Shown here piece after piece: positions 1-58,028 of a stretch of 58,028 nt of DNA. Every line of letters begins with the position of its first letter. Position 1 is the first letter of the stretch. The translations under genes and the position numbers were made by a program. This stretch comes from Candidatus Uhrbacteria bacterium GW2011_GWE2_46_68 (GTDB lineage Bacteria; Patescibacteriota; Patescibacteriia; UBA9934; GWF2-40-263): assembly GCA_001002765.1 (NCBI GenBank), contig LCMS01000008.1, positions 1 to 58,028 of the forward strand, written 5' to 3'. A model generated the notes under the pieces. The model did not search any database. It was not told the DNA's origin and saw nothing but the letters and a program-made list of their open reading frames with translations.

Positions 1-16
1 CACAAAAAGTGAAAAC

Positions 17-62
17 TGTCCCTCCGAAGTCCCGCCAACGGCGGGACGAAGGGGGACTCTGT
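17..62. repeat. Dispersed hairpin repeat, type TCCCGCC-GGCGGGA
   Basis: A 46-base element with core TCCCGCCAACGGCGGGA (7-bp stem, 3-base loop), flanked by GTCCCTCCGAA and CGAAGGGG. A near-identical copy lies between the two tRNA-Ser genes at 35240-35285. Here it lies in frame with the copy A ORF, at the place where the other family members carry a different palindrome. Confidence 0.75.
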
Positions 63-103
63 CTTCTGAACCTCCTTTATCCGCTACTCTCCACGAAGCA
101 ATC

Positions 104-1279
104 ATGGATTCGGTTTCAAGTGTTCGTGATTCTCTTCCCAAAGAACACCGCGCGCATTTTGAAACTCTACGACAAGAGATCATTGATTTTACAAAAACTC
201 ACGGGATTTCCAGAGAATCTCTTGGTAAGCCCGATCTCCTCCGCGAGGCGACCGGCAAACTCTCCATTCCAGATCTCGAACGACTTGCCGATCTTCTTGA
301 GCGTTTTGAATATCTTCTCAAGAATGGGGAACCAAAGAAAGAAGACTATACCGAAGCCCTTGAGTATGCCGAAGAGTTTTATCATCTTCGCGAGCAATAT
401 GATTTCCAAGTCTCCCTTCTTGAACAAGTTGGGCTTCTCGAAAACGGAATGATCACGGGTATAGATGGTCATGAATATTCCATTCCAACTCTCGAACAAA
501 TTGCCATTCGTCTCTTTGAACGCCGTAGCGAACTTTTCACCAAACACGATCAAGGCTTTACCAAACTCCTCCTTGTTCCATTCGGGATGAGCCTTGATAC
601 TCTCCGAGAAACACTCAAACAATTCCTTCTTTCCCACAAGAAGTCCCATCCTTCCTTTGATCTTGATACTAATAATCCTCTCTGGATGCGTGAAGACTAT
701 CAAGGAGCAGACATAGGGGATTCTCCAAAGCTTGTCTATTATTCACAGTCTTTTGATCCGAAAGATCATCAAGGAAAGACAAAGATGGAGATACTTGAAG
801 AACAAGAAGACAATCAAGATTCCTTTCCTGGTTGGACTGTTCATCTTCTTCAGCCTTCTGATCCTTCCGATCCACATTCCCCGGGCTTTGCTTCCATTCC
901 CCGTGAAGGCCGAGGAACACCCCAGGGAGACCTCGTCGCTCGACCTCCTCTTGAAGCAGGTAAAACCCCCAGTGAATATCTTTCCATTTTTCAAGGAGCT
1001 CAAGGTGATAAAGACTCTCCCTATCATGGTGAAACAGGCACGACTCCCGAAGATTGGATCACAGCCTTTATGATTCATCTTTTGGAAACAGGAAAACCAA
1101 TGGATAACTGGCAAAATGACAAAGAAAGCATTTCTTACCTTATAGGAGCTTTTTTTCATTCCACCGTTACTGTGCCGCGTGCGTGTTGGGGTCGTAGTGC
1201 TCACCATGTCAGTCTTGGCGTGGATGTTCCTTGGCGTCAGACCGGAGGATTCGGCTCTCGTTTTTCGGTCATGATTTAA
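104..1279 (+). CDS. Tandem-family protein, copy A; variable C-terminus (putative DGR-type target)
   Basis: Not assignable to a named enzyme. It shares most residues with copies B, C, D and E (51555, 52827, 54150, 57667): an N-terminal helical part starting MDSVSSVRDSLP, then a conserved middle with GWTVHLLQPSDPSDPHSPGF and GETGTTPEDWI. The last ~40 residues (after GAFF) differ strongly from the other copies and end in GSRFSVMI. A C-terminal variable stretch ending in a G-x-R motif resembles C-type-lectin-fold proteins diversified by retroelements (inference). The frame stays open upstream to base 2, and LHEAI just before the chosen Met aligns with the other copies. The true start may therefore be outside the window, or the N-terminus was replaced by the hairpin repeat at 17-62. 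Confidence 0.8.
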   Translation: MDSVSSVRDSLPKEHRAHFETLRQEIIDFTKTHGISRESLGKPDLLREATGKLSIPDLERLADLLERFEYLLKNGEPKKEDYTEALEYAEEFYHLREQYDFQVSLLEQVGLLENGMITGIDGHEYSIPTLEQIAIRLFERRSELFTKHDQGFTKLLLVPFGMSLDTLRETLKQFLLSHKKSHPSFDLDTNNPLWMREDYQGADIGDSPKLVYYSQSFDPKDHQGKTKMEILEEQEDNQDSFPGWTVHLLQPSDPSDPHSPGFASIPREGRGTPQGDLVARPPLEAGKTPSEYLSIFQGAQGDKDSPYHGETGTTPEDWITAFMIHLLETGKPMDNWQNDKESISYLIGAFFHSTVTVPRACWGRSAHHVSLGVDVPWRQTGGFGSRFSVMI

Positions 1280-1324
1280 TTTGCTCATTCCGTGCAGCTT
1301 ACTGCGCGGAGATTCATTTTTTCT

Positions 1325-2260
1325 ATGCCTCAAAAATATAAAACAGCCTTGGTGACCGGAGGAGCGGGGTTTATCGGATCCCATATCGTCGATGCGCTCA
1401 TTCGTCGGCATATAAAGGTATATGTGGTGGATGATCTTTCCCGCGGGCTTACCAAAAATGTGAATCCAAATGCACATTTCACCAAAATGTCTATTTTGAA
1501 TCCACAGTTACCAAAGCTCATGGAACGGATCAAACCTGATATCGTTTTTCATTGCGCGGCCCAGATTGATGTGCGCAAAGCTGTGGAAGATCCCGCCTTT
1601 GACGCCGAGGCCAATATTTTAGGCACGCTTAAGGTGGCGCATCTTGCCGGAAAACTTGGCGCCAAAAAATTTATTTTTTGCTCCACAGGCGGAGCCATGT
1701 ATTCCGATACCGCACGTCCTCCTTATAGTGAAAAAATTTCCGCTGACCCCATTTCTCCTTATGGCATTGCCAAGCGTTCAGCGGAAATGTATCTCTATTT
1801 TGAACACATGGTGCATGGCATGCCGTTTGTGGCGCTTCGATACGCCAATGTGTATGGGCCGCGTCAACGCTGCGATGGGGAAGCGGGAGTCATCGCGATT
1901 TTTGGAAAAAAGATGCTCGAAGGAAAACAAGCAGTGATCAATGGAGAGGGAAAACAAACACGCGATTATGTGTATATCGATGATGTGGTGCGCGCCAATA
2001 TGCTTGCGATGACTCATCCTGTCAGCGGCATTTATCATATTGGCACAAGCATACAAACAAGTGTGAATACGCTTTTTCGTAAAATCAAAAAACTCACCAA
2101 GTCCTCCGTACCTGAACGCCACGAGTCGGCTTGTCCTGGTGAAGTCATGCGTTCCGCGCTCGATTATCGCAAGGCAAAAAAAGAATTAGGATGGGTGCCG
2201 CAGGTATCATTGGATGAGGGATTAAAGAAAACGATTGCGTGGATGCAAATGCATACGTAG
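1325..2260 (+). CDS. NAD-dependent epimerase/dehydratase (GalE-like)
   Basis: Extended short-chain dehydrogenase family, most like UDP-glucose/UDP-N-acetylglucosamine 4-epimerases, which invert the 4-hydroxyl of nucleotide sugars used for surface glycans. The N-terminal Rossmann motif TGGAGFIGSH binds NAD. The catalytic triad is visible as S in STGGAMYSD and Y-x3-K in PYGIAKRSAE. RYANVYGPRQ and TRDYVYIDDV are typical family blocks. The start is placed at the Met of MPQKYKTALVTGG, because the ORF-track start (1292) adds 11 residues unlike the family. Length ~311 aa is normal. The TAG stop lies inside a perfect 28-bp palindrome. Substrate cannot be set from sequence alone. Confidence 0.88.
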   Translation: MPQKYKTALVTGGAGFIGSHIVDALIRRHIKVYVVDDLSRGLTKNVNPNAHFTKMSILNPQLPKLMERIKPDIVFHCAAQIDVRKAVEDPAFDAEANILGTLKVAHLAGKLGAKKFIFCSTGGAMYSDTARPPYSEKISADPISPYGIAKRSAEMYLYFEHMVHGMPFVALRYANVYGPRQRCDGEAGVIAIFGKKMLEGKQAVINGEGKQTRDYVYIDDVVRANMLAMTHPVSGIYHIGTSIQTSVNTLFRKIKKLTKSSVPERHESACPGEVMRSALDYRKAKKELGWVPQVSLDEGLKKTIAWMQMHT

Positions 2261-2284
2261 GGGTGAACGGCCGTTCACCCCTAC
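2257..2284. repeat. Perfect palindromic repeat (GTAGGGG...CCCCTAC type)
   Basis: A 28-base perfect inverted repeat, GTAGGGGTGAACGG followed by its exact complement. It contains the stop codon of the upstream epimerase and lies 26 bases before the tsaC start. It belongs to the same GTAGGGG-bounded class of hairpins found in and around the 13960 transposase (14224-14754, 15547, 20291). It could also act as a weak transcription or mRNA-stability element, since no T-run follows. Confidence 0.85.
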
Positions 2285-2310
2285 CGGATATTGGATTGAA
2301 ATTTTATAAC

Positions 2311-2931
2311 ATGCCCCACATCACCCAATCACAATTGACGCGAGCGGTGCAGATACTCAAACAAGGCGGCGTCGTTCTCTTTCCCACCGAGACAGTGTAT
2401 GGCCTTGCGGCAGATGCAACAAACAGAAAAGCTCTACGACGTTTGCGCTTACTCAAGGGTCGCGCTAGAGAAAAAACGTTCCCCTTGATTGTTTCAAGTT
2501 TTGCCATGGCAAAACGTTATGCGATTTTTTCCCCGCGACTTTTAGCGCTTGCAAAGCGTTATTGGCCGGGGGCGTTGACCATCATCGCTCCCGTACGTCC
2601 TCAATCCGGATTAGCACCAGATGTTATTTGTCATGGCACGATTGCGATTCGTGTTTCCTCTCATCCTGTGGCAAGATCGCTTTCCCGTCGCTTGAACGGG
2701 CCGATCATCGCCACTTCGGCCAATCATTCGGGCGATCCGTGCGCATATACCACCAAAGAAGCTCTGGCCTCGCTTGGAAAATCCGTAGAGATACTTTTGG
2801 ACGCGGGGCCTCTTTCTAAACGCGCATCCTCGACTATCATCAAAGAAGAAGACGGAAAGATCACGGTGTTAAGGCGAGGGAGCATTAAAATACCAAAATG
2901 GTATGTGGCCGAGAGCAAAAAAAAGCTATAG
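2311..2931 (+). CDS. tsaC: L-threonylcarbamoyladenylate synthase (TsaC/Sua5/YrdC)
   Basis: Makes threonylcarbamoyl-AMP from Thr, bicarbonate and ATP, the first step of t6A37 tRNA modification. YrdC-domain signatures are clear: GGVVLFPTETVYGLAADA near the N-terminus, a K-x-R-x2-K like LKGRAREKTFPL, RYWPGALTI, IAIRVSSHP and the SANHSGDP block. Length ~206 aa fits TsaC rather than the longer Sua5. The start is the Met of MPHITQSQLTRA; the ORF-track start would read through the palindrome. The 3' end overlaps rsmA by 29 bases, implying translational coupling of two RNA-modification genes. Confidence 0.92.
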   Translation: MPHITQSQLTRAVQILKQGGVVLFPTETVYGLAADATNRKALRRLRLLKGRAREKTFPLIVSSFAMAKRYAIFSPRLLALAKRYWPGALTIIAPVRPQSGLAPDVICHGTIAIRVSSHPVARSLSRRLNGPIIATSANHSGDPCAYTTKEALASLGKSVEILLDAGPLSKRASSTIIKEEDGKITVLRRGSIKIPKWYVAESKKKL

Positions 2932-3715
2932 CCAAAATTTTCTTAAAGATCGCCATGTGCTCGCGAAGATTATTGAAGCTTCCGAAATTCAAAAAGGGGA
3001 AAGAGTGCTTGAAATCGGATCGGGAACCGGGGAGTTGACCCAAGTCTTGGTGGACGCAGGAGCGCAAGTGCTGGCCGTGGAATTAGATCATGATCTCATT
3101 CCCATTCTGACAAAACGCTTCGGAGCATCTATTGATCTTGTAAAAGGAGATATTTTTGACGTGATTCCATCGGGAATCTCGGTAGAAATAAAAACGTCTA
3201 CAAAGACTATCACTTTAGAAGAAGGGAAGTATAAGATCGTGGCGAATATTCCCTATGCGATCACTTCTCCTATTTTGGAAAGATTTTTATCAATTTCCCC
3301 GCGACCATCAAGTCTTATTCTCACTATTCAACGAGAGGTCGCGGATAGGATCATGGCAGAACCTCCTGATATGAGTTTGTTATCCGTTGTCTGTCAACTC
3401 TATGGACAATGTCGTCGCGTCCTCAAAGTCTCCAAAGGCGCATTTGCACCTGTACCAAAAGTGGATTCTGCGGTTATGCGGTTCGATCTTTTGAAAGATC
3501 ATCAACCAAAATATATTGAGCCTGTGGTTGCGTTAGCCAAACAAGGATTTTCTGCCAGGCGTAAGCAATTACACCACAATCTTCATGGCTTCCAGGGAAT
3601 AACCGAAACACAGGTCAAAGAGACCCTTGTAAAGATGGGACTCGATCCGCGTGTGCGCGCGGAAAATCTTACGCCACCACAATGGATGGATTTACACGCA
3701 CGATTATTTTTTTAA
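2903..3715 (+). CDS. rsmA: 16S rRNA (adenine1518/1519-N6) dimethyltransferase
   Basis: RsmA/KsgA dimethylates two adjacent adenosines in the 3'-terminal hairpin of 16S rRNA during small-subunit maturation. Visible motifs: N-terminal KKSYSQNFLKD, SAM-binding VLEIGSGTGELT (motif I), acidic VELD (motif II), catalytic NIPYAI (N-[IL]-P-Y, motif IV), and C-terminal FSARRKQLHHNL. Length 270 aa is typical. It overlaps tsaC and is followed by a strong intrinsic terminator, so the tsaC-rsmA pair ends here. Confidence 0.94.
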   Translation: MWPRAKKSYSQNFLKDRHVLAKIIEASEIQKGERVLEIGSGTGELTQVLVDAGAQVLAVELDHDLIPILTKRFGASIDLVKGDIFDVIPSGISVEIKTSTKTITLEEGKYKIVANIPYAITSPILERFLSISPRPSSLILTIQREVADRIMAEPPDMSLLSVVCQLYGQCRRVLKVSKGAFAPVPKVDSAVMRFDLLKDHQPKYIEPVVALAKQGFSARRKQLHHNLHGFQGITETQVKETLVKMGLDPRVRAENLTPPQWMDLHARLFF

Positions 3716-3737
3716 AACCTGTGCAAAACTTTTTAAA

Positions 3738-3764
3738 AACTTCTGGGGTTACCGGAGGTTTTTT
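3738..3764 (+). terminator. Intrinsic terminator after rsmA
   Basis: AACTTCTGG-GGTTA-CCGGAGGTT forms a 9-bp stem (with G-U pairs) and 5-base loop, followed directly by TTTT. It lies 22 bases after the rsmA stop. Confidence 0.8.
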
Positions 3765-3772
3765 GTTATACT
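3764..3772 (+). promoter_or_regulatory. Extended -10 promoter for the 3826-13874 unit
   Basis: TGTTATACT matches an extended -10 (TGnTATAnT) and starts in the tail of the rsmA terminator. No good -35 is seen 17 bases upstream. It leaves a ~45-base leader before the ATG at 3826, with GAGG as a possible ribosome site. Confidence 0.5.
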
Positions 3773-3825
3773 GAGAAAGCAAGCAATCCTCGTGAGTTCA
3801 GTGAAAAATCACAGAGGATGCGGAT

Positions 3826-4500
3826 ATGCCAAAGAGTTTCCAATCGGATCGGCAGCATCACGAACTTTCCTCCGAGCAGAAGGTCGGTTTTTTGTTATTG
3901 ATGATTTTAGGTGTGGGGGGATTGGTACTCGGATTTCGTTCCATGCGCTCCAGTTTATATCGCCCATTTGAAGAACAAGTGATGGAATATGCGGGCCAGG
4001 ATTTCTTGACATCCAGTGAAGCGGAAGAAAAACAAAAACAAGAACAAAAAAATATTGATACGGATGGAGATACATTAAGCGATTACGATGAGCTCTACGT
4101 CTTTAAGACAAGTCCTTATCTTCCTGATACAGATTCTGATGGGTATAGCGATGATGTGGAGGTTTTTTCGAGCAATGACCCCAATTGCCCCATGGGATCG
4201 GACTGTACTGTGATTTCTGCCGAGACGGCAGGAAGCGATGAAGTGGACACAGCCGAAATGCTCGAAGGAGTGGGAGTGGATGGAGAACAAGTAGAGTCTT
4301 TGCAAACACAAGAGGAAATCATGGCCTACTTTATGAGCATGACTCCTGATCAAATTCGGGAGATGCTTTTGGAGGCCGGGGTTACAAAAGAAGAGATTGA
4401 TGCATTAAGTGATGAAGAGATTCAAAGTTTGTTCGACGCTTCGCTCACCGAGGCTCTCGCTTCCGGATCGCTCGATCAAACACAAATCGAAACCGAATAA
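3826..4500 (+). CDS. Membrane-anchored protein with thrombospondin-3-like Ca-binding repeats
   Basis: Unknown specific function. One N-terminal membrane segment (VGFLLLMILGVGGLVLGF, ~residues 20-38) is followed by an extracytoplasmic part. Near residues 75-110 are two DxDxDxxxD repeats, DTDGDTLSDYDE and DTDSDGYSDDVE, typical of thrombospondin type-3/EF-hand-like calcium-binding loops. The C-terminal ~70 residues are acidic and helical (PDQIREMLLEAGVTKEEIDAL). The stop is 3 bases before the next gene, so it is co-expressed with the giant Cys-rich protein and is probably part of the same surface apparatus (inference). Confidence 0.75.
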   Translation: MPKSFQSDRQHHELSSEQKVGFLLLMILGVGGLVLGFRSMRSSLYRPFEEQVMEYAGQDFLTSSEAEEKQKQEQKNIDTDGDTLSDYDELYVFKTSPYLPDTDSDGYSDDVEVFSSNDPNCPMGSDCTVISAETAGSDEVDTAEMLEGVGVDGEQVESLQTQEEIMAYFMSMTPDQIREMLLEAGVTKEEIDALSDEEIQSLFDASLTEALASGSLDQTQIETE

Positions 4501-4503
4501 CGT

Positions 4504-6837
4504 ATGTTTGGCGTTTTCAAAATAAAAATAAAAAGGGCAGGGAAAATAAGCGTCTTTAGTATTGTATTGACCGTGCTTTTGTTTGCCGGTTTTTTCCAAC
4601 CGATTTTTGTGCAAGCGCAAGTGGACCCTATCGCCACCACCGAGGCTGCACTTGAAACAGCATCCGGGGCTGTTCCTGGAATATACGCGAATCCTCCCGA
4701 AGGCGCGGCAAAGGCATTGGAAACCACGGATGAAAAAATCATCAAACCTACCATTCAAGTCGCGCTTTTAAGTGCGCTTCTCAATCTGGGGACTTTTGTA
4801 TTCGATCGTCTTGCCTATGATGCGGCCATGGCGGTCGCCACAGGAGGTGAGGGTCAATCACTACTCATTTGGGACAAGTCGGCTGTGGATAATTGGGCGC
4901 AATTTGGTTTGGATGTGGCAGGGGAGGCGATGGGATCTTTATCCGAGCTTTCCGGAGAGTTGCTCGACATCAAGTTTAATCTTTGTACACCCGAAGATCC
5001 TTTGATTCTTTTGGCTTTACAGCTTTCAATCAAACAAGCCTATCAACCCGAAGAGCCAAAATGTGATTTTCGTGATATCCAAAAAAATTGGAGCTCTTTT
5101 CTTTCCTCCACAGTGAGTCGTTATGTCACTCCCGAGGGGATCAGCCAGACGGTACTGGAAACATTTGGCAAAGGATTGCGGCCGGGAAATAACGAGCTAA
5201 GCGCAGCCATTGGTCTCAATATCAAGGTGCATGAGCAAGTGGCTCAAGCGAAATGGAAAAACTTTTTTACTCAAAATGCTTCGGATGGATTCCAGGATGT
5301 GCGGGATTTTTTAACCGGAACCGTCAAAACCCCGGCCTCCATTTTAAAGACAAAGTTTGAAGAAGACGTGGTCAAAGCGGAAGATAAAAAAGTAAATTTG
5401 ACCATGAGCGCGGTTTTGGAAAACACCCATCTTATCTCTGGTATGTTTTTGCAGGCAGCCAGTGTGTTTACCAATACGCTTTTATCCCAACTCCTCAACA
5501 AACTATATACAGGGTTGTTTGATATTGAACCTACGGAAATTGATTTATCCGATTATGAAGGCGTGTCGGTTGGAAGCATGGAAGATGCGGAGGAAAGTTT
5601 TTCACGCATCGTGACAACAAATCCCATTTCTGTAACCGAATATAATGCGTTGAGCGAATTTGTCGTATGTCCAAGCGGGGGAGTCATGAACCGCAATCTT
5701 AACAATTGTGTCATGGATGCAAATCTCGCGGCTGCAGTAGCGCGCGGGGAAACATCCGGAGAAACTTCTCTTACGGTGCAAGAAGCGATCGATGAAGGGT
5801 TGTTGCGCGGAGATTGGCCGCTTATTTCCCCTGAAGATTTGGCACGCAATCAAGACCCCTATTGCTATACCTATGGGTATTGCTATGGCAATGTCGTTAA
5901 AATGCGCAAAGCGCGCATTGTTCCGGTTGGATGGGAAATGGCTGCCATGCGCAACAGTTCTTCCAATCCTTCCACGCTTCAGGAAATTGTGGATGGATTC
6001 GATGATTGTGATGCAAACGGGAATATTGATGATGACACGCACAAGTGGTGCCATTTGATTGACCCCAATTGGGTGCTCAAATATCCAGACACACAATGTC
6101 GCGCTATAGCCATGGGTGAGATTATGACAACTTCACTGTCGTCCGGGCGTGCAAGTTCTTGTGTGGATACCCCAAGTTGCATTGAGGAAAATGGAGAAGG
6201 ACAGTGTATCGGCGGGTATGGGTATTGTGTGCGTGAGAAAAATACGTGGCAGTTTCGCGGGCAAGAATGTCCAAGCGAGTATGCCACATGTCTCTCGTTT
6301 ACCGAAAATTATTCCGGTGAAAAAGTGAATTATCTTTTGGATACCGTGGACTTTAGCGTGTGTGACAGCGAAAACGCGGGGTGCGAGTGGCTACGTACCA
6401 ATCAATATTATAACGATGGGGGAACACTTTCCGATACAAGCGATGATTCCTATGGTTGGCTTGGGCCAAACGAAACATTTGATACAGCCGCGCGCGCGGC
6501 ATCAGTGCAGTATGCCGGCACCTCACGATCCACAAGTCCCATCACCTATATGGCAGACTCCGGAACGGCCTATACATACAACCGCTATGCTTATGAGGAT
6601 CGCGTGTACTTTAATCATGAAGTCGAGGCTTGTACCTCAAGTGATGCGGGATGCGGTGAGTTTTACGAAATTGACAACGGGCTTACCTTAAACGTCATTC
6701 AAAATTCCAGTTTTGAAGATGATGAAGATGATGACAATGTCCCTGATTCTTGGAGCCGGATTATGTTTGGACCGATGAAACCGCACAGATCGTGCAACAA
6801 GGAATCACGCTTTCACCACACGCTTTTTATACCTTGA
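4504..6837 (+). CDS. Giant Cys-rich secreted protein, 5' segment (frame broken near 6749)
   Basis: Begins with a positively charged start and a signal peptide (VFSIVLTVLLFAGFF...VQAQ), so it is exported. The first ~350 residues are helical with hydrophobic stretches (ALLSALLNLGTFVFDRLAYDAA) and no domain I can name. After ~residue 390 the protein becomes Cys-rich, with motif C-x5-G-C-x2-aromatic (CDSENAGCEW, CTSSDAGCGEF). The frame stops at 6837, but true coding shifts to another frame near 6749. Adding one G at TTGGAGCC would give NVPDSWEPDYVWTDE and join this segment to the 6750-13874 ORF as one ~3,123-residue protein. The last ~28 residues listed here are therefore out of frame. Confidence 0.8.
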   Translation: MFGVFKIKIKRAGKISVFSIVLTVLLFAGFFQPIFVQAQVDPIATTEAALETASGAVPGIYANPPEGAAKALETTDEKIIKPTIQVALLSALLNLGTFVFDRLAYDAAMAVATGGEGQSLLIWDKSAVDNWAQFGLDVAGEAMGSLSELSGELLDIKFNLCTPEDPLILLALQLSIKQAYQPEEPKCDFRDIQKNWSSFLSSTVSRYVTPEGISQTVLETFGKGLRPGNNELSAAIGLNIKVHEQVAQAKWKNFFTQNASDGFQDVRDFLTGTVKTPASILKTKFEEDVVKAEDKKVNLTMSAVLENTHLISGMFLQAASVFTNTLLSQLLNKLYTGLFDIEPTEIDLSDYEGVSVGSMEDAEESFSRIVTTNPISVTEYNALSEFVVCPSGGVMNRNLNNCVMDANLAAAVARGETSGETSLTVQEAIDEGLLRGDWPLISPEDLARNQDPYCYTYGYCYGNVVKMRKARIVPVGWEMAAMRNSSSNPSTLQEIVDGFDDCDANGNIDDDTHKWCHLIDPNWVLKYPDTQCRAIAMGEIMTTSLSSGRASSCVDTPSCIEENGEGQCIGGYGYCVREKNTWQFRGQECPSEYATCLSFTENYSGEKVNYLLDTVDFSVCDSENAGCEWLRTNQYYNDGGTLSDTSDDSYGWLGPNETFDTAARAASVQYAGTSRSTSPITYMADSGTAYTYNRYAYEDRVYFNHEVEACTSSDAGCGEFYEIDNGLTLNVIQNSSFEDDEDDDNVPDSWSRIMFGPMKPHRSCNKESRFHHTLFIP

Positions 6838-9800
6838 GTTTTTATGCGCGTGAGGAGGAAACCAGTGAAGTGGATTTGCAAGTGTATCTCACCTTGGTGG
6901 ATGCACAGGGGGATGCCGTGGATCTTTCCGGCTATTCGTACGGAGGAGACTGTACGCGTTTAGCAAATATTTTTACGATCGGAGCATCGATTGATGAAAG
7001 CGAATGGACACGTTATTCTTGCACCTTTACGACCGCCGATGAGACAACCTATGCCGAGGTTTCAGTCGGTTCTGATGAAAACATCTTTTTTGACGCAATC
7101 CAGCTTGAGTATGGCGAAAACGCGAATGATTTTGTTGAAGGTTATAATGACAATACCCTCACCTCCACGTACTTGATCGCTCCGCCCGATTATCTCGGAT
7201 GTGAAGGAGATGAAGATGATCCAAGCGCTTGTGACAACTATGCGCAAGTGTGTGCGTCCGCGGAAGCCGGATGTTTGTTGTATACGCCGCAAGATGGTGA
7301 TCCGTCGGTCCCGGCCATTTTATCCTCAAGCGACGAATGTCCGGACGAGTGCGTGGGTTATACCACCTATAAGCAAGAATCCACCCTGTACGACAGCGAA
7401 GAATTTCCCTTGTATTTCATTGAAGATCGCGCTGTCGCTTGCACCGAGCAATATGCGGGTTGTGAAAGTTTTACAAATTTAAGCGCCGTGGAAACCGGAG
7501 GAGAAACAGCCGAGTCTTACACCTATTTGCGTCCCTGTCTGACCGAGGAAATGTCAGACGGCACCAGCGACAAAGAATCCTCCACATTTTTTACATGGGA
7601 GGGGTCAGATGTGGAGGGGTATCAATTGCGTACCTGGCAACTTCTTGAATCCAATGGAAGCGATAGCGCCACCCTGACATTCGTTGCTTCTGCGGAAACC
7701 GAACAAGATATCGGTCAGGCTCCTTGTACACAATGGAATGTCACATCAGAGACAACGATCGCTTGCGATGACATAACAGGTGCACATTTGGTGGACATTG
7801 CCAGGGATGATACATGCGATCAGCATGACGACATTTTTGAAAATCCCGATTGTCGCGAGTTTTTTGACAGCGAAGGAAAAGTGCACTATCGCCTGTGGTC
7901 ACAAACCATTTCGGTGACCGATGCATGTGTGGCTTATCGTTTGGATAATGCCGAGCAATTGGATTGCGAGGATTCGGGCGGGTATTGGACAAGCGCAGGC
8001 GCATGTCGTTATTTCGGTTTTTCGGAAGAAAGCACACAGTGTCCTGTCTCTTCGGTTGGGTGTCGTGAATATACCGGCGGCGCCGGACGCAATGCTTCCA
8101 CGGTTTTTTCCGATACATTTGAAGACGGTGATGTGGCCGGATATGAAACCACTTATGCGATATCATCTTTGAGCAACGAGTCCGTTGCCACAGACGGTCA
8201 CTCTCTCAAAATCGTTATTCCTCCCTCCATAACTTTGGGGTATGTAAAGACTCTTCAGTCCTACGCGGTTTCCGCCACTCCATCAACCATTTTTGATTCC
8301 ACAGATGCGACGAGCTGTACTTCCGGATCCATTGTGGGTTCTTTCTGTGAGATTGATGCGGACGGAGATGGAACAGTGGATTGTTCGATTGAGGAAGCGG
8401 ATAATTCCTGCGGAACCTTGGATGATACACTCGTGGAAGGTAAAACTTTTGTGTTGAGTTTCTGGGCCAAGGGAAATGGAAATCTTTATGTGGAATTGGT
8501 AGAGGCCGGAGGGGGCGGGACAGCTCATGATTTTGTGGATGCCACTGATGCCACAGTAACGTCCATTGCCCTTGACGGTTCTTGGCAGTTGTATGAACTG
8601 GGACCCCTGGACACCAGTGACTTCACAGATTTTGATGACAGTGCGGTTTTGCGCTGGAGCGCGGATGCAAACGTTACTTTTTACCTTGATAATATCTCGC
8701 TCAAACAAGCGGAGGAGAACATTACTCTTATAAAAGATTCCTGGGTCGTGCCTTCCACATGCGATCAAACTCCCACGGGTGTGGATGCGGATCAGTATTA
8801 CCTCGGCTGCGAAGCGTATACCGACAGCGAGGGAGAAGATGCGTATGCCTATCAATTTTCCGATTTATGCCGCGAGGATGCAGTGGGATGCAAAGCTTTT
8901 TACGATACGCAAGAGAGTGACTCGGAATATACTCAAGTCTTTAGCGCGCGTTGCGAAAATCACACGGCAGGCGATCCCGCCGATCCGGTTGCGGTTTCTT
9001 CCACGACAAATTGTGTCGTGGACGGTGTCACTTATTGTGCGATTACCACAGGACGTTCTTATTGTTTGTTTGATTTTGACGGTTCGCTGCCTGTGGATCT
9101 TCCTTCCGATTCCACCATGAGTGTGATTTTGGGTCCTGAGGCTGTTGTGGTTACAAACGACACTCCGCGTCATTTGATCGAAAGCGATAGTATGACATGT
9201 TCAGACGCAGCAGTCGGGTGTCAGGAATTGGGATTTCCAACGTATTCCCAAGATAAAACCGAAGTGACGGAGTTTACCTCGGTTTACTTTATCAATGACC
9301 CCGAAAGTTACGGAGACATTTTGTGCGATGATGAAGCGTTGTTTTGTGAGGCGTGGACAGGGACCGAGCAGGGAACGTATTACTACAAAGACCCTGTGGA
9401 TCAAACGTGTACGTATGAAACCGAAGTAACGGTTGGAAGTGTGGAGTATTCGGGGTGGTTTAGATCTGATGCACAAGAACCTTGTTATTGGACAGATGTT
9501 GATGGGGATGAGGCTTTTACCTCGGCCGATACTGCGTATTTGATTTCCGGAACCCAGGCCGGTATTTGGCGAAATGGGGATGATGCGTATGTGGGCTGGG
9601 TTGCGGAGTGCAAATCAACTTATGATTTGTGTTCCGAGTTTATTGATCCTATGGATGTGGCCGCCGGGCTGTATGAGGATGGCATGTCCTATTATTATCT
9701 TGATGATGAAGAGCTTGATGAAAGCACTTTGCGCGACAGCGAACGTTGCAGTGGGAAGGTGAGTCAAAAAGAAGGCTGTGCGCTTTTCTTAAACACTACA

Positions 9801-12800
9801 GATTCAGAGTTAAGTTATAACGCCTCAGCGAGTTACATGGCTTCCGCCCATGCGGATGAGTTTTTTAGCGATGAGGCCGATTCTCTCCAAGATCCCATTG
9901 ATTGTGAGGGGACGGGCGGGGGGGTGGTGACCACGGCTGACGGGACGACATCTTATGATTTGTGCGCCAGGCGGTGTGTGTATACCACGCAAACCGACGA
10001 CGCGATCAACTCGCCCATGGCCATGGCTTATACGGGTATCGAGGTTGCGGGCACAGAGCGATTTATGGAACGCTCTTGCTATACGAGCGATGATTGCATT
10101 GATTTACAAACCACAAACGGGGAAACGGTTGCGGGTGTTTGTACAAACACAGATGACCTTTGCAGCGGAGCCATGTATTCCATGGATCTGGGCGCTTGTG
10201 ACCTCACAAATGACACCAATACGATTTTGAAAGTGGATCGCGATCGCGCATGTGCGGCCTGGTTGTCGTGCTCCAGCAGCCAAGTGAGTTGGGATGAAAC
10301 CTCCTCTACCTATCAAACGATTTGCAATGATGTGTCTTTATGCTCGGAATATACGGCGCAAGGAGACTCAAGTTTTTGTGATGAATATATTTCGACCCAG
10401 GCTGACGTGCTCACACCGGCTGTCTATGCGCAGCGCGATACGTCTTGGAACGGATGGGACTATGCCGGTTACGCGATTGCGCAACAATTACCCATTGAAC
10501 ATTATGGCCAGTTTAATATCGCGCCAACCAAGTGGTGTGTATCAAGCGAAGGGTACGTGTTGAGTCCTGGAGCCGGAAGCGACATTCCTTTTGATGAGTG
10601 CAGTGAAGACAGTGATTGCGCAAGCGGAACATGTGAACCTGCCGATGACATGTATCGATTATCTTATGTGGCAGGGACTTGTGATACAGACACGGTTGGG
10701 ACAGGCGGTACTTGTTATGTCGGTGCGTGCGCGGATGACGGATCTTCTTGTTCAAGCGACGATGAATGTGATGGAAGCCAATGTGTGGTCGGCTATTGTC
10801 AGGTGGTGTCAGATACGGATTGTTCCAAAGCCGCTGATTGCGCGGGGGTGAGCTATGGCGGGACATTGACTGCGGTTTGCGACACCCTTCAAGGGACGTG
10901 TGTGGACGCGCTTGTTCCAAACAGCAATACCTGTGTGGAGACAAGTGAATGCAGCGCGTCGGCAGCTACCTGTACGTTGACGGCAAACACCTATACGGGC
11001 TCGTGTTTTAGTGAAGCGTGTTTGACCGATATTCGCGATGCCAACGAAGACGGCATTCCCGATCCGTTTGATGCTTATGGCGCGCGTGAAAAAGAATGTC
11101 GCGGATATCCGGAGGCCACATCGCCTTACTCCGCATCCCAAGAAACAGGAATTGTGGAAAGTTGGATCAGTGACGAAGGGAGTTCGGAAAGCACTCCGAG
11201 CGGATTGGATTCACGACCCTATACACTGCGATACGGATTCCAGTCCGCCGACGTATGTGCGCCCATTACCAATGTGGACGGATCGGATTATTTTGCCACC
11301 GATGATTGCACGTGTTCTTACAAAAAAGCGTCGTATAGCGATGGAGCGGCTATACGTTATTATTCGGTTGATTATGCGGAAAGTGACACCTTGCCCGGCG
11401 TTTGTTTGGGCGGGGACAATGACGGACTTTATTGTGATTCCAATGACGATTGTTCCGATATCGACGAGGACTTTACAGGCATTTGTGGTAAGCGTTCACA
11501 ACTCGATACCTATTATGGATGGGAAGGATATTGTTTGGAAAAAGATACATCCATTCAAATCTTCGGCAGTTCTGCGGAAGAAAACCGCGCCTGTTTGACT
11601 TGGCTTCCGGTTGATCAATTAGTGGGCTCTACCGATTTGTACGGCAAATACACTGAGGCAGGGTATGACGACGGAGACACCTATTATTGCGCGGATATCA
11701 GCGGTTCCTATTCTCTTCGCACAACAGCGTCGGCGGATGGAACAGGATTGTCTTGCGCAGAGACCGTGGGTGTATGTGATGATGGACATGAAACTTTTGG
11801 GGATTTCTTGGACGAGATAGAAACAGATGGGGATTGTCTTGAAAGTGTCCTGTGTCCTGATGGTTATTTCGGGGTTATGACCGGATGTGGAGGGTTGGGA
11901 TATGATACAACTGGGGAGGGGGATGCGGATGCTTGCACAGTTGGTAATGACGACTGCTCTTATTTTTGCGTGCCCAAAGGTTCCTTTCATACCGATACCG
12001 GAGAGCCTTGCCAGGATCCGGGGACCGAAGGGGAGTATGCGAGAAAATACACGATAGACAACGGAATGGTAGAGGGGACCTCCATAACGCGTTACGAATG
12101 GTTTGAATCAAGTTTTGAGGTTTACATGACGGCAAATGCGAGTTTTATAGATTTGCTTAGCGCATACGATGATTGTGAAGTAAGTGGAGTCACAGATTCG
12201 ATCAATGATTTTCTTCATCCTTATACTATCGGAGACGATTTCCCCAGTACAAGTTACGGAAGCAATCGAGGGTATTATAATTTTAACCTCACTGATTCCA
12301 TAGATTTGGACGCAGCATGCACCAGTCTTGTACAGGTTGCGGTTGAATCGGATTACATCAATAAAGCATGGACTAATCGTGTGTGGAACGAATCAAATAG
12401 TCCTGATGCGGACGGCTATATCATTAATGACGCAAGTACACATTTTACTTATCCTGTCAGTCTTGAGCATGAGGTTTTTGGAAAGCTGGGAGGATCCATT
12501 GATACAAGCGGAGCAGGTGGAGATGGACAACCCGCCATGGCAGTGACTTGTGAAGATGAGACAGATATTCGTAATGCTCGTTCATCTATCACGTGTGCCG
12601 AAAGGTACGCCATAACAGGGGATGGAAGCGATGACGCCTGGCCATATCTTGAAATAGCGACCTCCGAGGGTTTTTATATGGACACAACGTACTGTCTTGA
12701 TTCTGATTGTGCATGCGAACAAGATACGGTTGATGTGGATTGCAACAGTGTGGGAGGTGTGGCTCCAACATGCAGTTCTAGCACTTGTGACATTGGACCA

Positions 12801-13874
12801 AACATGGGTGATGGATGTGATGATGATTCGGATTGTCTTATTTATGAATGTATCGAAGTTGGGAGAGATACAGGAGAAACTGGTGTTGGGGATTATTCCT
12901 ATCCGGTGTATGGGTGCGGAATAGAAACAGGAAGAAGCGTTGTTTCCAGTGAGACGGAATCCGCAGCGATCAGTCGTCTTGCGCAGATTTTTGCAGAGTC
13001 CTATCTCGTTTATTCATTTGATGATGGGTATAGCGGTATCAATGATTTGACTGTCGATGCGGCCTCTTCTTTGGGACATTATGGGAGATATGGAGAAAGC
13101 AGTTCGGTCAGTTGGATTTGGGAAGATTTGATGCGCGGAGACGATGATACAACGTATACATCTTTCAATCCCGAGCCTCCGGTGGTTATATCAGTTGGGG
13201 ATTGTTCGGGGACCGTATGTGAGGAGGGGGAGGAGGATGCGTTTAGCGTGAACGAGCAGGATCAGGGAGAAGTGCGGGGAGCGGAGGGAAATTTGCACGC
13301 GACTGCGCGGTTTTATACCAGTGCGGATGAAAACCAAATGCCGATTCGTACGATTTTGGTGGACTGGGCTGATGATGAGACCGGGTTTGGAACCTATAGT
13401 GGCTCCACAGCAGATGATAATTTTTACAAGAACCATCGTGGAGTAAGAGATATCAGTAATCCGGTAAACCAATGTTCGGCAGGTGCGGACACATGGGATT
13501 TATACTCGGATGCTTGCGATAGCAGTTATGTGGCGTTTACCCATGACTATGTTTGTTCGGAAGGCGTTGTCTCTGGTCTGGAATCTTGCGATCAGGATGA
13601 GGAAGGGAATGTCACCAATTCGCCATGTGTGAACGATGAGGGCGCCTGTGTCTTCCGTCCGCGTGTGTTTGTGCAGGATAATTGGGGATGGTGTACGGGG
13701 GTATGTGATGCAGGACTTGATGGAACATCGGGGTGTTATGAGGATGAATCTATTGATACTGGATATGAGGATGAATGTGATTGGGAGAATTGTCCTGGTG
13801 GGACAAGGTGTGGCGCAACCTCCGGAATAGACCCATGGGTTTACTTTGATGGAGAGATTGTGGTGGAACCGTGA
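6750..13874 (+). CDS. Giant Cys-rich secreted protein, 3' segment
   Basis: Continuation of the 4504 gene in a shifted frame; its TTG start is probably not a real start. It opens in a jelly-roll-like carbohydrate-binding pattern (ISLSPHAFYTLSFYA-type after a NSSFEDDE lead-in), and a second such module lies near VFSDTFEDGDVAGYE. Five more C-x5-G-C motifs follow (CASAEAGC, CTEQYAGC, CPVSSVGC, CREDAVGC, CSDAAVGC). Next come short C-x-D-x-D-C-x2-G-x-C units (CSEDSDCASGTC, CSSDDECDGSQC) and Asp-rich Ca-binding-like loops. There is no C-terminal membrane anchor or LPxTG. Likely role: a cell-surface or attachment structure (inference). The gene follows the Ca-binding membrane protein in one operon and ends before a repeat hairpin and terminator. 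Confidence 0.8.
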   Translation: MEPDYVWTDETAQIVQQGITLSPHAFYTLSFYAREEETSEVDLQVYLTLVDAQGDAVDLSGYSYGGDCTRLANIFTIGASIDESEWTRYSCTFTTADETTYAEVSVGSDENIFFDAIQLEYGENANDFVEGYNDNTLTSTYLIAPPDYLGCEGDEDDPSACDNYAQVCASAEAGCLLYTPQDGDPSVPAILSSSDECPDECVGYTTYKQESTLYDSEEFPLYFIEDRAVACTEQYAGCESFTNLSAVETGGETAESYTYLRPCLTEEMSDGTSDKESSTFFTWEGSDVEGYQLRTWQLLESNGSDSATLTFVASAETEQDIGQAPCTQWNVTSETTIACDDITGAHLVDIARDDTCDQHDDIFENPDCREFFDSEGKVHYRLWSQTISVTDACVAYRLDNAEQLDCEDSGGYWTSAGACRYFGFSEESTQCPVSSVGCREYTGGAGRNASTVFSDTFEDGDVAGYETTYAISSLSNESVATDGHSLKIVIPPSITLGYVKTLQSYAVSATPSTIFDSTDATSCTSGSIVGSFCEIDADGDGTVDCSIEEADNSCGTLDDTLVEGKTFVLSFWAKGNGNLYVELVEAGGGGTAHDFVDATDATVTSIALDGSWQLYELGPLDTSDFTDFDDSAVLRWSADANVTFYLDNISLKQAEENITLIKDSWVVPSTCDQTPTGVDADQYYLGCEAYTDSEGEDAYAYQFSDLCREDAVGCKAFYDTQESDSEYTQVFSARCENHTAGDPADPVAVSSTTNCVVDGVTYCAITTGRSYCLFDFDGSLPVDLPSDSTMSVILGPEAVVVTNDTPRHLIESDSMTCSDAAVGCQELGFPTYSQDKTEVTEFTSVYFINDPESYGDILCDDEALFCEAWTGTEQGTYYYKDPVDQTCTYETEVTVGSVEYSGWFRSDAQEPCYWTDVDGDEAFTSADTAYLISGTQAGIWRNGDDAYVGWVAECKSTYDLCSEFIDPMDVAAGLYEDGMSYYYLDDEELDESTLRDSERCSGKVSQKEGCALFLNTTDSELSYNASASYMASAHADEFFSDEADSLQDPIDCEGTGGGVVTTADGTTSYDLCARRCVYTTQTDDAINSPMAMAYTGIEVAGTERFMERSCYTSDDCIDLQTTNGETVAGVCTNTDDLCSGAMYSMDLGACDLTNDTNTILKVDRDRACAAWLSCSSSQVSWDETSSTYQTICNDVSLCSEYTAQGDSSFCDEYISTQADVLTPAVYAQRDTSWNGWDYAGYAIAQQLPIEHYGQFNIAPTKWCVSSEGYVLSPGAGSDIPFDECSEDSDCASGTCEPADDMYRLSYVAGTCDTDTVGTGGTCYVGACADDGSSCSSDDECDGSQCVVGYCQVVSDTDCSKAADCAGVSYGGTLTAVCDTLQGTCVDALVPNSNTCVETSECSASAATCTLTANTYTGSCFSEACLTDIRDANEDGIPDPFDAYGAREKECRGYPEATSPYSASQETGIVESWISDEGSSESTPSGLDSRPYTLRYGFQSADVCAPITNVDGSDYFATDDCTCSYKKASYSDGAAIRYYSVDYAESDTLPGVCLGGDNDGLYCDSNDDCSDIDEDFTGICGKRSQLDTYYGWEGYCLEKDTSIQIFGSSAEENRACLTWLPVDQLVGSTDLYGKYTEAGYDDGDTYYCADISGSYSLRTTASADGTGLSCAETVGVCDDGHETFGDFLDEIETDGDCLESVLCPDGYFGVMTGCGGLGYDTTGEGDADACTVGNDDCSYFCVPKGSFHTDTGEPCQDPGTEGEYARKYTIDNGMVEGTSITRYEWFESSFEVYMTANASFIDLLSAYDDCEVSGVTDSINDFLHPYTIGDDFPSTSYGSNRGYYNFNLTDSIDLDAACTSLVQVAVESDYINKAWTNRVWNESNSPDADGYIINDASTHFTYPVSLEHEVFGKLGGSIDTSGAGGDGQPAMAVTCEDETDIRNARSSITCAERYAITGDGSDDAWPYLEIATSEGFYMDTTYCLDSDCACEQDTVDVDCNSVGGVAPTCSSSTCDIGPNMGDGCDDDSDCLIYECIEVGRDTGETGVGDYSYPVYGCGIETGRSVVSSETESAAISRLAQIFAESYLVYSFDDGYSGINDLTVDAASSLGHYGRYGESSSVSWIWEDLMRGDDDTTYTSFNPEPPVVISVGDCSGTVCEEGEEDAFSVNEQDQGEVRGAEGNLHATARFYTSADENQMPIRTILVDWADDETGFGTYSGSTADDNFYKNHRGVRDISNPVNQCSAGADTWDLYSDACDSSYVAFTHDYVCSEGVVSGLESCDQDEEGNVTNSPCVNDEGACVFRPRVFVQDNWGWCTGVCDAGLDGTSGCYEDESIDTGYEDECDWENCPGGTRCGATSGIDPWVYFDGEIVVEP

Positions 13875-13893
13875 ATCATGAAATAATTTCACA

Positions 13894-13916
13894 GGGGCTG
13901 GCACAAGGCCAGCCCC
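13894..13916. repeat. REP-like hairpin (GGGGCTGGC-ACAAG-GCCAGCCCC)
   Basis: A 9-bp perfect stem with 5-base loop. It belongs to the same family as the elements at 14224, 15547 and 20291, and is placed just upstream of the RAYT-type transposase gene, as REP elements often are. Confidence 0.8.
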
Positions 13917-13932
13917 AACCAAAAATAATAGA

Positions 13933-13960
13933 TAAACCCCCTTAAAGTAAAGGGGGTTTA
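13933..13960. terminator. Hairpin TAAACCCCCTT/AAGGGGGTTTA, probable terminator
   Basis: An 11-bp perfect stem with 6-base loop directly after the giant gene and REP hairpin. It abuts the ATG of the transposase. There is no long T-run after the stem, so efficiency is uncertain; it may equally restrict transposase translation. Confidence 0.55.
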
Positions 13961-14664
13961 TGTTTATACCATACACGAAAAGGAAATCACTACGTTTGAA
14001 GGAATGGAATTATACCAATCCCGGTGCCTATTTTGTGACCATATGTACACAAAAGAGAGAAATGGTGTTTGGAGAAGTGAAGGATGGAGAAATGATAATG
14101 AATGTCATTGGGAAAATGGTTCATCACATATGGAATGAATTGCCAAACAAATTTCCAGACATTGTATTGGATGAATATATCGTCATGCCCGATCATTTCC
14201 ACGGAATCATATGGATCACCGCCGTAGGGGCCGGCCTTGTGCCGGCCCATGGTCTTGTGCCGGCCCAATGTACCGTGTCCGTCCGGAATGCAAAATCCGA
14301 TCATTGTTCAAATGATAATGGAAACATGACAATGGATACGGGGGTGGACACGAGGGCGGAGAACGTAGGGGATGGCCTTGTGCCATCCCTATGCACCGTG
14401 CCATCCCAAAACGTAGGGGTGGACACGAGGGCGGAGAACGTAGGGGTGGACACAAGGTCCACCCCTACGTTGGGTGATATCATTCGGGTTTTCAAATCAA
14501 TGACAACGGTCGAATATATTGTTGGTGTCAAAAAACAAAATTGGCCATCATTTTCATGCCGTCTCTGGCAACGCGGATATTATGATCACATTGTGCGCGA
14601 TGAAAATGATTTATCCCGTATCCGAGATTATATTCGTAATAATCCATCTGTATCCGACATATGA
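13960..14664 (+). CDS. REP-associated tyrosine transposase (RAYT, Y1_Tnp/IS200-like), with in-frame repeat insertions
   Basis: Y1 HUH-type nuclease of the RAYT group, which processes single-stranded REP hairpins. Visible: N-terminal NPGAYFVTICTQKRE, the HUH metal motif in VMPDHFHGIIWI (~residues 78-88), and the C-terminal LWQRGYYDHIVRDENDLSRI plus YIRNNP. Normal RAYTs run directly from the HUH block to a conserved KSMTT helix. Here ~80 residues (VGAGLVPAHGLVPAQ, VGVDTRAENVGVDTR and similar) interrupt, encoded by GTAGGGG-type hairpin repeats of the surrounding family, all in frame. The C-terminus is a few residues shorter than usual. Whether it is active is unknown; the fold could tolerate a loop insertion. 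Confidence 0.88.
   Translation: MFIPYTKRKSLRLKEWNYTNPGAYFVTICTQKREMVFGEVKDGEMIMNVIGKMVHHIWNELPNKFPDIVLDEYIVMPDHFHGIIWITAVGAGLVPAHGLVPAQCTVSVRNAKSDHCSNDNGNMTMDTGVDTRAENVGDGLVPSLCTVPSQNVGVDTRAENVGVDTRSTPTLGDIIRVFKSMTTVEYIVGVKKQNWPSFSCRLWQRGYYDHIVRDENDLSRIRDYIRNNPSVSDI
14224..14469. repeat. Cluster of REP-like hairpins and direct repeats inside the RAYT gene
   Basis: Contains GTAGGGGCCGGCCTTGTGCC with its complement (14224-14251), GTAGGGGATGGCCTTGTGCC-type (14365-14393), and a ~31-base direct repeat (GGGGTGGACACGAGGGCGGA...) at 14341-14371 and 14417-14447. It closes with a GTAGGGGTGGACACAAGGTC hairpin ending CCACCCCTAC. All lie in the transposase reading frame without stops. Confidence 0.85.
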
Positions 14665-14693
14665 GCGGGAAAATTTATAGACGTGACATTTCA

Positions 14694-14754
14694 CATGGGC
14701 GGGGGAACCCCGCCCGTACATCCGTGTCGTAGGGGAGGGGTTCCCCCTCCCATG
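14694..14754. repeat. Pair of inverted REP-like hairpins downstream of RAYT
   Basis: Element 1 (14694-14719) reads CATGGGCGGGG-GAA-CCCCGCCCGTAC. Element 2 (14729-14754) reads GTAGGGGAGGGGTTCCCC...CATG. They are in opposite orientation with a 9-base spacer, each bounded by CATG at one end and GTA(C/G) at the other, like other members of the family. Confidence 0.8.
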
Positions 14755-14779
14755 TGTCCATGTCCCTCCCATGCACAAA

Positions 14780-14807
14780 CAAAAAAAGCCCGGCATGATG
14801 CCAAGCT
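14780..14807 (-). terminator. Intrinsic terminator of the 14817-15497 lipoprotein gene
   Basis: On the minus strand, AGCTTGGCAT-C-ATGCCGGGCT pairs (two G-U) and runs into TTTTTTTG. It begins 10 bases past the stop of the lipoprotein gene. Confidence 0.85.
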
Positions 14808-14816
14808 TCGTAGTCC

Positions 14817-15497
14817 CTAATGGACGCGTCGCATATCCTCCTCATAGAGGAGTTCTCCCTCAAGATCCCACCTTTCCCAGTGAATGATCTCGAGGTCTTC
14901 CTGAATATAACCAGTCCACCGGCTGCCTCCGATTCCTTCGTCAGTCCAGTCGAAAGTATAGCCGGTGAGCGGAATGGTTCCATTAGGAAGTCCATGCAGT
15001 GCGACGTAATCATGACCCAGATCAGAAAGAAGACCATCAGGGGAACGGATTTCCGTCCAGATCATGTACTCATACCCATCCACGTCGCTGACGTACTGGG
15101 TCGGTTCTTCGATCTTCACCCCGTAGGCGTAGTCCTCGTCCCACTCATAGGTGAACGTGGCTTCATCGTCCTTGGCTTCCAGCTTCTGGGCCCAGGAGAT
15201 GTACCAGAAGACATCATTCTCGGCCGTGATCTGCCAAAGGCCGGTCTTGTGAACCTGTACCTGACAGGGCGCGGTGCAGGATTCGTCGCTGTCACCTTGC
15301 GCGGTCACGACAACGGGTGTGCCCGAGACCGGATCGAAGTCGAACGTCACGGTGTAGTCGTCCGGGACGTCGGTGTCGTCGGTGTCGGTATCGGTGTCGT
15401 CGGTCCCAGTATCATCAAAGATCTCACAACCCACCAACCCCGCGCACGAAGCGAGGGGCAGGAGGGCAAAGAGCACGTACGCGGTAGCGGTACGCAT
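14817..15497 (-). CDS. Putative lipoprotein, Asp/Thr-rich linker
   Basis: Secreted, lipid-anchored protein of unknown function, ~226 aa. The N-terminus MRTATAYVLFALLPLASCAGLVGC is a signal peptide with lipobox-like LASC or LVGC, followed by a DTGTDDTDTDTDDTD linker and a beta-rich globular part with one CTAPC pair. The start is set at the second Met because GAGGTG sits 4-5 bases before it; the ORF-track start at 15509 lacks this site. The plus-strand ORF over the same bases has no signal or ribosome site and is rejected. Base composition is richer in G+C than the T4SS and defence genes, as in the kinase and M23 genes nearby. Confidence 0.7.
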   Translation of the reverse strand: MRTATAYVLFALLPLASCAGLVGCEIFDDTGTDDTDTDTDDTDVPDDYTVTFDFDPVSGTPVVVTAQGDSDESCTAPCQVQVHKTGLWQITAENDVFWYISWAQKLEAKDDEATFTYEWDEDYAYGVKIEEPTQYVSDVDGYEYMIWTEIRSPDGLLSDLGHDYVALHGLPNGTIPLTGYTFDWTDEGIGGSRWTGYIQEDLEIIHWERWDLEGELLYEEDMRRVH

Positions 15498-15546
15498 GAT
15501 GCACCTCATGATGCCCCAGCCGTTTGCACGGCAGGGATTGGTTGTG

Positions 15547-15574
15547 GTAGGGGCTGGCCTTGTGCCAACCCATG
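15547..15574. repeat. REP-like hairpin (GTAGGGGCTGGCCTTGTGCC type)
   Basis: GTAGGGGCTGGC-CTTGT-GCCAACCCATG, matching the copy at 20291-20318 (opposite orientation) and the one inside the RAYT gene. A second short inverted repeat, GATGGG...CCCATC, follows at 15576-15593. Confidence 0.8.
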
Positions 15575-15667
15575 GGATGGGATTTCTCCCATCATGGAAA
15601 GAGCAATGATCCCGTTGGGGACCAGGTGTCGGTAAGTTTTTGTAAACCCCACCAACATCCGGCCCTC

Positions 15668-15690
15668 AAAAAAATCGCCCAAAAGGGGCG
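15668..15690 (-). terminator. Minus-strand hairpin with T-run
   Basis: Minus strand reads CGCCCCTTTTGGGCG then ATTTTTTT. The stem is only 5-6 bp. It may stop minus-strand transcription coming from the transposase side. The rest of 15575-15800 holds nothing else I can identify. Confidence 0.45.
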
Positions 15691-15807
15691 TATTTAATTT
15701 CCCCCTACAGCTCTATGGGAACACAAGAAAGCTTCCTAGTCAATCACGATTTATCAACACGGTCAAGCCAATCTACCTTATTTTTGGCCAATTCTAGCGT
15801 TTATCCA

Positions 15808-15838
15808 TTGACAAAACCGTAAAAATACGGTTTACTAT
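15808..15838 (+). promoter_or_regulatory. Promoter with operator-like inverted repeat
   Basis: TTGACA (15808-15813) forms the -35, and TTTACTAT (15831-15838) covers the -10 region at 17-19 base spacing. Between them is a perfect 8-bp inverted repeat, AAACCGTA-AAAA-TACGGTTT (15814-15833), placed where a repressor would block polymerase. It drives the SemiSWEET-like gene. Confidence 0.65.
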
Positions 15839-15893
15839 TTCGTTCCAACAGACACATCAGATCTCAACCCGTGCCGATACAAGGAGGAACACC

Positions 15894-16217
15894 ATGGAGA
15901 GTGTCATCAGTTCACTCGTATCCCATCCATTCGGAACCTTCGCCGCTGTCTTCCAACTCTTGGCTATTTTCTGGGGTGGACCAAGCCAGATTTGGAAATT
16001 GTACCGGGAGAAAAATGCCTCGGCGTTCAGCTTGCCGATGTTCCTCTTTCCCGCCATGGCCAGTGCCAACTGGATGATCAACTCCATCAGAGAGGTACCG
16101 AATCTCGGTCTGTTCATCTCACAAGTTCCGGCCATAATCGTTTCGACGATCATTGTTGGCCAACTTCTGTACTACCGCCGCCGTCCGTCTGTGCCTGCTA
16201 CTTCCCATGCGAAGTAG
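15894..16217 (+). CDS. SemiSWEET / PQ-loop family small membrane transporter
   Basis: A 107-aa three-helix membrane protein of the SemiSWEET/MtN3 type; such proteins dimerise to carry small sugars across the membrane. Helix 1 is VFQLLAIFWGGPSQIWKLY with the P-S-Q turn (PQ-loop position) followed by K/R-rich REKNASAFSLP, matching the family's PQ..k..k...S.S signature. Helices 2 and 3 are MFLFPAMASANWMI and VPAIIVSTIIVGQLLYY. A strong AAGGAGG lies 6 bases before the ATG. The start is fixed by this site, and the gene has its own promoter with an operator-like repeat. Substrate is unknown. Confidence 0.75.
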   Translation: MESVISSLVSHPFGTFAAVFQLLAIFWGGPSQIWKLYREKNASAFSLPMFLFPAMASANWMINSIREVPNLGLFISQVPAIIVSTIIVGQLLYYRRRPSVPATSHAK

Positions 16218-16237
16218 CTTTTTCGTTTGAGTCAAAC

Positions 16238-17165
16238 TGGGGTCAGGTCTTTACCTTTTACCCTTTTTTATTTTTTTCGATTTTCCCCTTGCGATAAGAC
16301 TTACTGTTGTAGGGCTAAGATGCAAAAAATGAGCGATAGTACTACCGGAATAACCGCAACATTCGCGCGCAAAACGTATAGCACTGTTTCGTTCTTCTAT
16401 CCCCCGAATATCTCTAAATAGTTCTTCAAGACTCGGCCTGCCGATAATTTTTTCTGCGCGAGATACCTCCTTTTTTTCGGAAGATTTTTTTGCGATCCTC
16501 CATACTTCATGAACAAATTGCGGAGAACCAAGAACGATTCCATCTTCCTTTCTCATTTTAGGCATCTCTCTTTCCAGCCCCTCCATCACAAATGTTCTAT
16601 ACATTTTGTACGCTTTAGATAACTGGGAAGAAAAGTAGTCGAGCGTCCAATTTATTGTAAGCCAAGGAGGGGATTTTTTCAGTCCGGAGGTAAAACAAAA
16701 ATTGCTCCATGGCCATTTTTCCGGAGACATGACCAAACCAGACCTTACAGGATTTAGTACGACATATCGGGACACCTCGAGCAAATATGATTCTTTTTCA
16801 ACAACAAATGCTTTAAATCTTCCTTGGAATACATGCCCAGTTGTGTTGTGTCTTTTGTTGAACCTTTGTGTGTAAATGCCGTTAAGATCACGCATACCGG
16901 AGGAAAGATTCGTCTCGGGGGTTTCTATAATCAAATGGTAATGATTATTCATGAGGCAATAGGCGTGGCAAATCCAATGATATGTTTTGATGACGGATGT
17001 CAGAGTTTGTAGAAAAATTTTTCGGTCTGTATTGTCAAGAAAGATGTCTTGTTTTCTGTTTCCTCTAACAGTAATGTGATAAATCGCTCCTGGATAAATG
17101 ATACGCAATGGTCGTGTCATAGTAGTAACAGTATAGCAGAGGTAAAAGGTAAAGACCTGACCCCA
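16238..17165 (-). mobile_element. RAYT/IS200-like element with 25-bp terminal inverted repeats
   Basis: The ends at 16238-16262 and 17141-17165 are a perfect 25-bp inverted repeat beginning TGGGGTCAGGTCTTTACC. They enclose a single Y1 transposase gene. I see no clear target-site duplication (left flank TCAAAC, right flank ATGACC), as expected for Y1 elements, which do not make them. Confidence 0.85.
16251..17120 (-). CDS. Y1_Tnp (Transposase_17) family transposase
   Basis: HUH single-strand transposase of the RAYT/TnpA_REP group, 289 aa. N-terminal RPLRIIYPGAIYHITVRGNRKQ, HUH motif in LMNNHYHLIIETP (~residues 55-67), then the helix with the probable catalytic Tyr in DLNGIYTQRFNKRH and GHVFQGRFKA, followed by RYVVLNPVRSGLV. 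The C-terminal extension contains a DnaA/HTH-like stretch (ECCGYSGSTIAHFLHLSPTTVSLI) seen in the long RAYT subgroup. The stop codon lies within the left inverted repeat. It is of a different subgroup from the 13960 transposase. Confidence 0.9.
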   Translation of the reverse strand: MTRPLRIIYPGAIYHITVRGNRKQDIFLDNTDRKIFLQTLTSVIKTYHWICHAYCLMNNHYHLIIETPETNLSSGMRDLNGIYTQRFNKRHNTTGHVFQGRFKAFVVEKESYLLEVSRYVVLNPVRSGLVMSPEKWPWSNFCFTSGLKKSPPWLTINWTLDYFSSQLSKAYKMYRTFVMEGLEREMPKMRKEDGIVLGSPQFVHEVWRIAKKSSEKKEVSRAEKIIGRPSLEELFRDIRGIEERNSAIRFARECCGYSGSTIAHFLHLSPTTVSLIARGKSKKIKKGKR

Positions 17166-17223
17166 ATGACCCCTATTGAGAAATATCTCGTGTCGTCTGT
17201 ACCATTGTGAATAGATCGGATTT

Positions 17224-17248
17224 GAAAAAGACCATCAGGATGATGGTC
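17224..17248 (-). terminator. Terminator of the 17282-17572 gene
   Basis: On the minus strand GACCATC-ATCCT-GATGGTC (7-bp perfect stem) is followed by TTTTTC, 34 bases past the stop codon. Confidence 0.75.
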
Positions 17249-17281
17249 GAGAGGAAGCATCGAATTTTTTGAAAGGAAAAC

Positions 17282-17572
17282 TCAATCCTTGTCGTTTGAA
17301 CGTTTTTGTTCCCTCGTTGCTTTGTTATAGCGCGCTTTTTCTCCGAAGACGACCATATTCAAGCCAATGATGGAGACAAGGAAGATCATTCCCTCATATT
17401 TTTTATCTTGGGGGAGTGAGAGAAAATCAGCAAGAAAGGGCGGTAGCTTCAGATAGCCGTGAGAGAAGACATCACTCAAGAGAAGAAAAAGCATAGGTAC
17501 AACTATGGGAATGACTCCCAAAGAAGAAATCGTACTCCCATGGTTTTCGAACCATTTGGTGAAAGAGCGCAT
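17282..17572 (-). CDS. Small two-helix membrane protein
   Basis: A 96-aa protein of unknown function. It has two hydrophobic segments, VIPIVVPMLFLLLSDVF and YEGMIFLVSIIGLNMVVF, with a short polar loop between and a basic tail (KARYNKATREQKR). A canonical AAGGAGG is 5 bases before the ATG and a terminator follows, so this is a real single-gene unit. It is transcribed divergently from the exported protein/kinase pair. The leader contains GTTTACTATAC, also present in the lexA-methyltransferase promoter. Confidence 0.7.
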   Translation of the reverse strand: MRSFTKWFENHGSTISSLGVIPIVVPMLFLLLSDVFSHGYLKLPPFLADFLSLPQDKKYEGMIFLVSIIGLNMVVFGEKARYNKATREQKRSNDKD

Positions 17573-17750
17573 GTTGACCTCCTTGTGTATAGTAAACTTT
17601 TTATTTTTTTTAGGAAAGCAGAAAAGAGAGACCCTCTTTTCAAAAAGGCCTTTTTGTGGTGCAATGCGACGTCTGTTCTTTCCAAATCAACTTTTTCTTT
17701 TTCGCGGTTTTTTCCGCCTTTCCTTCCAAAACCTTGCAGGAGAAACACCT

Positions 17751-18632
17751 ATGAAAAACAAGTCACAACCCTTGCTGCTCATCGGTTTTATTTTGTTTCT
17801 GTTGACTCTCGCATTTTGCGCAGAGAAAGCACATGGCGCCTGCGAGAGCCAGGCAACGGTAGAGGAAATCATCTCCTTGGTGCGCGAAGGCGAGAAGGCG
17901 TTTGAGGATATGGAACAAGCCTCCCTTCTTTCCGCGCGCGATCGCGCGCTTAGCGCCTTGCGGTGCCTCAACGCTCCCTTGACCCCAGCGGACGTCATCC
18001 ACGTTCACTGGCTTATGGCCTTGTCTTATTTCACCACTGATCGCTCCCGTGTAGGCGCCATTTTGCTTGCAATCCAACGTTTGGATGCCACGCGGCAAAT
18101 TGGAGAGAGCTTTGCTCCTTCACAAGAGCATCCGCTTGCCAAGCTTTACGCGCAAGCTCGATTTCTTCCCGATGGAGAGTTTGAGCCTGTGTATCCGCCC
18201 CAAGACGGATGGGCTCTTGTCAATGGTGTGCGTGGAGCGGATCGTCCTCTTACACAGCCTGCGGTTGTCCAAATTTTCGATGCACAAGGTACGGTCATGG
18301 AAACGCGCTACATCGAGCCTGGAGAAACCATGCCCATCTGGGGTCCCAAACCCCTCGATATTCCTTATGTGCGCATGAGTCCCAGACCCTGGGGCATTTC
18401 TGCGGGTGCAAGTGGAGTGGCCGCGATCGGTTGCTATGCCGTGGCCCTTGCCACCAAACATCAGATCATGGACATGGAAAATCCTGTCCCCGACGATAGT
18501 GTCCCCGCACTGCGCACCCGCGCCAATCTCTTCGGAGGTTTTGCTGTGGGACTTGGTGTTGTTTCCGTGGGCCTGGGTGCTGCGTCCACCTTTCTTGCCG
18601 TCAAACCTGCAAACGAAGGAGGAGGCCCATAA
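17751..18632 (+). CDS. Exported protein with C-terminal membrane helices, kinase-operon partner
   Basis: ~293 aa, not a family I can name. A signal peptide (KSQPLLLIGFILFLLTLAFCAEKAHGA) leads to a helical domain of ~110 residues (ATVEEIISLVREGEKAFEDME..., TPR-like in pattern), then a short beta-rich part (GWALVNGVRGADRPL, resembling a PEGA-type module) and two glycine-rich membrane segments near the C-terminus. The start is set at 17751, where AGGAG precedes by 8 bases; the ORF-track start adds 82 unlikely residues. Its stop overlaps the kinase start (TAATG), so the two are translationally coupled and probably work together in envelope signalling. Confidence 0.75.
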   Translation: MKNKSQPLLLIGFILFLLTLAFCAEKAHGACESQATVEEIISLVREGEKAFEDMEQASLLSARDRALSALRCLNAPLTPADVIHVHWLMALSYFTTDRSRVGAILLAIQRLDATRQIGESFAPSQEHPLAKLYAQARFLPDGEFEPVYPPQDGWALVNGVRGADRPLTQPAVVQIFDAQGTVMETRYIEPGETMPIWGPKPLDIPYVRMSPRPWGISAGASGVAAIGCYAVALATKHQIMDMENPVPDDSVPALRTRANLFGGFAVGLGVVSVGLGAASTFLAVKPANEGGGP

Positions 18633-20230
18633 TGGATTCCGTTTTACACGGCATTGGTCTTCTCGAACCTCAGACTGATGGTCGGTTTCGACCGATTCAC
18701 GAACTCGGCGAAGGGGCCATGGGATCAGTGTGGCTTGTGCGCGATAATACGCTTGGCGTTGATCGCGCGGTAAAGATTCTCAAAGCTATCATTGCGCGAA
18801 GTCCGGTGCTTTGCAGCCGATTTTTGCGCGAAGCGCGAACCATGGCTTCGCTCAAGCACGCTCATGTAGTCACTGTGTATGATTACGGCAAGATCAAGGA
18901 CGCAACCGTGGGAGGGGAGGAACTTTATCTCCCTTATATCATTATGGAATTCATCGAGGGCGGAAGCCTCGAGGAATATCTGGATCTTGTGGGAGGGCCG
19001 CTTCCTCCGCGATTTGCCATTACTGAGATTCTGCGTCCGATCTTGAAAGCGCTCGATGTTGTCCATAAGGCGGAGATCGTGCATCGCGATGTCAAGCCTG
19101 CCAATTTCCTCATTGATCATGGAGTAATCAAGCTCGGAGACTTTGGAATCGCACATGCGGAGATTGAAAACGCGACCAAAGGTTTGACCTCGGATCGTGA
19201 TGTGCTAGGCACCTTGATTTACATGGCGCCCGAGCAGTATCTCAGATCGGCCAAGGCAGACGCGCGCAGTGACTTGTACGCGACCGGGATGATCTTGTGG
19301 CAAGCGCTGCGTGGAGAGAAGCCAGAAATGCCCTTGTTGGGAACACGCTTGGCGCAAGACGTTCAACTTATGGAAGGGATTCACGAGGCGCTTCACCCTG
19401 TGCTTTTTCGCGTCATGCGCGCCAAGCCCGAGGATCGTTTCGAAACGGCCGAAGAATTTTTGCAAACGCTTGAAGATGCGCTGCCGCTTCTTCCCGAAGA
19501 TCCGCCCGATGTTCTTCCCCTGACTGCCTATGAGAAAAAGAAAAAGGAAGGGGATCACTCTCCTGCGATTGTGGAGGAACCTGTTGTGCCCGAAGATCCT
19601 GATCGTCCGGGAATGACGATCGTGGCTCCCGAAGAAATGGGTGATATTTCCGCCGGAAGCAATACATTTTTGGGACTGGATGAAAAAGAGAAATCTTTGA
19701 CTGTGATGGAGAGGAGAGCGGGTCGATCTCTTTTGCTTCGGCGGGGGATTGCAGGCGCGATTGTGTTGTCGCTTGCGGTTGCAGGAGGGATCTCCTGGTG
19801 GCTGTTCTCACAACCCGTTGGTGTTCCTCTCGATCCAGTGGAAGCGATCACTGAAGAGTCTGTTGCTGTTCCCGATCCTGTTGTTGAAATCAAGGTTCCT
19901 GATCCACCCCCTGTGGTCGAAGAGCCTATCGTCAAAACCGAGAGTAAGACAAAGTCCAAGGTCGTCAAGACGATCGCTCCTGTGGAACCCGATCCTTTGC
20001 CCCAGACGCCTGTGAAGGTAAGTGTGGGAGTAGACGGAGATGCCAAGGGGGTGTGGATTTCTGCGGGTGACGCATCTCATGCGCTTCCTGCCGAAGTCCT
20101 CCCGGGAACCTACACGATTGAGGCACAGTTTGATGGGGAACGTATGGTTGCGGGATCAGTGACGATTACGGAAGGTGCGTCAGCAACGATTGTTTGTCAA
20201 AGTACGTTTGCCAAGTGCAAGAAGAAGTGA
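18632..20230 (+). CDS. Transmembrane Ser/Thr protein kinase (Hanks type, PknB-like)
   Basis: A 532-aa eukaryote-like kinase that would phosphorylate Ser/Thr on cytoplasmic targets. Kinase residues visible: glycine loop GEGAMGSVW, ATP-anchoring Lys in DRAVKILK, catalytic HRDVKPANF, GDFGIAH and APEQY. A juxtamembrane region rich in Pro/Glu leads to one membrane helix (GIAGAIVLSLAVAGGISWWLF, ~372-392), then ~140 extracytoplasmic residues with a Pro/Val/Glu linker and a small beta domain (VLPGTYTIEAQFDGE, PEGA-like). No PASTA repeats. GGAGGAGG precedes the ATG. Presence of a PEGA-like tail in both this and its coupled neighbour suggests a shared ligand or partner. Confidence 0.9.
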   Translation: MDSVLHGIGLLEPQTDGRFRPIHELGEGAMGSVWLVRDNTLGVDRAVKILKAIIARSPVLCSRFLREARTMASLKHAHVVTVYDYGKIKDATVGGEELYLPYIIMEFIEGGSLEEYLDLVGGPLPPRFAITEILRPILKALDVVHKAEIVHRDVKPANFLIDHGVIKLGDFGIAHAEIENATKGLTSDRDVLGTLIYMAPEQYLRSAKADARSDLYATGMILWQALRGEKPEMPLLGTRLAQDVQLMEGIHEALHPVLFRVMRAKPEDRFETAEEFLQTLEDALPLLPEDPPDVLPLTAYEKKKKEGDHSPAIVEEPVVPEDPDRPGMTIVAPEEMGDISAGSNTFLGLDEKEKSLTVMERRAGRSLLLRRGIAGAIVLSLAVAGGISWWLFSQPVGVPLDPVEAITEESVAVPDPVVEIKVPDPPPVVEEPIVKTESKTKSKVVKTIAPVEPDPLPQTPVKVSVGVDGDAKGVWISAGDASHALPAEVLPGTYTIEAQFDGERMVAGSVTITEGASATIVCQSTFAKCKKK

Positions 20231-20235
20231 TGACG

Positions 20236-20263
20236 AGAGACTCTACGACAGAGTCTCTTTTTT
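20236..20263 (+). terminator. Terminator of the kinase operon
   Basis: AGAGACTCT-ACGAC-AGAGTCTCT is a 9-bp perfect stem followed by TTTTTT, six bases past the kinase stop. Confidence 0.9.
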
Positions 20264-20290
20264 GTTACGGGCTGGTGCAATGACATATCC

Positions 20291-20318
20291 CATGGGCTGG
20301 CACAAGGCCAGCCTCTAC
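20291..20318. repeat. REP-like hairpin (minus orientation)
   Basis: CATGGGCTGGCACAAGGCC then AGCCTCTAC; its complement matches the copies at 15547 and 14224. It sits alone in the kinase-serS gap. Confidence 0.8.
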
Positions 20319-20382
20319 TTCCTTTCGGTTGATTTTTGAGGCACACTGTATGGGCGGGGAAATCCATATTTATTTTTGACTT

Positions 20383-21645
20383 ATGATTGATCCAAAACTT
20401 CTCATTGATGCGCCGGAACTTGTTGTTGCAAACAACCGTAAACGGCATAAAAATCTTGATATCGCAAGCGTTTCTTCCCTGTCTTCTTCACGCAAAACAT
20501 TGCTCGAAAAAGTTGAAAACCTACGAGCCAAAGCAAACGAGATCGCTGGCCGTATTCCAAAAACCGATGCAAACGATCGGCCTACTTTGATCGAAGAAGG
20601 TCGCCGTATCAAAGAAGAAGGAAAGATCCTCGAGGTCGAGCTTCAAAAAATTGAAGCCGAGTTTGAAGCAGCATGGCGCCAATATCCCAACATTTTGCGT
20701 GAGGATGTTCCCGAAGGCACAGGTGAGGAAGGTAATCAAGTCATTCGAACTTTTGGAACGCCTCCAACTTTTCCATTCACCCCCAAAGATCATTTAGAAA
20801 TCGGAGAAAAGCATGGATGGATTGATATGGAGCGTGCAGCCAAGGTTTCCGGCGCACGCTTTGCCTATCTCAAAGGTGAGATGGTTGAGCTTGAACTCGC
20901 ACTTTTGCAATATACGTTTAGTACCTTGATCAAAGAAGGATTCACCCCGGTTTTTCCTCCACACATAATTTTTACCAAAGCCATGGGAGCTATGGGATAT
21001 TTGGAACATGGGGGAGAGGAAGAAGTGTATCATCTCAAAAACGATGACACGGTGTTGATCGGAACTTCCGAGCAAGCCATGGGGCCCATGCTCACAGATG
21101 AGATGCTTGCAGAAGATGAGTTGCCATTGCGTTTTGCCGCATTTTCTCCTTGTTATCGTCGAGAGGCGGGAAGTTATGGAAAAGATTTGCGCGGCATTTT
21201 ACGTATGCACCAGTTTGATAAAATTGAGATGTTCAGTTTTACCGTACCCGAAGTGTCCGATGCCGAGCATGAGTTTTTGCTTGGTGCGCAAGAGAAATTG
21301 ATGCAAGGGCTCGGACTTCCATATCGTGTGATGAAACTTTGCGCCGGCGACATCGGTGCACCTTCGGCCCGCACCTATGATATTGAAACATGGATGCCTT
21401 CACAAAACACCTATCGCGAAACGCATTCCACCTCAAACACAACTGACTATCAGACACGACGATTGAATATTCGTGTGCGACGAGAGGGAAAAAATGCGCT
21501 TGCCCACGCACTCAACGGAACTGCCTTTGCCATGGGGCGCATCATGATCGCTCTGATCGAAAATAATCAGCAAGAAGATGGGAGTGTAAAGGTGCCAGAA
21601 GTATTGCAACCTTGGATAGGGAAAGATCAAATCGGAGTAAAGTAA
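20383..21645 (+). CDS. serS: Seryl-tRNA synthetase
   Basis: Charges tRNA-Ser (two tRNA-Ser genes lie at 35.1-35.4 kb). Class II enzyme, 420 aa. The N-terminal ~110 residues form the long helical hairpin that grips the tRNA variable arm (SSSRKTLLEKVENLRAKANEIAG...). Catalytic blocks are the TSEQAM Ser-binding stretch, motif 2 FSPCYRREAGSYGKD with LRMHQFDKIEMF, and motif 3 ALNGTAFAMGRIMIALIENNQ. The start MIDPKLLIDAPE is slightly longer than the usual MLDxKLIREN. It has no obvious Shine-Dalgarno and is followed by an intrinsic terminator. Confidence 0.95.
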   Translation: MIDPKLLIDAPELVVANNRKRHKNLDIASVSSLSSSRKTLLEKVENLRAKANEIAGRIPKTDANDRPTLIEEGRRIKEEGKILEVELQKIEAEFEAAWRQYPNILREDVPEGTGEEGNQVIRTFGTPPTFPFTPKDHLEIGEKHGWIDMERAAKVSGARFAYLKGEMVELELALLQYTFSTLIKEGFTPVFPPHIIFTKAMGAMGYLEHGGEEEVYHLKNDDTVLIGTSEQAMGPMLTDEMLAEDELPLRFAAFSPCYRREAGSYGKDLRGILRMHQFDKIEMFSFTVPEVSDAEHEFLLGAQEKLMQGLGLPYRVMKLCAGDIGAPSARTYDIETWMPSQNTYRETHSTSNTTDYQTRRLNIRVRREGKNALAHALNGTAFAMGRIMIALIENNQQEDGSVKVPEVLQPWIGKDQIGVK

Positions 21646-21656
21646 TCCACAAGAGA

Positions 21657-21685
21657 AAACCCCAGTAAACACGCCTGGGGTTTTT
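21657..21685 (+). terminator. serS terminator
   Basis: AAACCCCAG-TAAACACGC-CTGGGGTTT, a 9-bp stem followed by TT and G; 11 bases after the serS stop. Confidence 0.85.
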
Positions 21686-21714
21686 GTTATCCACAATTTA
21701 TCATATAAAAACCG

Positions 21715-21742
21715 TTGACTTTAGCAAAAAATACCGTATTCT
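21715..21742 (+). promoter_or_regulatory. Promoter of the large ncRNA
   Basis: TTGACT (21715-21720), 16-base spacer, TATTCT (21737-21742). Predicted transcription start near 21749, exactly where the first helix of the RNA begins. Confidence 0.75.
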
Positions 21743-21748
21743 GGATTA

Positions 21749-22415
21749 TTGTCGAGGGCAGGTAGGCTGTTCCCCGGAAGAGGATGCAGCCCTACATCGA
21801 CAACACGGACGCTCTTGTCCACAGTGGGATAATTCTCGCCAAAACAGATCAAGGCGCGCAAGCACCAGAAATCTGTTATGCGAGGAAAACAGACAGGTAA
21901 AGCCCCGGAGAGTCCGGGACACGAAGCCGGTTTGGCAAGAGGTTCAGTGTTTTTCTTGGCCGAGAAGGCCACGGATGTACGAGAGTCGAAACGGTTGTTA
22001 GCGGTACGGTCACGATGGCAAGTGAGAGACCCCCCGGGTCCCCAAGTGCCTCAAGCGTCTTCTCCAAGATATCCCGCGGGGGTGAACTAGGATAAAGTCG
22101 CGACCAAGACTCTCCGTGACGTAAACACGCGCCACGTTTGCAGCTTTATGCGAAAACCCTCCAGGGGTGTCGGCAACCACAGCTGCCAACTGGACTGTGA
22201 GCTTCACACAAACTGTGTGAGCGGATGGCCCTACACAGGCCGACCGCATGCACAGGAAGCGCACCCATCCGTGTGCGCTCCCCGCATCTTGTCGTCGTTG
22301 ACGTCCTCCCCTCTCTCCTTTTGGGACGACGGAAGCTTCGCTTGGCGGGGAGCGCCTGCCCAACCTTTGTTCCTTTTCCCGACCGTGCGGCACCCCAGGT
22401 GCCGCTTTTCTTTTT
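21749..22415 (+). ncRNA. Large (~665 nt) structured non-coding RNA, family not recognised
   Basis: No credible ORF, ribosome site or conserved protein here, yet the region has a promoter, a terminator and dense base pairing. Helices I can trace: TTGTCGA (21749) with TCGACAA (21797) enclosing GTAGG-CTG/CAG-C-CCTAC; AACAGAT (21843) with ATCTGTT (21871); CCCGGA/TCCGGG (21904/21913); TGGCC/GGCCA (21957/21967); a long-range pairing CACG+GAGAGTC (21970-21987) with GACTCTC+CGTG (22108-22118); CACACA/TGTGTG (22205/22214) flanked by GCT/AGC; GCGG-GGCC/GGCC-CCGC (22221-22247); AGCGCAC/GTGCGCT (22258/22273); GTCGTC/GACGAC (22291/22325). RNase P hallmarks (GAGGAAAGTCC, ACAGAACCCGG) and tmRNA hallmarks (TTCGAC near the 5' end, CCA end, tag ORF) are absent, as are group I/II intron cores. 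Much longer than 6S or SRP RNA. Role unknown. Confidence 0.7.
22387..22414 (+). terminator. Terminator at the 3' end of the large ncRNA
   Basis: GCGGCACC-CCA-GGTGCCGC (8-bp perfect GC-rich stem) followed by TTTTCTTTTT. Confidence 0.9.
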
Positions 22416-23076
22416 GTGGAATAAGTCCCATGGGCACCATAAGACCTATCATCGAGCAAAATTTATCCACAACAAAATGTTTTTTTCCTTCAACACAAAA
22501 GAGTTTGGCACGCTTTTTGTGTGCAGTTTTATTTTTTTGTCCGAATCATGCAAACAAAGATTCCTTTCCATATTATTTGTTCGGCGAAAAAGGAGAATGC
22601 ATTTTTGCAAAATATGTCAGCAGACGGGAAACACAATCACTTTTTTTCAAAAATAGAGAAACGATGAGAAAATTTTTTTCATTTTTGTTTTAGATACTGT
22701 TGATCGACCTCAACAAAATTCATAGCTCAACCAAGCTAAAAAAGTATTGACCCATGTTCAAATGTTTGATGATCTAAGGTTAGATCGTCTGCGCAAAAAA
22801 TTATCTGCCTTACGCGAACGGAAAGATGCACATGTGAGGTATCGAACATCTTTCTATCGCAAACGCGGAACACTTGCGCACAAAGGAGGGGAGGGGCGAT
22901 CCGACCAAAACGAAGAAAAGGGGATGAAAGAGCATGCGGGGGTTTGCTCCGTCATCCCCCTTCGCTTCCCTCATAAGCGGTGCGTCGAATATTTTCTGAC
23001 AAGACAGGAGGCCTCGTGTGTTGTCAGAGATGGTCGATGTCCGGCCTCTCGCGTTCATTCACAAGCGAGGTTTCCC
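22416..23076. other. Long AT-rich leader region before the M23 lipoprotein gene
   Basis: About 660 bases without a supported gene. The first ~330 bases are T/A-rich and low in complexity. An inverted repeat GATCTAA-GG-TTAGATC lies at 22771-22786, just after TTGACC at 22748, and may mark a regulated promoter. The ORF-track frame running from 22747 to 23076 is charged, unlike any signal region, and precedes a clean lipoprotein start, so I treat it as non-coding. Confidence 0.45.
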
Positions 23077-25062
23077 ATGTCCGCGCAACTGTTCCGCATT
23101 TTTTTCTCCATGTGCCTGTGCGTTTTTTCTCTCATGGGTTGTCCGCCCGCATTTTTCATGGATGATGATACGGCAGAGGATGCCTATGGCGACGGCAATC
23201 GCGGCGGCGGTCTTGGCACCATTCATCTCCCGTTTGCCCAAGGTGGCACGTCGAAATGCGTGCAAGGAGCCTATGGTTCCTACAGTCATGATTTCGAGTC
23301 CACCATGTACGATCTTGATTTCGATACGTCAAACACCGGGGATGAAGAAGTCTATGCGCCTGTTTCCGGCACGGTTCATGTGCACATGGAAAGCGCGACC
23401 ACGAATTTCGGTTATCACGTCAATATCGATCTGGGCGACGGCACCTATGTTGTCCTGGCTCACCTTGCCGACATCTTTGTCCTGGACGGGGATGAGGTGA
23501 CGGCTGGTCAATTGTTGGGATACGAAGGGTGTACCGGAAACTGCACGGGTGATCATGTGCATATCGGTCTTCATGAAGGTGATGCCGATCACGAAGCGCA
23601 GTATGGCACCTCGATTCCGACCGAGTACTACTTTGCCGATGCCACTGCTGACGGATCGTATGAGACGATCTCAAGTGTGGATGTGATCTGCGGGATCCGC
23701 AGCGAAGGGGATCCAGAGGAAGGACACACCTATCGCTCTGCGCTTCCGGTTTCGCTCTGGCATCCAAACGGTTCCCTGGTTAAAACAGGGGATAATGCCA
23801 AGACCTATCTGATCGAAGACGGCAAAGCCCGATGGATCGAAACCCAGGATATTTTTTGGAGCTTTGGGTATGATTTTGACAATGTTTCCACGATTTCTGA
23901 CGAAGAGCTTGCTTGCCTTGGTGAAGGCGAGACGCTCGAAGACACCGGAAGTGTGGAAGCGTTTTTGGACGATGACGATGATATCTGGCTCTTTGTGAAT
24001 ACCGGAAGCGAACGATTCCGTATTTGGGTGCGAGAGGAAGGATCTGACGCTGTGCTCGCTTCCTGGGGACTTCGCTACACACAAAGCGATCCGCCTGCGC
24101 ATCTCCAAAACAGTGACAGTCAATGGACTTCCTATACACCAGCTAGCGGCTATGCCGAGTTGCGTGATGGTTCGCTTGTCAAAGAATCCGATGCCTCAGA
24201 CGTGTACTTCGTGACTGATGGCATCGCGCTTCCCATCGTTGACTGGTCCACCTATTTGCTCATGGGCTTTTATGCCCACGAGATCATCACTCTGGAACCC
24301 GATGAACTTGCCGAAATTCAAGAAGATGTCGGTAGCTGTCGGGCCGGAGTGTGGTGTTTGGATGAGGAGGCTGTGACCACTTGCGGTGGAGGTTTGGATC
24401 TCGGCAGCGGTGGAGATTATGGTGGTGATGATGAGGGGGAGGAAGAAGAAGATGACGATGAAGATGACAGTGAAGATCCGCCTGAAGAAGAGGAAGATCT
24501 TCCCGAAGATGAGGATGAGGATGATCCGCCCGAGTATGACGATGAAGATACGGACGAAGAAGGAGATAGCGGGTTTGAGTACGATGACAGCAATCCCTGT
24601 GATGGTGAGGATGCTTGTGTGGAAGATATGGATGGCGATGGTCAAGATGAAACCTTGATGATGGCCGACCATATGTGGCTTACCTCATGGATTGATGGGG
24701 AGCCCACATACGTCTATGCCAATGCGTCCGGATGTTTTGATGGAGTGTTGAGCACTTCCGATCTTTTCGAAAGTGATCCCTCGACAGGCTATTACCTCAT
24801 CGACTTCTCGTCTTTCGTGGCCGGGTGCACAAGCGAACTTTCGCTCATCAGTTCGGTTGGTACGGACGGACATGATCCGCAAAGTGATATGAGCAACTGG
24901 TATTGGTGGCAAAATGCAGATTTTTGCTCGCAAGGTCACGATTTGTGTGAGCTTGAAAACAATGGAACTTCTTGGGAAGAGTGGCTCATCCGCGTGTCAT
25001 GGATTCCGTCCTATGGCCTTTTGGCAGATGGAAACGGATACACCTCAAACGACGAACTTTAA
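23077..25062 (+). CDS. M23 (LytM-like) metallopeptidase lipoprotein
   Basis: Exported lipid-anchored protein, ~661 aa, with a peptidoglycan endopeptidase-like domain. Signal peptide QLFRIFFSMCLCVFSLMGC carries lipobox LMGC. The M23 domain (~residues 50-190) shows the duplex of H-D-F-E...YDLDF, VYAPVSGTVHVHM, GDGTYVVLAHLADI and the C-terminal zinc motif GDHVHIGLHEG. Beyond it are repeat-like W-rich segments, a very acidic linker (EEEEDDDEDDSED region, ~450-510), a DMDGDGQDE Ca-binding loop and a Cys-containing terminal domain. The start is set at the Met preceding the signal peptide, with GCGAGG upstream. Could remodel its own or a host cell wall. A terminator follows. Confidence 0.85.
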   Translation: MSAQLFRIFFSMCLCVFSLMGCPPAFFMDDDTAEDAYGDGNRGGGLGTIHLPFAQGGTSKCVQGAYGSYSHDFESTMYDLDFDTSNTGDEEVYAPVSGTVHVHMESATTNFGYHVNIDLGDGTYVVLAHLADIFVLDGDEVTAGQLLGYEGCTGNCTGDHVHIGLHEGDADHEAQYGTSIPTEYYFADATADGSYETISSVDVICGIRSEGDPEEGHTYRSALPVSLWHPNGSLVKTGDNAKTYLIEDGKARWIETQDIFWSFGYDFDNVSTISDEELACLGEGETLEDTGSVEAFLDDDDDIWLFVNTGSERFRIWVREEGSDAVLASWGLRYTQSDPPAHLQNSDSQWTSYTPASGYAELRDGSLVKESDASDVYFVTDGIALPIVDWSTYLLMGFYAHEIITLEPDELAEIQEDVGSCRAGVWCLDEEAVTTCGGGLDLGSGGDYGGDDEGEEEEDDDEDDSEDPPEEEEDLPEDEDEDDPPEYDDEDTDEEGDSGFEYDDSNPCDGEDACVEDMDGDGQDETLMMADHMWLTSWIDGEPTYVYANASGCFDGVLSTSDLFESDPSTGYYLIDFSSFVAGCTSELSLISSVGTDGHDPQSDMSNWYWWQNADFCSQGHDLCELENNGTSWEEWLIRVSWIPSYGLLADGNGYTSNDEL

Positions 25063-25066
25063 CGCG

Positions 25067-25093
25067 CCCCGGGCACTCTCGCCCGGGGTTTTT
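25067..25093 (+). terminator. Terminator of the M23 lipoprotein gene
   Basis: CCCCGGGC-ACTCTC-GCCCGGGG (8-bp perfect stem) followed by TTTTT, four bases after the stop. Confidence 0.92.
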
Positions 25094-25102
25094 CTTCTGC
25101 CA

Positions 25103-25235
25103 TGGATCCTCACCTCCGTGGGGATGACGGAGGGGGTGGATTCAGAAGACGTTGGATCCCCGCCTCCGCGGGGATGGCAAATACTCACACCGCTCTCCAC
25201 TACATCACCTTGCCACCCCTGCGGAGGCAGGGGTC
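25103..25235. repeat. Three hairpin repeats upstream of the GIY-YIG gene
   Basis: TGGATCCTCACCTCCGTGGG at 25103, a better-conserved TGGATCCCCGCCTCCGCGGG at 25153, and CCACCCCTGCGGAGGCAGGG at 25214. The first two are the same element. The third shares its core with the palindromes inside the N-termini of copies B-E of the tandem family. Confidence 0.75.
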
Positions 25236-25266
25236 TAGCGTATCTATCATTTACCTGTGCATTAGT

Positions 25267-25551
25267 ATGAAATCAGGTTTTGTATATATCCTCGCCAGTT
25301 GTCCGTTTGGAACCCTTTATATAGGGGTTACCTCAAATCTTCCAAAAAGAATTTGGGAACATAAAGAAGGAGTTGTAAAAGGTTTTACAAAAAAGTATGG
25401 AATCCGACATCTTGTCTACTATGAGATACACAGTACCATCACGGGCGCTCTACAAAGAGAAAGACAGTTAAAAAGATGGAAACGAACTTGGAAAATAAAT
25501 TTGATTATGAATATGAATCCACAATGGAAAGATTTATATGAAGAATTATAG
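25267..25551 (+). CDS. GIY-YIG domain nuclease-like protein
   Basis: A 94-aa stand-alone GIY-YIG protein (YhbQ/COG2827-like). The core is visible: FVYILASCPFGTLYIGVTSNLPKRIWEHKEG (GIY-YIG strands with the R-x3-H helix), YYEIHSTITGALQRERQLKRWKR with the metal-binding Glu in RERQLK. The start is the Met of MKSGFVYIL. The ORF-track extension upstream (MDPHLRGDDGGG...) is only hairpin repeat read in frame. The gene is bracketed by copies of the GGATCCCCGCCTCCGCGGGG element on both sides. Stand-alone members are widespread in CPR; substrate unknown. Confidence 0.85.
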   Translation: MKSGFVYILASCPFGTLYIGVTSNLPKRIWEHKEGVVKGFTKKYGIRHLVYYEIHSTITGALQRERQLKRWKRTWKINLIMNMNPQWKDLYEEL

Positions 25552-25557
25552 AGGCGA

Positions 25558-25580
25558 TGGATCCCCGCCTCCGCGGGGTG
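25558..25580. repeat. Hairpin repeat downstream of the GIY-YIG gene
   Basis: TGGATCCCCGCCTCCGCGGGG, same element and orientation as at 25153, starting seven bases after the GIY-YIG stop. Confidence 0.8.
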
Positions 25581-25623
25581 GTTGTGGGGTGGAAAAATCA
25601 TCGCTCCCGGTGTGCTTTATGTG

Positions 25624-25629
25624 TTATAC
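25624..25629 (+). promoter_or_regulatory. -10 box of the secretion operon
   Basis: TATACT lies 11 bases before the ATG at 25641, so the mRNA would be leaderless or nearly so; no Shine-Dalgarno is present. No convincing -35. Confidence 0.45.
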
Positions 25630-25640
25630 TAAAAGCAATT

Positions 25641-28589
25641 ATGAGACGTCTGCCACAATGTTTGCAGGCAGGGTGGTTCCGTTTACAGGAGGCTTTGCAT
25701 CCAAAAGATAAAAACACCTGGTGGAAGAGGGGAAGTGTTTTGGTTTTGATTCTCCTTGGAGTTTTTTTTGCGACAACACTTGTTTTTGCGCGAACACCGG
25801 TAACCACCGAACCGACTATATTGGACAGGCTCATGCTCGTCTTGGCCGGTTATGCCATGGGTGTGGCGGGCGCGCTCACTCAAGGGATTATCATCTGTGT
25901 TGATCTCGCCATTCGCCTCATGATGTATAACGGGTTTGTAACCTCACCTGTTGTGGGCGCTGGATGGGCGATTGTACGGGATGCCATGAACATGTTTTTC
26001 GTGATCATCCTCATCTACATTGCAGTGGTGACGATTTTTGGAAAGACAAAAGTCAATTGGATGCAGGCGGTTCCAAAGATGCTCATCTTTGCGATTCTCA
26101 TCAATTTTAGTCGTACACTTTGCGGCATCATGATCGATATTTCCCAAGTGGTCATGATGATTTTTGCCAATGCGCTACGCAATGTCGCGGCTGGCAACTT
26201 CATCCAAATGCTTGGGCTCAATGAGATTTATCTTTTGAGTGAAAACTCAACCGTGATCCAAGATGTCGCTGAAGGAACAGGCGCTCCTGTTGCTTTTGAT
26301 TGGTTTGCCGCCGGTCTTTTGTCCGTTTTTATGGTCGTGATGGTGCTTGCGGTCATTCTCGCTCTTGTCGCCATTTTAGCTTGGCGCATTGTAACCTTGT
26401 GGGTTTTGGTTGCCATAGCACCTCTGGCTTGGTTTATGGGAGGCATTGCTGGAGTATTTTCACAGGCATCAGGGTATGCCGAGTGGTGGAAGCGTTTTGT
26501 TTGCGCCACAGCCATTGGGCCGGTTTTAACATTTTTTCTTTGGCTCACCCTTGCCGTGGCCGGTGCGGGCAGTTTGGCTGCCCGCGGAGGATTTGTTTCC
26601 ACAACCGAGCAGGGCAATCTCAATTTGTCTGGTAACATGAGTTCTATTTTTGAAGTGGAACATTTGATTAGTTTTGTTTTGGGTATGGGTATGCTTATGG
26701 CCGGGTTTGAAGCTGCCAATTCCGTTTGCCAAGGGTCTTCCCCTTTTGTTCAAAAAGCTTTGGGAAAAGCAAAAGGTATCCCAGCGCAACTGACTGCAGG
26801 TTTGCAAAAGTTTGCGACAAAACAAGCTAAGGCCGCCGGTGGCGCCGCAGCAGGACTTGGACTTAAAGGTGCTCGTAAACTTGGTGCCGGAGTCAAAGCA
26901 GCCGGGGGTCGTGTCGGTCGTGATGTGGGTGAGTGGGCCGGAGGGAAAGCGGGAATAAAATATTTTACAAAAAGAGGACGCGCAGGTTTATATCGAGACG
27001 TGGCCAGAAAGACTCGCGGAGGGGGTATTGTGAGTCGTGCGCTTTCCAAGCGCGCGGATGTTTGGGGCGAACAGTTGGAACGTGCGCGCATGGGAGAGGT
27101 GAAAGAAATGGGCAAAGGATTTGAGGGAATGTCCACACAATCCAAAGTCAACGAACTTTTGCGTCAAGCAAAAGGGAAAACCGGTACATCAAAATTGCGC
27201 GCCCAAAATTTGTTTATGGAATTGGCTGCCACCGAGGAGGGGCGCCGTCAATTAAGTTTGTCAGGAGTGACCGATGACTTCTGGAAGAAAAATGGAGCCG
27301 AAATGAACGAAACCTTTAAAAATGATCCTGACGCAAAAGGGAAGTTGGATGCATTTAAGAAAGCGCGTGTGGATTTGTCGGGAAAGAAATGGACTGACGC
27401 TGTTTCCACTTGGAGCGATGTGCAAGCCATGGATCCGGAGGCAATGGAAGCATTGGTAAAAAAGCACGGAATAGGGGATGTACAAAAACATTTGGAAAGC
27501 ATTGGATCAGACAAAAAAGGAGTCAGTGCTTGGCAATCTTTGAAGGGGTATGAGAAGGATGGCAACATAGTGAAGAGTTCAAATCTTAATGCTCAAGCCA
27601 TCTTAACAGGAACATCCACTGCACGTGGTATTCGTTTTGCTTCTGCTTCTGCTCAAGATTTGGCCAATGTGACCGATGAAGATTTGGTGGAAAATGTGAC
27701 CGAGAAGGGGGTGGGAAACGAGCATATTCGCAACCGTTTATTACGCAGCCGTTCGGTTAGTCGTATTAAAAATGCAAAAGCCAGAGAGGCATTGGCAGAG
27801 AGCATGCTTACATCAGGAGCAGCAGAGGCGGGAACGGCTCTGCGAGCAAATCCGATTCTTTTGGGAGCTTTGGGAGATAAACAAATGGAAAAGTTTACAG
27901 AAGACAACGATCTGCTTGCCGCCGCTCATGCAGCCATGCAAGATAAAAAGACCCGCGCGCAAATGACTGCGGCCATTAAAGCGGATCCGAAGGGAAACGC
28001 TCAACTGCAACAAAATATTGCCCGTCTGTTGGCAATGCAAGTGCAAAATGCAGGTGATGATGCAACAAAACAATCTGCACAAAGTCACCTCAACGAGTTT
28101 ATTGCACAATCACAAAGTACACATACAGCGGAAGCAACAACCTTGCGCGATGCAGGTTTGGCGCTTAGTCACGCAACAGGAGAAAAAGTTCAAGTGGAAG
28201 GAAATATCAAAAAACACGAACAAGAAAAAGAGACATTAACGCAACGCAAAGATTCTCCGAAAGAGGGTGATGAGGCTCGCTTAGCGCAATTGGAAGCTCT
28301 TTTAAAATCCGCAAACAAAGAACTTACTGATATTGAGAGCAAAATCCAAAGATTGAGTACTGCTCATATTGCGGCTCAAGCTAATCATGATAAGGCAAAT
28401 GCTCCCGTTTTGATGGGAATGATGCAGGCGGAACGCAGCTCACTTGAAAAAGTAAAAACGAAGATAGAGTCAGATAAAACTGCGCCAACAAACATTACAG
28501 AACAAACAAGGTTAGAGGCTGAATTGCAAAAAGTTATAGGACAAATAGCAAGTTTGGACGAAAAAATGCAAGCCCTAACATCCCCCTAA
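25641..28589 (+). CDS. VirB6/TrbL-like polytopic membrane protein of the secretion locus
   Basis: ~982 aa. The first ~370 residues hold a signal-like segment (GSVLVLILLGVFFATTLVFA) and several membrane helices, including AMNMFFVIILIYIAVVTIF, LLSVFMVVMVLAVILALVAILAW with IVTLWVLVAIAPLAWF, and SFVLGMGMLMAGFE. This matches the VirB6/TrbL-type channel subunits placed upstream of PrgI and VirB4 in CPR loci. The remaining ~580 residues are soluble, Lys/Ala/Gln-rich and helical, ending in a coiled coil (LEALLKSANKELTDIESKIQRL). The start is placed at MRRLPQC; the longer ORF reads a hairpin repeat as MDPRLRG. First gene of a plus-strand run through 34278. Exact function is inferred from topology and context. 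Confidence 0.75.
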   Translation: MRRLPQCLQAGWFRLQEALHPKDKNTWWKRGSVLVLILLGVFFATTLVFARTPVTTEPTILDRLMLVLAGYAMGVAGALTQGIIICVDLAIRLMMYNGFVTSPVVGAGWAIVRDAMNMFFVIILIYIAVVTIFGKTKVNWMQAVPKMLIFAILINFSRTLCGIMIDISQVVMMIFANALRNVAAGNFIQMLGLNEIYLLSENSTVIQDVAEGTGAPVAFDWFAAGLLSVFMVVMVLAVILALVAILAWRIVTLWVLVAIAPLAWFMGGIAGVFSQASGYAEWWKRFVCATAIGPVLTFFLWLTLAVAGAGSLAARGGFVSTTEQGNLNLSGNMSSIFEVEHLISFVLGMGMLMAGFEAANSVCQGSSPFVQKALGKAKGIPAQLTAGLQKFATKQAKAAGGAAAGLGLKGARKLGAGVKAAGGRVGRDVGEWAGGKAGIKYFTKRGRAGLYRDVARKTRGGGIVSRALSKRADVWGEQLERARMGEVKEMGKGFEGMSTQSKVNELLRQAKGKTGTSKLRAQNLFMELAATEEGRRQLSLSGVTDDFWKKNGAEMNETFKNDPDAKGKLDAFKKARVDLSGKKWTDAVSTWSDVQAMDPEAMEALVKKHGIGDVQKHLESIGSDKKGVSAWQSLKGYEKDGNIVKSSNLNAQAILTGTSTARGIRFASASAQDLANVTDEDLVENVTEKGVGNEHIRNRLLRSRSVSRIKNAKAREALAESMLTSGAAEAGTALRANPILLGALGDKQMEKFTEDNDLLAAAHAAMQDKKTRAQMTAAIKADPKGNAQLQQNIARLLAMQVQNAGDDATKQSAQSHLNEFIAQSQSTHTAEATTLRDAGLALSHATGEKVQVEGNIKKHEQEKETLTQRKDSPKEGDEARLAQLEALLKSANKELTDIESKIQRLSTAHIAAQANHDKANAPVLMGMMQAERSSLEKVKTKIESDKTAPTNITEQTRLEAELQKVIGQIASLDEKMQALTSP

Positions 28590-28613
28590 TGCCACAAGAG
28601 TGGGTATCGAGAT

Positions 28614-30467
28614 ATGGAGGACACTACACATAATCGAACATATGCCGATCTTCCCGAAGATGTGCTCTTGTTTTTGAGCGATGTGGATGCGGTAGATCAA
28701 GCGCAAGCATTTTTGAAAAAATACGGAGGCAAAGAGGAGGATGCCGCATTACTTTTAGGAACAGGAGAACAGATTGTACTTGGCGCAAAGGCTCTGGAGG
28801 ATTTACCGAAAATTTTAACTGATCTTTTTGGGATCGAGGAAAGCAAGGTGGCGGTTGCAGCGGCGGAATATGCAACAGTGCGATTACTTCCGATTGCCGG
28901 AGCGATCGGGGATGTGTCCGGACAAATCGTAAAATGGGGAGGAAAACTTGGTGATCTTTCACAAAATCAAGGCGCGATTTTGCCGCAAGTGACAGCCGAA
29001 CAATTTGTGGCACATGTGATAGAAGAGCTCAAAATCACCGAGGCCGAACCCGATCCCGCCGCGCAACATCGTCTCCTGCTTCTTTTATCTTCGTATGTGA
29101 AGGGTATTCGGGATTTGTCCGAGACAAAGGATGCGCTGATGCGTGGAGAAAAAATCGGTGGCATGGAATTACCCGAGGAAATTGCCGATGAACTCCTTTC
29201 TTACGTCAATGACAAGATGAAGTTCTTGCGCATTGCGGATGCAAAAAAAGAAGAGCCTTCTCACACATCAACAAAACCGGTTGTCCAAGCTTTGCCTCGT
29301 CCTCGTGTGCTGCGGGATATCAAACAGCCCACTCCTCCTTTGGCTCAAAAACCCGTGGAGCCAAAACCTGTTGTTCCACCTCCCGTTTCGCCCCCTGCCG
29401 TTTCTACAAAACCTCTTGCTCCCATCATCAAAAAACCAGAACCTGTGAAAGAGGAGGATTTTGGCAAAGCCGAAGAGCGTGAGGTAAAAGAAATCGCAAA
29501 CAAGCGCGCAGTTGCCACGTCATTTTCAAAAGAGACTGTACAGACAGATCAAATCGCGCAAATGATTTTACAAAAAATCAATCTTCCACTTACAGATCAG
29601 TTGCAAAAACGTTTTGCCGCATTGGTGGATGCGCGGCTTTGTGGTGTACGAGACGCCGATCAAACGCGTCAGCATTTGGCAAAACCCATTTTGCAAGGAG
29701 GACTGGGAATGGCAGGAGAGATGCTCGTGAAGGTGAGCGATATTTTGGAGGAAGAAGTGGGGCGCGTTTTTAAACCTCATGGGGAAAAGATTGCACAAGA
29801 AAAACAGAAATCTTTTCAAGAACAGAGACAAAAGAGCGAGCAAAAAAAAGAGGTAGATACGCGCGAGTCGCAACTTCTTTCAAAACGGTACGCGTCGATT
29901 ACAGGCAAAGCGCCCACAGAATCGGTTGAACCCATGCATGCAACGGGCGTGCGTGTGACCGCAAGCCAGTCCATTTCCGAACATTTAGATCGTCAAGAAG
30001 AAAAAATAGATAAAGCAAAAGTAAGACAAGTGATCGAAGCCGCAAAGCCTCCCGCTTTTGTCTCTACGGTTTCTCATTCCACACCAACCATTTTGCCTGC
30101 GGGCGATCGATCGAAAGTGCAGGATGTGCATTTCGCAAAACACTTGGAAGGATCGGTAGAGGAATTGAAACGTATGACGCTCGTGGATTTTCGCCGTCTT
30201 GCTTCGTCCGCAAGCGCGTCTGTTGATCGCGTCGTGGATAAAATCGAATTGTTGCGCGAGCAGGGGCCGGATCGAATGGTGGCGGGAGTGCAGGCATGGA
30301 AGCAGTCACCTTTATATCTTTCCTATGTGGCGCTTGCCAAAGAAGCGGTGTTGTCAGGACAGTCCATCAAAGCGTTACTTGCGGAGAAAAGAAAAATGGC
30401 GCCCGATGAACTTGGAAACGAAGAATTGGATGCGATCATGTCCATTAACGAACAGTTGAGATATTAG
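28614..30467 (+). CDS. Uncharacterised helical protein of the secretion locus
   Basis: 617 aa, no domain recognised. Residues 1-210 are a compact helical domain (EDVLLFLSDVDAVDQAQAFLKKYGG...), followed by a Pro-rich linker (~225-275; PKPVVPPPVSPP) and a long charged helical C-terminal half with coiled-coil character (EKIAQEKQKSFQEQRQKSEQKK). No signal peptide or membrane helix, so probably cytoplasmic. Position 24 bases after the VirB6-like gene and before PrgI suggests an accessory or assembly factor of the same machine. Confidence 0.65.
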   Translation: MEDTTHNRTYADLPEDVLLFLSDVDAVDQAQAFLKKYGGKEEDAALLLGTGEQIVLGAKALEDLPKILTDLFGIEESKVAVAAAEYATVRLLPIAGAIGDVSGQIVKWGGKLGDLSQNQGAILPQVTAEQFVAHVIEELKITEAEPDPAAQHRLLLLLSSYVKGIRDLSETKDALMRGEKIGGMELPEEIADELLSYVNDKMKFLRIADAKKEEPSHTSTKPVVQALPRPRVLRDIKQPTPPLAQKPVEPKPVVPPPVSPPAVSTKPLAPIIKKPEPVKEEDFGKAEEREVKEIANKRAVATSFSKETVQTDQIAQMILQKINLPLTDQLQKRFAALVDARLCGVRDADQTRQHLAKPILQGGLGMAGEMLVKVSDILEEEVGRVFKPHGEKIAQEKQKSFQEQRQKSEQKKEVDTRESQLLSKRYASITGKAPTESVEPMHATGVRVTASQSISEHLDRQEEKIDKAKVRQVIEAAKPPAFVSTVSHSTPTILPAGDRSKVQDVHFAKHLEGSVEELKRMTLVDFRRLASSASASVDRVVDKIELLREQGPDRMVAGVQAWKQSPLYLSYVALAKEAVLSGQSIKALLAEKRKMAPDELGNEELDAIMSINEQLRY

Positions 30468-30515
30468 GGAAGAATTTCCGAAGTGAAGAATTGGAAATGA
30501 GAAATTTTTTACGCT

Positions 30516-30947
30516 ATGCCCGATCAATTCGTGGTTCCACAATTTATTGACACGGAAGACAAGATCATCGGCCCCATAACCGGTCGGCAGTTTATTATTT
30601 TACTCGTGGTCGTGTTGCTCGATGCTACTCTCTATAAGTTGCTTTTGTTTAATTATTTTCTTTTGGTGGGGATCCCTCTTTTTATCATAGGTGTGGTCTT
30701 TGCGTTTGCAAAAGTGAATGGCGTGTCTTTTCATTATTTTGTGTTGAATTTATTGCAAACCTTTCGCCGTCCGCGTTTGCGTGTCTGGGATAAACAAAAA
30801 ACCGACGATCAACTGCGGACATGGATGTTGCAAAAACCCGAGGAGGTTCCGTTGCCCGAAGTACGCAAGGCTCCTCCGCAAGGATCGCGTCTTCATGAAA
30901 TCACTCTTGTCGTGGATACGGGGGGGACTTATAAACCTGAAGAATAA
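30516..30947 (+). CDS. PrgI family protein
   Basis: 143 aa. PrgI-type small membrane protein found immediately upstream of VirB4-like ATPases in Gram-positive conjugation and CPR secretion loci. Typical N-terminus MPDQFVVPQFIDTEDKIIGPITGRQF, then two adjacent membrane helices (IILLVVVLLDATLYKLLLF and YFLLVGIPLFIIGVVFAF) and VSFHYFVLNLLQTFRRPRLRVW. Likely a membrane partner of the ATPase encoded downstream. Confidence 0.85.
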   Translation: MPDQFVVPQFIDTEDKIIGPITGRQFIILLVVVLLDATLYKLLLFNYFLLVGIPLFIIGVVFAFAKVNGVSFHYFVLNLLQTFRRPRLRVWDKQKTDDQLRTWMLQKPEEVPLPEVRKAPPQGSRLHEITLVVDTGGTYKPEE

Positions 30948-30949
30948 GT

Positions 30950-31624
30950 ATGCTAAACAAAAAACCAACAAACGTCGCGCCTTCCACTCAGCAATACATT
31001 GATATTGCCGAGATTCGAGATGATCTCGTTGTGATGAAAGATGGAACGGTACGAGCGGTACTCATGGTGTCGAGCATTAACTTTGCGCTCAAATCTTCCG
31101 AGGAACAAGAAGCCATTGTGCAAGCCTATATTACTTTTTTGAACGGACTCGAGTACCCGCTTCAAATTGTGATTCAGTCGCGTCGCATGAACATTGACGA
31201 ATATCTTCTGCGTTTGCGCGAGCAGGAACGCAAAACACAAAATGAACTTTTGAAAGCGCAAATCACGGACTATCGGGATTTCGTTTCCGAACTCGTAGAG
31301 ATGGGGGACATTATGCAAAAACGTTTTTTCGTCGTAGTACCGTACGATCCGCTTTCCAATAAACGTCGTGGATTTTTCTCACGACTTTCCCAAGCCCTTT
31401 CTCCAATCGCCTCGGCGAAACTCAATAAAACTCAATGGGAAGATCGCAAAGTGGCCATGAGTCGTCGAGCTGAACTTTTGGGAGGACAATTGGAAAGCAT
31501 GGGGCTGACGGTTGTGCGACTCGATACACAAGGTCTTATTGAAATGTATTACGATGTGTACAACCCGGATATTTTTGGTCGTCAACCGCTACAAGATCTC
31601 GAAAAGATTCATCACGAAGAGTAG
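30950..31624 (+). CDS. TraC-like / VirB4 N-terminal domain-like protein
   Basis: 224 aa cytoplasmic protein. The pattern QYIDIAEIRDDLVVMKDGTVRAVLMVSSINFALKSSEEQEAIVQAYITFLNGLEYPLQIVIQSRRMNI matches the N-terminal, non-ATPase domain of VirB4/TraC proteins, here encoded as a separate gene between PrgI and the ATPase, as usual for CPR loci. It probably docks the ATPase on the membrane channel. Two bases separate it from prgI and five from virB4. Confidence 0.75.
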   Translation: MLNKKPTNVAPSTQQYIDIAEIRDDLVVMKDGTVRAVLMVSSINFALKSSEEQEAIVQAYITFLNGLEYPLQIVIQSRRMNIDEYLLRLREQERKTQNELLKAQITDYRDFVSELVEMGDIMQKRFFVVVPYDPLSNKRRGFFSRLSQALSPIASAKLNKTQWEDRKVAMSRRAELLGGQLESMGLTVVRLDTQGLIEMYYDVYNPDIFGRQPLQDLEKIHHEE

Positions 31625-31629
31625 ATTTT

Positions 31630-33708
31630 ATGCCTATCGAGTTTGGACAATTGAAACAGTTAAGGCCACAGGTGCCACAACATGCCACCCCTCCTTTGAA
31701 AAAATCCGCAGAAGCGGAGCGCACACAACAAGAGAGTACGCTTTTGGAAGAGGAACGGATTTATCGGCAGGGGGTGGTGACCGTGCGCGACATGATCGCC
31801 CCGGCGTCGTTTGAAATCAATCCGACTTTTTTGCGCATCTCCGGCGTATATGCGCGCACCCTGTTTGTCATCACCTATCCTCGACAAATCGGACTGGGAT
31901 GGAGCTCACCGCTTATCAATCTCAATTACACATTTGATATCGCCATGTATTTTTATCCGGTAAAGTCATCCGTGATTTTGAAGCAATTGCAAAAGAAAGT
32001 GGGTATTTTGGAAGCGGGGATTGCAACCGAAGCAGAGAAAGGAGCAGCACGCGATCCCAAAAAAGAAACCGCTCTGCGTGATGCGGAATCACTGCGTGAC
32101 GCGATCACCCAAGGGGTGGAACATTTTTTCCAATTCGGATTTTATTTTACGATCTACGGAAAAGATAAAGATGATTTGGAGCGCAAGACCGAGGAGATCG
32201 AATCGCTTTTGGGAAGCAAACTCATCTATACCAAGGCGGGATTTTATCAAACCGAGCAAGGATTCAATTCCACGATGCCGCTTGGAAACGACGAGCTTTT
32301 GGTGTCCTATAACATGAACACGTCGCCGATTGCCGCCTCATTTCCATTTATCAGCTCTGATCTCACATCAGATAACGGTATTTTGTACGGGGTGAATCGA
32401 CACAATAATTCACTTATTTTATTTGATCGTTTCTCGCTGCAAAATGCAAACTGTGTCGTGTTTGCCACGGCGGGCGCGGGAAAGTCTTACGCGGTGAAGT
32501 TGGAAATTTTGCGATCGCTCATGATGGGACAAGATGTGATTGTGATTGATCCGGAAATGGAATACAAACATTTGTCCGATGCGGTGGGCGGCACTTACAT
32601 CAATATTTCTTTGGCGTCTGATGCAAAGGCCAATCCGTTTGATCTCCCGCGCGCTAAGGGTGAGGAAACAAAAACCGAAGACATCATTCGTTCGGCCGTT
32701 ATTACCGTGAAGGGGCTTTTGCGCATCATGATCGGCAAACCCTTGGGCCCGCAAGGACAAATCAGTTTTACGCCGGAAGAAGATTCGCTTCTTGATCGTG
32801 CGATTATCGAAGCGTATGCAAAAAAAGATATTACGTCTGATGTGCGCGATCTTTCACAAGTGGAACCGCCCATCTTGCAGGATCTTCAAGATATTTTGGA
32901 AGGCATGACCGGATCAAATGAACTTGTGGAGCGATTAAAAAAATATACTGAAGGCACGTTTGCGGGATTGCTGAATTCACCCACTACAGTGGAAATGAAT
33001 AATCAGTTGGTGGTTTTTTCCGTGCGCGATCTTGAAGATGAACTGCGACCCGTCGCCATTTACAATATTGTGACCTATATTTGGAACGTGGTTCGGTCGT
33101 CGCGCAAAAAACGCATTTTGGTGATTGATGAGGCCTGGTGGCTCATGCAATATGAGGATTCGGCAAAATTTATTTTCGCGCTTGTAAAACGTTGTCGAAA
33201 ATATTGGATGGGCGTGACCACAATCACTCAAGACGTGAATGACTTTTTGCGTTCACCCTATGGACAGGCGATCGTTACGAACTCCGCATTGCAACTTTTG
33301 ATGAAGCAAGCGCCTTCGGCCGCCGAGGTGGTGCAAAAAACATTCAATCTTACGGATGGAGAAAAATATTTGTTGATCGAGTCCGGAATCGGAGAGGGAA
33401 TTTTCTTTGCCGGGCAAAAGCATGCGGCGATTCGCGTGGTTGCGTCCTATACGGAAGATCAAATCGTGACGACCAATCCGCAACAATTATTGGATATTGA
33501 ACGAGCCAAGAAAGAATTTGAAGAACAGATGGAAGCGCAAGATGTGGGGGAAAGAGGGGAGCCTCTGGTGGAAACAAAAGAGGGAGCGTCCGAGACGCAA
33601 ACGCAAGCGTATCAACAAAAAGCGCAAGAGGCGGCTTCGGCTTTACTTTCCTCGGAGGAAAATGCAAAACAAGAAGCGGATCGCATTCGTCAATCTCTAT
33701 CAAATTAA
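31630..33708 (+). CDS. VirB4 family type IV secretion ATPase
   Basis: 692 aa. Energises transport or pilus assembly in type IV secretion-like machines. Walker A is in FATAGAGKSYAVKLE (~residues 278-292) and Walker B in RILVIDEAWWLMQYE (~493-507). VIVIDPEMEYKHL after Walker A, GVTTITQDVNDFLRSPYG and IVTNSALQLLMKQAP are standard VirB4/TraC blocks. The N-terminal ~250 residues form the CagE/TrbE-like domain. The tail is a charged, Gln/Ala-rich helix. No relaxase or coupling protein (VirD4) is in this window, so DNA conjugation by this locus is not demonstrated. Confidence 0.92.
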   Translation: MPIEFGQLKQLRPQVPQHATPPLKKSAEAERTQQESTLLEEERIYRQGVVTVRDMIAPASFEINPTFLRISGVYARTLFVITYPRQIGLGWSSPLINLNYTFDIAMYFYPVKSSVILKQLQKKVGILEAGIATEAEKGAARDPKKETALRDAESLRDAITQGVEHFFQFGFYFTIYGKDKDDLERKTEEIESLLGSKLIYTKAGFYQTEQGFNSTMPLGNDELLVSYNMNTSPIAASFPFISSDLTSDNGILYGVNRHNNSLILFDRFSLQNANCVVFATAGAGKSYAVKLEILRSLMMGQDVIVIDPEMEYKHLSDAVGGTYINISLASDAKANPFDLPRAKGEETKTEDIIRSAVITVKGLLRIMIGKPLGPQGQISFTPEEDSLLDRAIIEAYAKKDITSDVRDLSQVEPPILQDLQDILEGMTGSNELVERLKKYTEGTFAGLLNSPTTVEMNNQLVVFSVRDLEDELRPVAIYNIVTYIWNVVRSSRKKRILVIDEAWWLMQYEDSAKFIFALVKRCRKYWMGVTTITQDVNDFLRSPYGQAIVTNSALQLLMKQAPSAAEVVQKTFNLTDGEKYLLIESGIGEGIFFAGQKHAAIRVVASYTEDQIVTTNPQQLLDIERAKKEFEEQMEAQDVGERGEPLVETKEGASETQTQAYQQKAQEAASALLSSEENAKQEADRIRQSLSN

Positions 33709-33711
33709 TGT

Positions 33712-34278
33712 ATGGAACTTTCCAAACGCGTGAAAAAAATTTTGGTTTTTATCTTGATGCTTTTGATCGTGCTTTTGTTGATTTTGTATCTGGTGAGAAT
33801 TTGGTCATCGGTTCCTTCTCCTTTGGGATCACCTGTTGTGGAACAGCAAGAAGATCAAGTGGAAGAATCAGTGATAGATAAGGAGGCGGTGTCAGAACAA
33901 CAAGAAGCGGCAAAGGAGGTCAATGTCCGCACAGTGGTAAAAACATTTGCCGAGCGTTTTGGAAGTTATTCCAATGAGGCGAACTTTGCCAATATCACTG
34001 ATGTCTTGCCCATGATGACCGAGGCATATGCAACACAGACGCAAAGCGCGATAGACTCCTGGACGGCCTCGGATGTGTATTATGCGGTGACCACGCGCGT
34101 ATTGACGATGGAGATCACGATCGATGAAGAAGCGGGAACAGCGCAGGCCATTGTGAGCACACAACGTGAAGAAGCGCGTGGGGATGTACAAAATATTTCC
34201 GTGAGTTATCAAGAGCTTGTATTGGATCTTACACGTGTGAGCGGAAGTTGGTTTGTGGACAATGCCACGTGGCGATAG
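33712..34278 (+). CDS. Single-pass membrane protein, VirB8/NTF2-like candidate
   Basis: 188 aa. A short cytoplasmic N-terminus, one membrane helix (ILVFILMLLIVLLLILYLVRIW), an acidic Gln/Glu linker and a ~115-residue extracytoplasmic domain with the alternating helix-then-beta pattern of NTF2-like folds (VVKTFAERFGSYSNEANF... LVLDLTRVSGSWFVDNATWR). VirB8 proteins have this topology and genomic place, so that role is plausible but not proven by motifs. Last gene of the secretion run; comF follows after two bases. Confidence 0.65.
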   Translation: MELSKRVKKILVFILMLLIVLLLILYLVRIWSSVPSPLGSPVVEQQEDQVEESVIDKEAVSEQQEAAKEVNVRTVVKTFAERFGSYSNEANFANITDVLPMMTEAYATQTQSAIDSWTASDVYYAVTTRVLTMEITIDEEAGTAQAIVSTQREEARGDVQNISVSYQELVLDLTRVSGSWFVDNATWR

Positions 34279-34280
34279 GT

Positions 34281-34991
34281 ATGGGATGCTTGGACGTGTT
34301 TTTTCCGAGGTTTTGCGCGGGATGCAAAAAGGAAGGAACGCTGTGGTGTACAACCTGTCGGGAAACCCATCCACTCCAAATGGTTGGCGGTTTATGCCCG
34401 TTTTGTGAGAGTAAAGGCTCCTGGAGGACATGTCAGTCATGTCACCGGGAGACTTTTTTAGATGGGCTTATGGCGCTTACCTGGTATGCGGATCCTGCGG
34501 TGCGTCGAGTACTTACAACATGGAAGTATGTGGGAGATCAGGCGGCAGAAGAAGTCGTGCGCTGTTGGATACGACAAAAGGCGGATCATTTGGACAGATG
34601 GTGTCGGGATGTTGTGATCGTTCCCGTACCTTTACATAAGAGGAAATGTCGAGCACGAGGATTTGATCAAGCGCAAGTGATGGCACAGATGGTGGCACAA
34701 GAGATGGGGGGAGAATGGGCGAATATTTTAAGTCGTGTACGATTTACCTTACCGCAAGCGCAGCGTGGGGGAGGAGAAAGGATGGTGGGAGATTTGGATG
34801 ATATTTTTGAGGTGGTGGGAGAGGTCCCTGATCACATAGTGTTGTGTGACGACGTGTTTACAAGCGGTGCCACCATGGATGCGGCGGCGAAATGTCTGAA
34901 GGATCATGGAGCGAAAGAGGTGAGAGGACTGGTGATTGCCAAGGGTTCGGTTGATCATGGTACGGGAAGTCATGTGGGTAGTCCTGCTTGA
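34281..34991 (+). CDS. comF: ComF family phosphoribosyltransferase-like protein
   Basis: ~236 aa. ComF proteins are needed for natural transformation in several bacteria. An N-terminal zinc ribbon is visible as C-x2-C...C-x2-C (FCAGCKKEGTLWCTTC and CPFCES...CQSC), followed by the PRTase domain with DVVIVPVPLHKRKCRARGFDQA and the PRPP-binding loop VLCDDVFTSGATMDAA. The start MGCLDVFFPRFC is typical. It directly follows the VirB8-like gene, which with dprA elsewhere hints that the secretion locus may serve DNA import. Confidence 0.88.
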   Translation: MGCLDVFFPRFCAGCKKEGTLWCTTCRETHPLQMVGGLCPFCESKGSWRTCQSCHRETFLDGLMALTWYADPAVRRVLTTWKYVGDQAAEEVVRCWIRQKADHLDRWCRDVVIVPVPLHKRKCRARGFDQAQVMAQMVAQEMGGEWANILSRVRFTLPQAQRGGGERMVGDLDDIFEVVGEVPDHIVLCDDVFTSGATMDAAAKCLKDHGAKEVRGLVIAKGSVDHGTGSHVGSPA

Positions 34992-35108
34992 TTTTTTTCT
35001 AAAAATTTCGTATCTTTCACGCACCTGCTATCCCTGCAGAGGCATGGATCTTGTGTAGTTGATGGGCGGTCGCACGCAAAACAGAATGTTTTTTGCAAAG
35101 GCAATCAT

Positions 35109-35202
35109 GGAGAGGTACCCAAGTGGTTCAAGGGGACGGTTTGCTAAACCGTTAGGTCGGTTTTTAGCCGGCGCGAGGGTTCGAATCCCTCTCTCTCCGC
35201 CA
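35109..35202 (+). tRNA. tRNA-Ser (GCU)
   Basis: Acceptor GGAGAGG pairs with the 3' arm before GCCA, with one G-U. Anticodon stem-loop ACGGT-TTGCTAA-ACCGT gives anticodon GCT. It has a long variable arm as expected for tRNA-Ser, T-arm GAGGG-TTCGAAT-CCCTC, and encoded CCA. Confidence 0.95.
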
Positions 35203-35239
35203 TCCCATAGAGATCCAACTTCGTTGGAGTCATGTGGGA

Positions 35240-35285
35240 TGTCCCTCCGAAATCCTGCCCCATTGGCGGGACGAAGGGGAACTCT
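35240..35285. repeat. Dispersed hairpin repeat, second copy
   Basis: TGTCCCTCCGAAATCCTGCC...GGCGGGACGAAGGGG matches the element at 17-62 almost base for base outside the loop. It lies between the two tRNA-Ser genes. Confidence 0.75.
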
Positions 35286-35311
35286 GTTTTGGAACATGTA
35301 TTTTCGTATGA

Positions 35312-35400
35312 GGTGAGGTGGCCGAGTGGTTGAAGGCAGCAGTCTTGAAAACTGCCAGAGTGAATAGCTCTCGTGGGTTCGAATCCCACCCTCACCGCCA
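35312..35400 (+). tRNA. tRNA-Ser (UGA)
   Basis: Acceptor GGTGAGG pairs with CCTCACC. Anticodon stem-loop GCAGT-CTTGAAA-ACTGC gives anticodon TGA. It has a long variable arm, T-arm GTGGG-TTCGAAT-CCCAC, and encoded GCCA. Confidence 0.95.
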
Positions 35401-35457
35401 GATTACCAAGTTCGAACCGAGGTAAAATAAGGGTTATCTTGGAATAAATAAAGAAGT

Positions 35458-36132
35458 ATGAAAATTATTAACACATATTCATTTAAAGGTGGAGAGAAGT
35501 TTCTCAAGACTAAACATCCGAAAGAACTCAAAGAAGTTCAAGATGCTATCAAAGCATTGGATGCCACCCTTTGCTTAACTAAAGAGAGTAAAGAGAAAAC
35601 TAAAAAAGGTCAGGTTTTGTTTTCTCCTGTCGATATGAATAATTACCTGAAACTCGTTTGTCACCAAAAAGGATGGACAACAAAAGCCGAGGAAGGTAAA
35701 AAGAGAAAGTTTGTAGAACCACGCCACGCTTTTGGCAAAGGACGATTTCGTGAGATGGACGGCATCAAGAATAAAGTTGGTCTTGAAATTCAATTTGGAA
35801 AATACGCCTTCATGGGTTATGACATTTTCTCAAAAATGATTATTTTCAAAAACTTAAAATATATTGAGTGTGGTATAGAGATTGTTCCAAGTAATGAGTT
35901 GGTAAAATTCATGTCCACAGGAGTCTCATCTTTCGAGCAACTTCTCGTTGATTTTGAACACAGAGGGGAAAGTAATATTGATATCCCGGTCTTTGTAATG
36001 AGTATTGGGCTTACAGATGAGGAAAAGACAAAATCTCAAACTCTTAGAGAACTTTTTCGTACTAACAAAAAGGAGGCCCTCTTAAAGATTAAATTGCGTA
36101 AATATAACGGATCAGCTCCCGGTCCCAAATAA
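35458..36132 (+). CDS. BglII/BstYI-like type II restriction endonuclease
   Basis: 224 aa. The segment REMDGIKNKVGLEIQFGKYAFMGYDIF carries D-x8-E-x-Q, the catalytic arrangement of R.BglII (Asp84, Glu93, Gln95 as known for that enzyme), instead of the usual E-x-K. The overall pattern (Lys-rich N-terminus, GYDIFSKMIIFKNL, CGIEIVPSNEL) also fits the BglII/BstYI family. Predicted target is of the (R)GATC(Y) class (inference). The 3' end overlaps the convergently transcribed methyltransferase gene by 21 bases. Codon use is AT-rich compared with the genes on either side, suggesting transfer. No clear Shine-Dalgarno. Confidence 0.8.
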   Translation: MKIINTYSFKGGEKFLKTKHPKELKEVQDAIKALDATLCLTKESKEKTKKGQVLFSPVDMNNYLKLVCHQKGWTTKAEEGKKRKFVEPRHAFGKGRFREMDGIKNKVGLEIQFGKYAFMGYDIFSKMIIFKNLKYIECGIEIVPSNELVKFMSTGVSSFEQLLVDFEHRGESNIDIPVFVMSIGLTDEEKTKSQTLRELFRTNKKEALLKIKLRKYNGSAPGPK

Positions 36133-37701
36133 ACTCTCGCGAGCTTTTCTAAATTCATCTGGCAACTCAGCAAGTTTTACACTACTGGTTGGTTGATATA
36201 CCGGAGTCCCCATCATTCGGCGATTCAATGTTCCATCAGCGGCCGCTTTTACTCTTTCTTCAGCGATATCCAAATACTCTTTCATAATGTCTGATCCATA
36301 TCCTTTGCGATCATGAATGACTGCCGCACAAACTGAGCTTCCTACGCCAAGATAGGGATCAAGTACTGCGTCACCTGGGTTGGTCATGGATAATACTAAT
36401 CGTTCAATAAGCTCTATCGGGAATTGGCACGGGTGATCTGTCTTTTCTGGGTGATTATTTTTTACATTCGGAATATCCCAAACATCTTCGGGATTTTTAC
36501 CTAAAGGGTTACCCGACAAAGTTCCGTATTTTTCGTTTTTCTTAAAATTCTTTTTACCCGGATACTTTTGAGGTACACGTACTGGATCAAGATTAAATGT
36601 GTAGCTATCGCCTTTAGTAAACCAAACGATTGTTTCGTGGCGTCCTGAAAATCGTTTGGTGCAATGTAAGCCATGTCCGAATCGCCAAATAATACGGTTG
36701 CGAAGCTTAAGCCCATACTTTTTGCCGATCTGGTAAATCAACGCATCCAGCGGAAAGACTTCGCCATCTTTAGCAATATGATTCCCAACCTGCCAGCAGA
36801 TGCTTCCATCATCAGACAATATTCGAACGGCTTCTTCAAAGGTTTTTTCTTGCGCGGCGAGATATACATCCAAACTCGTTCGCTTTTCGTATTCTTTTCC
36901 AATGTTGTAAGGTGGCGATGTCACGATAAGTTTTACTGATTTATCTGGAATTGATTTCATCAAATCAAGCCGATCTCCTTGGAATAGGACAACATCTGCT
37001 TCTTTGCTGTATTTATTTGCAATTTTGATTTTTTTGTTTGAGGTAAACAATACACGCTGATCTGTAGTAATTGAAGGCTTTTGTTTCTTTGTATCTTTTT
37101 GTTCGATTTCTTCGCTAGTTTTTACAACATCTAAAACAATCCCCTGAATTGTTAAACGAGAAGGATGAATAAACTTTGGCTGTAAATCGGGATTAGCTGG
37201 CTGTAATCTTATTTGTCCTCTTTCTTTATAATACTTTTTGAGAGTAGCCTCGTTCTCGTCTATCAGAGCAACAATTTTTTGTCCATTTTCAGCAGTCGGT
37301 TGATTTCGCACAATCACCAAGTCTCCGTCATTAATATTTTCGTCAATCATGCTATTACCGGATACACGCAGAGCATAAACTTCCCCCTTGGGAACTTTAA
37401 ATTTAGGAATGGCTATAGTCTCTTTTTCCTGGATTGCCTCGATTGGTTCTCCGGCCGCGATAGTACCCAAAAGGGGAATTTTGACCATTGGATACTTAGA
37501 TGCAACACTGATCGCACGAGCCTTATTTTCTGTTTTTCCTAAATAACCACCTTCTTTGAGTTTTGAGATATGAAAATGAATAGTTGAAACAGAAGCAAGT
37601 TTAAGTCGCTTTCTAATTTCCTCAAAAGAGGGAGAGTATCCTTTCTTTATCGTATAACTTTCTATGAAGTCCAGGACTTCTTTTTGGCGTTTTGTGAGCA
37701 T
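36112..37701 (-). CDS. LexA repressor fused to a DNA methyltransferase
   Basis: 529 aa from the Met of MLTKRQKEVLDF; upstream ORF residues are not family-like. Residues 1-65 are the LexA winged helix (SPSFEEIRKRLKLASVSTIHFHISKL). Residues ~73-195 are the S24 self-cleavage domain, with Ala83-Gly84 in GTIAAGEPIEA, nucleophile Ser117 in SGNSMID and Lys155 in EATLKKYY. After a ~35-residue linker comes a beta-class amino-methyltransferase: TSPPYNIG (motif IV, ~261) early and DPYLGVGSSV (motif I, FxGxG-like) near 460, with WRFGHGLHC and HPCQFPIELIERLV between. It is the likely partner of the convergent BglII-like enzyme; N4-cytosine or N6-adenine cannot be told apart. The fusion would tie repression, self-cleavage and methylation in one protein. 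It is transcribed divergently from the HEPN gene. Confidence 0.88.
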   Translation of the reverse strand: MLTKRQKEVLDFIESYTIKKGYSPSFEEIRKRLKLASVSTIHFHISKLKEGGYLGKTENKARAISVASKYPMVKIPLLGTIAAGEPIEAIQEKETIAIPKFKVPKGEVYALRVSGNSMIDENINDGDLVIVRNQPTAENGQKIVALIDENEATLKKYYKERGQIRLQPANPDLQPKFIHPSRLTIQGIVLDVVKTSEEIEQKDTKKQKPSITTDQRVLFTSNKKIKIANKYSKEADVVLFQGDRLDLMKSIPDKSVKLIVTSPPYNIGKEYEKRTSLDVYLAAQEKTFEEAVRILSDDGSICWQVGNHIAKDGEVFPLDALIYQIGKKYGLKLRNRIIWRFGHGLHCTKRFSGRHETIVWFTKGDSYTFNLDPVRVPQKYPGKKNFKKNEKYGTLSGNPLGKNPEDVWDIPNVKNNHPEKTDHPCQFPIELIERLVLSMTNPGDAVLDPYLGVGSSVCAAVIHDRKGYGSDIMKEYLDIAEERVKAAADGTLNRRMMGTPVYQPTSSVKLAELPDEFRKARESLFGTGS

Positions 37702-37706
37702 ATAGA

Positions 37707-37757
37707 TTGACTTGTTTACTATACGTCTATTATAATAGAACAAAAGTAGAAAATCAA
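37707..37757. promoter_or_regulatory. Bidirectional promoter with shared palindromic -10
   Basis: The 14-bp perfect palindrome TCTATTATAATAGA (37726-37739) supplies TATAAT on both strands. Plus: TTGACT (37707-37712), 18 bases, TATAAT (37731-37736), toward the HEPN gene. Minus: TTGATT (37757-37752), 17 bases, TATAAT (37734-37729), toward the LexA-methyltransferase. A LexA-type dimer bound on the palindrome would shut both. Confidence 0.75.
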
Positions 37758-37777
37758 ATTTACTTATCCCCACCAAT

Positions 37778-38524
37778 ATGGATAAACAACAATCGAACTC
37801 AGCCGAATTCAAGACACTTATGGAATATGCCAAGGAAATGCACCATAGGTACTTCCGAGCAATTTCAGCTTTCTATGCCTTTGAGGCTCTAAAAGAGGTC
37901 AGAGCACCAAATATCGTTGGTCAGTCAGATGCAGAAGAAAACGCAAAAACAATGGCTAGATACAATGGGCTTTTCACTCCGGCGGAAGAGGCTTTGAGAG
38001 TATATTTTTTCTTAGAACTTGCAAAAATGTTTGATTCGTCAAAACAGGCCTTGCATATCAACAAGATTTTGAATTTTACCGCGAGCAATCTCAAGAAATT
38101 AACAGTTGATGCTTTTAAGGAATACAATCAGAGTCAGCCCCGTGCTTTTCTTGAGACATTGGTTAATGAATATAAAGGGATGGATCACGAGGAGTTGGTT
38201 GTGATAAAAGAAATGCTTAATAAACACGAAACCGTTCTCGAAAAATTGGAAACATATCGAGATAAATGGTTGGCACATGATGATAAAAAGAAGCCGAAGT
38301 TGCCATCCATTACAGGTGAAGAAATAAAAGCCTTATTTGAAGTATTGGCAAAAATGCTAAATACCATAACGGGGCGGCTGAACAGTGAATCATGGACTTA
38401 CTCGCATGTTGAAGGCGATGTAAAACACCACATCCGACTTGTTGTGGATCATCTGCGAAGATTCGAGCCTTACCGCCTAAAGGAGATTGAAGAAAAATAT
38501 CAAATTAAGTCAAAAGAAAGTTAA
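37778..38524 (+). CDS. HEPN domain (AbiU2-like) protein
   Basis: 248 aa, all-helical. The HEPN signature is YRDKWLAHDDKK: Arg161 and His167 form the R-x(4-6)-H motif of HEPN ribonucleases, and the surrounding pattern (long helices, YRDKxLAHxD near the C-terminal third) resembles the AbiU2 family linked to phage resistance. It is first in a two-gene unit, three bases before the next ORF, and shares its promoter region with the LexA-methyltransferase fusion, implying co-regulation. Could be an RNA-cleaving toxin kept in check by the neighbouring protein or by LexA-type repression (inference). Confidence 0.7.
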   Translation: MDKQQSNSAEFKTLMEYAKEMHHRYFRAISAFYAFEALKEVRAPNIVGQSDAEENAKTMARYNGLFTPAEEALRVYFFLELAKMFDSSKQALHINKILNFTASNLKKLTVDAFKEYNQSQPRAFLETLVNEYKGMDHEELVVIKEMLNKHETVLEKLETYRDKWLAHDDKKKPKLPSITGEEIKALFEVLAKMLNTITGRLNSESWTYSHVEGDVKHHIRLVVDHLRRFEPYRLKEIEEKYQIKSKES

Positions 38525-38526
38525 TC

Positions 38527-39156
38527 ATGCAATTATCTAAAGAACAACTAGAAAAACTCAAACTTATTAAGGATTTTAAGATTGCTCTAAAAGACCTTGA
38601 GTTAGTGGTGAAAAATCCTGCACATTTATGGAACGGTCGGGATATGCAAAATTTTAGTCTACGACCTAGAGAAGCATGGGCAAATTGGTTAATCTGCGTT
38701 GTGCTCAGGTACATGCATAAAAGAGATATTACTTTTATGGAGGATGATAAAGGAGATGGATTTATTGTTGATAAGGAAAGAATAGTGATTGTTCCAACTG
38801 AGCATGTTTCTGCCCTAAACATTCCAAAGGGTAAAAAACTTCCATCCGGAGAACAGCGGGTCATTGATGCGATAGATTTAAAGATTGCAAAGGGCATTGA
38901 ATATGCAAAAGATAAACTTCTCGTTGTGTTTTTTGATGGTGCCGGAGAGTTTTACAGAAATAAAATCAGAGAAAACATATTCGGGAGACATGGTTTTGAA
39001 GCAGTGTTTTGTGTTGGTCTTTTAGATTCTAATGAAAGTGGATATTCTTACTCTGTAACAGAGTTTAGAGATTCTTTTGGAGTTCAATCGGTAACTCATA
39101 AAGTCGAAATAAATGGAGATTTTACCGACTGGAAAATTTCTCAAGTGATACGGTAG
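38527..39156 (+). CDS. Unknown protein paired with the HEPN gene
   Basis: 209 aa, family not recognised. N-terminal ~60 residues helical (LSKEQLEKLKLIKDFKIALKDLEL). The middle reads like an alpha/beta fold with GEQRVIDAIDLKIAKGIEYAKDKLLVVFFDGAGEFYRNKIRENIFGRHGFEAVFCVG, where E, D and K spacing could hide a nuclease or sensor core. The C-terminus is beta-rich. It follows the HEPN gene by two bases, so the two are almost surely co-translated; antitoxin, cofactor or effector roles are all open. Confidence 0.6.
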   Translation: MQLSKEQLEKLKLIKDFKIALKDLELVVKNPAHLWNGRDMQNFSLRPREAWANWLICVVLRYMHKRDITFMEDDKGDGFIVDKERIVIVPTEHVSALNIPKGKKLPSGEQRVIDAIDLKIAKGIEYAKDKLLVVFFDGAGEFYRNKIRENIFGRHGFEAVFCVGLLDSNESGYSYSVTEFRDSFGVQSVTHKVEINGDFTDWKISQVIR

Positions 39157-39184
39157 TGTAAACAATGACATCTATGGTTGATGT

Positions 39185-39442
39185 CTAAATGGAATAATCC
39201 ACTACATTTCGCCCCTTATCAGATTTCGGTTTCGGAACCTCAAACCATTCGGGGTGAATTTTGAAGATAGCTCGTAATTCCTGTATAATTGGATCAAGAG
39301 TCCAAATAGTTAGCCGTTTTACTTGATACTTTGGTTCTAACTTGCGGACATCGTGCCCGCCAATTTTCACTTTTTGTAAAATCGTAAGAAACAGCCTCGG
39401 CGCAAAGCGTGGAAGCCTGAAAAGAGAAAGACGGTTTTCCAT
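39185..39442 (-). CDS. Small uncertain ORF (85 aa)
   Basis: MENRLSLFRLPRF then GHDVRKLEPKYQVKRLTIWTLDPIIQELRAIFKIHPEWF. The composition of the C-terminal half is protein-like, but there is no ribosome site, no promoter I trust and no recognised family. It may be a remnant of a longer gene in this island. Otherwise the 39157-39559 gap shows nothing supported. Confidence 0.3.
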   Translation of the reverse strand: MENRLSLFRLPRFAPRLFLTILQKVKIGGHDVRKLEPKYQVKRLTIWTLDPIIQELRAIFKIHPEWFEVPKPKSDKGRNVVDYSI

Positions 39443-39559
39443 AACGAATAGAATTCAAATGAGAAGAGTTTTGGGACCGAAAGGTTCCTACTTTTTTAAG
39501 GAAGACATGTGGCAAAGAAAATTTAACACGAGAGCGATTCGATTGACTCAGACAAAAAT

Positions 39560-39967
39560 ATGGCAAAAAAATTTGATTGGGATCGTGTTGGTTTGGATTT
39601 TGGAAATTGGGAAGAAGAAAAGATATGGGCTTTAGATCTCCCTGTTGTTGAGATGGATATCGCGGATTTGATTTGGCATTTTGATGCACCATTTTGGCCG
39701 AGCGATCATGGTGAGCGATGGGCCATAACTCCTTGGGATGTTATTCATGAGAAAGAAGGTACTTTGAATGAACAGAAAAATATGGAACATGCTGATCTAA
39801 AATATCCCATTGATATTTTACAAAATAAAGACAGGTGGCTCATCTTGGATGGAATTCACCGTCTCGCAAAATCATACAAGTTGGGATATTCCAAAGTGAA
39901 TGTCAGAATGATACCTCGAGAGAAACTTTCAGAAATTATTGTAAGCGATTCTATAGAATTGCCTTAG
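39560..39967 (+). CDS. ParB/Srx-fold domain protein
   Basis: 135 aa single-domain protein. IDILQNKDRWLILDGIHRLAKSYKLGYSKVNVRMIPRE matches the ParB-like core, where the DGxHR motif marks the nucleotide-binding edge in ParB/Srx proteins. There is no helix-turn-helix, so it is not a partition ParB. Such stand-alone proteins occur in defence and mobile islands. It sits between the HEPN pair and tRNA-Met. Function unknown; phosphotransferase or nucleotide-binding activity is possible by analogy only. Confidence 0.6.
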   Translation: MAKKFDWDRVGLDFGNWEEEKIWALDLPVVEMDIADLIWHFDAPFWPSDHGERWAITPWDVIHEKEGTLNEQKNMEHADLKYPIDILQNKDRWLILDGIHRLAKSYKLGYSKVNVRMIPREKLSEIIVSDSIELP

Positions 39968-40036
39968 GAACACTTCTCATTTCATTGAGTGATAACAAAA
40001 CAAGACATTTTTATTTTCTACTGACATCTAAAATCG

Positions 40037-40065
40037 TTGACGCACAAAAAAGTTTCCTGTATAAC
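40037..40065 (+). promoter_or_regulatory. tRNA-Met promoter
   Basis: TTGACG (40037-40042), 17-base spacer, TATAAC (40060-40065), 11 bases before the mature tRNA end. Confidence 0.8.
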
Positions 40066-40076
40066 AGAGACACCTT

Positions 40077-40153
40077 AGCGGGGTAGAGCAGCCAGGCAGC
40101 TCGCCGGGCTCATAACCCGGAGGTCGTGGGTTCAAATCCCACCCCCGCAACCA
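40077..40153 (+). tRNA. Initiator tRNA-Met (CAU)
   Basis: Cloverleaf with anticodon stem-loop CCGGG-CTCATAA-CCCGG; the three consecutive G-C pairs and the unpaired position 1 against A72 are initiator hallmarks. D-arm AGAGCAGCCAGGCAGCTC, T-arm GTGGG-TTCAAAT-CCCAC, CCA encoded. Confidence 0.95.
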
Positions 40154-40160
40154 CGTAAAG

Positions 40161-40183
40161 ACACCAGCTCGTCTGGTGTTTTT
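40161..40183 (+). terminator. tRNA-Met terminator
   Basis: ACACCAG-CTCGT-CTGGTGT, 7-bp perfect stem with 5-base loop, followed by TTTTTACGTTTTT. Confidence 0.88.
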
Positions 40184-40218
40184 ACGTTTTTCCTCTTCTG
40201 CTTCACAACGACATCGGG

Positions 40219-40224
40219 TATAAT
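40219..40224 (+). promoter_or_regulatory. -10 box of parAB
   Basis: TATAAT lies 13 bases before the parA ATG. With no Shine-Dalgarno present the transcript is probably leaderless or nearly so. Confidence 0.55.
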
Positions 40225-40237
40225 AATCGCGTTATCT

Positions 40238-41011
40238 ATGGCGCACATTGTTTCGGTCGTGAATCAAAAAGGAGGTGTGGGGAAAACGACAACGGCTTTA
40301 AATTTGGCCGCTTTTTTAGCAGAAGCCGGAAAGTTTGTGCTAGTGGTGGATTTAGATCCGCAAGCCAATGCCACCTCGGGTCTTGGTATTAATCATCAAG
40401 AACTTTCAGCCGGGACTTACGAGGCGCTTATCGGGAAACATCGCATTCGTGATTTGATTCACAAAACATCTCATGAGGGATTGAAAATTCTTCCGGCAAC
40501 ACAAGCCTTGGCGGGAGCCGCGGTGGAACTGGTTACCGTAGAAGATCGTGAACATTTTTTACGAAAAGCTCTTTTGGAAGTAAAAGGAGATTTTGATTAC
40601 ATTTTTATTGATAACCCACCATCTCTTGGTATCATCACGGTCAACGGATTGGTGGCATCCGATTCAGTTCTTATCCCTGTTCAAGCGGAATATTTTGCAC
40701 TCGAAGGGTTGGGACAGCTCATGGGGACAGTGCAACTTATTCGTGAAAATATTAAACCGGAACTCAATGTGATGGGAGCCGTCATCACTATGTACGACAG
40801 TCGCACGCGTCTCTCTAAGGAAGTATTGGAAGAGTTGTATCGTTATTTTCCAGATAAAATTTTCCGATCTGTGATTCCTCGCAGTGTTCGATTGGCCGAG
40901 GCTCCTTCTTTTGGTAAAACAATTTTAGGATATGATCCCGCATCCAAAGCGGCCAAGGCATATCAACGACTGGCGCGCGAATTTTTATTACGGGAAAATG
41001 AGTGGCTTTAA
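40238..41011 (+). CDS. parA: Chromosome partitioning ATPase ParA/Soj
   Basis: 257 aa. Deviant-Walker ATPase that moves ParB-parS complexes during chromosome segregation. Walker A' VNQKGGVGKTTTALNLAAFLA starts at residue ~8, followed by VLVVDLDPQANATSGLG, the switch block YIFIDNPPSLGIIT (Asn where most ParA have Cys/Ala), and PVQAEYFALEGLGQL. Short N-terminus without HTH, as in chromosomal Soj. The parB start follows after ~12 bases. Confidence 0.94.
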   Translation: MAHIVSVVNQKGGVGKTTTALNLAAFLAEAGKFVLVVDLDPQANATSGLGINHQELSAGTYEALIGKHRIRDLIHKTSHEGLKILPATQALAGAAVELVTVEDREHFLRKALLEVKGDFDYIFIDNPPSLGIITVNGLVASDSVLIPVQAEYFALEGLGQLMGTVQLIRENIKPELNVMGAVITMYDSRTRLSKEVLEELYRYFPDKIFRSVIPRSVRLAEAPSFGKTILGYDPASKAAKAYQRLAREFLLRENEWL

Positions 41012-41023
41012 TTGAAGGAGGAT

Positions 41024-41884
41024 ATGCATGTCAAACCCGCATTGGGACGAGGACTTGGATCCTTGATCCCCGGTGTTAAATCAAGCTATATCGAACGTGC
41101 GCTTCCGGATATCCGGCAAGAAGTTTTGCAAGTGGAAGTCGCAAAAATTCATCCCAATCCTCGCCAGCCGCGTCAGCGCTTTTCTCCGGGGGAATTGGAA
41201 GATTTGATCGCCTCCATCAAAGAGCATGGTATTTTACAGCCGCTTATTGTTACGAGAGATGGAGAAGGATATGAGCTCGTTGCCGGAGAACGTCGTTTGC
41301 GCGCATCGCGGACCTTGGGGCTCACTCATGTGCCGGCGATTGTGCGCGAGGCAACCGAACAACAAAAATTGGAATTGGCGCTCATTGAAAATATTCAACG
41401 ACAAGATTTGAATGCTGTGGAAGAAGCCTACGCATACAAGGCGCTTATTGATGAGTTTCAGCTCACCCAAGAAGATGTGGCGCGTCGGGTGGGGAAAAAT
41501 CGTTCGACCGTGGCAAATATTTTGCGCCTTCTTGATCTACCCGAAGAAATTTTACAAGCCGTACAAGAGGGGAGAATAATGAAAAGTCATGCACGGACAT
41601 TGTTGGCTGAAGAAGATCCAAAAAAACAAGATCACTTGTTTCGTCTCATGTTGTCCGGCCACATGACTGTGCGTGAAGTGGAGGAGCGTACAAAGCCACA
41701 AGGAAAAGGGACACCGGCAAAAAAAGTGAAGGACCCCAACATCTTGGCTCATGAGGAACGGTTGCGTGAGATTTTAGGAACCAAGGTGGAAATTTTTGAA
41801 AAGCGCGGGCATGGGAAAGTTTCCGTTCATTTTTATTCGCGCGAGGAATTATTTGAACTTTTGGACAAGCTGAGCGATTTATAA
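41024..41884 (+). CDS. parB: Chromosome partitioning protein ParB/Spo0J
   Basis: ~286 aa CTP-dependent clamp that loads at parS. N-terminal ParA-interaction segment ALGRGLGSLIPG, ParB/Srx core with PNPRQPRQRFSPGELEDLIASIKEHGILQP and LVAGERRLRASR (GERRxRA motif), then the HTH (LTQEDVARRVGKNRSTVANILRLLDLP) and a C-terminal dimerisation helix. The start is the ATG at 41024, two bases behind an AAGGAGG that overlaps the parA end. No canonical parS (TGTTTCACGTGAAACA) seen in the window. Confidence 0.93.
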   Translation: MHVKPALGRGLGSLIPGVKSSYIERALPDIRQEVLQVEVAKIHPNPRQPRQRFSPGELEDLIASIKEHGILQPLIVTRDGEGYELVAGERRLRASRTLGLTHVPAIVREATEQQKLELALIENIQRQDLNAVEEAYAYKALIDEFQLTQEDVARRVGKNRSTVANILRLLDLPEEILQAVQEGRIMKSHARTLLAEEDPKKQDHLFRLMLSGHMTVREVEERTKPQGKGTPAKKVKDPNILAHEERLREILGTKVEIFEKRGHGKVSVHFYSREELFELLDKLSDL

Positions 41885-41890
41885 AAGAAG

Positions 41891-41914
41891 GCCGCCTTTC
41901 ATCGGGCGGCTTTT
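41891..41914. terminator. Bidirectional terminator between parB and rel
   Basis: GCCGCC-TTTCATCG-GGCGGC with A-rich left and TTTT right flanks, so it can serve the converging parB and rel transcripts. Confidence 0.85.
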
Positions 41915-43430
41915 AAGTTGAGCGATGTTTGACGGATTTTTTTGCTTTCTCACGTCCTTGCATCACATGGGTAATCCATCCTTTGACCGTATGGCGGGTG
42001 GCATCACGAATTTTTTGGCGTGCATGACGCGTTTTGCAAAATTTTATCCAATCCGCATTTGGGGCTTTACGATTTTTGTCAGTAAGAATATCGACAATAT
42101 CTCCGGATTTTAACGATGTATCCAAATTGGCCACTGATCCGTTGATTTTGACTGATGCGCATTTGTTTCCGATATCCGTATGAATCGCATAGGCGAAATC
42201 CACAGGCGTGCCGCCTTCCGGAAGCTCGATCACATCTCCCTTGGGAGTAAAAACAAAGATGCGATCTTTGAACACGTCAATCTTCAAGATTTCCAATTGA
42301 TCCAAAAAATCTTTTTTGGTTTCAATTTCTTTTTGAATACCCACAAGTTCCTCGATCCATCGTAATTGTTTACTTGGTTTATTTCCCCCTTCTTTATAGC
42401 GCCAATGGGCGGCAATACCGTATTCGGCGATTTCGTGCATTTCCCGTGTGCGAATTTGGAACTCCACCACCTCTCCGTTTTCGGTAAAAACCGTTGTGTG
42501 CAATGACTGATAACCATTGGGTTTTGGTTGGGCAATATAATCTTTGATGCGACCGGGAACCGGACGCCACTTTTGATGCAATAGGCCAAGTACGGTATAG
42601 CACTCTTCCACATCTTGGAGAACAATGCGCACAGCCAAAAGGTCGTAGATTTTGCTTAAATCTCCTTCATAACGTACGAGCTTTGTGTGAAGACTGTAAA
42701 GACGTTTCACACGACCATAGACCGAGGCACTGGCAATGGCATTTTGCGAAAGGATATCTTCGGTTTGATGAATGATATGACTCACAAAGACCCCCTTTTC
42801 ACGCACCTTCATTTCCACAATGCTGCGCATGTGTTCGTATTCTTTTGGATCCAAATAGGCAAAAGAGGCATCTTCCAATTCTCCTTTGATCTCGTTCATG
42901 CCCAGTCGTCCGGCAATAGGGGCGTAGATTTCGAGTGATTCCTCAGCAATGCGTTTTTGTTTTTTCTTAGGCATGGCATAGAGGGTCTGAAGATTGTGAA
43001 GACGATCGGCGAATTTCATGAAAATGACACGCACATCAGAGGCCACAGCCAAAAACATTTTGCGCATGTTTTCCACATAGCGCTCCACACCTTGGTATTT
43101 CATTTTTTTAAGTTTGGTCACACTATCGACCAAGGTGGCAATGTCATCTCCGAATTGTTGACGAAGGTCATCAAGCGTAATGTCCGTATCTTCTACGACA
43201 TCATGGAGCAGACCCGCAGCAATCACATGAAGGTGCAGTTTCATTTGCGCAAGACGATACGCAACAGCCAGAGGATGGGTAATGACCGGATGACCGGTGA
43301 GACGATATTCATCACGATGCGCGCGTTTTGCCAGTTCAAAAGCGCGTTGGAGTAATTCCAAATCCGGTTGTTTATAATTTTGTTTGACGAGTGTTTCCAA
43401 GTCTTGGTAGGAGTAAACAATCTCGGGCAT
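41913..43430 (-). CDS. RelA/SpoT bifunctional (p)ppGpp synthetase/hydrolase
   Basis: 505 aa. Controls the stringent response. The HD hydrolase domain has HPVITHPLAVAYRL, LLHDVVEDTD and FMKFADRLHNLQTL. The synthetase domain has YGRVKRLYSLHTKL, YDLLAVRIVL and PKPNGYQSLHTTVF. The TGS domain is IFVFTPKGDVIELPEGGTPVDFAYAIHTDIG. The protein ends after the helical region (KFCKTRHARQKIRD...), so the C-terminal ZFD/ACT regulatory domains of long Rel are missing, as is common in small genomes. TATATT 14 bases before the ATG suggests near-leaderless transcription. Confidence 0.93.
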   Translation of the reverse strand: MPEIVYSYQDLETLVKQNYKQPDLELLQRAFELAKRAHRDEYRLTGHPVITHPLAVAYRLAQMKLHLHVIAAGLLHDVVEDTDITLDDLRQQFGDDIATLVDSVTKLKKMKYQGVERYVENMRKMFLAVASDVRVIFMKFADRLHNLQTLYAMPKKKQKRIAEESLEIYAPIAGRLGMNEIKGELEDASFAYLDPKEYEHMRSIVEMKVREKGVFVSHIIHQTEDILSQNAIASASVYGRVKRLYSLHTKLVRYEGDLSKIYDLLAVRIVLQDVEECYTVLGLLHQKWRPVPGRIKDYIAQPKPNGYQSLHTTVFTENGEVVEFQIRTREMHEIAEYGIAAHWRYKEGGNKPSKQLRWIEELVGIQKEIETKKDFLDQLEILKIDVFKDRIFVFTPKGDVIELPEGGTPVDFAYAIHTDIGNKCASVKINGSVANLDTSLKSGDIVDILTDKNRKAPNADWIKFCKTRHARQKIRDATRHTVKGWITHVMQGREKAKKSVKHRST

Positions 43431-43545
43431 AATAAAATCAGCGTAATATAGGAACGGCGCTCTGTAAAGGAATTTTTCGTTTTAGAAATTGCGATTCCTT
43501 CTTAAACACGGTACCTTATAGTCATCAGATCATAATTTTTTATGT

Positions 43546-44310
43546 ATGCCTGAGAGCAGAGAAGGGTTTTCCCCACCAGAGAGGACAGATTCATCCACAA
43601 CCGAAAAAAGAAAAGGGCGAGGACGTCGGGATCGCCGAAGAAAAGATCGGGAAAGAAAAGGATCAGCAGGAGGATCGGATACGGAAAAAGTCACCGTGGT
43701 TCCTCGGCCGGGATCAGAAAAACATCCTGGTTCAACCCCGGATGTTTCCTCCACACCACCGGTCACCTCAGGAACAACTTCTTCTCCCGACAGATCTCGA
43801 TCTTCTGGTACGGCAAAACCACCTGACGCAACTAAGACGGACACACGTGCCCCATCGGTTGATACGTCAGACGATGACGATGATGATGGAGACGCTGCGG
43901 TGTCCACACCTTTAGATTCTCCCGCATCACCCACGTCTTCTCTTGATTCGGCCATTCCCGTCAGTGACAAAGATACCCGTGACATTTTTATTCCAGACGG
44001 AGAGGGGGTAGGCGACAAAGCAAAAAAATGGTTTCAAAAAGGTGGAAGAGGATTGGGATTTTTGGGGCTGGGGAGTTTGGGGGTGTTTGCTCATTTGTTC
44101 CGCATCACAGCAAGGACAGCACATCAAGCCTATGACAGCATCCTCTATTTTGCGGAAAAAGCTTTGTATGAGAACAGCGGCGTCAACAAAACGATTCCTT
44201 GGAAATGGTTTGTGAAACCACCGGAGGAACCGGAATATCTCAAAGCAAAAAAACGTTTGGAAGAAATGCAAAAACGCAGTGGAGGTGGGGGAGGAGATAA
44301 AAGAAGATAA
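43546..44310 (+). CDS. Low-complexity protein with a hydrophobic segment, unknown function
   Basis: 254 aa. Residues 1-130 are disordered, rich in Arg/Lys then Ser/Thr/Pro/Asp (RKGRGRRDRRRKDRERK; DTSDDDDDDGD). A hydrophobic stretch GLGFLGLGSLGVFAHLFRI (~residues 167-185) could be a membrane helix, followed by an amphipathic region and a Gly/Lys tail. Transcribed divergently from rel and convergent with topA, with a shared terminator. The base pattern and uninterrupted 254-codon frame support coding, but no homologue is recognised. Confidence 0.6.
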   Translation: MPESREGFSPPERTDSSTTEKRKGRGRRDRRRKDRERKGSAGGSDTEKVTVVPRPGSEKHPGSTPDVSSTPPVTSGTTSSPDRSRSSGTAKPPDATKTDTRAPSVDTSDDDDDDGDAAVSTPLDSPASPTSSLDSAIPVSDKDTRDIFIPDGEGVGDKAKKWFQKGGRGLGFLGLGSLGVFAHLFRITARTAHQAYDSILYFAEKALYENSGVNKTIPWKWFVKPPEEPEYLKAKKRLEEMQKRSGGGGGDKRR

Positions 44311-44312
44311 AA

Positions 44313-44334
44313 AATCAGGGGCAAGCCCCTGATT
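44313..44334. terminator. Bidirectional terminator between the 43546 gene and topA
   Basis: AATCAGGGGC-AA-GCCCCTGATT, a 10-bp perfect stem with AAAA on the left and TTATTTT on the right. Confidence 0.88.
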
Positions 44335-46599
44335 TTATTTTGACCGTTGTTTGAATCGTGACGGTGGTCTCAAACGTTTTTTTACCAAAAGTTCCATGGC
44401 TATCTCCTTGGTTACCTGTGAGGGTTCGAGTTTTTTTCCAAGCGAGGCATTGGTAATGCCGTCAGTGACATACGGACCGAAGCGACCGGATTTGAGCAAA
44501 ATAGGTTTATGGGAAACAGGATCTTCCCCGAACTCTGCCAGTGGAGTGAGTGCGGCTTGTTTTTGTGCAATCGCCTCTGTCACCAAGGTTTGTGCCTGTA
44601 CTTCCGTGATGGTCAAAAGATCAAATGGAGGTTTGAGTGAAGTGGAAAGTAATCCCGTTTTAAGATAAGGGCCAAAGCGGCCGATGGTGGCATAGATAGG
44701 CTCGCCCTCCTTGGTATGCCCAACAAGTCGCGGAAGAGCCAACAATCCTTGCGCCTGATCGACGGTAATCGTATCAAAGAAAAGATCTCGGGGAAGCGGA
44801 ACACGTTTGGGTTTAGGCACTCCTTTTTCTTTTTCTTCTTCTCCCAGTTGCACATACGATCCATAGCGCCCCGAGCGGACACGAATATTTTTTCCTGTGG
44901 CAGGATCGGTTCCCAAAATGCGATCGGGCAAAATATCTTCTCGTTTTAGATCTTCCATTTTTTCGGTGATGTTTTGATGGAAGGGGGTATAAAATTGTTT
45001 GAGCATGGGGATCCATTCCATTTCTCCTTCCGCGACTTCATCCAAATTTTTTTCCATCTTTGCCGTGAATTGATAATCCACAATATTGGGAAAATGTTGG
45101 ACAAGCAAGTCATTTACAATACAACCGATATCGGTGGGCTTGAGCTTTTTTTGATCATCACGCTCCACATATCCACGATCCAGAATCGTACTAATGGTCG
45201 GCGCATACGTGGATGGTCGGCCGATCTCATATTCTTCCAAGACTTTTACCAAGGTCGCGTCCGAATAGCGCGCAGGTGGTTCGGTAAAATGTTGGGTGGG
45301 CGTGAGGGAAGAAAGGGCAACAGGATCACCCACGACAAGCACGGGCAACCATTTTTCTTTGGCTCCTTGATAGATTTTCATAAATCCATCAAAGAGAACG
45401 CTGTGACCGGTTGAACGAAAGACAAAATCTTTTGCCATGATATCAACACTGGTACGCTCCACGCGCGCCGGAGGAAGTTGAGAAGCCAAGGTACGACGCC
45501 AGATCAAATCATAGAGTTTGACATGTTGCGCTTGAAGAGGAGATTTGATTTCTTGTGACGTCACACGAATATCCGTAGGACGAATGGCTTCGTGCGCTTC
45601 TTGAGCACCTTTCTTTTTTGTTTTGTATTGCTTGGGTCCCGTGGCATAGGCAGCACCAAGAGTTTGCACAATATACTGCTGGGTTTCTCCTAAAAATTTG
45701 TCCGCAAGTGTCAAAGAATCCGTACGCATATAGGAGATGCGACCGGTTTCATACAAGTCTTGCGCCAACTTCATGGTTTGCTTGGCAGAGAATCCCAATT
45801 TTTTGTTTGCTTCCATTTGGAGTGAAGCCGTTGTGAATGGAACCGGAGGTGCTTTGGAGACTTCCTGTTTTTCCACCTGAGTTACTTGATACGATGCGCT
45901 TGCAAGATCTTGCAGAACAACTTGGGCCTCGGCTTCATTTTTGATGGATAACTTCTCGAGTTTTTGTCCATGGGCATGAGTAAGTTTTCCTTCAAATGTT
46001 TGCCCTTCTTTTTCAAATAGCGCATCCAAACTCCAATACTCTTCTATTTTGAATGCATCGCGTTCACGTTCACGATCCACTACCAGCCGTACCGCGACCG
46101 ATTGCACGCGACCGGCCGAAAGACCGGATCGCACTTTGCGCCACAAAAGTGGGGAAAGCTCATATCCCACAAGGCGATCGAGAATACGTCGCGTTTGTTG
46201 TGCATTGACAAGGTGCATATCAAGCCAACGCGGATGAGCGATCGCTTCTTCAATCGCAGTTTTGGTGATCTCATGAAACGTGATGCGTTTTGCTTTTTTT
46301 GAATCAAGCTCAAGGGCTTGGGCAATATGCCAAGCGATCGCTTCTCCTTCGCGGTCGCTATCGGTCGCCAGATAGACCGTATCCGATTCTTCGGCGGCTT
46401 TTTTGAGCGCACTCACCACTTTTTTACTGTCATTTGGGACAAGATATGTTGGTGCAAAGTCATGTTCGACATCTACACCGGTTTTACTTTTGGGAAGATC
46501 ACGAATGTGTCCGTAGGAAGAAAGCACTTGAAAATCTTTTCCCAAAAAAGCGGAAATCGTTTTTGTTTTCGTCGGAGACTCGACAATGAGAAGTTGCAT
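44335..46599 (-). CDS. topA: DNA topoisomerase I
   Basis: ~754 aa type IA enzyme relaxing negative supercoils. Toprim domain LLIVESPTKTKTISAFLG with DSDREGEAIAWHI; RVQSVAVRLV; catalytic Tyr in TGRISYMRTDSLTL; EEYEIGRPSTYAPTISTI. The C-terminus has three to four RFGPY/RYGSY-type repeats (SGRYGSYVQLG, IGRFGPYLKTG, SGRFGPYVTDG) but no zinc-binding cysteines, the usual CPR/Firmicute-like variant. The start is MQLLIVESPTK; the 14 extra ORF residues overlap dprA and are unlike the family. Last gene of the LCP-der-pth-dprA-topA minus-strand run. Confidence 0.95.
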   Translation of the reverse strand: MQLLIVESPTKTKTISAFLGKDFQVLSSYGHIRDLPKSKTGVDVEHDFAPTYLVPNDSKKVVSALKKAAEESDTVYLATDSDREGEAIAWHIAQALELDSKKAKRITFHEITKTAIEEAIAHPRWLDMHLVNAQQTRRILDRLVGYELSPLLWRKVRSGLSAGRVQSVAVRLVVDRERERDAFKIEEYWSLDALFEKEGQTFEGKLTHAHGQKLEKLSIKNEAEAQVVLQDLASASYQVTQVEKQEVSKAPPVPFTTASLQMEANKKLGFSAKQTMKLAQDLYETGRISYMRTDSLTLADKFLGETQQYIVQTLGAAYATGPKQYKTKKKGAQEAHEAIRPTDIRVTSQEIKSPLQAQHVKLYDLIWRRTLASQLPPARVERTSVDIMAKDFVFRSTGHSVLFDGFMKIYQGAKEKWLPVLVVGDPVALSSLTPTQHFTEPPARYSDATLVKVLEEYEIGRPSTYAPTISTILDRGYVERDDQKKLKPTDIGCIVNDLLVQHFPNIVDYQFTAKMEKNLDEVAEGEMEWIPMLKQFYTPFHQNITEKMEDLKREDILPDRILGTDPATGKNIRVRSGRYGSYVQLGEEEKEKGVPKPKRVPLPRDLFFDTITVDQAQGLLALPRLVGHTKEGEPIYATIGRFGPYLKTGLLSTSLKPPFDLLTITEVQAQTLVTEAIAQKQAALTPLAEFGEDPVSHKPILLKSGRFGPYVTDGITNASLGKKLEPSQVTKEIAMELLVKKRLRPPSRFKQRSK

Positions 46600-46637
46600 A
46601 GAGATGTCAGTGATAATGCGGGATCGCATTTTTTTCG

Positions 46638-47738
46638 TCAAGCAAGAGAGGAGACGCGAATATAATATTGGCTCCCCACATGTTTAATGATTCCTTTCAT
46701 TTCAAGCAAGGTGAGAGTGCTCGAAACGGCGGAAGAAGAAAGATGAGTTTCTTCGATGAGCACATCAATGTGTTTGGGGTCAAGCGAGAGAGTGGTAAGC
46801 AGTTGTGATTCTTCCTGTGTGGAAGGAGTGTAGGCGACAGATGATATGGCGGGCGTTTGCAGGGAAGGCAAAATATCCGTGGGTTCGGTGACGGGGATGG
46901 CCCCCATTTTGAGAAGATTGTTGGGCCCTTCACTTAAGGGAGAAGTGATGGGACCCGGCACGGCGTAGACATCACGTCCGGCATCCAAGGCCGCTCGTGC
47001 GGTAATCAAGGATCCGGATTTTTTATTGGCTTCAATAATCAAGGTTCCCTGACACCATCCGGCAATTAAACGATTGCGAAAGGGGAAGTGTTGTTTAAGT
47101 GGAGGAGTTCCCATGGGAAATTCACTCACAACCGCTCCTCCTTGATCCACAATACGTTTTGCCAAGGAGAGATGCTCTTGCGGATACAGCGTTTCCTCAT
47201 CAAGTCCGGAACCGAGAATGGCCACAGTTGTCCCTTTTTCTTCAAGAGTGATGGTGTGAGCCAGGGCATCAATGCCATAGGCAAGACCACTGACGATGAT
47301 AAGAGGGGATTGTGCAAGAGGCGTGATGAGTTGTCTGGTGACAAGTTTTCCGTACAAGGAAGGATGTCGAGATCCTACGACCGCCAAGGTGTGTCGCGAA
47401 GGATCGGGGAGGGAGCCGCGCACAAAGAGCAAAGGAGGCGGATCGTAAATGGTGCGTAACAGAGTTGGATAGAGGGGATCTTTATAATGAACAACGTGGA
47501 TATTTCGCGTTTGGAGATCCACCCATTCTTTTTGCGGATCAATGTTTTTTCTTTCCTCACAAAACGTTTTTGCTATGGGTGGTTCTATGCCACAAAGGAT
47601 CAATTCTTCCAAAGGAGCTTCAAACGCTTTTTGCATGGACGGAAATCCTTTTTCCAGTCGTGTAAGACGAATCGCACCAAACGGGCGAAATCGGACAAGT
47701 CCGAGCCAAAAGGGAATATCGTTTGGAGAGATAGGCAT
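46638..47738 (-). CDS. dprA: DNA processing protein DprA
   Basis: 366 aa. Loads RecA on incoming single-stranded DNA during transformation. Rossmann-like core: LAVVGSRHPSLYGKLVTRQL, IIVSGLAYGIDALAH, VAILGSGLDEETLYPQEH, EFPMGTPPLKQHFPFRNRLIAGWCQGTLIIEANKKSGSLITARAAL. The N-terminal SAM-like helical domain and a C-terminal winged helix (LDPKHIDVLIEETHLSSSAVSSTLTLLEMKGII) are both present, so it is full length. 14 bases separate it from pth upstream. Confidence 0.95.
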   Translation of the reverse strand: MPISPNDIPFWLGLVRFRPFGAIRLTRLEKGFPSMQKAFEAPLEELILCGIEPPIAKTFCEERKNIDPQKEWVDLQTRNIHVVHYKDPLYPTLLRTIYDPPPLLFVRGSLPDPSRHTLAVVGSRHPSLYGKLVTRQLITPLAQSPLIIVSGLAYGIDALAHTITLEEKGTTVAILGSGLDEETLYPQEHLSLAKRIVDQGGAVVSEFPMGTPPLKQHFPFRNRLIAGWCQGTLIIEANKKSGSLITARAALDAGRDVYAVPGPITSPLSEGPNNLLKMGAIPVTEPTDILPSLQTPAISSVAYTPSTQEESQLLTTLSLDPKHIDVLIEETHLSSSAVSSTLTLLEMKGIIKHVGSQYYIRVSSLA

Positions 47739-47752
47739 ACCAAGAAACCGCT

Positions 47753-48238
47753 TTAGGCGGTTTTTGGAGAAAGATGATTCAAGAGAACTTGAATCGCTTG
47801 ATCAAGAATAGCGGGCAGTTGTGTTTCCTCCTCCGGTGTCCAACGCTTTAGCACCCATTCATCAAGAGGGATATCGGGAAACGTTGGGCGACCAATTCCT
47901 ACACGCAAGCGAGCAAGCGATGTTCCGCTTGGGAATAGATCTAAAATGGATTGCATCCCATTGTGTCCTGCCGAGGATCCGCTGTCTTTAAAACGCAATG
48001 TGCCAAAAGGGAGGTCGGCATCATCATATCCACTGACATTCATGAAAGTTTGCGGTTTACACAAAATGATTTTTTCATGATCAATCACATGCTCGGCAAT
48101 TTCGGCTTGAAGGGAAGATTTTTTACGAAAAGAAATATTCCAGTGTTTGGCGAGCGCATCCAAAACCACAAACCCCATATTGTGGCGTGTGTGTGCATAG
48201 GTGGTTCCGGGATTTCCCAGGCCGATCACTGCTTTCAT
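47753..48238 (-). CDS. pth: Peptidyl-tRNA hydrolase with an internal deletion
   Basis: Releases peptides from stalled peptidyl-tRNA. The start is MKAVIGLGNPG, four bases after the der stop. Catalytic His in HTRHNMGF and Asn in GLGNPG are present, plus KPQTFMNVSG and GSSAGHNGMQSI. Between NVSG and DDADLPFG about 20 residues found in most Pth (helix plus the strand leading into the catalytic Asp) are missing, giving ~161 aa instead of ~185-195. The frame is kept, so this is an in-frame loss rather than a frameshift. Activity cannot be judged from sequence. Confidence 0.85.
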   Translation of the reverse strand: MKAVIGLGNPGTTYAHTRHNMGFVVLDALAKHWNISFRKKSSLQAEIAEHVIDHEKIILCKPQTFMNVSGYDDADLPFGTLRFKDSGSSAGHNGMQSILDLFPSGTSLARLRVGIGRPTFPDIPLDEWVLKRWTPEEETQLPAILDQAIQVLLNHLSPKTA

Positions 48239-48242
48239 AAAG

Positions 48243-48572
48243 TTAAGAAGAGACAGCTCCTGCGGCGCGCGCATGGAGGCGTATGGGAGTTCCTTCCAAA
48301 GGAAAACGAACACGCAATTGATTTTCGAGATAATTCAAATACATCTTGTGCAAAGAATCTGCGCGTCGGGCTTTTACAGTAAGCATAAAACGTGGAGGCG
48401 CGCCTTCCATTTGTTGCAGATCGATCAGTTTGGGAGGTTTCACATCACGGTTTGCAGGAATCGGTCGACGATGCTCAATAGCTTTTTGTAAAAAAGCGAC
48501 CAAGGTTTCGTGAGGAATTTGTTGCAAACGATGGTGCTGTTTTTGGCAGAGATAAAAAGTTGAGGCGCCCAT
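48243..48572 (-). CDS. der: GTPase Der, C-terminal KH-like segment (after frameshift)
   Basis: This is the 3' part of der in another frame: QHHRLQQIPHETLVAFLQKAIEHRRPIP then PPKLIDLQQMEGAPPRFMLTVKARRADSLHKMYLNYLENQLR is the Der KH-like domain that binds the ribosome. The first ~10 residues shown by the ORF track are out of frame. Adding one A to the AAAAA run (minus strand, 48544-48540) would restore SAKKQHHRL and a normal ~440-aa Der. Confidence 0.85.
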   Translation of the reverse strand: MGASTFYLCQKQHHRLQQIPHETLVAFLQKAIEHRRPIPANRDVKPPKLIDLQQMEGAPPRFMLTVKARRADSLHKMYLNYLENQLRVRFPLEGTPIRLHARAAGAVSS

Positions 48573-49564
48573 GTCAAAAAAGGGATGGAGCGTTCGATGT
48601 AATCTTGATATTCATTGATCGTTGAGGTTGTTTTGCCTTCCACCAAATCCCATTTATTCACCACAAAAACAAGACCCGCGTTTGTATCTTTGAGAAGTCC
48701 GGCCAAAGTGCGCTCCTGATTTCCAAACGGTTCGGAAGCATCCAAAATAAATAATACGACATCGGCTTTTTGAATGGCGCGGATCGTGCGTTCTACACCT
48801 GCTTCTTCCAACCCTCCTGTTTTTCTGATTTTTTCTTTTTTGCGAATGCCGGCCGTGTCAATAAACAAATACGGCTTTCCATCATGTTCAATAAGGACGT
48901 CGTTGGGCTCGCGTGTAGTATGAGAGATAGTGCTTGTAATAAAACGTTCTTCTCCCACAAGGGCATTGAGCAAAGTGGATTTACCAACATTTGGTTTTCC
49001 AATAACCGCAATGCGCGTTGCTTCGATGAGTGCCTGTTCACCAGGAGGTTTTTGCAGGGTGATCAATTGTTCATAGACGACCTCCAAAAGATCTCCTACT
49101 CCATTTCCTTTAACCGCGGAAATGGGAACAGGGGCGGGGAGTCCAAGCATACGCCATTCTGGCTCATGAGCATTGGCGCGATGGCGCATAGTCTCTGCCT
49201 TGTTTCCAACAACGATGACCGGAGTGGATTGATGGCGCAAGAGGGTTGCCAGTTCCATATCCTGTGGAAGAGGCTCGTGTTGGAGATCAACCAAAAACAA
49301 AATAAGATCCGCTTTTTTAATGGCTTTTTTTGTTTGACGTATGGTGCCTTGATGAATTTCGTTTTGAAGATCCCCATCCATTCCGCCGGTATCAATCACA
49401 CGAATCACTTTTCCTTTCCACAGACAACGACCTTCTTTCCAGTCTCGGGTCGTTCCGGCCTCACGAGAAACCAAAGCCTTTCGTTCTTCTAAAAGACGAT
49501 TAAAAAGAGTGGATTTGCCGACATTGGTGCGACCGACAAGGACAACCGTAGGAAGAGAGTTCAT
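48440..49564 (-). CDS. der: GTPase Der (EngA), tandem GTPase segment (frame broken at ~48540)
   Basis: 50S assembly GTPase with two G domains. G1 of domain 1 is VGRTNVGKSTLFN with DTGG; domain 2 has IGKPNVGKSTLLNAL, DTAGIRKK and VNKWDLVE. The first domain has NKAE in place of the usual NKxD, a visible deviation. True coding ends near residue 340 (PQLFISAK); the last ~34 residues in the ORF track are out of frame and the KH-like domain continues at 48243-48539. It starts inside the 3' end of the LCP gene (4-base overlap). Confidence 0.92.
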   Translation of the reverse strand: MNSLPTVVLVGRTNVGKSTLFNRLLEERKALVSREAGTTRDWKEGRCLWKGKVIRVIDTGGMDGDLQNEIHQGTIRQTKKAIKKADLILFLVDLQHEPLPQDMELATLLRHQSTPVIVVGNKAETMRHRANAHEPEWRMLGLPAPVPISAVKGNGVGDLLEVVYEQLITLQKPPGEQALIEATRIAVIGKPNVGKSTLLNALVGEERFITSTISHTTREPNDVLIEHDGKPYLFIDTAGIRKKEKIRKTGGLEEAGVERTIRAIQKADVVLFILDASEPFGNQERTLAGLLKDTNAGLVFVVNKWDLVEGKTTSTINEYQDYIERSIPFLTWAPQLFISAKNSTIVCNKFLTKPWSLFYKKLLSIVDRFLQTVM

Positions 49565-51147
49565 AGAGAGGTGAGTGGATCAGGAGAGGTGGCTCCGAGA
49601 ATAATAAGGAAATCGAGAGGGGATTGTGTGGCCAAGTTTGGAAGGTCATCAACAAGAGCGGCGATTTCTTCTTGAGGAATGAGAGACCCGGAGGCAATCC
49701 ATCCGGAAGGGGAAACAATGATATCTGCCTTTATGACATCACAAATCGTTTGAAGATCACTCGCCTTGGCTCCATTGGTAAAATCATAGACCGTGGTATA
49801 GGCATAATCGCGCTTGGAGGCATTGCCGATTTTTAACACGGCCAGACCAAGAGCATCCAGTTTTTGTGAGGTGGCTGAGGCAAGACCAGCAGTGGTAGTG
49901 CCGTTTTGCACTTCTACCTTGATCGCGTTTGGATCATTCATGATCCAAGAAACCGTATCCGTCAAGCCTTGTGCAGCGATTTCCTCATCAGAAAGAAAGA
50001 TGGAAGAGGCCATGGCTTGGATCGGACGCCAGTCATTATTTTTAGGAAGGAGCACATAAGCGCCATCCATAATCGTGGCGTAAAGGGGAGAAGATTCCGA
50101 AGTATCGAGAACATGGGAGGCGATTTGGGAAGTGTCGATGGAGCGCAGGACTTTGGCCAAACGGACGATTTCCCAAACCGAGAGATTGGTGGCGATATTG
50201 TCTTCCAAGGTATTGAGAATGCTACTGATGCGGGAGGGGTTCAAAAGTGTAGAGGTGGAGAAAATTTTATTTTTGACGGCAATAAGGACTTGTTGTTGGC
50301 GGCGGCTTCGCGCAAAGTCCGATGATTCTCCATTGGTACCATGACGTGAGCGGACAAATTTAAGAGCTGTTTCCCCATCCATAGCAACCCAGCCTTGTTC
50401 AAACGAAATGGTTTCAAATCTGCAATCATAAGAAGGAGCCATGACCTCTTGAGCAGCTTCATCCACAAGAGTTTCTTCATCCATTATTTCTTCCGTCTCA
50501 GTTACGATTTCGCATTCCGCCATTTCCATGCCGTGGATGGGATACGCATAGTCGGCAAACGTTTGTTCGACATACACATCAATTCCTCCCAGGTCATCAA
50601 TGAGTTGTGCAAACCCGTCAAAGTCTACACGGACATAATAGTGCACAGGTTGGAGCAGAATATTTTCGACAACAGTGGAGGCCAAGGTGGGCCCATTGTC
50701 CTTTTGTTCCAATTCTCCATACGCATTGGCATGATTGATTTTGTACCAGCCGTATCCTGGGATGGGGACGGAAAGATCCCGCGGAACAGAGATGGTTCCC
50801 ACCGCGTCTGTAGAAGGTTGCCAGCTGGCAAAGATCATGGTGTCGGAAAGTTGAGGTCCTTCGTGACCCTCTCCCCCAACACCCAAAAGAAGAATGTTGA
50901 CGCGATCTTCATTTTCTCCGTCCAAGGTGCGCTCGCCTGTGCCAACCATTTGGCTTAAGGTGGAGAAAAAAGAAAAAGAAGAGTTGGCATTATTTGTTGT
51001 GGTGACTTGATAGGAAAATGCAGCGCTGAAGACCGCGCAAAAAATCAGAGCAGTCAAAAGAAATTTTCCATAAACAAAAAAAGGCTGTTTGCGTGTTGCA
51101 TCAAGCTGATATTTTTGTCGCAATAAATCCACTTTGATTTTTTCCAT
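49561..51147 (-). CDS. LytR-CpsA-Psr (LCP) family protein
   Basis: ~528 aa cell-envelope enzyme family that transfers glycopolymers to peptidoglycan or related acceptors. One N-terminal membrane helix (FLLTALIFCAVFSAAFSY), then the LCP domain: RVNILLLGVGGEGHEGPQLSDTMIFAS, TISVPRDLSVPIPGYGWYKINHANAYG, FAQLIDDLGGIDVYVE, MDGETALKFVRSRHG...DFARSRRQQQVL, all with the expected Arg/Asp residues. The C-terminus has a LytR_C domain (IKVEVQNGTTTAGLASATSQKL). The start is the second Met (MEKIKVDL); TATCCT lies 14 bases upstream, so it is probably leaderless. First gene of the minus-strand run. Confidence 0.9.
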   Translation of the reverse strand: MEKIKVDLLRQKYQLDATRKQPFFVYGKFLLTALIFCAVFSAAFSYQVTTTNNANSSFSFFSTLSQMVGTGERTLDGENEDRVNILLLGVGGEGHEGPQLSDTMIFASWQPSTDAVGTISVPRDLSVPIPGYGWYKINHANAYGELEQKDNGPTLASTVVENILLQPVHYYVRVDFDGFAQLIDDLGGIDVYVEQTFADYAYPIHGMEMAECEIVTETEEIMDEETLVDEAAQEVMAPSYDCRFETISFEQGWVAMDGETALKFVRSRHGTNGESSDFARSRRQQQVLIAVKNKIFSTSTLLNPSRISSILNTLEDNIATNLSVWEIVRLAKVLRSIDTSQIASHVLDTSESSPLYATIMDGAYVLLPKNNDWRPIQAMASSIFLSDEEIAAQGLTDTVSWIMNDPNAIKVEVQNGTTTAGLASATSQKLDALGLAVLKIGNASKRDYAYTTVYDFTNGAKASDLQTICDVIKADIIVSPSGWIASGSLIPQEEIAALVDDLPNLATQSPLDFLIILGATSPDPLTSL

Positions 51148-51271
51148 AGCGTAAGAACTGTAGGATAGCATAGCAAAAAAATGCGATTTTTCAAGCGAAG
51201 TTTTTGAGGCTTTCTATTTGGATAATCCGTTGCCCTCCTCATTTTCTTGTGTTATCGTGTTTTTCACTTGG

Positions 51272-51348
51272 GGACGCATGGCTCAGTTGGTTAGAGCGCT
51301 ACCTTCACACGGTAGAGGTCCGTGGTTCGAGTCCACGTGCGTCCACCA
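51272..51348 (+). tRNA. tRNA-Val (CAC)
   Basis: Acceptor GGACGCA/TGCGTCC. Anticodon stem-loop CTACC-TTCACAC-GGTAG gives CAC. T-arm CGTGG-TTCGAGT-CCACG, with CCA encoded. Confidence 0.95.
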
Positions 51349-51489
51349 GTCCGAATTTGTTAAAGAAGTTTCCTCGGGGCTTCGGGTGGCAGGCTACCCA
51401 CAACTATTCAAGATAGAGTAAAGGGCTGGTTATGCTACGCGAGAGAAGCGAAGGGTGTGCGGAATCGAAAATGTCAAAGACTTATTTTT

Positions 51490-51514
51490 AAAACTTCCAT
51501 ACGAAGTTTTTTTG
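51490..51514 (+). terminator. Hairpin terminator upstream of the tandem family
   Basis: AAAACTTC-CATAC-GAAGTTTT followed by TTTG. It likely ends transcription from the tRNA-Val side before copy B. The rest of 51349-51554 shows no gene. Confidence 0.65.
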
Positions 51515-51554
51515 TTTTTATTTAAAGAGTGAGAATGATAAGCTGATAATTACT

Positions 51555-52814
51555 ATGTTTCCTTTTTCTCGACCAACTTTTGAATCTTCTCCGTCTGCCG
51601 CCTCTGTGGAGGCAGGGTTCCAACGCACTTCGGAAGTCCTTGGTAAAGCCATCATGGATTCGGTTTCAAGTGTCCGTGATTCTTTGCCCGAACAATACCG
51701 CGCGCATTTTGAAACTTTGCGACAAGAGATCATTGATTTTACAAAAGCTCATGGGATTCCCAGAGAATCTCTTGGCAAGCCTGACCTTCTGCGCGAGTCT
51801 ACCAGAAAACTTTCCATTCCAGATCTTGAACGACTTGCCAATCTTCTTGAACGATTTGAATACCTCATTGTCAAAAAAGAACCTTGGAAGAATACCAAAG
51901 CCATCGAGTATGGAGAGAATTTTTATCACCTCAAAGAGCAATACGATTCCCAGGTCTCCCTTCTTGAACAAATAGGTATTCTCAAAGAAGGAGCCATCAC
52001 TGGTATAGATGGTCATGAATATCCCGTTCCAACTCTCGAACAAATAGCTTCTCGTCTCTTTGAACGCCGTGGCGAACTTTCCACTAAACACGACCAAGGC
52101 TTTGCTAAACTCCTCCTTGTTCCCTTTGGCATGAGCCTTGATGCTCTCCAAGAAACACTCGAACAATTCCTTCTTAAGTACAAGAAGGATCATCCCTCCT
52201 TTGATCTTTATACAGACTCACCTCTTCTGACGTGTAAAGACTATCAAGGAGCAGACATCGGAGATTTTCCTAAGCTTGTTTATTACCTACAGTCTTTTGA
52301 TCCGAAAGATCTTCAAGGAAAGACCAAGATAGAGATACTTAGGGAACAAGAAGACAATCAAGATTCCTTTCCTGGTTGGATTGTTCATCTTCTTCAACCT
52401 TCTAATCCTTCCGATCCACATTCCCCGGGTTTTGCCTCCATTCCCAGAGAAGGACGGGGAACACCCCACGGAGATCTCGTCCCTCGACCTCCTCTTGAAG
52501 CAGGTCAATCTCCCAATGAATATTTTTCTATTCTTCAAAAAGCTCGAGAGTATGAAGACTCTCCCTATCACGGTGAAACAGGTATGACTCCCGAAGATTG
52601 GATCACAGCCTTTATGATCCACCTTTCTGAAACAGGAAAACCTTTGGATGACTGGGAAAACGTCACAGAAAGTGACTCTTACCTTACAGGAGCTTTTTTT
52701 CGGTCCTCCGACCTTGTGCCAAGAGCGCACTGGAGTCGTGACCTTCATCGGGTTTTCCTCGTCCTTAGCGATAACTTTCCTAACATTGGAGTGCGGTCTT
52801 CGGTGATCGTTTAA
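51555..52814 (+). CDS. Tandem-family protein, copy B; variable C-terminus
   Basis: 419 aa, same family as copy A. The N-terminus MFPFSRPTFESSPSAASVEAG includes residues encoded by a GCCGCCTCTGTGGAGGC palindrome. The helical domain (SLPEQYRAHFETLRQEIIDFTK, LLVPFGMSLDALQETLEQFL) is followed by GWIVHLLQPSNPSDPHSPGF and GETGMTPEDWITAFMIHLSETGKPLDDW. Up to GAFF (~52700) it is nearly identical to copies A and C. Beyond that the ~37 residues differ and end in IGVRSSVIV. No signal peptide is seen, so if the protein reaches the surface the route is unclear. First of three genes in a row, 12-base gaps, no Shine-Dalgarno. Confidence 0.82.
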   Translation: MFPFSRPTFESSPSAASVEAGFQRTSEVLGKAIMDSVSSVRDSLPEQYRAHFETLRQEIIDFTKAHGIPRESLGKPDLLRESTRKLSIPDLERLANLLERFEYLIVKKEPWKNTKAIEYGENFYHLKEQYDSQVSLLEQIGILKEGAITGIDGHEYPVPTLEQIASRLFERRGELSTKHDQGFAKLLLVPFGMSLDALQETLEQFLLKYKKDHPSFDLYTDSPLLTCKDYQGADIGDFPKLVYYLQSFDPKDLQGKTKIEILREQEDNQDSFPGWIVHLLQPSNPSDPHSPGFASIPREGRGTPHGDLVPRPPLEAGQSPNEYFSILQKAREYEDSPYHGETGMTPEDWITAFMIHLSETGKPLDDWENVTESDSYLTGAFFRSSDLVPRAHWSRDLHRVFLVLSDNFPNIGVRSSVIV

Positions 52815-52826
52815 CCTTTGATATCT

Positions 52827-54137
52827 ATGTCTCTTTCTCGACCAATTTTTGAATCCTCTCCGTCTGCCACCCCTGCAGAAGCAGGGGCCCAGCGCACTTC
52901 AGCAAACCTCCATGAAGCCATGATGGATTCGGTTTCAAGTGTTCGTGATTCTCTTCCCGAACAACACCGCGCACACTTTGAAACTCTGCGACAAGAGATC
53001 ATTGATTTTACAAAAGTTCATGGGATTTCCAGAGAATCTCTTGGTAAGCCCGACCTCCTCCGCGAGGCGACCTGTAAACTCTCCACTCCAGATCTCGAAC
53101 GACTTGCCGATCTTCTCAAACGCTTTGAATATCTACTTAAGAATGGGGAACCGAAAAAAGAAGACTATACCGAAGCCCTTGAGTACGGAGAGAAGTTTTA
53201 TCGCCTCAAAGAGCAATATGATTTCCAGGTCTCTCTTCTTGAACAAGTAGGCATTCTCAAAGAAGGAGCCATCACTGGCATAGATGGTCATGAATATCCC
53301 GTGCCAACTCTCGAACAAATCGCTTCTCGTCTGTTTGAACGCCGTGGTGAACTTTCCACTAAACACGACCAAGGCTTTACCAAACTTCTTCTTGTTCCCT
53401 TTGGCATGAGTCTTGATGCTCTCCAAGAAACCCTCAAACAATTCCTACTCAAGCACAAGAAGAAGAATCTTTCCTTTGATCTTGATACTAATGAACCCAT
53501 TTGGCTGTGTGAAGACTATCAAGGAGCAGACATAGGAGATTCTCCTAATCTTGTCTATGAGCCACAGTCTTTTACAAAAGAAGGTCATGGGAGGAAGACA
53601 AAAGCACAAATACTCGAAAAACAATCCAAAGGACAATGGATCCCTGCCCCTGTAGGAGTGTCAGGAGAGAAGGGATTGGGAACCCCCGGTTGGACGGTTC
53701 ATCTTCTTCAGCCTTCTGATCCTTCCGATCCATATTCCCCGGGCTTTGCTCCCATCCCCAAAGAAGGCCAAAGAACATCCCAAGGTGACCTCGTTCCTCG
53801 ACCTCCTCTTGAAGCAGGCAAAACCCCCAATGAATATCTTTCCATTCTTCAAAATGCTCAAGGTGATAAAGACTCTCCCTACCATGGTGAAACAGGCATG
53901 ACTCCCGAGGATTGGATCATGGCTTTTATGATCCACCTTTCTGAAACAGGAAAACCAATGGATGACTGGGAAAACGGTACAGAAAGCAGATCTTACCTTA
54001 CAGGAGCTTTTTTTCGGTACTCCCTCGGTGTGTCTTTCGCGTATTGGCACCTTGACTCTCGTCAGGCTCGCCTCAGCTGGCACGGTCCTCGTGGTCGGGT
54101 TATGGGCATTGGCTTGCGGTCTTCAGTGATGGTTTAA
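52827..54137 (+). CDS. Tandem-family protein, copy C; variable C-terminus
   Basis: 436 aa. The start is the ATG of MSLSRPIFESSP, conserved in copies D and E (MSLFRP); the ORF-track TTG is rejected. Same layout as copy B with a ~20-residue insertion after KAQILEKQSK (GQWIPAPVGVSGEKGLGTP), where CCCTGCCCCTGTAGGAGTGT again looks like hairpin-derived sequence. The C-terminal ~40 residues after GAFFRYS (AYWHLDSRQARLSWHGPRGRVMGIGLRSS) have the A-x-W, R-Q and G-L-R landmarks of C-type-lectin variable regions. In this stretch 25 of 35 codons end in T or C and none in A. Confidence 0.82.
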   Translation: MSLSRPIFESSPSATPAEAGAQRTSANLHEAMMDSVSSVRDSLPEQHRAHFETLRQEIIDFTKVHGISRESLGKPDLLREATCKLSTPDLERLADLLKRFEYLLKNGEPKKEDYTEALEYGEKFYRLKEQYDFQVSLLEQVGILKEGAITGIDGHEYPVPTLEQIASRLFERRGELSTKHDQGFTKLLLVPFGMSLDALQETLKQFLLKHKKKNLSFDLDTNEPIWLCEDYQGADIGDSPNLVYEPQSFTKEGHGRKTKAQILEKQSKGQWIPAPVGVSGEKGLGTPGWTVHLLQPSDPSDPYSPGFAPIPKEGQRTSQGDLVPRPPLEAGKTPNEYLSILQNAQGDKDSPYHGETGMTPEDWIMAFMIHLSETGKPMDDWENGTESRSYLTGAFFRYSLGVSFAYWHLDSRQARLSWHGPRGRVMGIGLRSSVMV

Positions 54138-54149
54138 CCTTTGATTTTT

Positions 54150-55406
54150 ATGTCTCTTTTTCGACCAACTTCAGAATCTTTCCCATCTGCCGCCCCTGCG
54201 GAGGCAGAGGGCCAGCGCACTTCAGCAAATCTCCACGAAGCCGTCATGGATTCGGTTTCAAGCGCCCGCGATTCTTTACCTGAACAATATCGCGCGCATT
54301 TTGAAACTCTACGACAAGAGATTATAAATTTTACCGAGGTTCACGGGATTTCCAGAGAATCTCTTGGCAAGCCTGACCTCCTGCGCGAGGTGACCGGCAA
54401 ACTTTCCATTCCATATCTTGAACGACTCGCTCTCCTTCTCGAACGCTTTGAGTATCTTCTCAAACACAAAGAGCCAAAGGAAATCACAGATCCTTTAGAA
54501 TATGCCGAAGAGTTTTATCATCTTCGCGAGCAATATAATTTTCAAGTAGAACTTCTTGAACAAGTCGGTATTCTCAAAGAAGGATCCATCCTAGGTATAG
54601 ACAGTAACATCTATCCCATCCCCACCTTGGAACAAATCGCCATGCGTCTGTTTGAACACCGCGAAAAACTCTCCATTAAACATGACCAAGGCTTTACTAA
54701 ACTTCTTCTTGTTCCCTTTGGCATGAGCCTTGATTCCCTCCAAGAAACCTTCAAACAATTCCTTTTAGATTATGCAAAAAAACATCCGGATTTTCCTCAA
54801 AATAAAAATTCTTTGCTTGCCGAACATTTTTATGTCGGAGCCGATGCGGGGGGTAACCCGAGACTTGTATATAATCCAGGATCTTTTCCACCAAAGTATC
54901 GTCACTATCAAACAAAAGAGCAGATACTTGACGGCCAATTAGCATTTCTATGTTTTGCTCCTGGTTGGAGAGTACTTCTCCTTCAATCTCCGGCAGATGT
55001 CAAAAAGGATGGTTTTGCTTCTATTCCTTTGGAACATTTGGGAACAACGCGAGGATCGAAAATTTTACGTCCAGATGTTGAGGCCCATAAAACAGCGGAT
55101 GATTATCTTCATCTTCTTTTAAAAAATCAAGATCGTCCCGATTCTCCTTACGAAGGAGAATCAGGTATGACACCGGAAGATTGGATTCTCGCCTATATGA
55201 TTCATCTCAGTGAGACAGGAGAGCCTCTCGACCGTTTTGAAAAAGGTGGAGCCGATAAGTCGATCCTCATAGGGGCGTATTTTTTATTTAAAGATGTTGT
55301 TCCCACTGCTTTTGGAGCAGTATCACCAGAAGTTGCACAATTAGGTTTTCTTGATTACAGATCAAAACACGATTTCACTGGTTCGCGTTTTGTACTTGAG
55401 GTGTAA
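54150..55406 (+). CDS. Tandem-family protein, copy D; divergent C-terminal half
   Basis: 418 aa. The N-terminal ~210 residues follow copies B and C closely (MSLFRPTSESFPSAAPAEAEG with the hairpin-derived SAAPAEAE). From PQNKNSLLAEHF on, the protein keeps the fold landmarks (GWRVLLLQSPAD, GESGMTPEDWILAYMIHLSETGEPLD, GAYFLFKDVVPTAFG, GSRFVLEV) but with many substitutions and ordinary A-containing codons. It therefore looks like an older, non-diversifying member. Ends the B-C-D run; the lepB promoter follows. Confidence 0.8.
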   Translation: MSLFRPTSESFPSAAPAEAEGQRTSANLHEAVMDSVSSARDSLPEQYRAHFETLRQEIINFTEVHGISRESLGKPDLLREVTGKLSIPYLERLALLLERFEYLLKHKEPKEITDPLEYAEEFYHLREQYNFQVELLEQVGILKEGSILGIDSNIYPIPTLEQIAMRLFEHREKLSIKHDQGFTKLLLVPFGMSLDSLQETFKQFLLDYAKKHPDFPQNKNSLLAEHFYVGADAGGNPRLVYNPGSFPPKYRHYQTKEQILDGQLAFLCFAPGWRVLLLQSPADVKKDGFASIPLEHLGTTRGSKILRPDVEAHKTADDYLHLLLKNQDRPDSPYEGESGMTPEDWILAYMIHLSETGEPLDRFEKGGADKSILIGAYFLFKDVVPTAFGAVSPEVAQLGFLDYRSKHDFTGSRFVLEV

Positions 55407-55435
55407 TAGATTTAATTTCGAAAATGGGTCAAGCA

Positions 55436-55464
55436 TTGCTTTTTCTCTTTTTCCGCGCTACACT
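55436..55464 (+). promoter_or_regulatory. Promoter of lepB-hisS
   Basis: TTGCTT (55436-55441), 17-base spacer, TACACT (55459-55464), 41 bases before the lepB ATG. Confidence 0.6.
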
Positions 55465-55505
55465 GGGAACATCTTTTTGCTTTTTTAAGCGAATTTTAAG
55501 CAATT

Positions 55506-56132
55506 ATGATCAGACGCTTCTTTGAAAAGCGCGCCCGCATGCCCCTCGAACAGTTCTTCACTTCCAAACTCGGCCCCACCGTAGGAGCCGTTGTTTTATT
55601 TTTTTTGGAAGTCGCACAGGTCATGATCATCTCTGCTGCCATCATTCTTCCCATTCGTTATTTCCTCGTGCAACCGTTTTATGTCAAAGGCGCTTCTATG
55701 GAGCCTTCTTATTATGATCATGAGTATTTGATCATTGACGAATTGAGCTATCGTCTGCGCGATCCTATGCGAGGGGAAGTGGTGGTATTCCGTTATCCTC
55801 TGGATCCCAGCCAATTTTTTATCAAGCGCATCGTGGGTTTGCCCGGAGAAACGGTAGAGATTAACAATGGTCATGTCACGATTTACAACGAAGAGCATCC
55901 CAATGGGGAAATACTTGAGGAAGAGTATCTCCATCCCAATCTCACGGCAGGTAAGAAGATGGTAACGCTCGGGACGGACGAATACTACGTACTTGGAGAC
56001 AATCGAGATGAGAGTATGGATTCACGTAAGTTCGGCCCCATTACACAAGACGAAGTGATCGGGCGTGTGTGGATTCGTGGGCTTCCAATCTCGCGTATCG
56101 AAGTCATGGACATCCCTGTTTATAAATTTTGA
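55506..56132 (+). CDS. lepB: Signal peptidase I
   Basis: 208 aa membrane-bound Ser-Lys protease removing signal peptides from exported proteins such as those encoded at 4.5, 17.7 and 23 kb. One N-terminal membrane helix (VVLFFLEVAQVMIISAAIILPIRYF), catalytic Ser in VKGASMEPSYYD (~residue 64), catalytic Lys in FIKRIVGLPGETVEI (~105), and the box GDNRDESMDSRKFGPI. Length and order are standard. Four bases separate it from the hisS start. Confidence 0.95.
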   Translation: MIRRFFEKRARMPLEQFFTSKLGPTVGAVVLFFLEVAQVMIISAAIILPIRYFLVQPFYVKGASMEPSYYDHEYLIIDELSYRLRDPMRGEVVVFRYPLDPSQFFIKRIVGLPGETVEINNGHVTIYNEEHPNGEILEEEYLHPNLTAGKKMVTLGTDEYYVLGDNRDESMDSRKFGPITQDEVIGRVWIRGLPISRIEVMDIPVYKF

Positions 56133-56136
56133 TCTT

Positions 56137-57603
56137 ATGACACCAAAAAAGACCAACGAAGAAGAGGAGTTAACTTTTGAGGAGGAAATTGAAAAAAAGG
56201 CAGCCGAAGAAAAAGGAAAAGCGAAAGCGGCGGCCGAGGAAGAAGGAAGACGCAGACGATCCCTTCCTACCTTGTTGCGAGGTTTTCGAGATATTTTGCC
56301 TGATGAGCAAGGTAAGTGGAATTTGCTGCGCGATACTATACGACAGGTTGCAGATGCTTATAGTTTTGATCGTATCGAGCTTCCGATTTTGGAAAAAACT
56401 GATTTATTTACACGGACAATCGGGAAACAGTCAGATATTATTCAAAAGGAAATGTACGTGTTTGAAGATCAAGCCGGGGACAAGGTCGCGTTGCGGCCTG
56501 AAGGGACGGCTTCTGTGGCGCGCGCGTATATCAATCATGGCATGTTGAACCTGCCGCAGCCGGTCAAATTGTGGTATCTGGGCCCCATGTTTCGTCATGA
56601 TCGTCCACAAGCTGGACGCTATCGTCAATTTTACCAAGTAGGATTTGAAATGATTGGTAGCAATGAAGCGATTGTAGATGCACAACTTATCGTGCTCGCG
56701 CATCGTATTTTGAAAGACATAGGTATTCCCATAACCGTACAGATCAATTCAATCGGTACTCCCGAGTGCCGAAGAGAATATTTGGTGGAGCTTACCAATT
56801 ACTTCCGTCCATTTCGTAAAAAATTAAACGAGGATGATAAGCGTCGTTTGCAGAAAAATCCTTTGCGCATTTTGGATAGCAAAGACCCGGTAGTACTAGA
56901 GTTATTGACCGGCGCTCCGCAAATTGTGGATTGGTTGGACGAGGTGTCAAAAGCGCATTTTATGAAGGTGCTCGAGTTTTTGGATGAGGCCGAGGTGCCC
57001 TACGCCTTGAATCCTTATTTGGTGCGCGGACTCGATTATTATACACATACAGTATTTGAACTTTGGGAAGATGGAGATGGGGGCGAGCTTGCTCAAAATG
57101 CTTTGGGAGGTGGAGGACGTTATGACGGACTTTTGGAACTTTTAGGAGGACGGCCAACACCGGCTTGCGGATTTGCCATGGGTCTTGAACGTATCGTGCG
57201 TTCTATGGCCGAGAGAAACATCGATCCTCCAGCAAGACCGGCTTCAAAAGTATTTTTTGCGCAATTGGGAGATGCCGCCAGGCGCGTGGGGTTACGGCTT
57301 TTTGAAGAGTTTCGCAAAGCCAAGATACCTGTTGCTGAAGCAACCGGAAAAAATTCTCTTAAGGCCCAGTTGGAAGTCGCCAATAAGTTAGGTGTGTCCT
57401 ACACCCTTATTTTGGGACAAAAAGAGGTTCTGGACGGGACGATTATTATTCGTGATATGGATTCCGGAGCGCAGGAGATTGTGGATATCAAAAAGGTCAC
57501 ATCTATTTTGCAAAGAAAACTTGAGCAATCTGAAGGAGTAAACCCTCTGTCTCACACGCCCGTTGCTGATCAAAAGCAAGGGACGGGTATCACAATCGAA
57601 TAA
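56137..57603 (+). CDS. hisS: Histidyl-tRNA synthetase
   Basis: ~488 aa class II enzyme. Motif 1 region RGFRDILPDEQGKWNLLRDTIRQVA, TDLFTRTIGKQSDIIQKEMYVF, motif 2 LWYLGPMFRHDRPQAGRYRQFYQVGFE, histidine loop LVRGLDYYTHTVFE, motif 3 PACGFAMGLERIV, and a C-terminal anticodon domain. It carries an unusual ~45-residue, highly charged N-terminal extension (EEEELTFEEEIEKKAAEEKGKAKAAAEEE) before the conserved domain. The start is placed at the ATG just after lepB; the longer ORF start overlaps lepB and is less likely. Confidence 0.93.
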   Translation: MTPKKTNEEEELTFEEEIEKKAAEEKGKAKAAAEEEGRRRRSLPTLLRGFRDILPDEQGKWNLLRDTIRQVADAYSFDRIELPILEKTDLFTRTIGKQSDIIQKEMYVFEDQAGDKVALRPEGTASVARAYINHGMLNLPQPVKLWYLGPMFRHDRPQAGRYRQFYQVGFEMIGSNEAIVDAQLIVLAHRILKDIGIPITVQINSIGTPECRREYLVELTNYFRPFRKKLNEDDKRRLQKNPLRILDSKDPVVLELLTGAPQIVDWLDEVSKAHFMKVLEFLDEAEVPYALNPYLVRGLDYYTHTVFELWEDGDGGELAQNALGGGGRYDGLLELLGGRPTPACGFAMGLERIVRSMAERNIDPPARPASKVFFAQLGDAARRVGLRLFEEFRKAKIPVAEATGKNSLKAQLEVANKLGVSYTLILGQKEVLDGTIIIRDMDSGAQEIVDIKKVTSILQRKLEQSEGVNPLSHTPVADQKQGTGITIE

Positions 57604-57666
57604 AATAACAGGGTATCCATAAGATAATTTTTGGAGAACGAGAAACGTAATCAGTTAATGATTTTT

Positions 57667-58028
57667 ATGTCTCTTTTTCGACCAAGTTTTGAATCTTCTC
57701 CATCTGCCGCCTCTGCGGAGGCAGAGGTCCAGCGCACTTCGGAAATTTTTGGCGAAGCCATCATGGATTCTGTTTCAAGCGTCCGTGATTCTTTGCCCGA
57801 ACAACACCGCGCACACTTTGAAACTCTACGACAAGAGATTATTGATTTTACAAAAGCTCATGGGATTCCAAAAGAATCCCTTACCAAACCTGCCGCTCTC
57901 CGCGAGGCGACCAGTAAACTCTCCATTCCAGACCTTGAGCGACTCGCTCTCCTTCTCGAACGCTTTGAATATCTGCTTAAGAATGGGGAACCAAAGAAAG
58001 AAGACTATACCGAAGCCCTCGAGTATGC
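57667..58028 (+). CDS. Tandem-family protein, copy E (cut by window end)
   Basis: N-terminal ~120 residues only: MSLFRPSFESSPSAASAEAEVQRTSE then MDSVSSVRDSLPEQHRAHFETLRQEIIDFTKAHGIPKESLTKPAALREATSKLSIPDLERLALLLERFEYLLKNGEPKKEDYTEALEY, matching copies A-D. The CTGCCGCCTCTGCGGAGGCA palindrome is again in frame near codons 14-20. Its variable end lies outside the window. It shows that the family continues downstream of hisS. Confidence 0.85.
   Translation, partial: MSLFRPSFESSPSAASAEAEVQRTSEIFGEAIMDSVSSVRDSLPEQHRAHFETLRQEIIDFTKAHGIPKESLTKPAALREATSKLSIPDLERLALLLERFEYLLKNGEPKKEDYTEALEY

Follow-up and report, generated by a model that had tools for sequence, protein, structure and literature searches.

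What lies between serS and the M23 lipoprotein gene of this genome, and is it a gene in its own right? The window, meaning the whole stretch of 58,028 nt that was analyzed, is contig C8 of a 1.06 Mb genome, and its closest relatives by serS are nearly all Candidatus Uhrbacteria. Our best explanation, which we hold to be probable, is that the intergenic stretch is a free-standing structured non-coding RNA gene of about 665 nt, most likely of a fast-evolving DnaA-box class in Uhrbacteria (Patescibacteria). The features on which this reading draws are collected in Table 1.

Table 1. The proposed RNA gene, its neighbours and its predicted structural elements, in window positions.
Feature	Position	Strand	Basis or remark
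serS	20383-21645		order serS-M23 kept in Uhrbacteria
DnaA box TTATCCACA, perfect, upstream of promoter	21687-21695	+	ends 19 nt before the -35 element
Promoter TTGACT-16-TATTCT, 9/12 consensus	21715-21742	+	position relative to RNA start
Structured non-coding RNA gene, about 665 nt	21749-22415	+	fold, no coding signal
5' hairpin domain closed by UUGUCGA/UCGACAA (21749-21755 with 21797-21803)	21749-21803	+	starts at predicted RNA start
Candidate 5'-3' pairing, GGGCAGG (21756-21762) with CCUGCCC (22355-22361)	21756-22361	+	probability 0.94, model without pseudoknots
Branched domain AACACGGAC-CUCUUGU / GCAAGAG-GUUC-GUGUU	21802-21951	+	strongest-folded 150-nt segment, z -5.9
Domain closed by long-range helix GAGAGUC/GACUCUC (21981-21987 with 22108-22114)	21981-22114	+	pairing probability 0.99
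Long hairpin CUGUGUG.GCGG.UGGCC / GGCCG.CCGC.UGCACAG	22213-22255	+	predicted fold
Hairpin closed by GCUCCCCGC/GCGGGGAGC	22277-22353	+	predicted fold
Intrinsic terminator GCGGCACC/GGTGCCGC plus T-run	22387-22415	+	
Second DnaA box, 3' of terminator	22463-22471	+	
M23 lipoprotein gene	about 23077-25062		order serS-M23 kept in Uhrbacteria

Coding signal, fold and ends of the stretch

The stretch carries no recognizable protein gene. Its period-3 power was 0.9, compared with 4-8 for serS and 11-21 for the M23 gene, and no Pfam family was found in any of the six frames, which supports the claim of the original prediction that no frame encodes a plausible protein. That prediction, a large structured RNA gene of unknown family, would have been refuted by a match to a known family. 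No such match appeared in the Rfam covariance-model search of the window RNA or with the family models of RNase P RNA and tmRNA. The RNase P RNA and tmRNA of this genome are located elsewhere, on contigs C25 and C17. With neither an Rfam hit nor a reading frame, a large structured RNA gene of unknown family remains the best reading. A CsrB-type GGA sponge was considered and rejected, as GGA is not in excess in the window RNA.

The predicted minimum free energy of the RNA is -273.4 kcal/mol, which gives a z of -4.54 against 200 dinucleotide shuffles, none of which folded as low (0/200); background 667-nt segments of the same DNA had a mean z of -0.9 (sd 1.5). The folding z is not distinctive by itself, because inverted repeats of REP type at other sites of the genome reach stronger scores, and folding score as the sole criterion was dropped for this reason. 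As a separate observation, two genes of the window (13960-14664 and 16251-17120) resemble REP-associated Y1 transposases, and REP-like repeats GTAGGGGTGGACACRAGG within the first one show strong folding on both strands.

Besides the long-range helix, many others in the window RNA have pairing probabilities above 0.9. In the full-length fold, the 5' helix is in competition with an alternative 5'-3' pairing. The GGGCAGG/CCUGCCC pairing is a model-based candidate and would make a pseudoknot if the 5' hairpin forms too. Thus the closing helix at the predicted start (with the competition just described), the long-range GAGAGTC/GACTCTC pair and the multiple strong helices proposed earlier from the sequence were all recovered, as were the proposed promoter and the GC-rich terminator. 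The numbers of such sites in the region are near chance (7 promoters for 5.9 expected, 7 terminators for 5.6), so these two elements count as evidence by their position alone.

Could the stretch be GC-rich intergenic DNA with inverted repeats and no functional RNA, such as a degraded mobile element or a pseudogene with fortuitous promoter-like and terminator-like sites? The genome has many REP-type repeats whose folding scores are stronger, the reverse strand of the stretch folds equally strongly, and the sites occur at chance density. However, the stretch contains no internal repeat families, has no second genomic copy and holds no protein remnant in six frames. Furthermore, promoter and terminator stand in register at its two ends, and the DnaA box-promoter described below is unique in the genome. 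We regard this explanation as very unlikely.

The RNA immediately precedes the M23 gene and shares its strand, which also raises the idea of a cis-acting leader or attenuator of that gene. This idea is already contradicted and has hardly any standing left, since the RNA ends in a terminator of its own, and the M23 gene is served by a separate promoter (22747 on) and a conserved leader hairpin (22980-23041), both present in relatives without the window RNA. Specifically, serS and the M23 gene are only about 380-700 nt apart in relatives, and this gap contains the promoter and leader of the M23 gene. The window RNA is an additional unit besides the M23 leader, with its own promoter and terminator. 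The leader hairpin just upstream of the M23 gene (loci L037-L045 and L096 in relatives) is an observation in its own right. It has a conserved AGRYCT loop, is kept in 10 Uhrbacteria with compensated changes in 10 of 14 predicted pairs, and looks like a new cis-regulatory leader for M23 and the following secretion-type genes.

Homologue searches and the DnaA box-promoter

BLAST detected no homologue of the window RNA among 60 relatives, among 73 genomes from the order, among 381 from the class, or in phages and plasmids, and the genome itself has no second copy. As a control, the same BLAST method recovered this genome's RNase P RNA in 52 of the 60 relatives. Hence the window RNA is restricted to its lineage or else evolves far faster than RNase P RNA, and it has no covariation of its own because no alignable homologue is available. 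Two single-sequence covariance models, built on two domains, revealed no homologue, their one weak match being a bare hairpin, and exact 16-mers of the window RNA occur at chance level in IMG/VR. Short matches in uvrC of G012, beside a reverse-transcriptase locus of G046, in G041 and in G009 were set aside as chance. The nearest serS relative, G007 (747 kb examined), yielded no prmC, box-promoter or model match. A full-text literature search of incomplete coverage turned up no account of an RNA like this in Patescibacteria.

Two side observations came from these relatives. Many G007 contigs (L284, L288, L295, L307, L308, L317, L320) have a common terminal sequence, TTATACACCACCTTGTTTAGTATAGAGCC, a repeat at which the assembly probably broke. 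In G046, contig 56 (L118, 480-3022) carries a reverse transcriptase together with a target gene whose end recurs as a mutated repeat, and this locus looks like a diversity-generating retroelement.

The DnaA boxes at the RNA gene were absent from the original prediction. A DnaA-box-like sequence, TTATNCACA, lies shortly 3' of serS in 8 of 12 relatives (L037-L039, L041, L042, L045, L046, L096); its counterpart in the window is at 21687. One chance BLAST match exposed a second large folded intergenic region with the same layout, in G012. We sought the pattern TTATCCACA-N(2-30)-TTGAC-N(16-19)-TANNNT across the order and found this box-promoter in 40 of 73 genomes, about once per genome, with no match to a reversed-pattern control. 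The single match in the window's genome is at the window RNA, and the single match in G012 is at the G012 RNA. These two RNAs have no sequence similarity.

The sequence downstream of the match was read at 30 loci returned by the search and at 20 further loci, and many box-promoters were found to lead into protein genes. In several Uhrbacteria the pattern precedes a gene of about 145 aa, read as mraZ, and in several it precedes a gene for a small acidic cysteine-rich protein (loci L175, L177, L179, L190, L193, L195; L182, L184, L186). These genes possibly form a DnaA regulon. Since protein genes follow it too, the box-promoter is not specific to large RNAs.

Putative large RNAs in relatives and the place of the window RNA

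In 11 other genomes, from six other genera, the box-promoter starts a non-coding folded stretch with its own terminator (G012, G001, G019, G003, G021, G030, G009, G024, G006, G011, G063). The lengths are 560-1219 nt and the folding z values -3.7 to -6.8. These RNAs were picked by the author's judgement (no coding signal, no plausible gene), without a formal background rate. Eight genomes (G001, G019, G003, G021, G030, G009, G011, G063) have the RNA immediately 5' of prmC. On its other side, prfA precedes the RNA in G024, in G006 and, by reading of a shifted frame, in G019; in most other genomes the preceding gene is a nucleotidyl transferase gene. The G012 RNA is not in the prfA/prmC neighbourhood.

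Three of the RNAs, from genus g4 (L207, L208 and L194), are 66-77% identical and could be compared pair by pair. Here, 25 of 172 predicted pairs are doubly compensated, compared with 12.6 +/- 2.6 in shuffles (0/500), and sliding the partners left 2-5 doubly changed pairs. The covariation test called for in the original prediction was thus passed by RNAs of another genus with the same type of promoter. The structure was derived from the same three-sequence alignment, so the excess is partly built in.

Furthermore, the 12 RNAs, including that of the window, contain 74 GNRA/UUCG hairpins on the transcribed strand where 21.6 were expected, and 20 on the reverse strand where 22.9 were expected. The asymmetry is seen in most genera, and the counts are not fully independent because the g4 RNAs are related. 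This asymmetry argues for selection acting on the RNA as transcribed, independently of the promoter. There is little or no excess in L188 and L173 (p 0.1 for L173).

Tetraloops were the only k-mer motif shared among the RNAs, and an Rfam search of the relatives' large RNAs gave no match. Even within a genus, identity is low: 44% for G001/G019, which share the locus, 50% for G011/G063 and 42% for G006/G024. RNAs of different genera generally do not align. Since copies within a genus barely align, missing BLAST matches are to be expected for the window RNA even if it is a member. Taken together, the 11 relatives' RNAs suggest a new, fast-changing RNA class that is unseen by sequence searches. 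The class is probably linked to DnaA, for which there are no binding or transcription data.

The window RNA meets the layout of this class, namely a DnaA box 2-30 nt before a TTGAC promoter, a folded non-coding stretch of 560-1220 nt and its own terminator. Its first 85 nt resemble those of L188 (genus g12), with an anchored alignment that scored above all 300 shuffles (z 3.2). Both RNAs carry TTAYYGTCGAG close to their start, followed after some 50-60 nt by TCGACAAC. This weak similarity in sequence was the best among 11 comparisons and is for that reason only suggestive.

A lineage-specific orphan must be weighed here: a genuine structured RNA with no kinship to the relatives' DnaA-box RNAs, whose promoter layout is convergent or part of a general DnaA regulon. 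The locus of the window RNA differs from that of most of the class, as prmC directly follows prfA in its genome with no RNA between and the RNA stands elsewhere. Its tetraloops show no excess (1 for 1.3 expected), no covariance-model match and, apart from the weak 5' similarity to L188, no link in sequence joins it to the relatives' RNAs, and the box-promoter serves protein genes too. Yet that promoter occurs only once in the genome, at this RNA, the 5' end does resemble L188, and failure to align is normal for the class, even inside a genus. We consider an orphan unlikely. Membership of the window RNA in the class is unproven, and we judge it likely.

Proposed role and comparison with known RNAs

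As far as sequence can tell, the case consists of a putative promoter and terminator, the non-coding character, the predicted fold, the unique box-promoter and analogous RNAs with covariation in relatives. One way of joining these is a DnaA-timed large RNA, present about once per Uhrbacteria genome, that has kept its promoter, size, architecture and often its locus while its sequence changed, and that was relocated in the window's genome. We put this forward tentatively, at somewhat less than even odds. In such a scheme, DnaA would bind the box and activate or repress the promoter, and the RNA level would then follow the replication cycle; both steps are inferred. The RNA may act in trans as a folded scaffold or a protein-binding RNA, a conjecture in which the molecular job is a guess. 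This role is favoured over base-pairing with targets because of the large size, the branched fold and the tolerance of sequence change.

Classes of structured RNA usually come to light through covariation guided by sequence. One that retains its promoter, size and fold without a conserved sequence would systematically escape detection, and the box-promoter offers a simple signature for finding further members. If the link to DnaA is true, a large RNA would be tied to replication control in reduced genomes.

Among known systems, CcnA of Caulobacter is described as a cell-cycle non-coding RNA that modulates the regulators CtrA and GcrA (PMC8959179). It may serve as an analogy of working only, a non-coding RNA tied to cell-cycle regulators, and no sequence or family link is claimed. 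RNase P RNA and tmRNA are, like the window RNA, large, structured and single-copy, but RNase P RNA is recognizable by BLAST in 52/60 relatives and the window RNA in none. A further comparison is with OLE, GOLLD and ROOL (PMC12286853, cryo-EM), which are also large, branched, non-coding, free-standing genes of unclear function. The likeness to these RNAs that had been pointed out in the original prediction stands for size and style and does not extend to family, as neither the window RNA nor the related RNAs gave a covariance-model match to them. Unlike OLE, GOLLD and ROOL, the window RNA has a DnaA-box promoter and a sequence that is hardly conserved.
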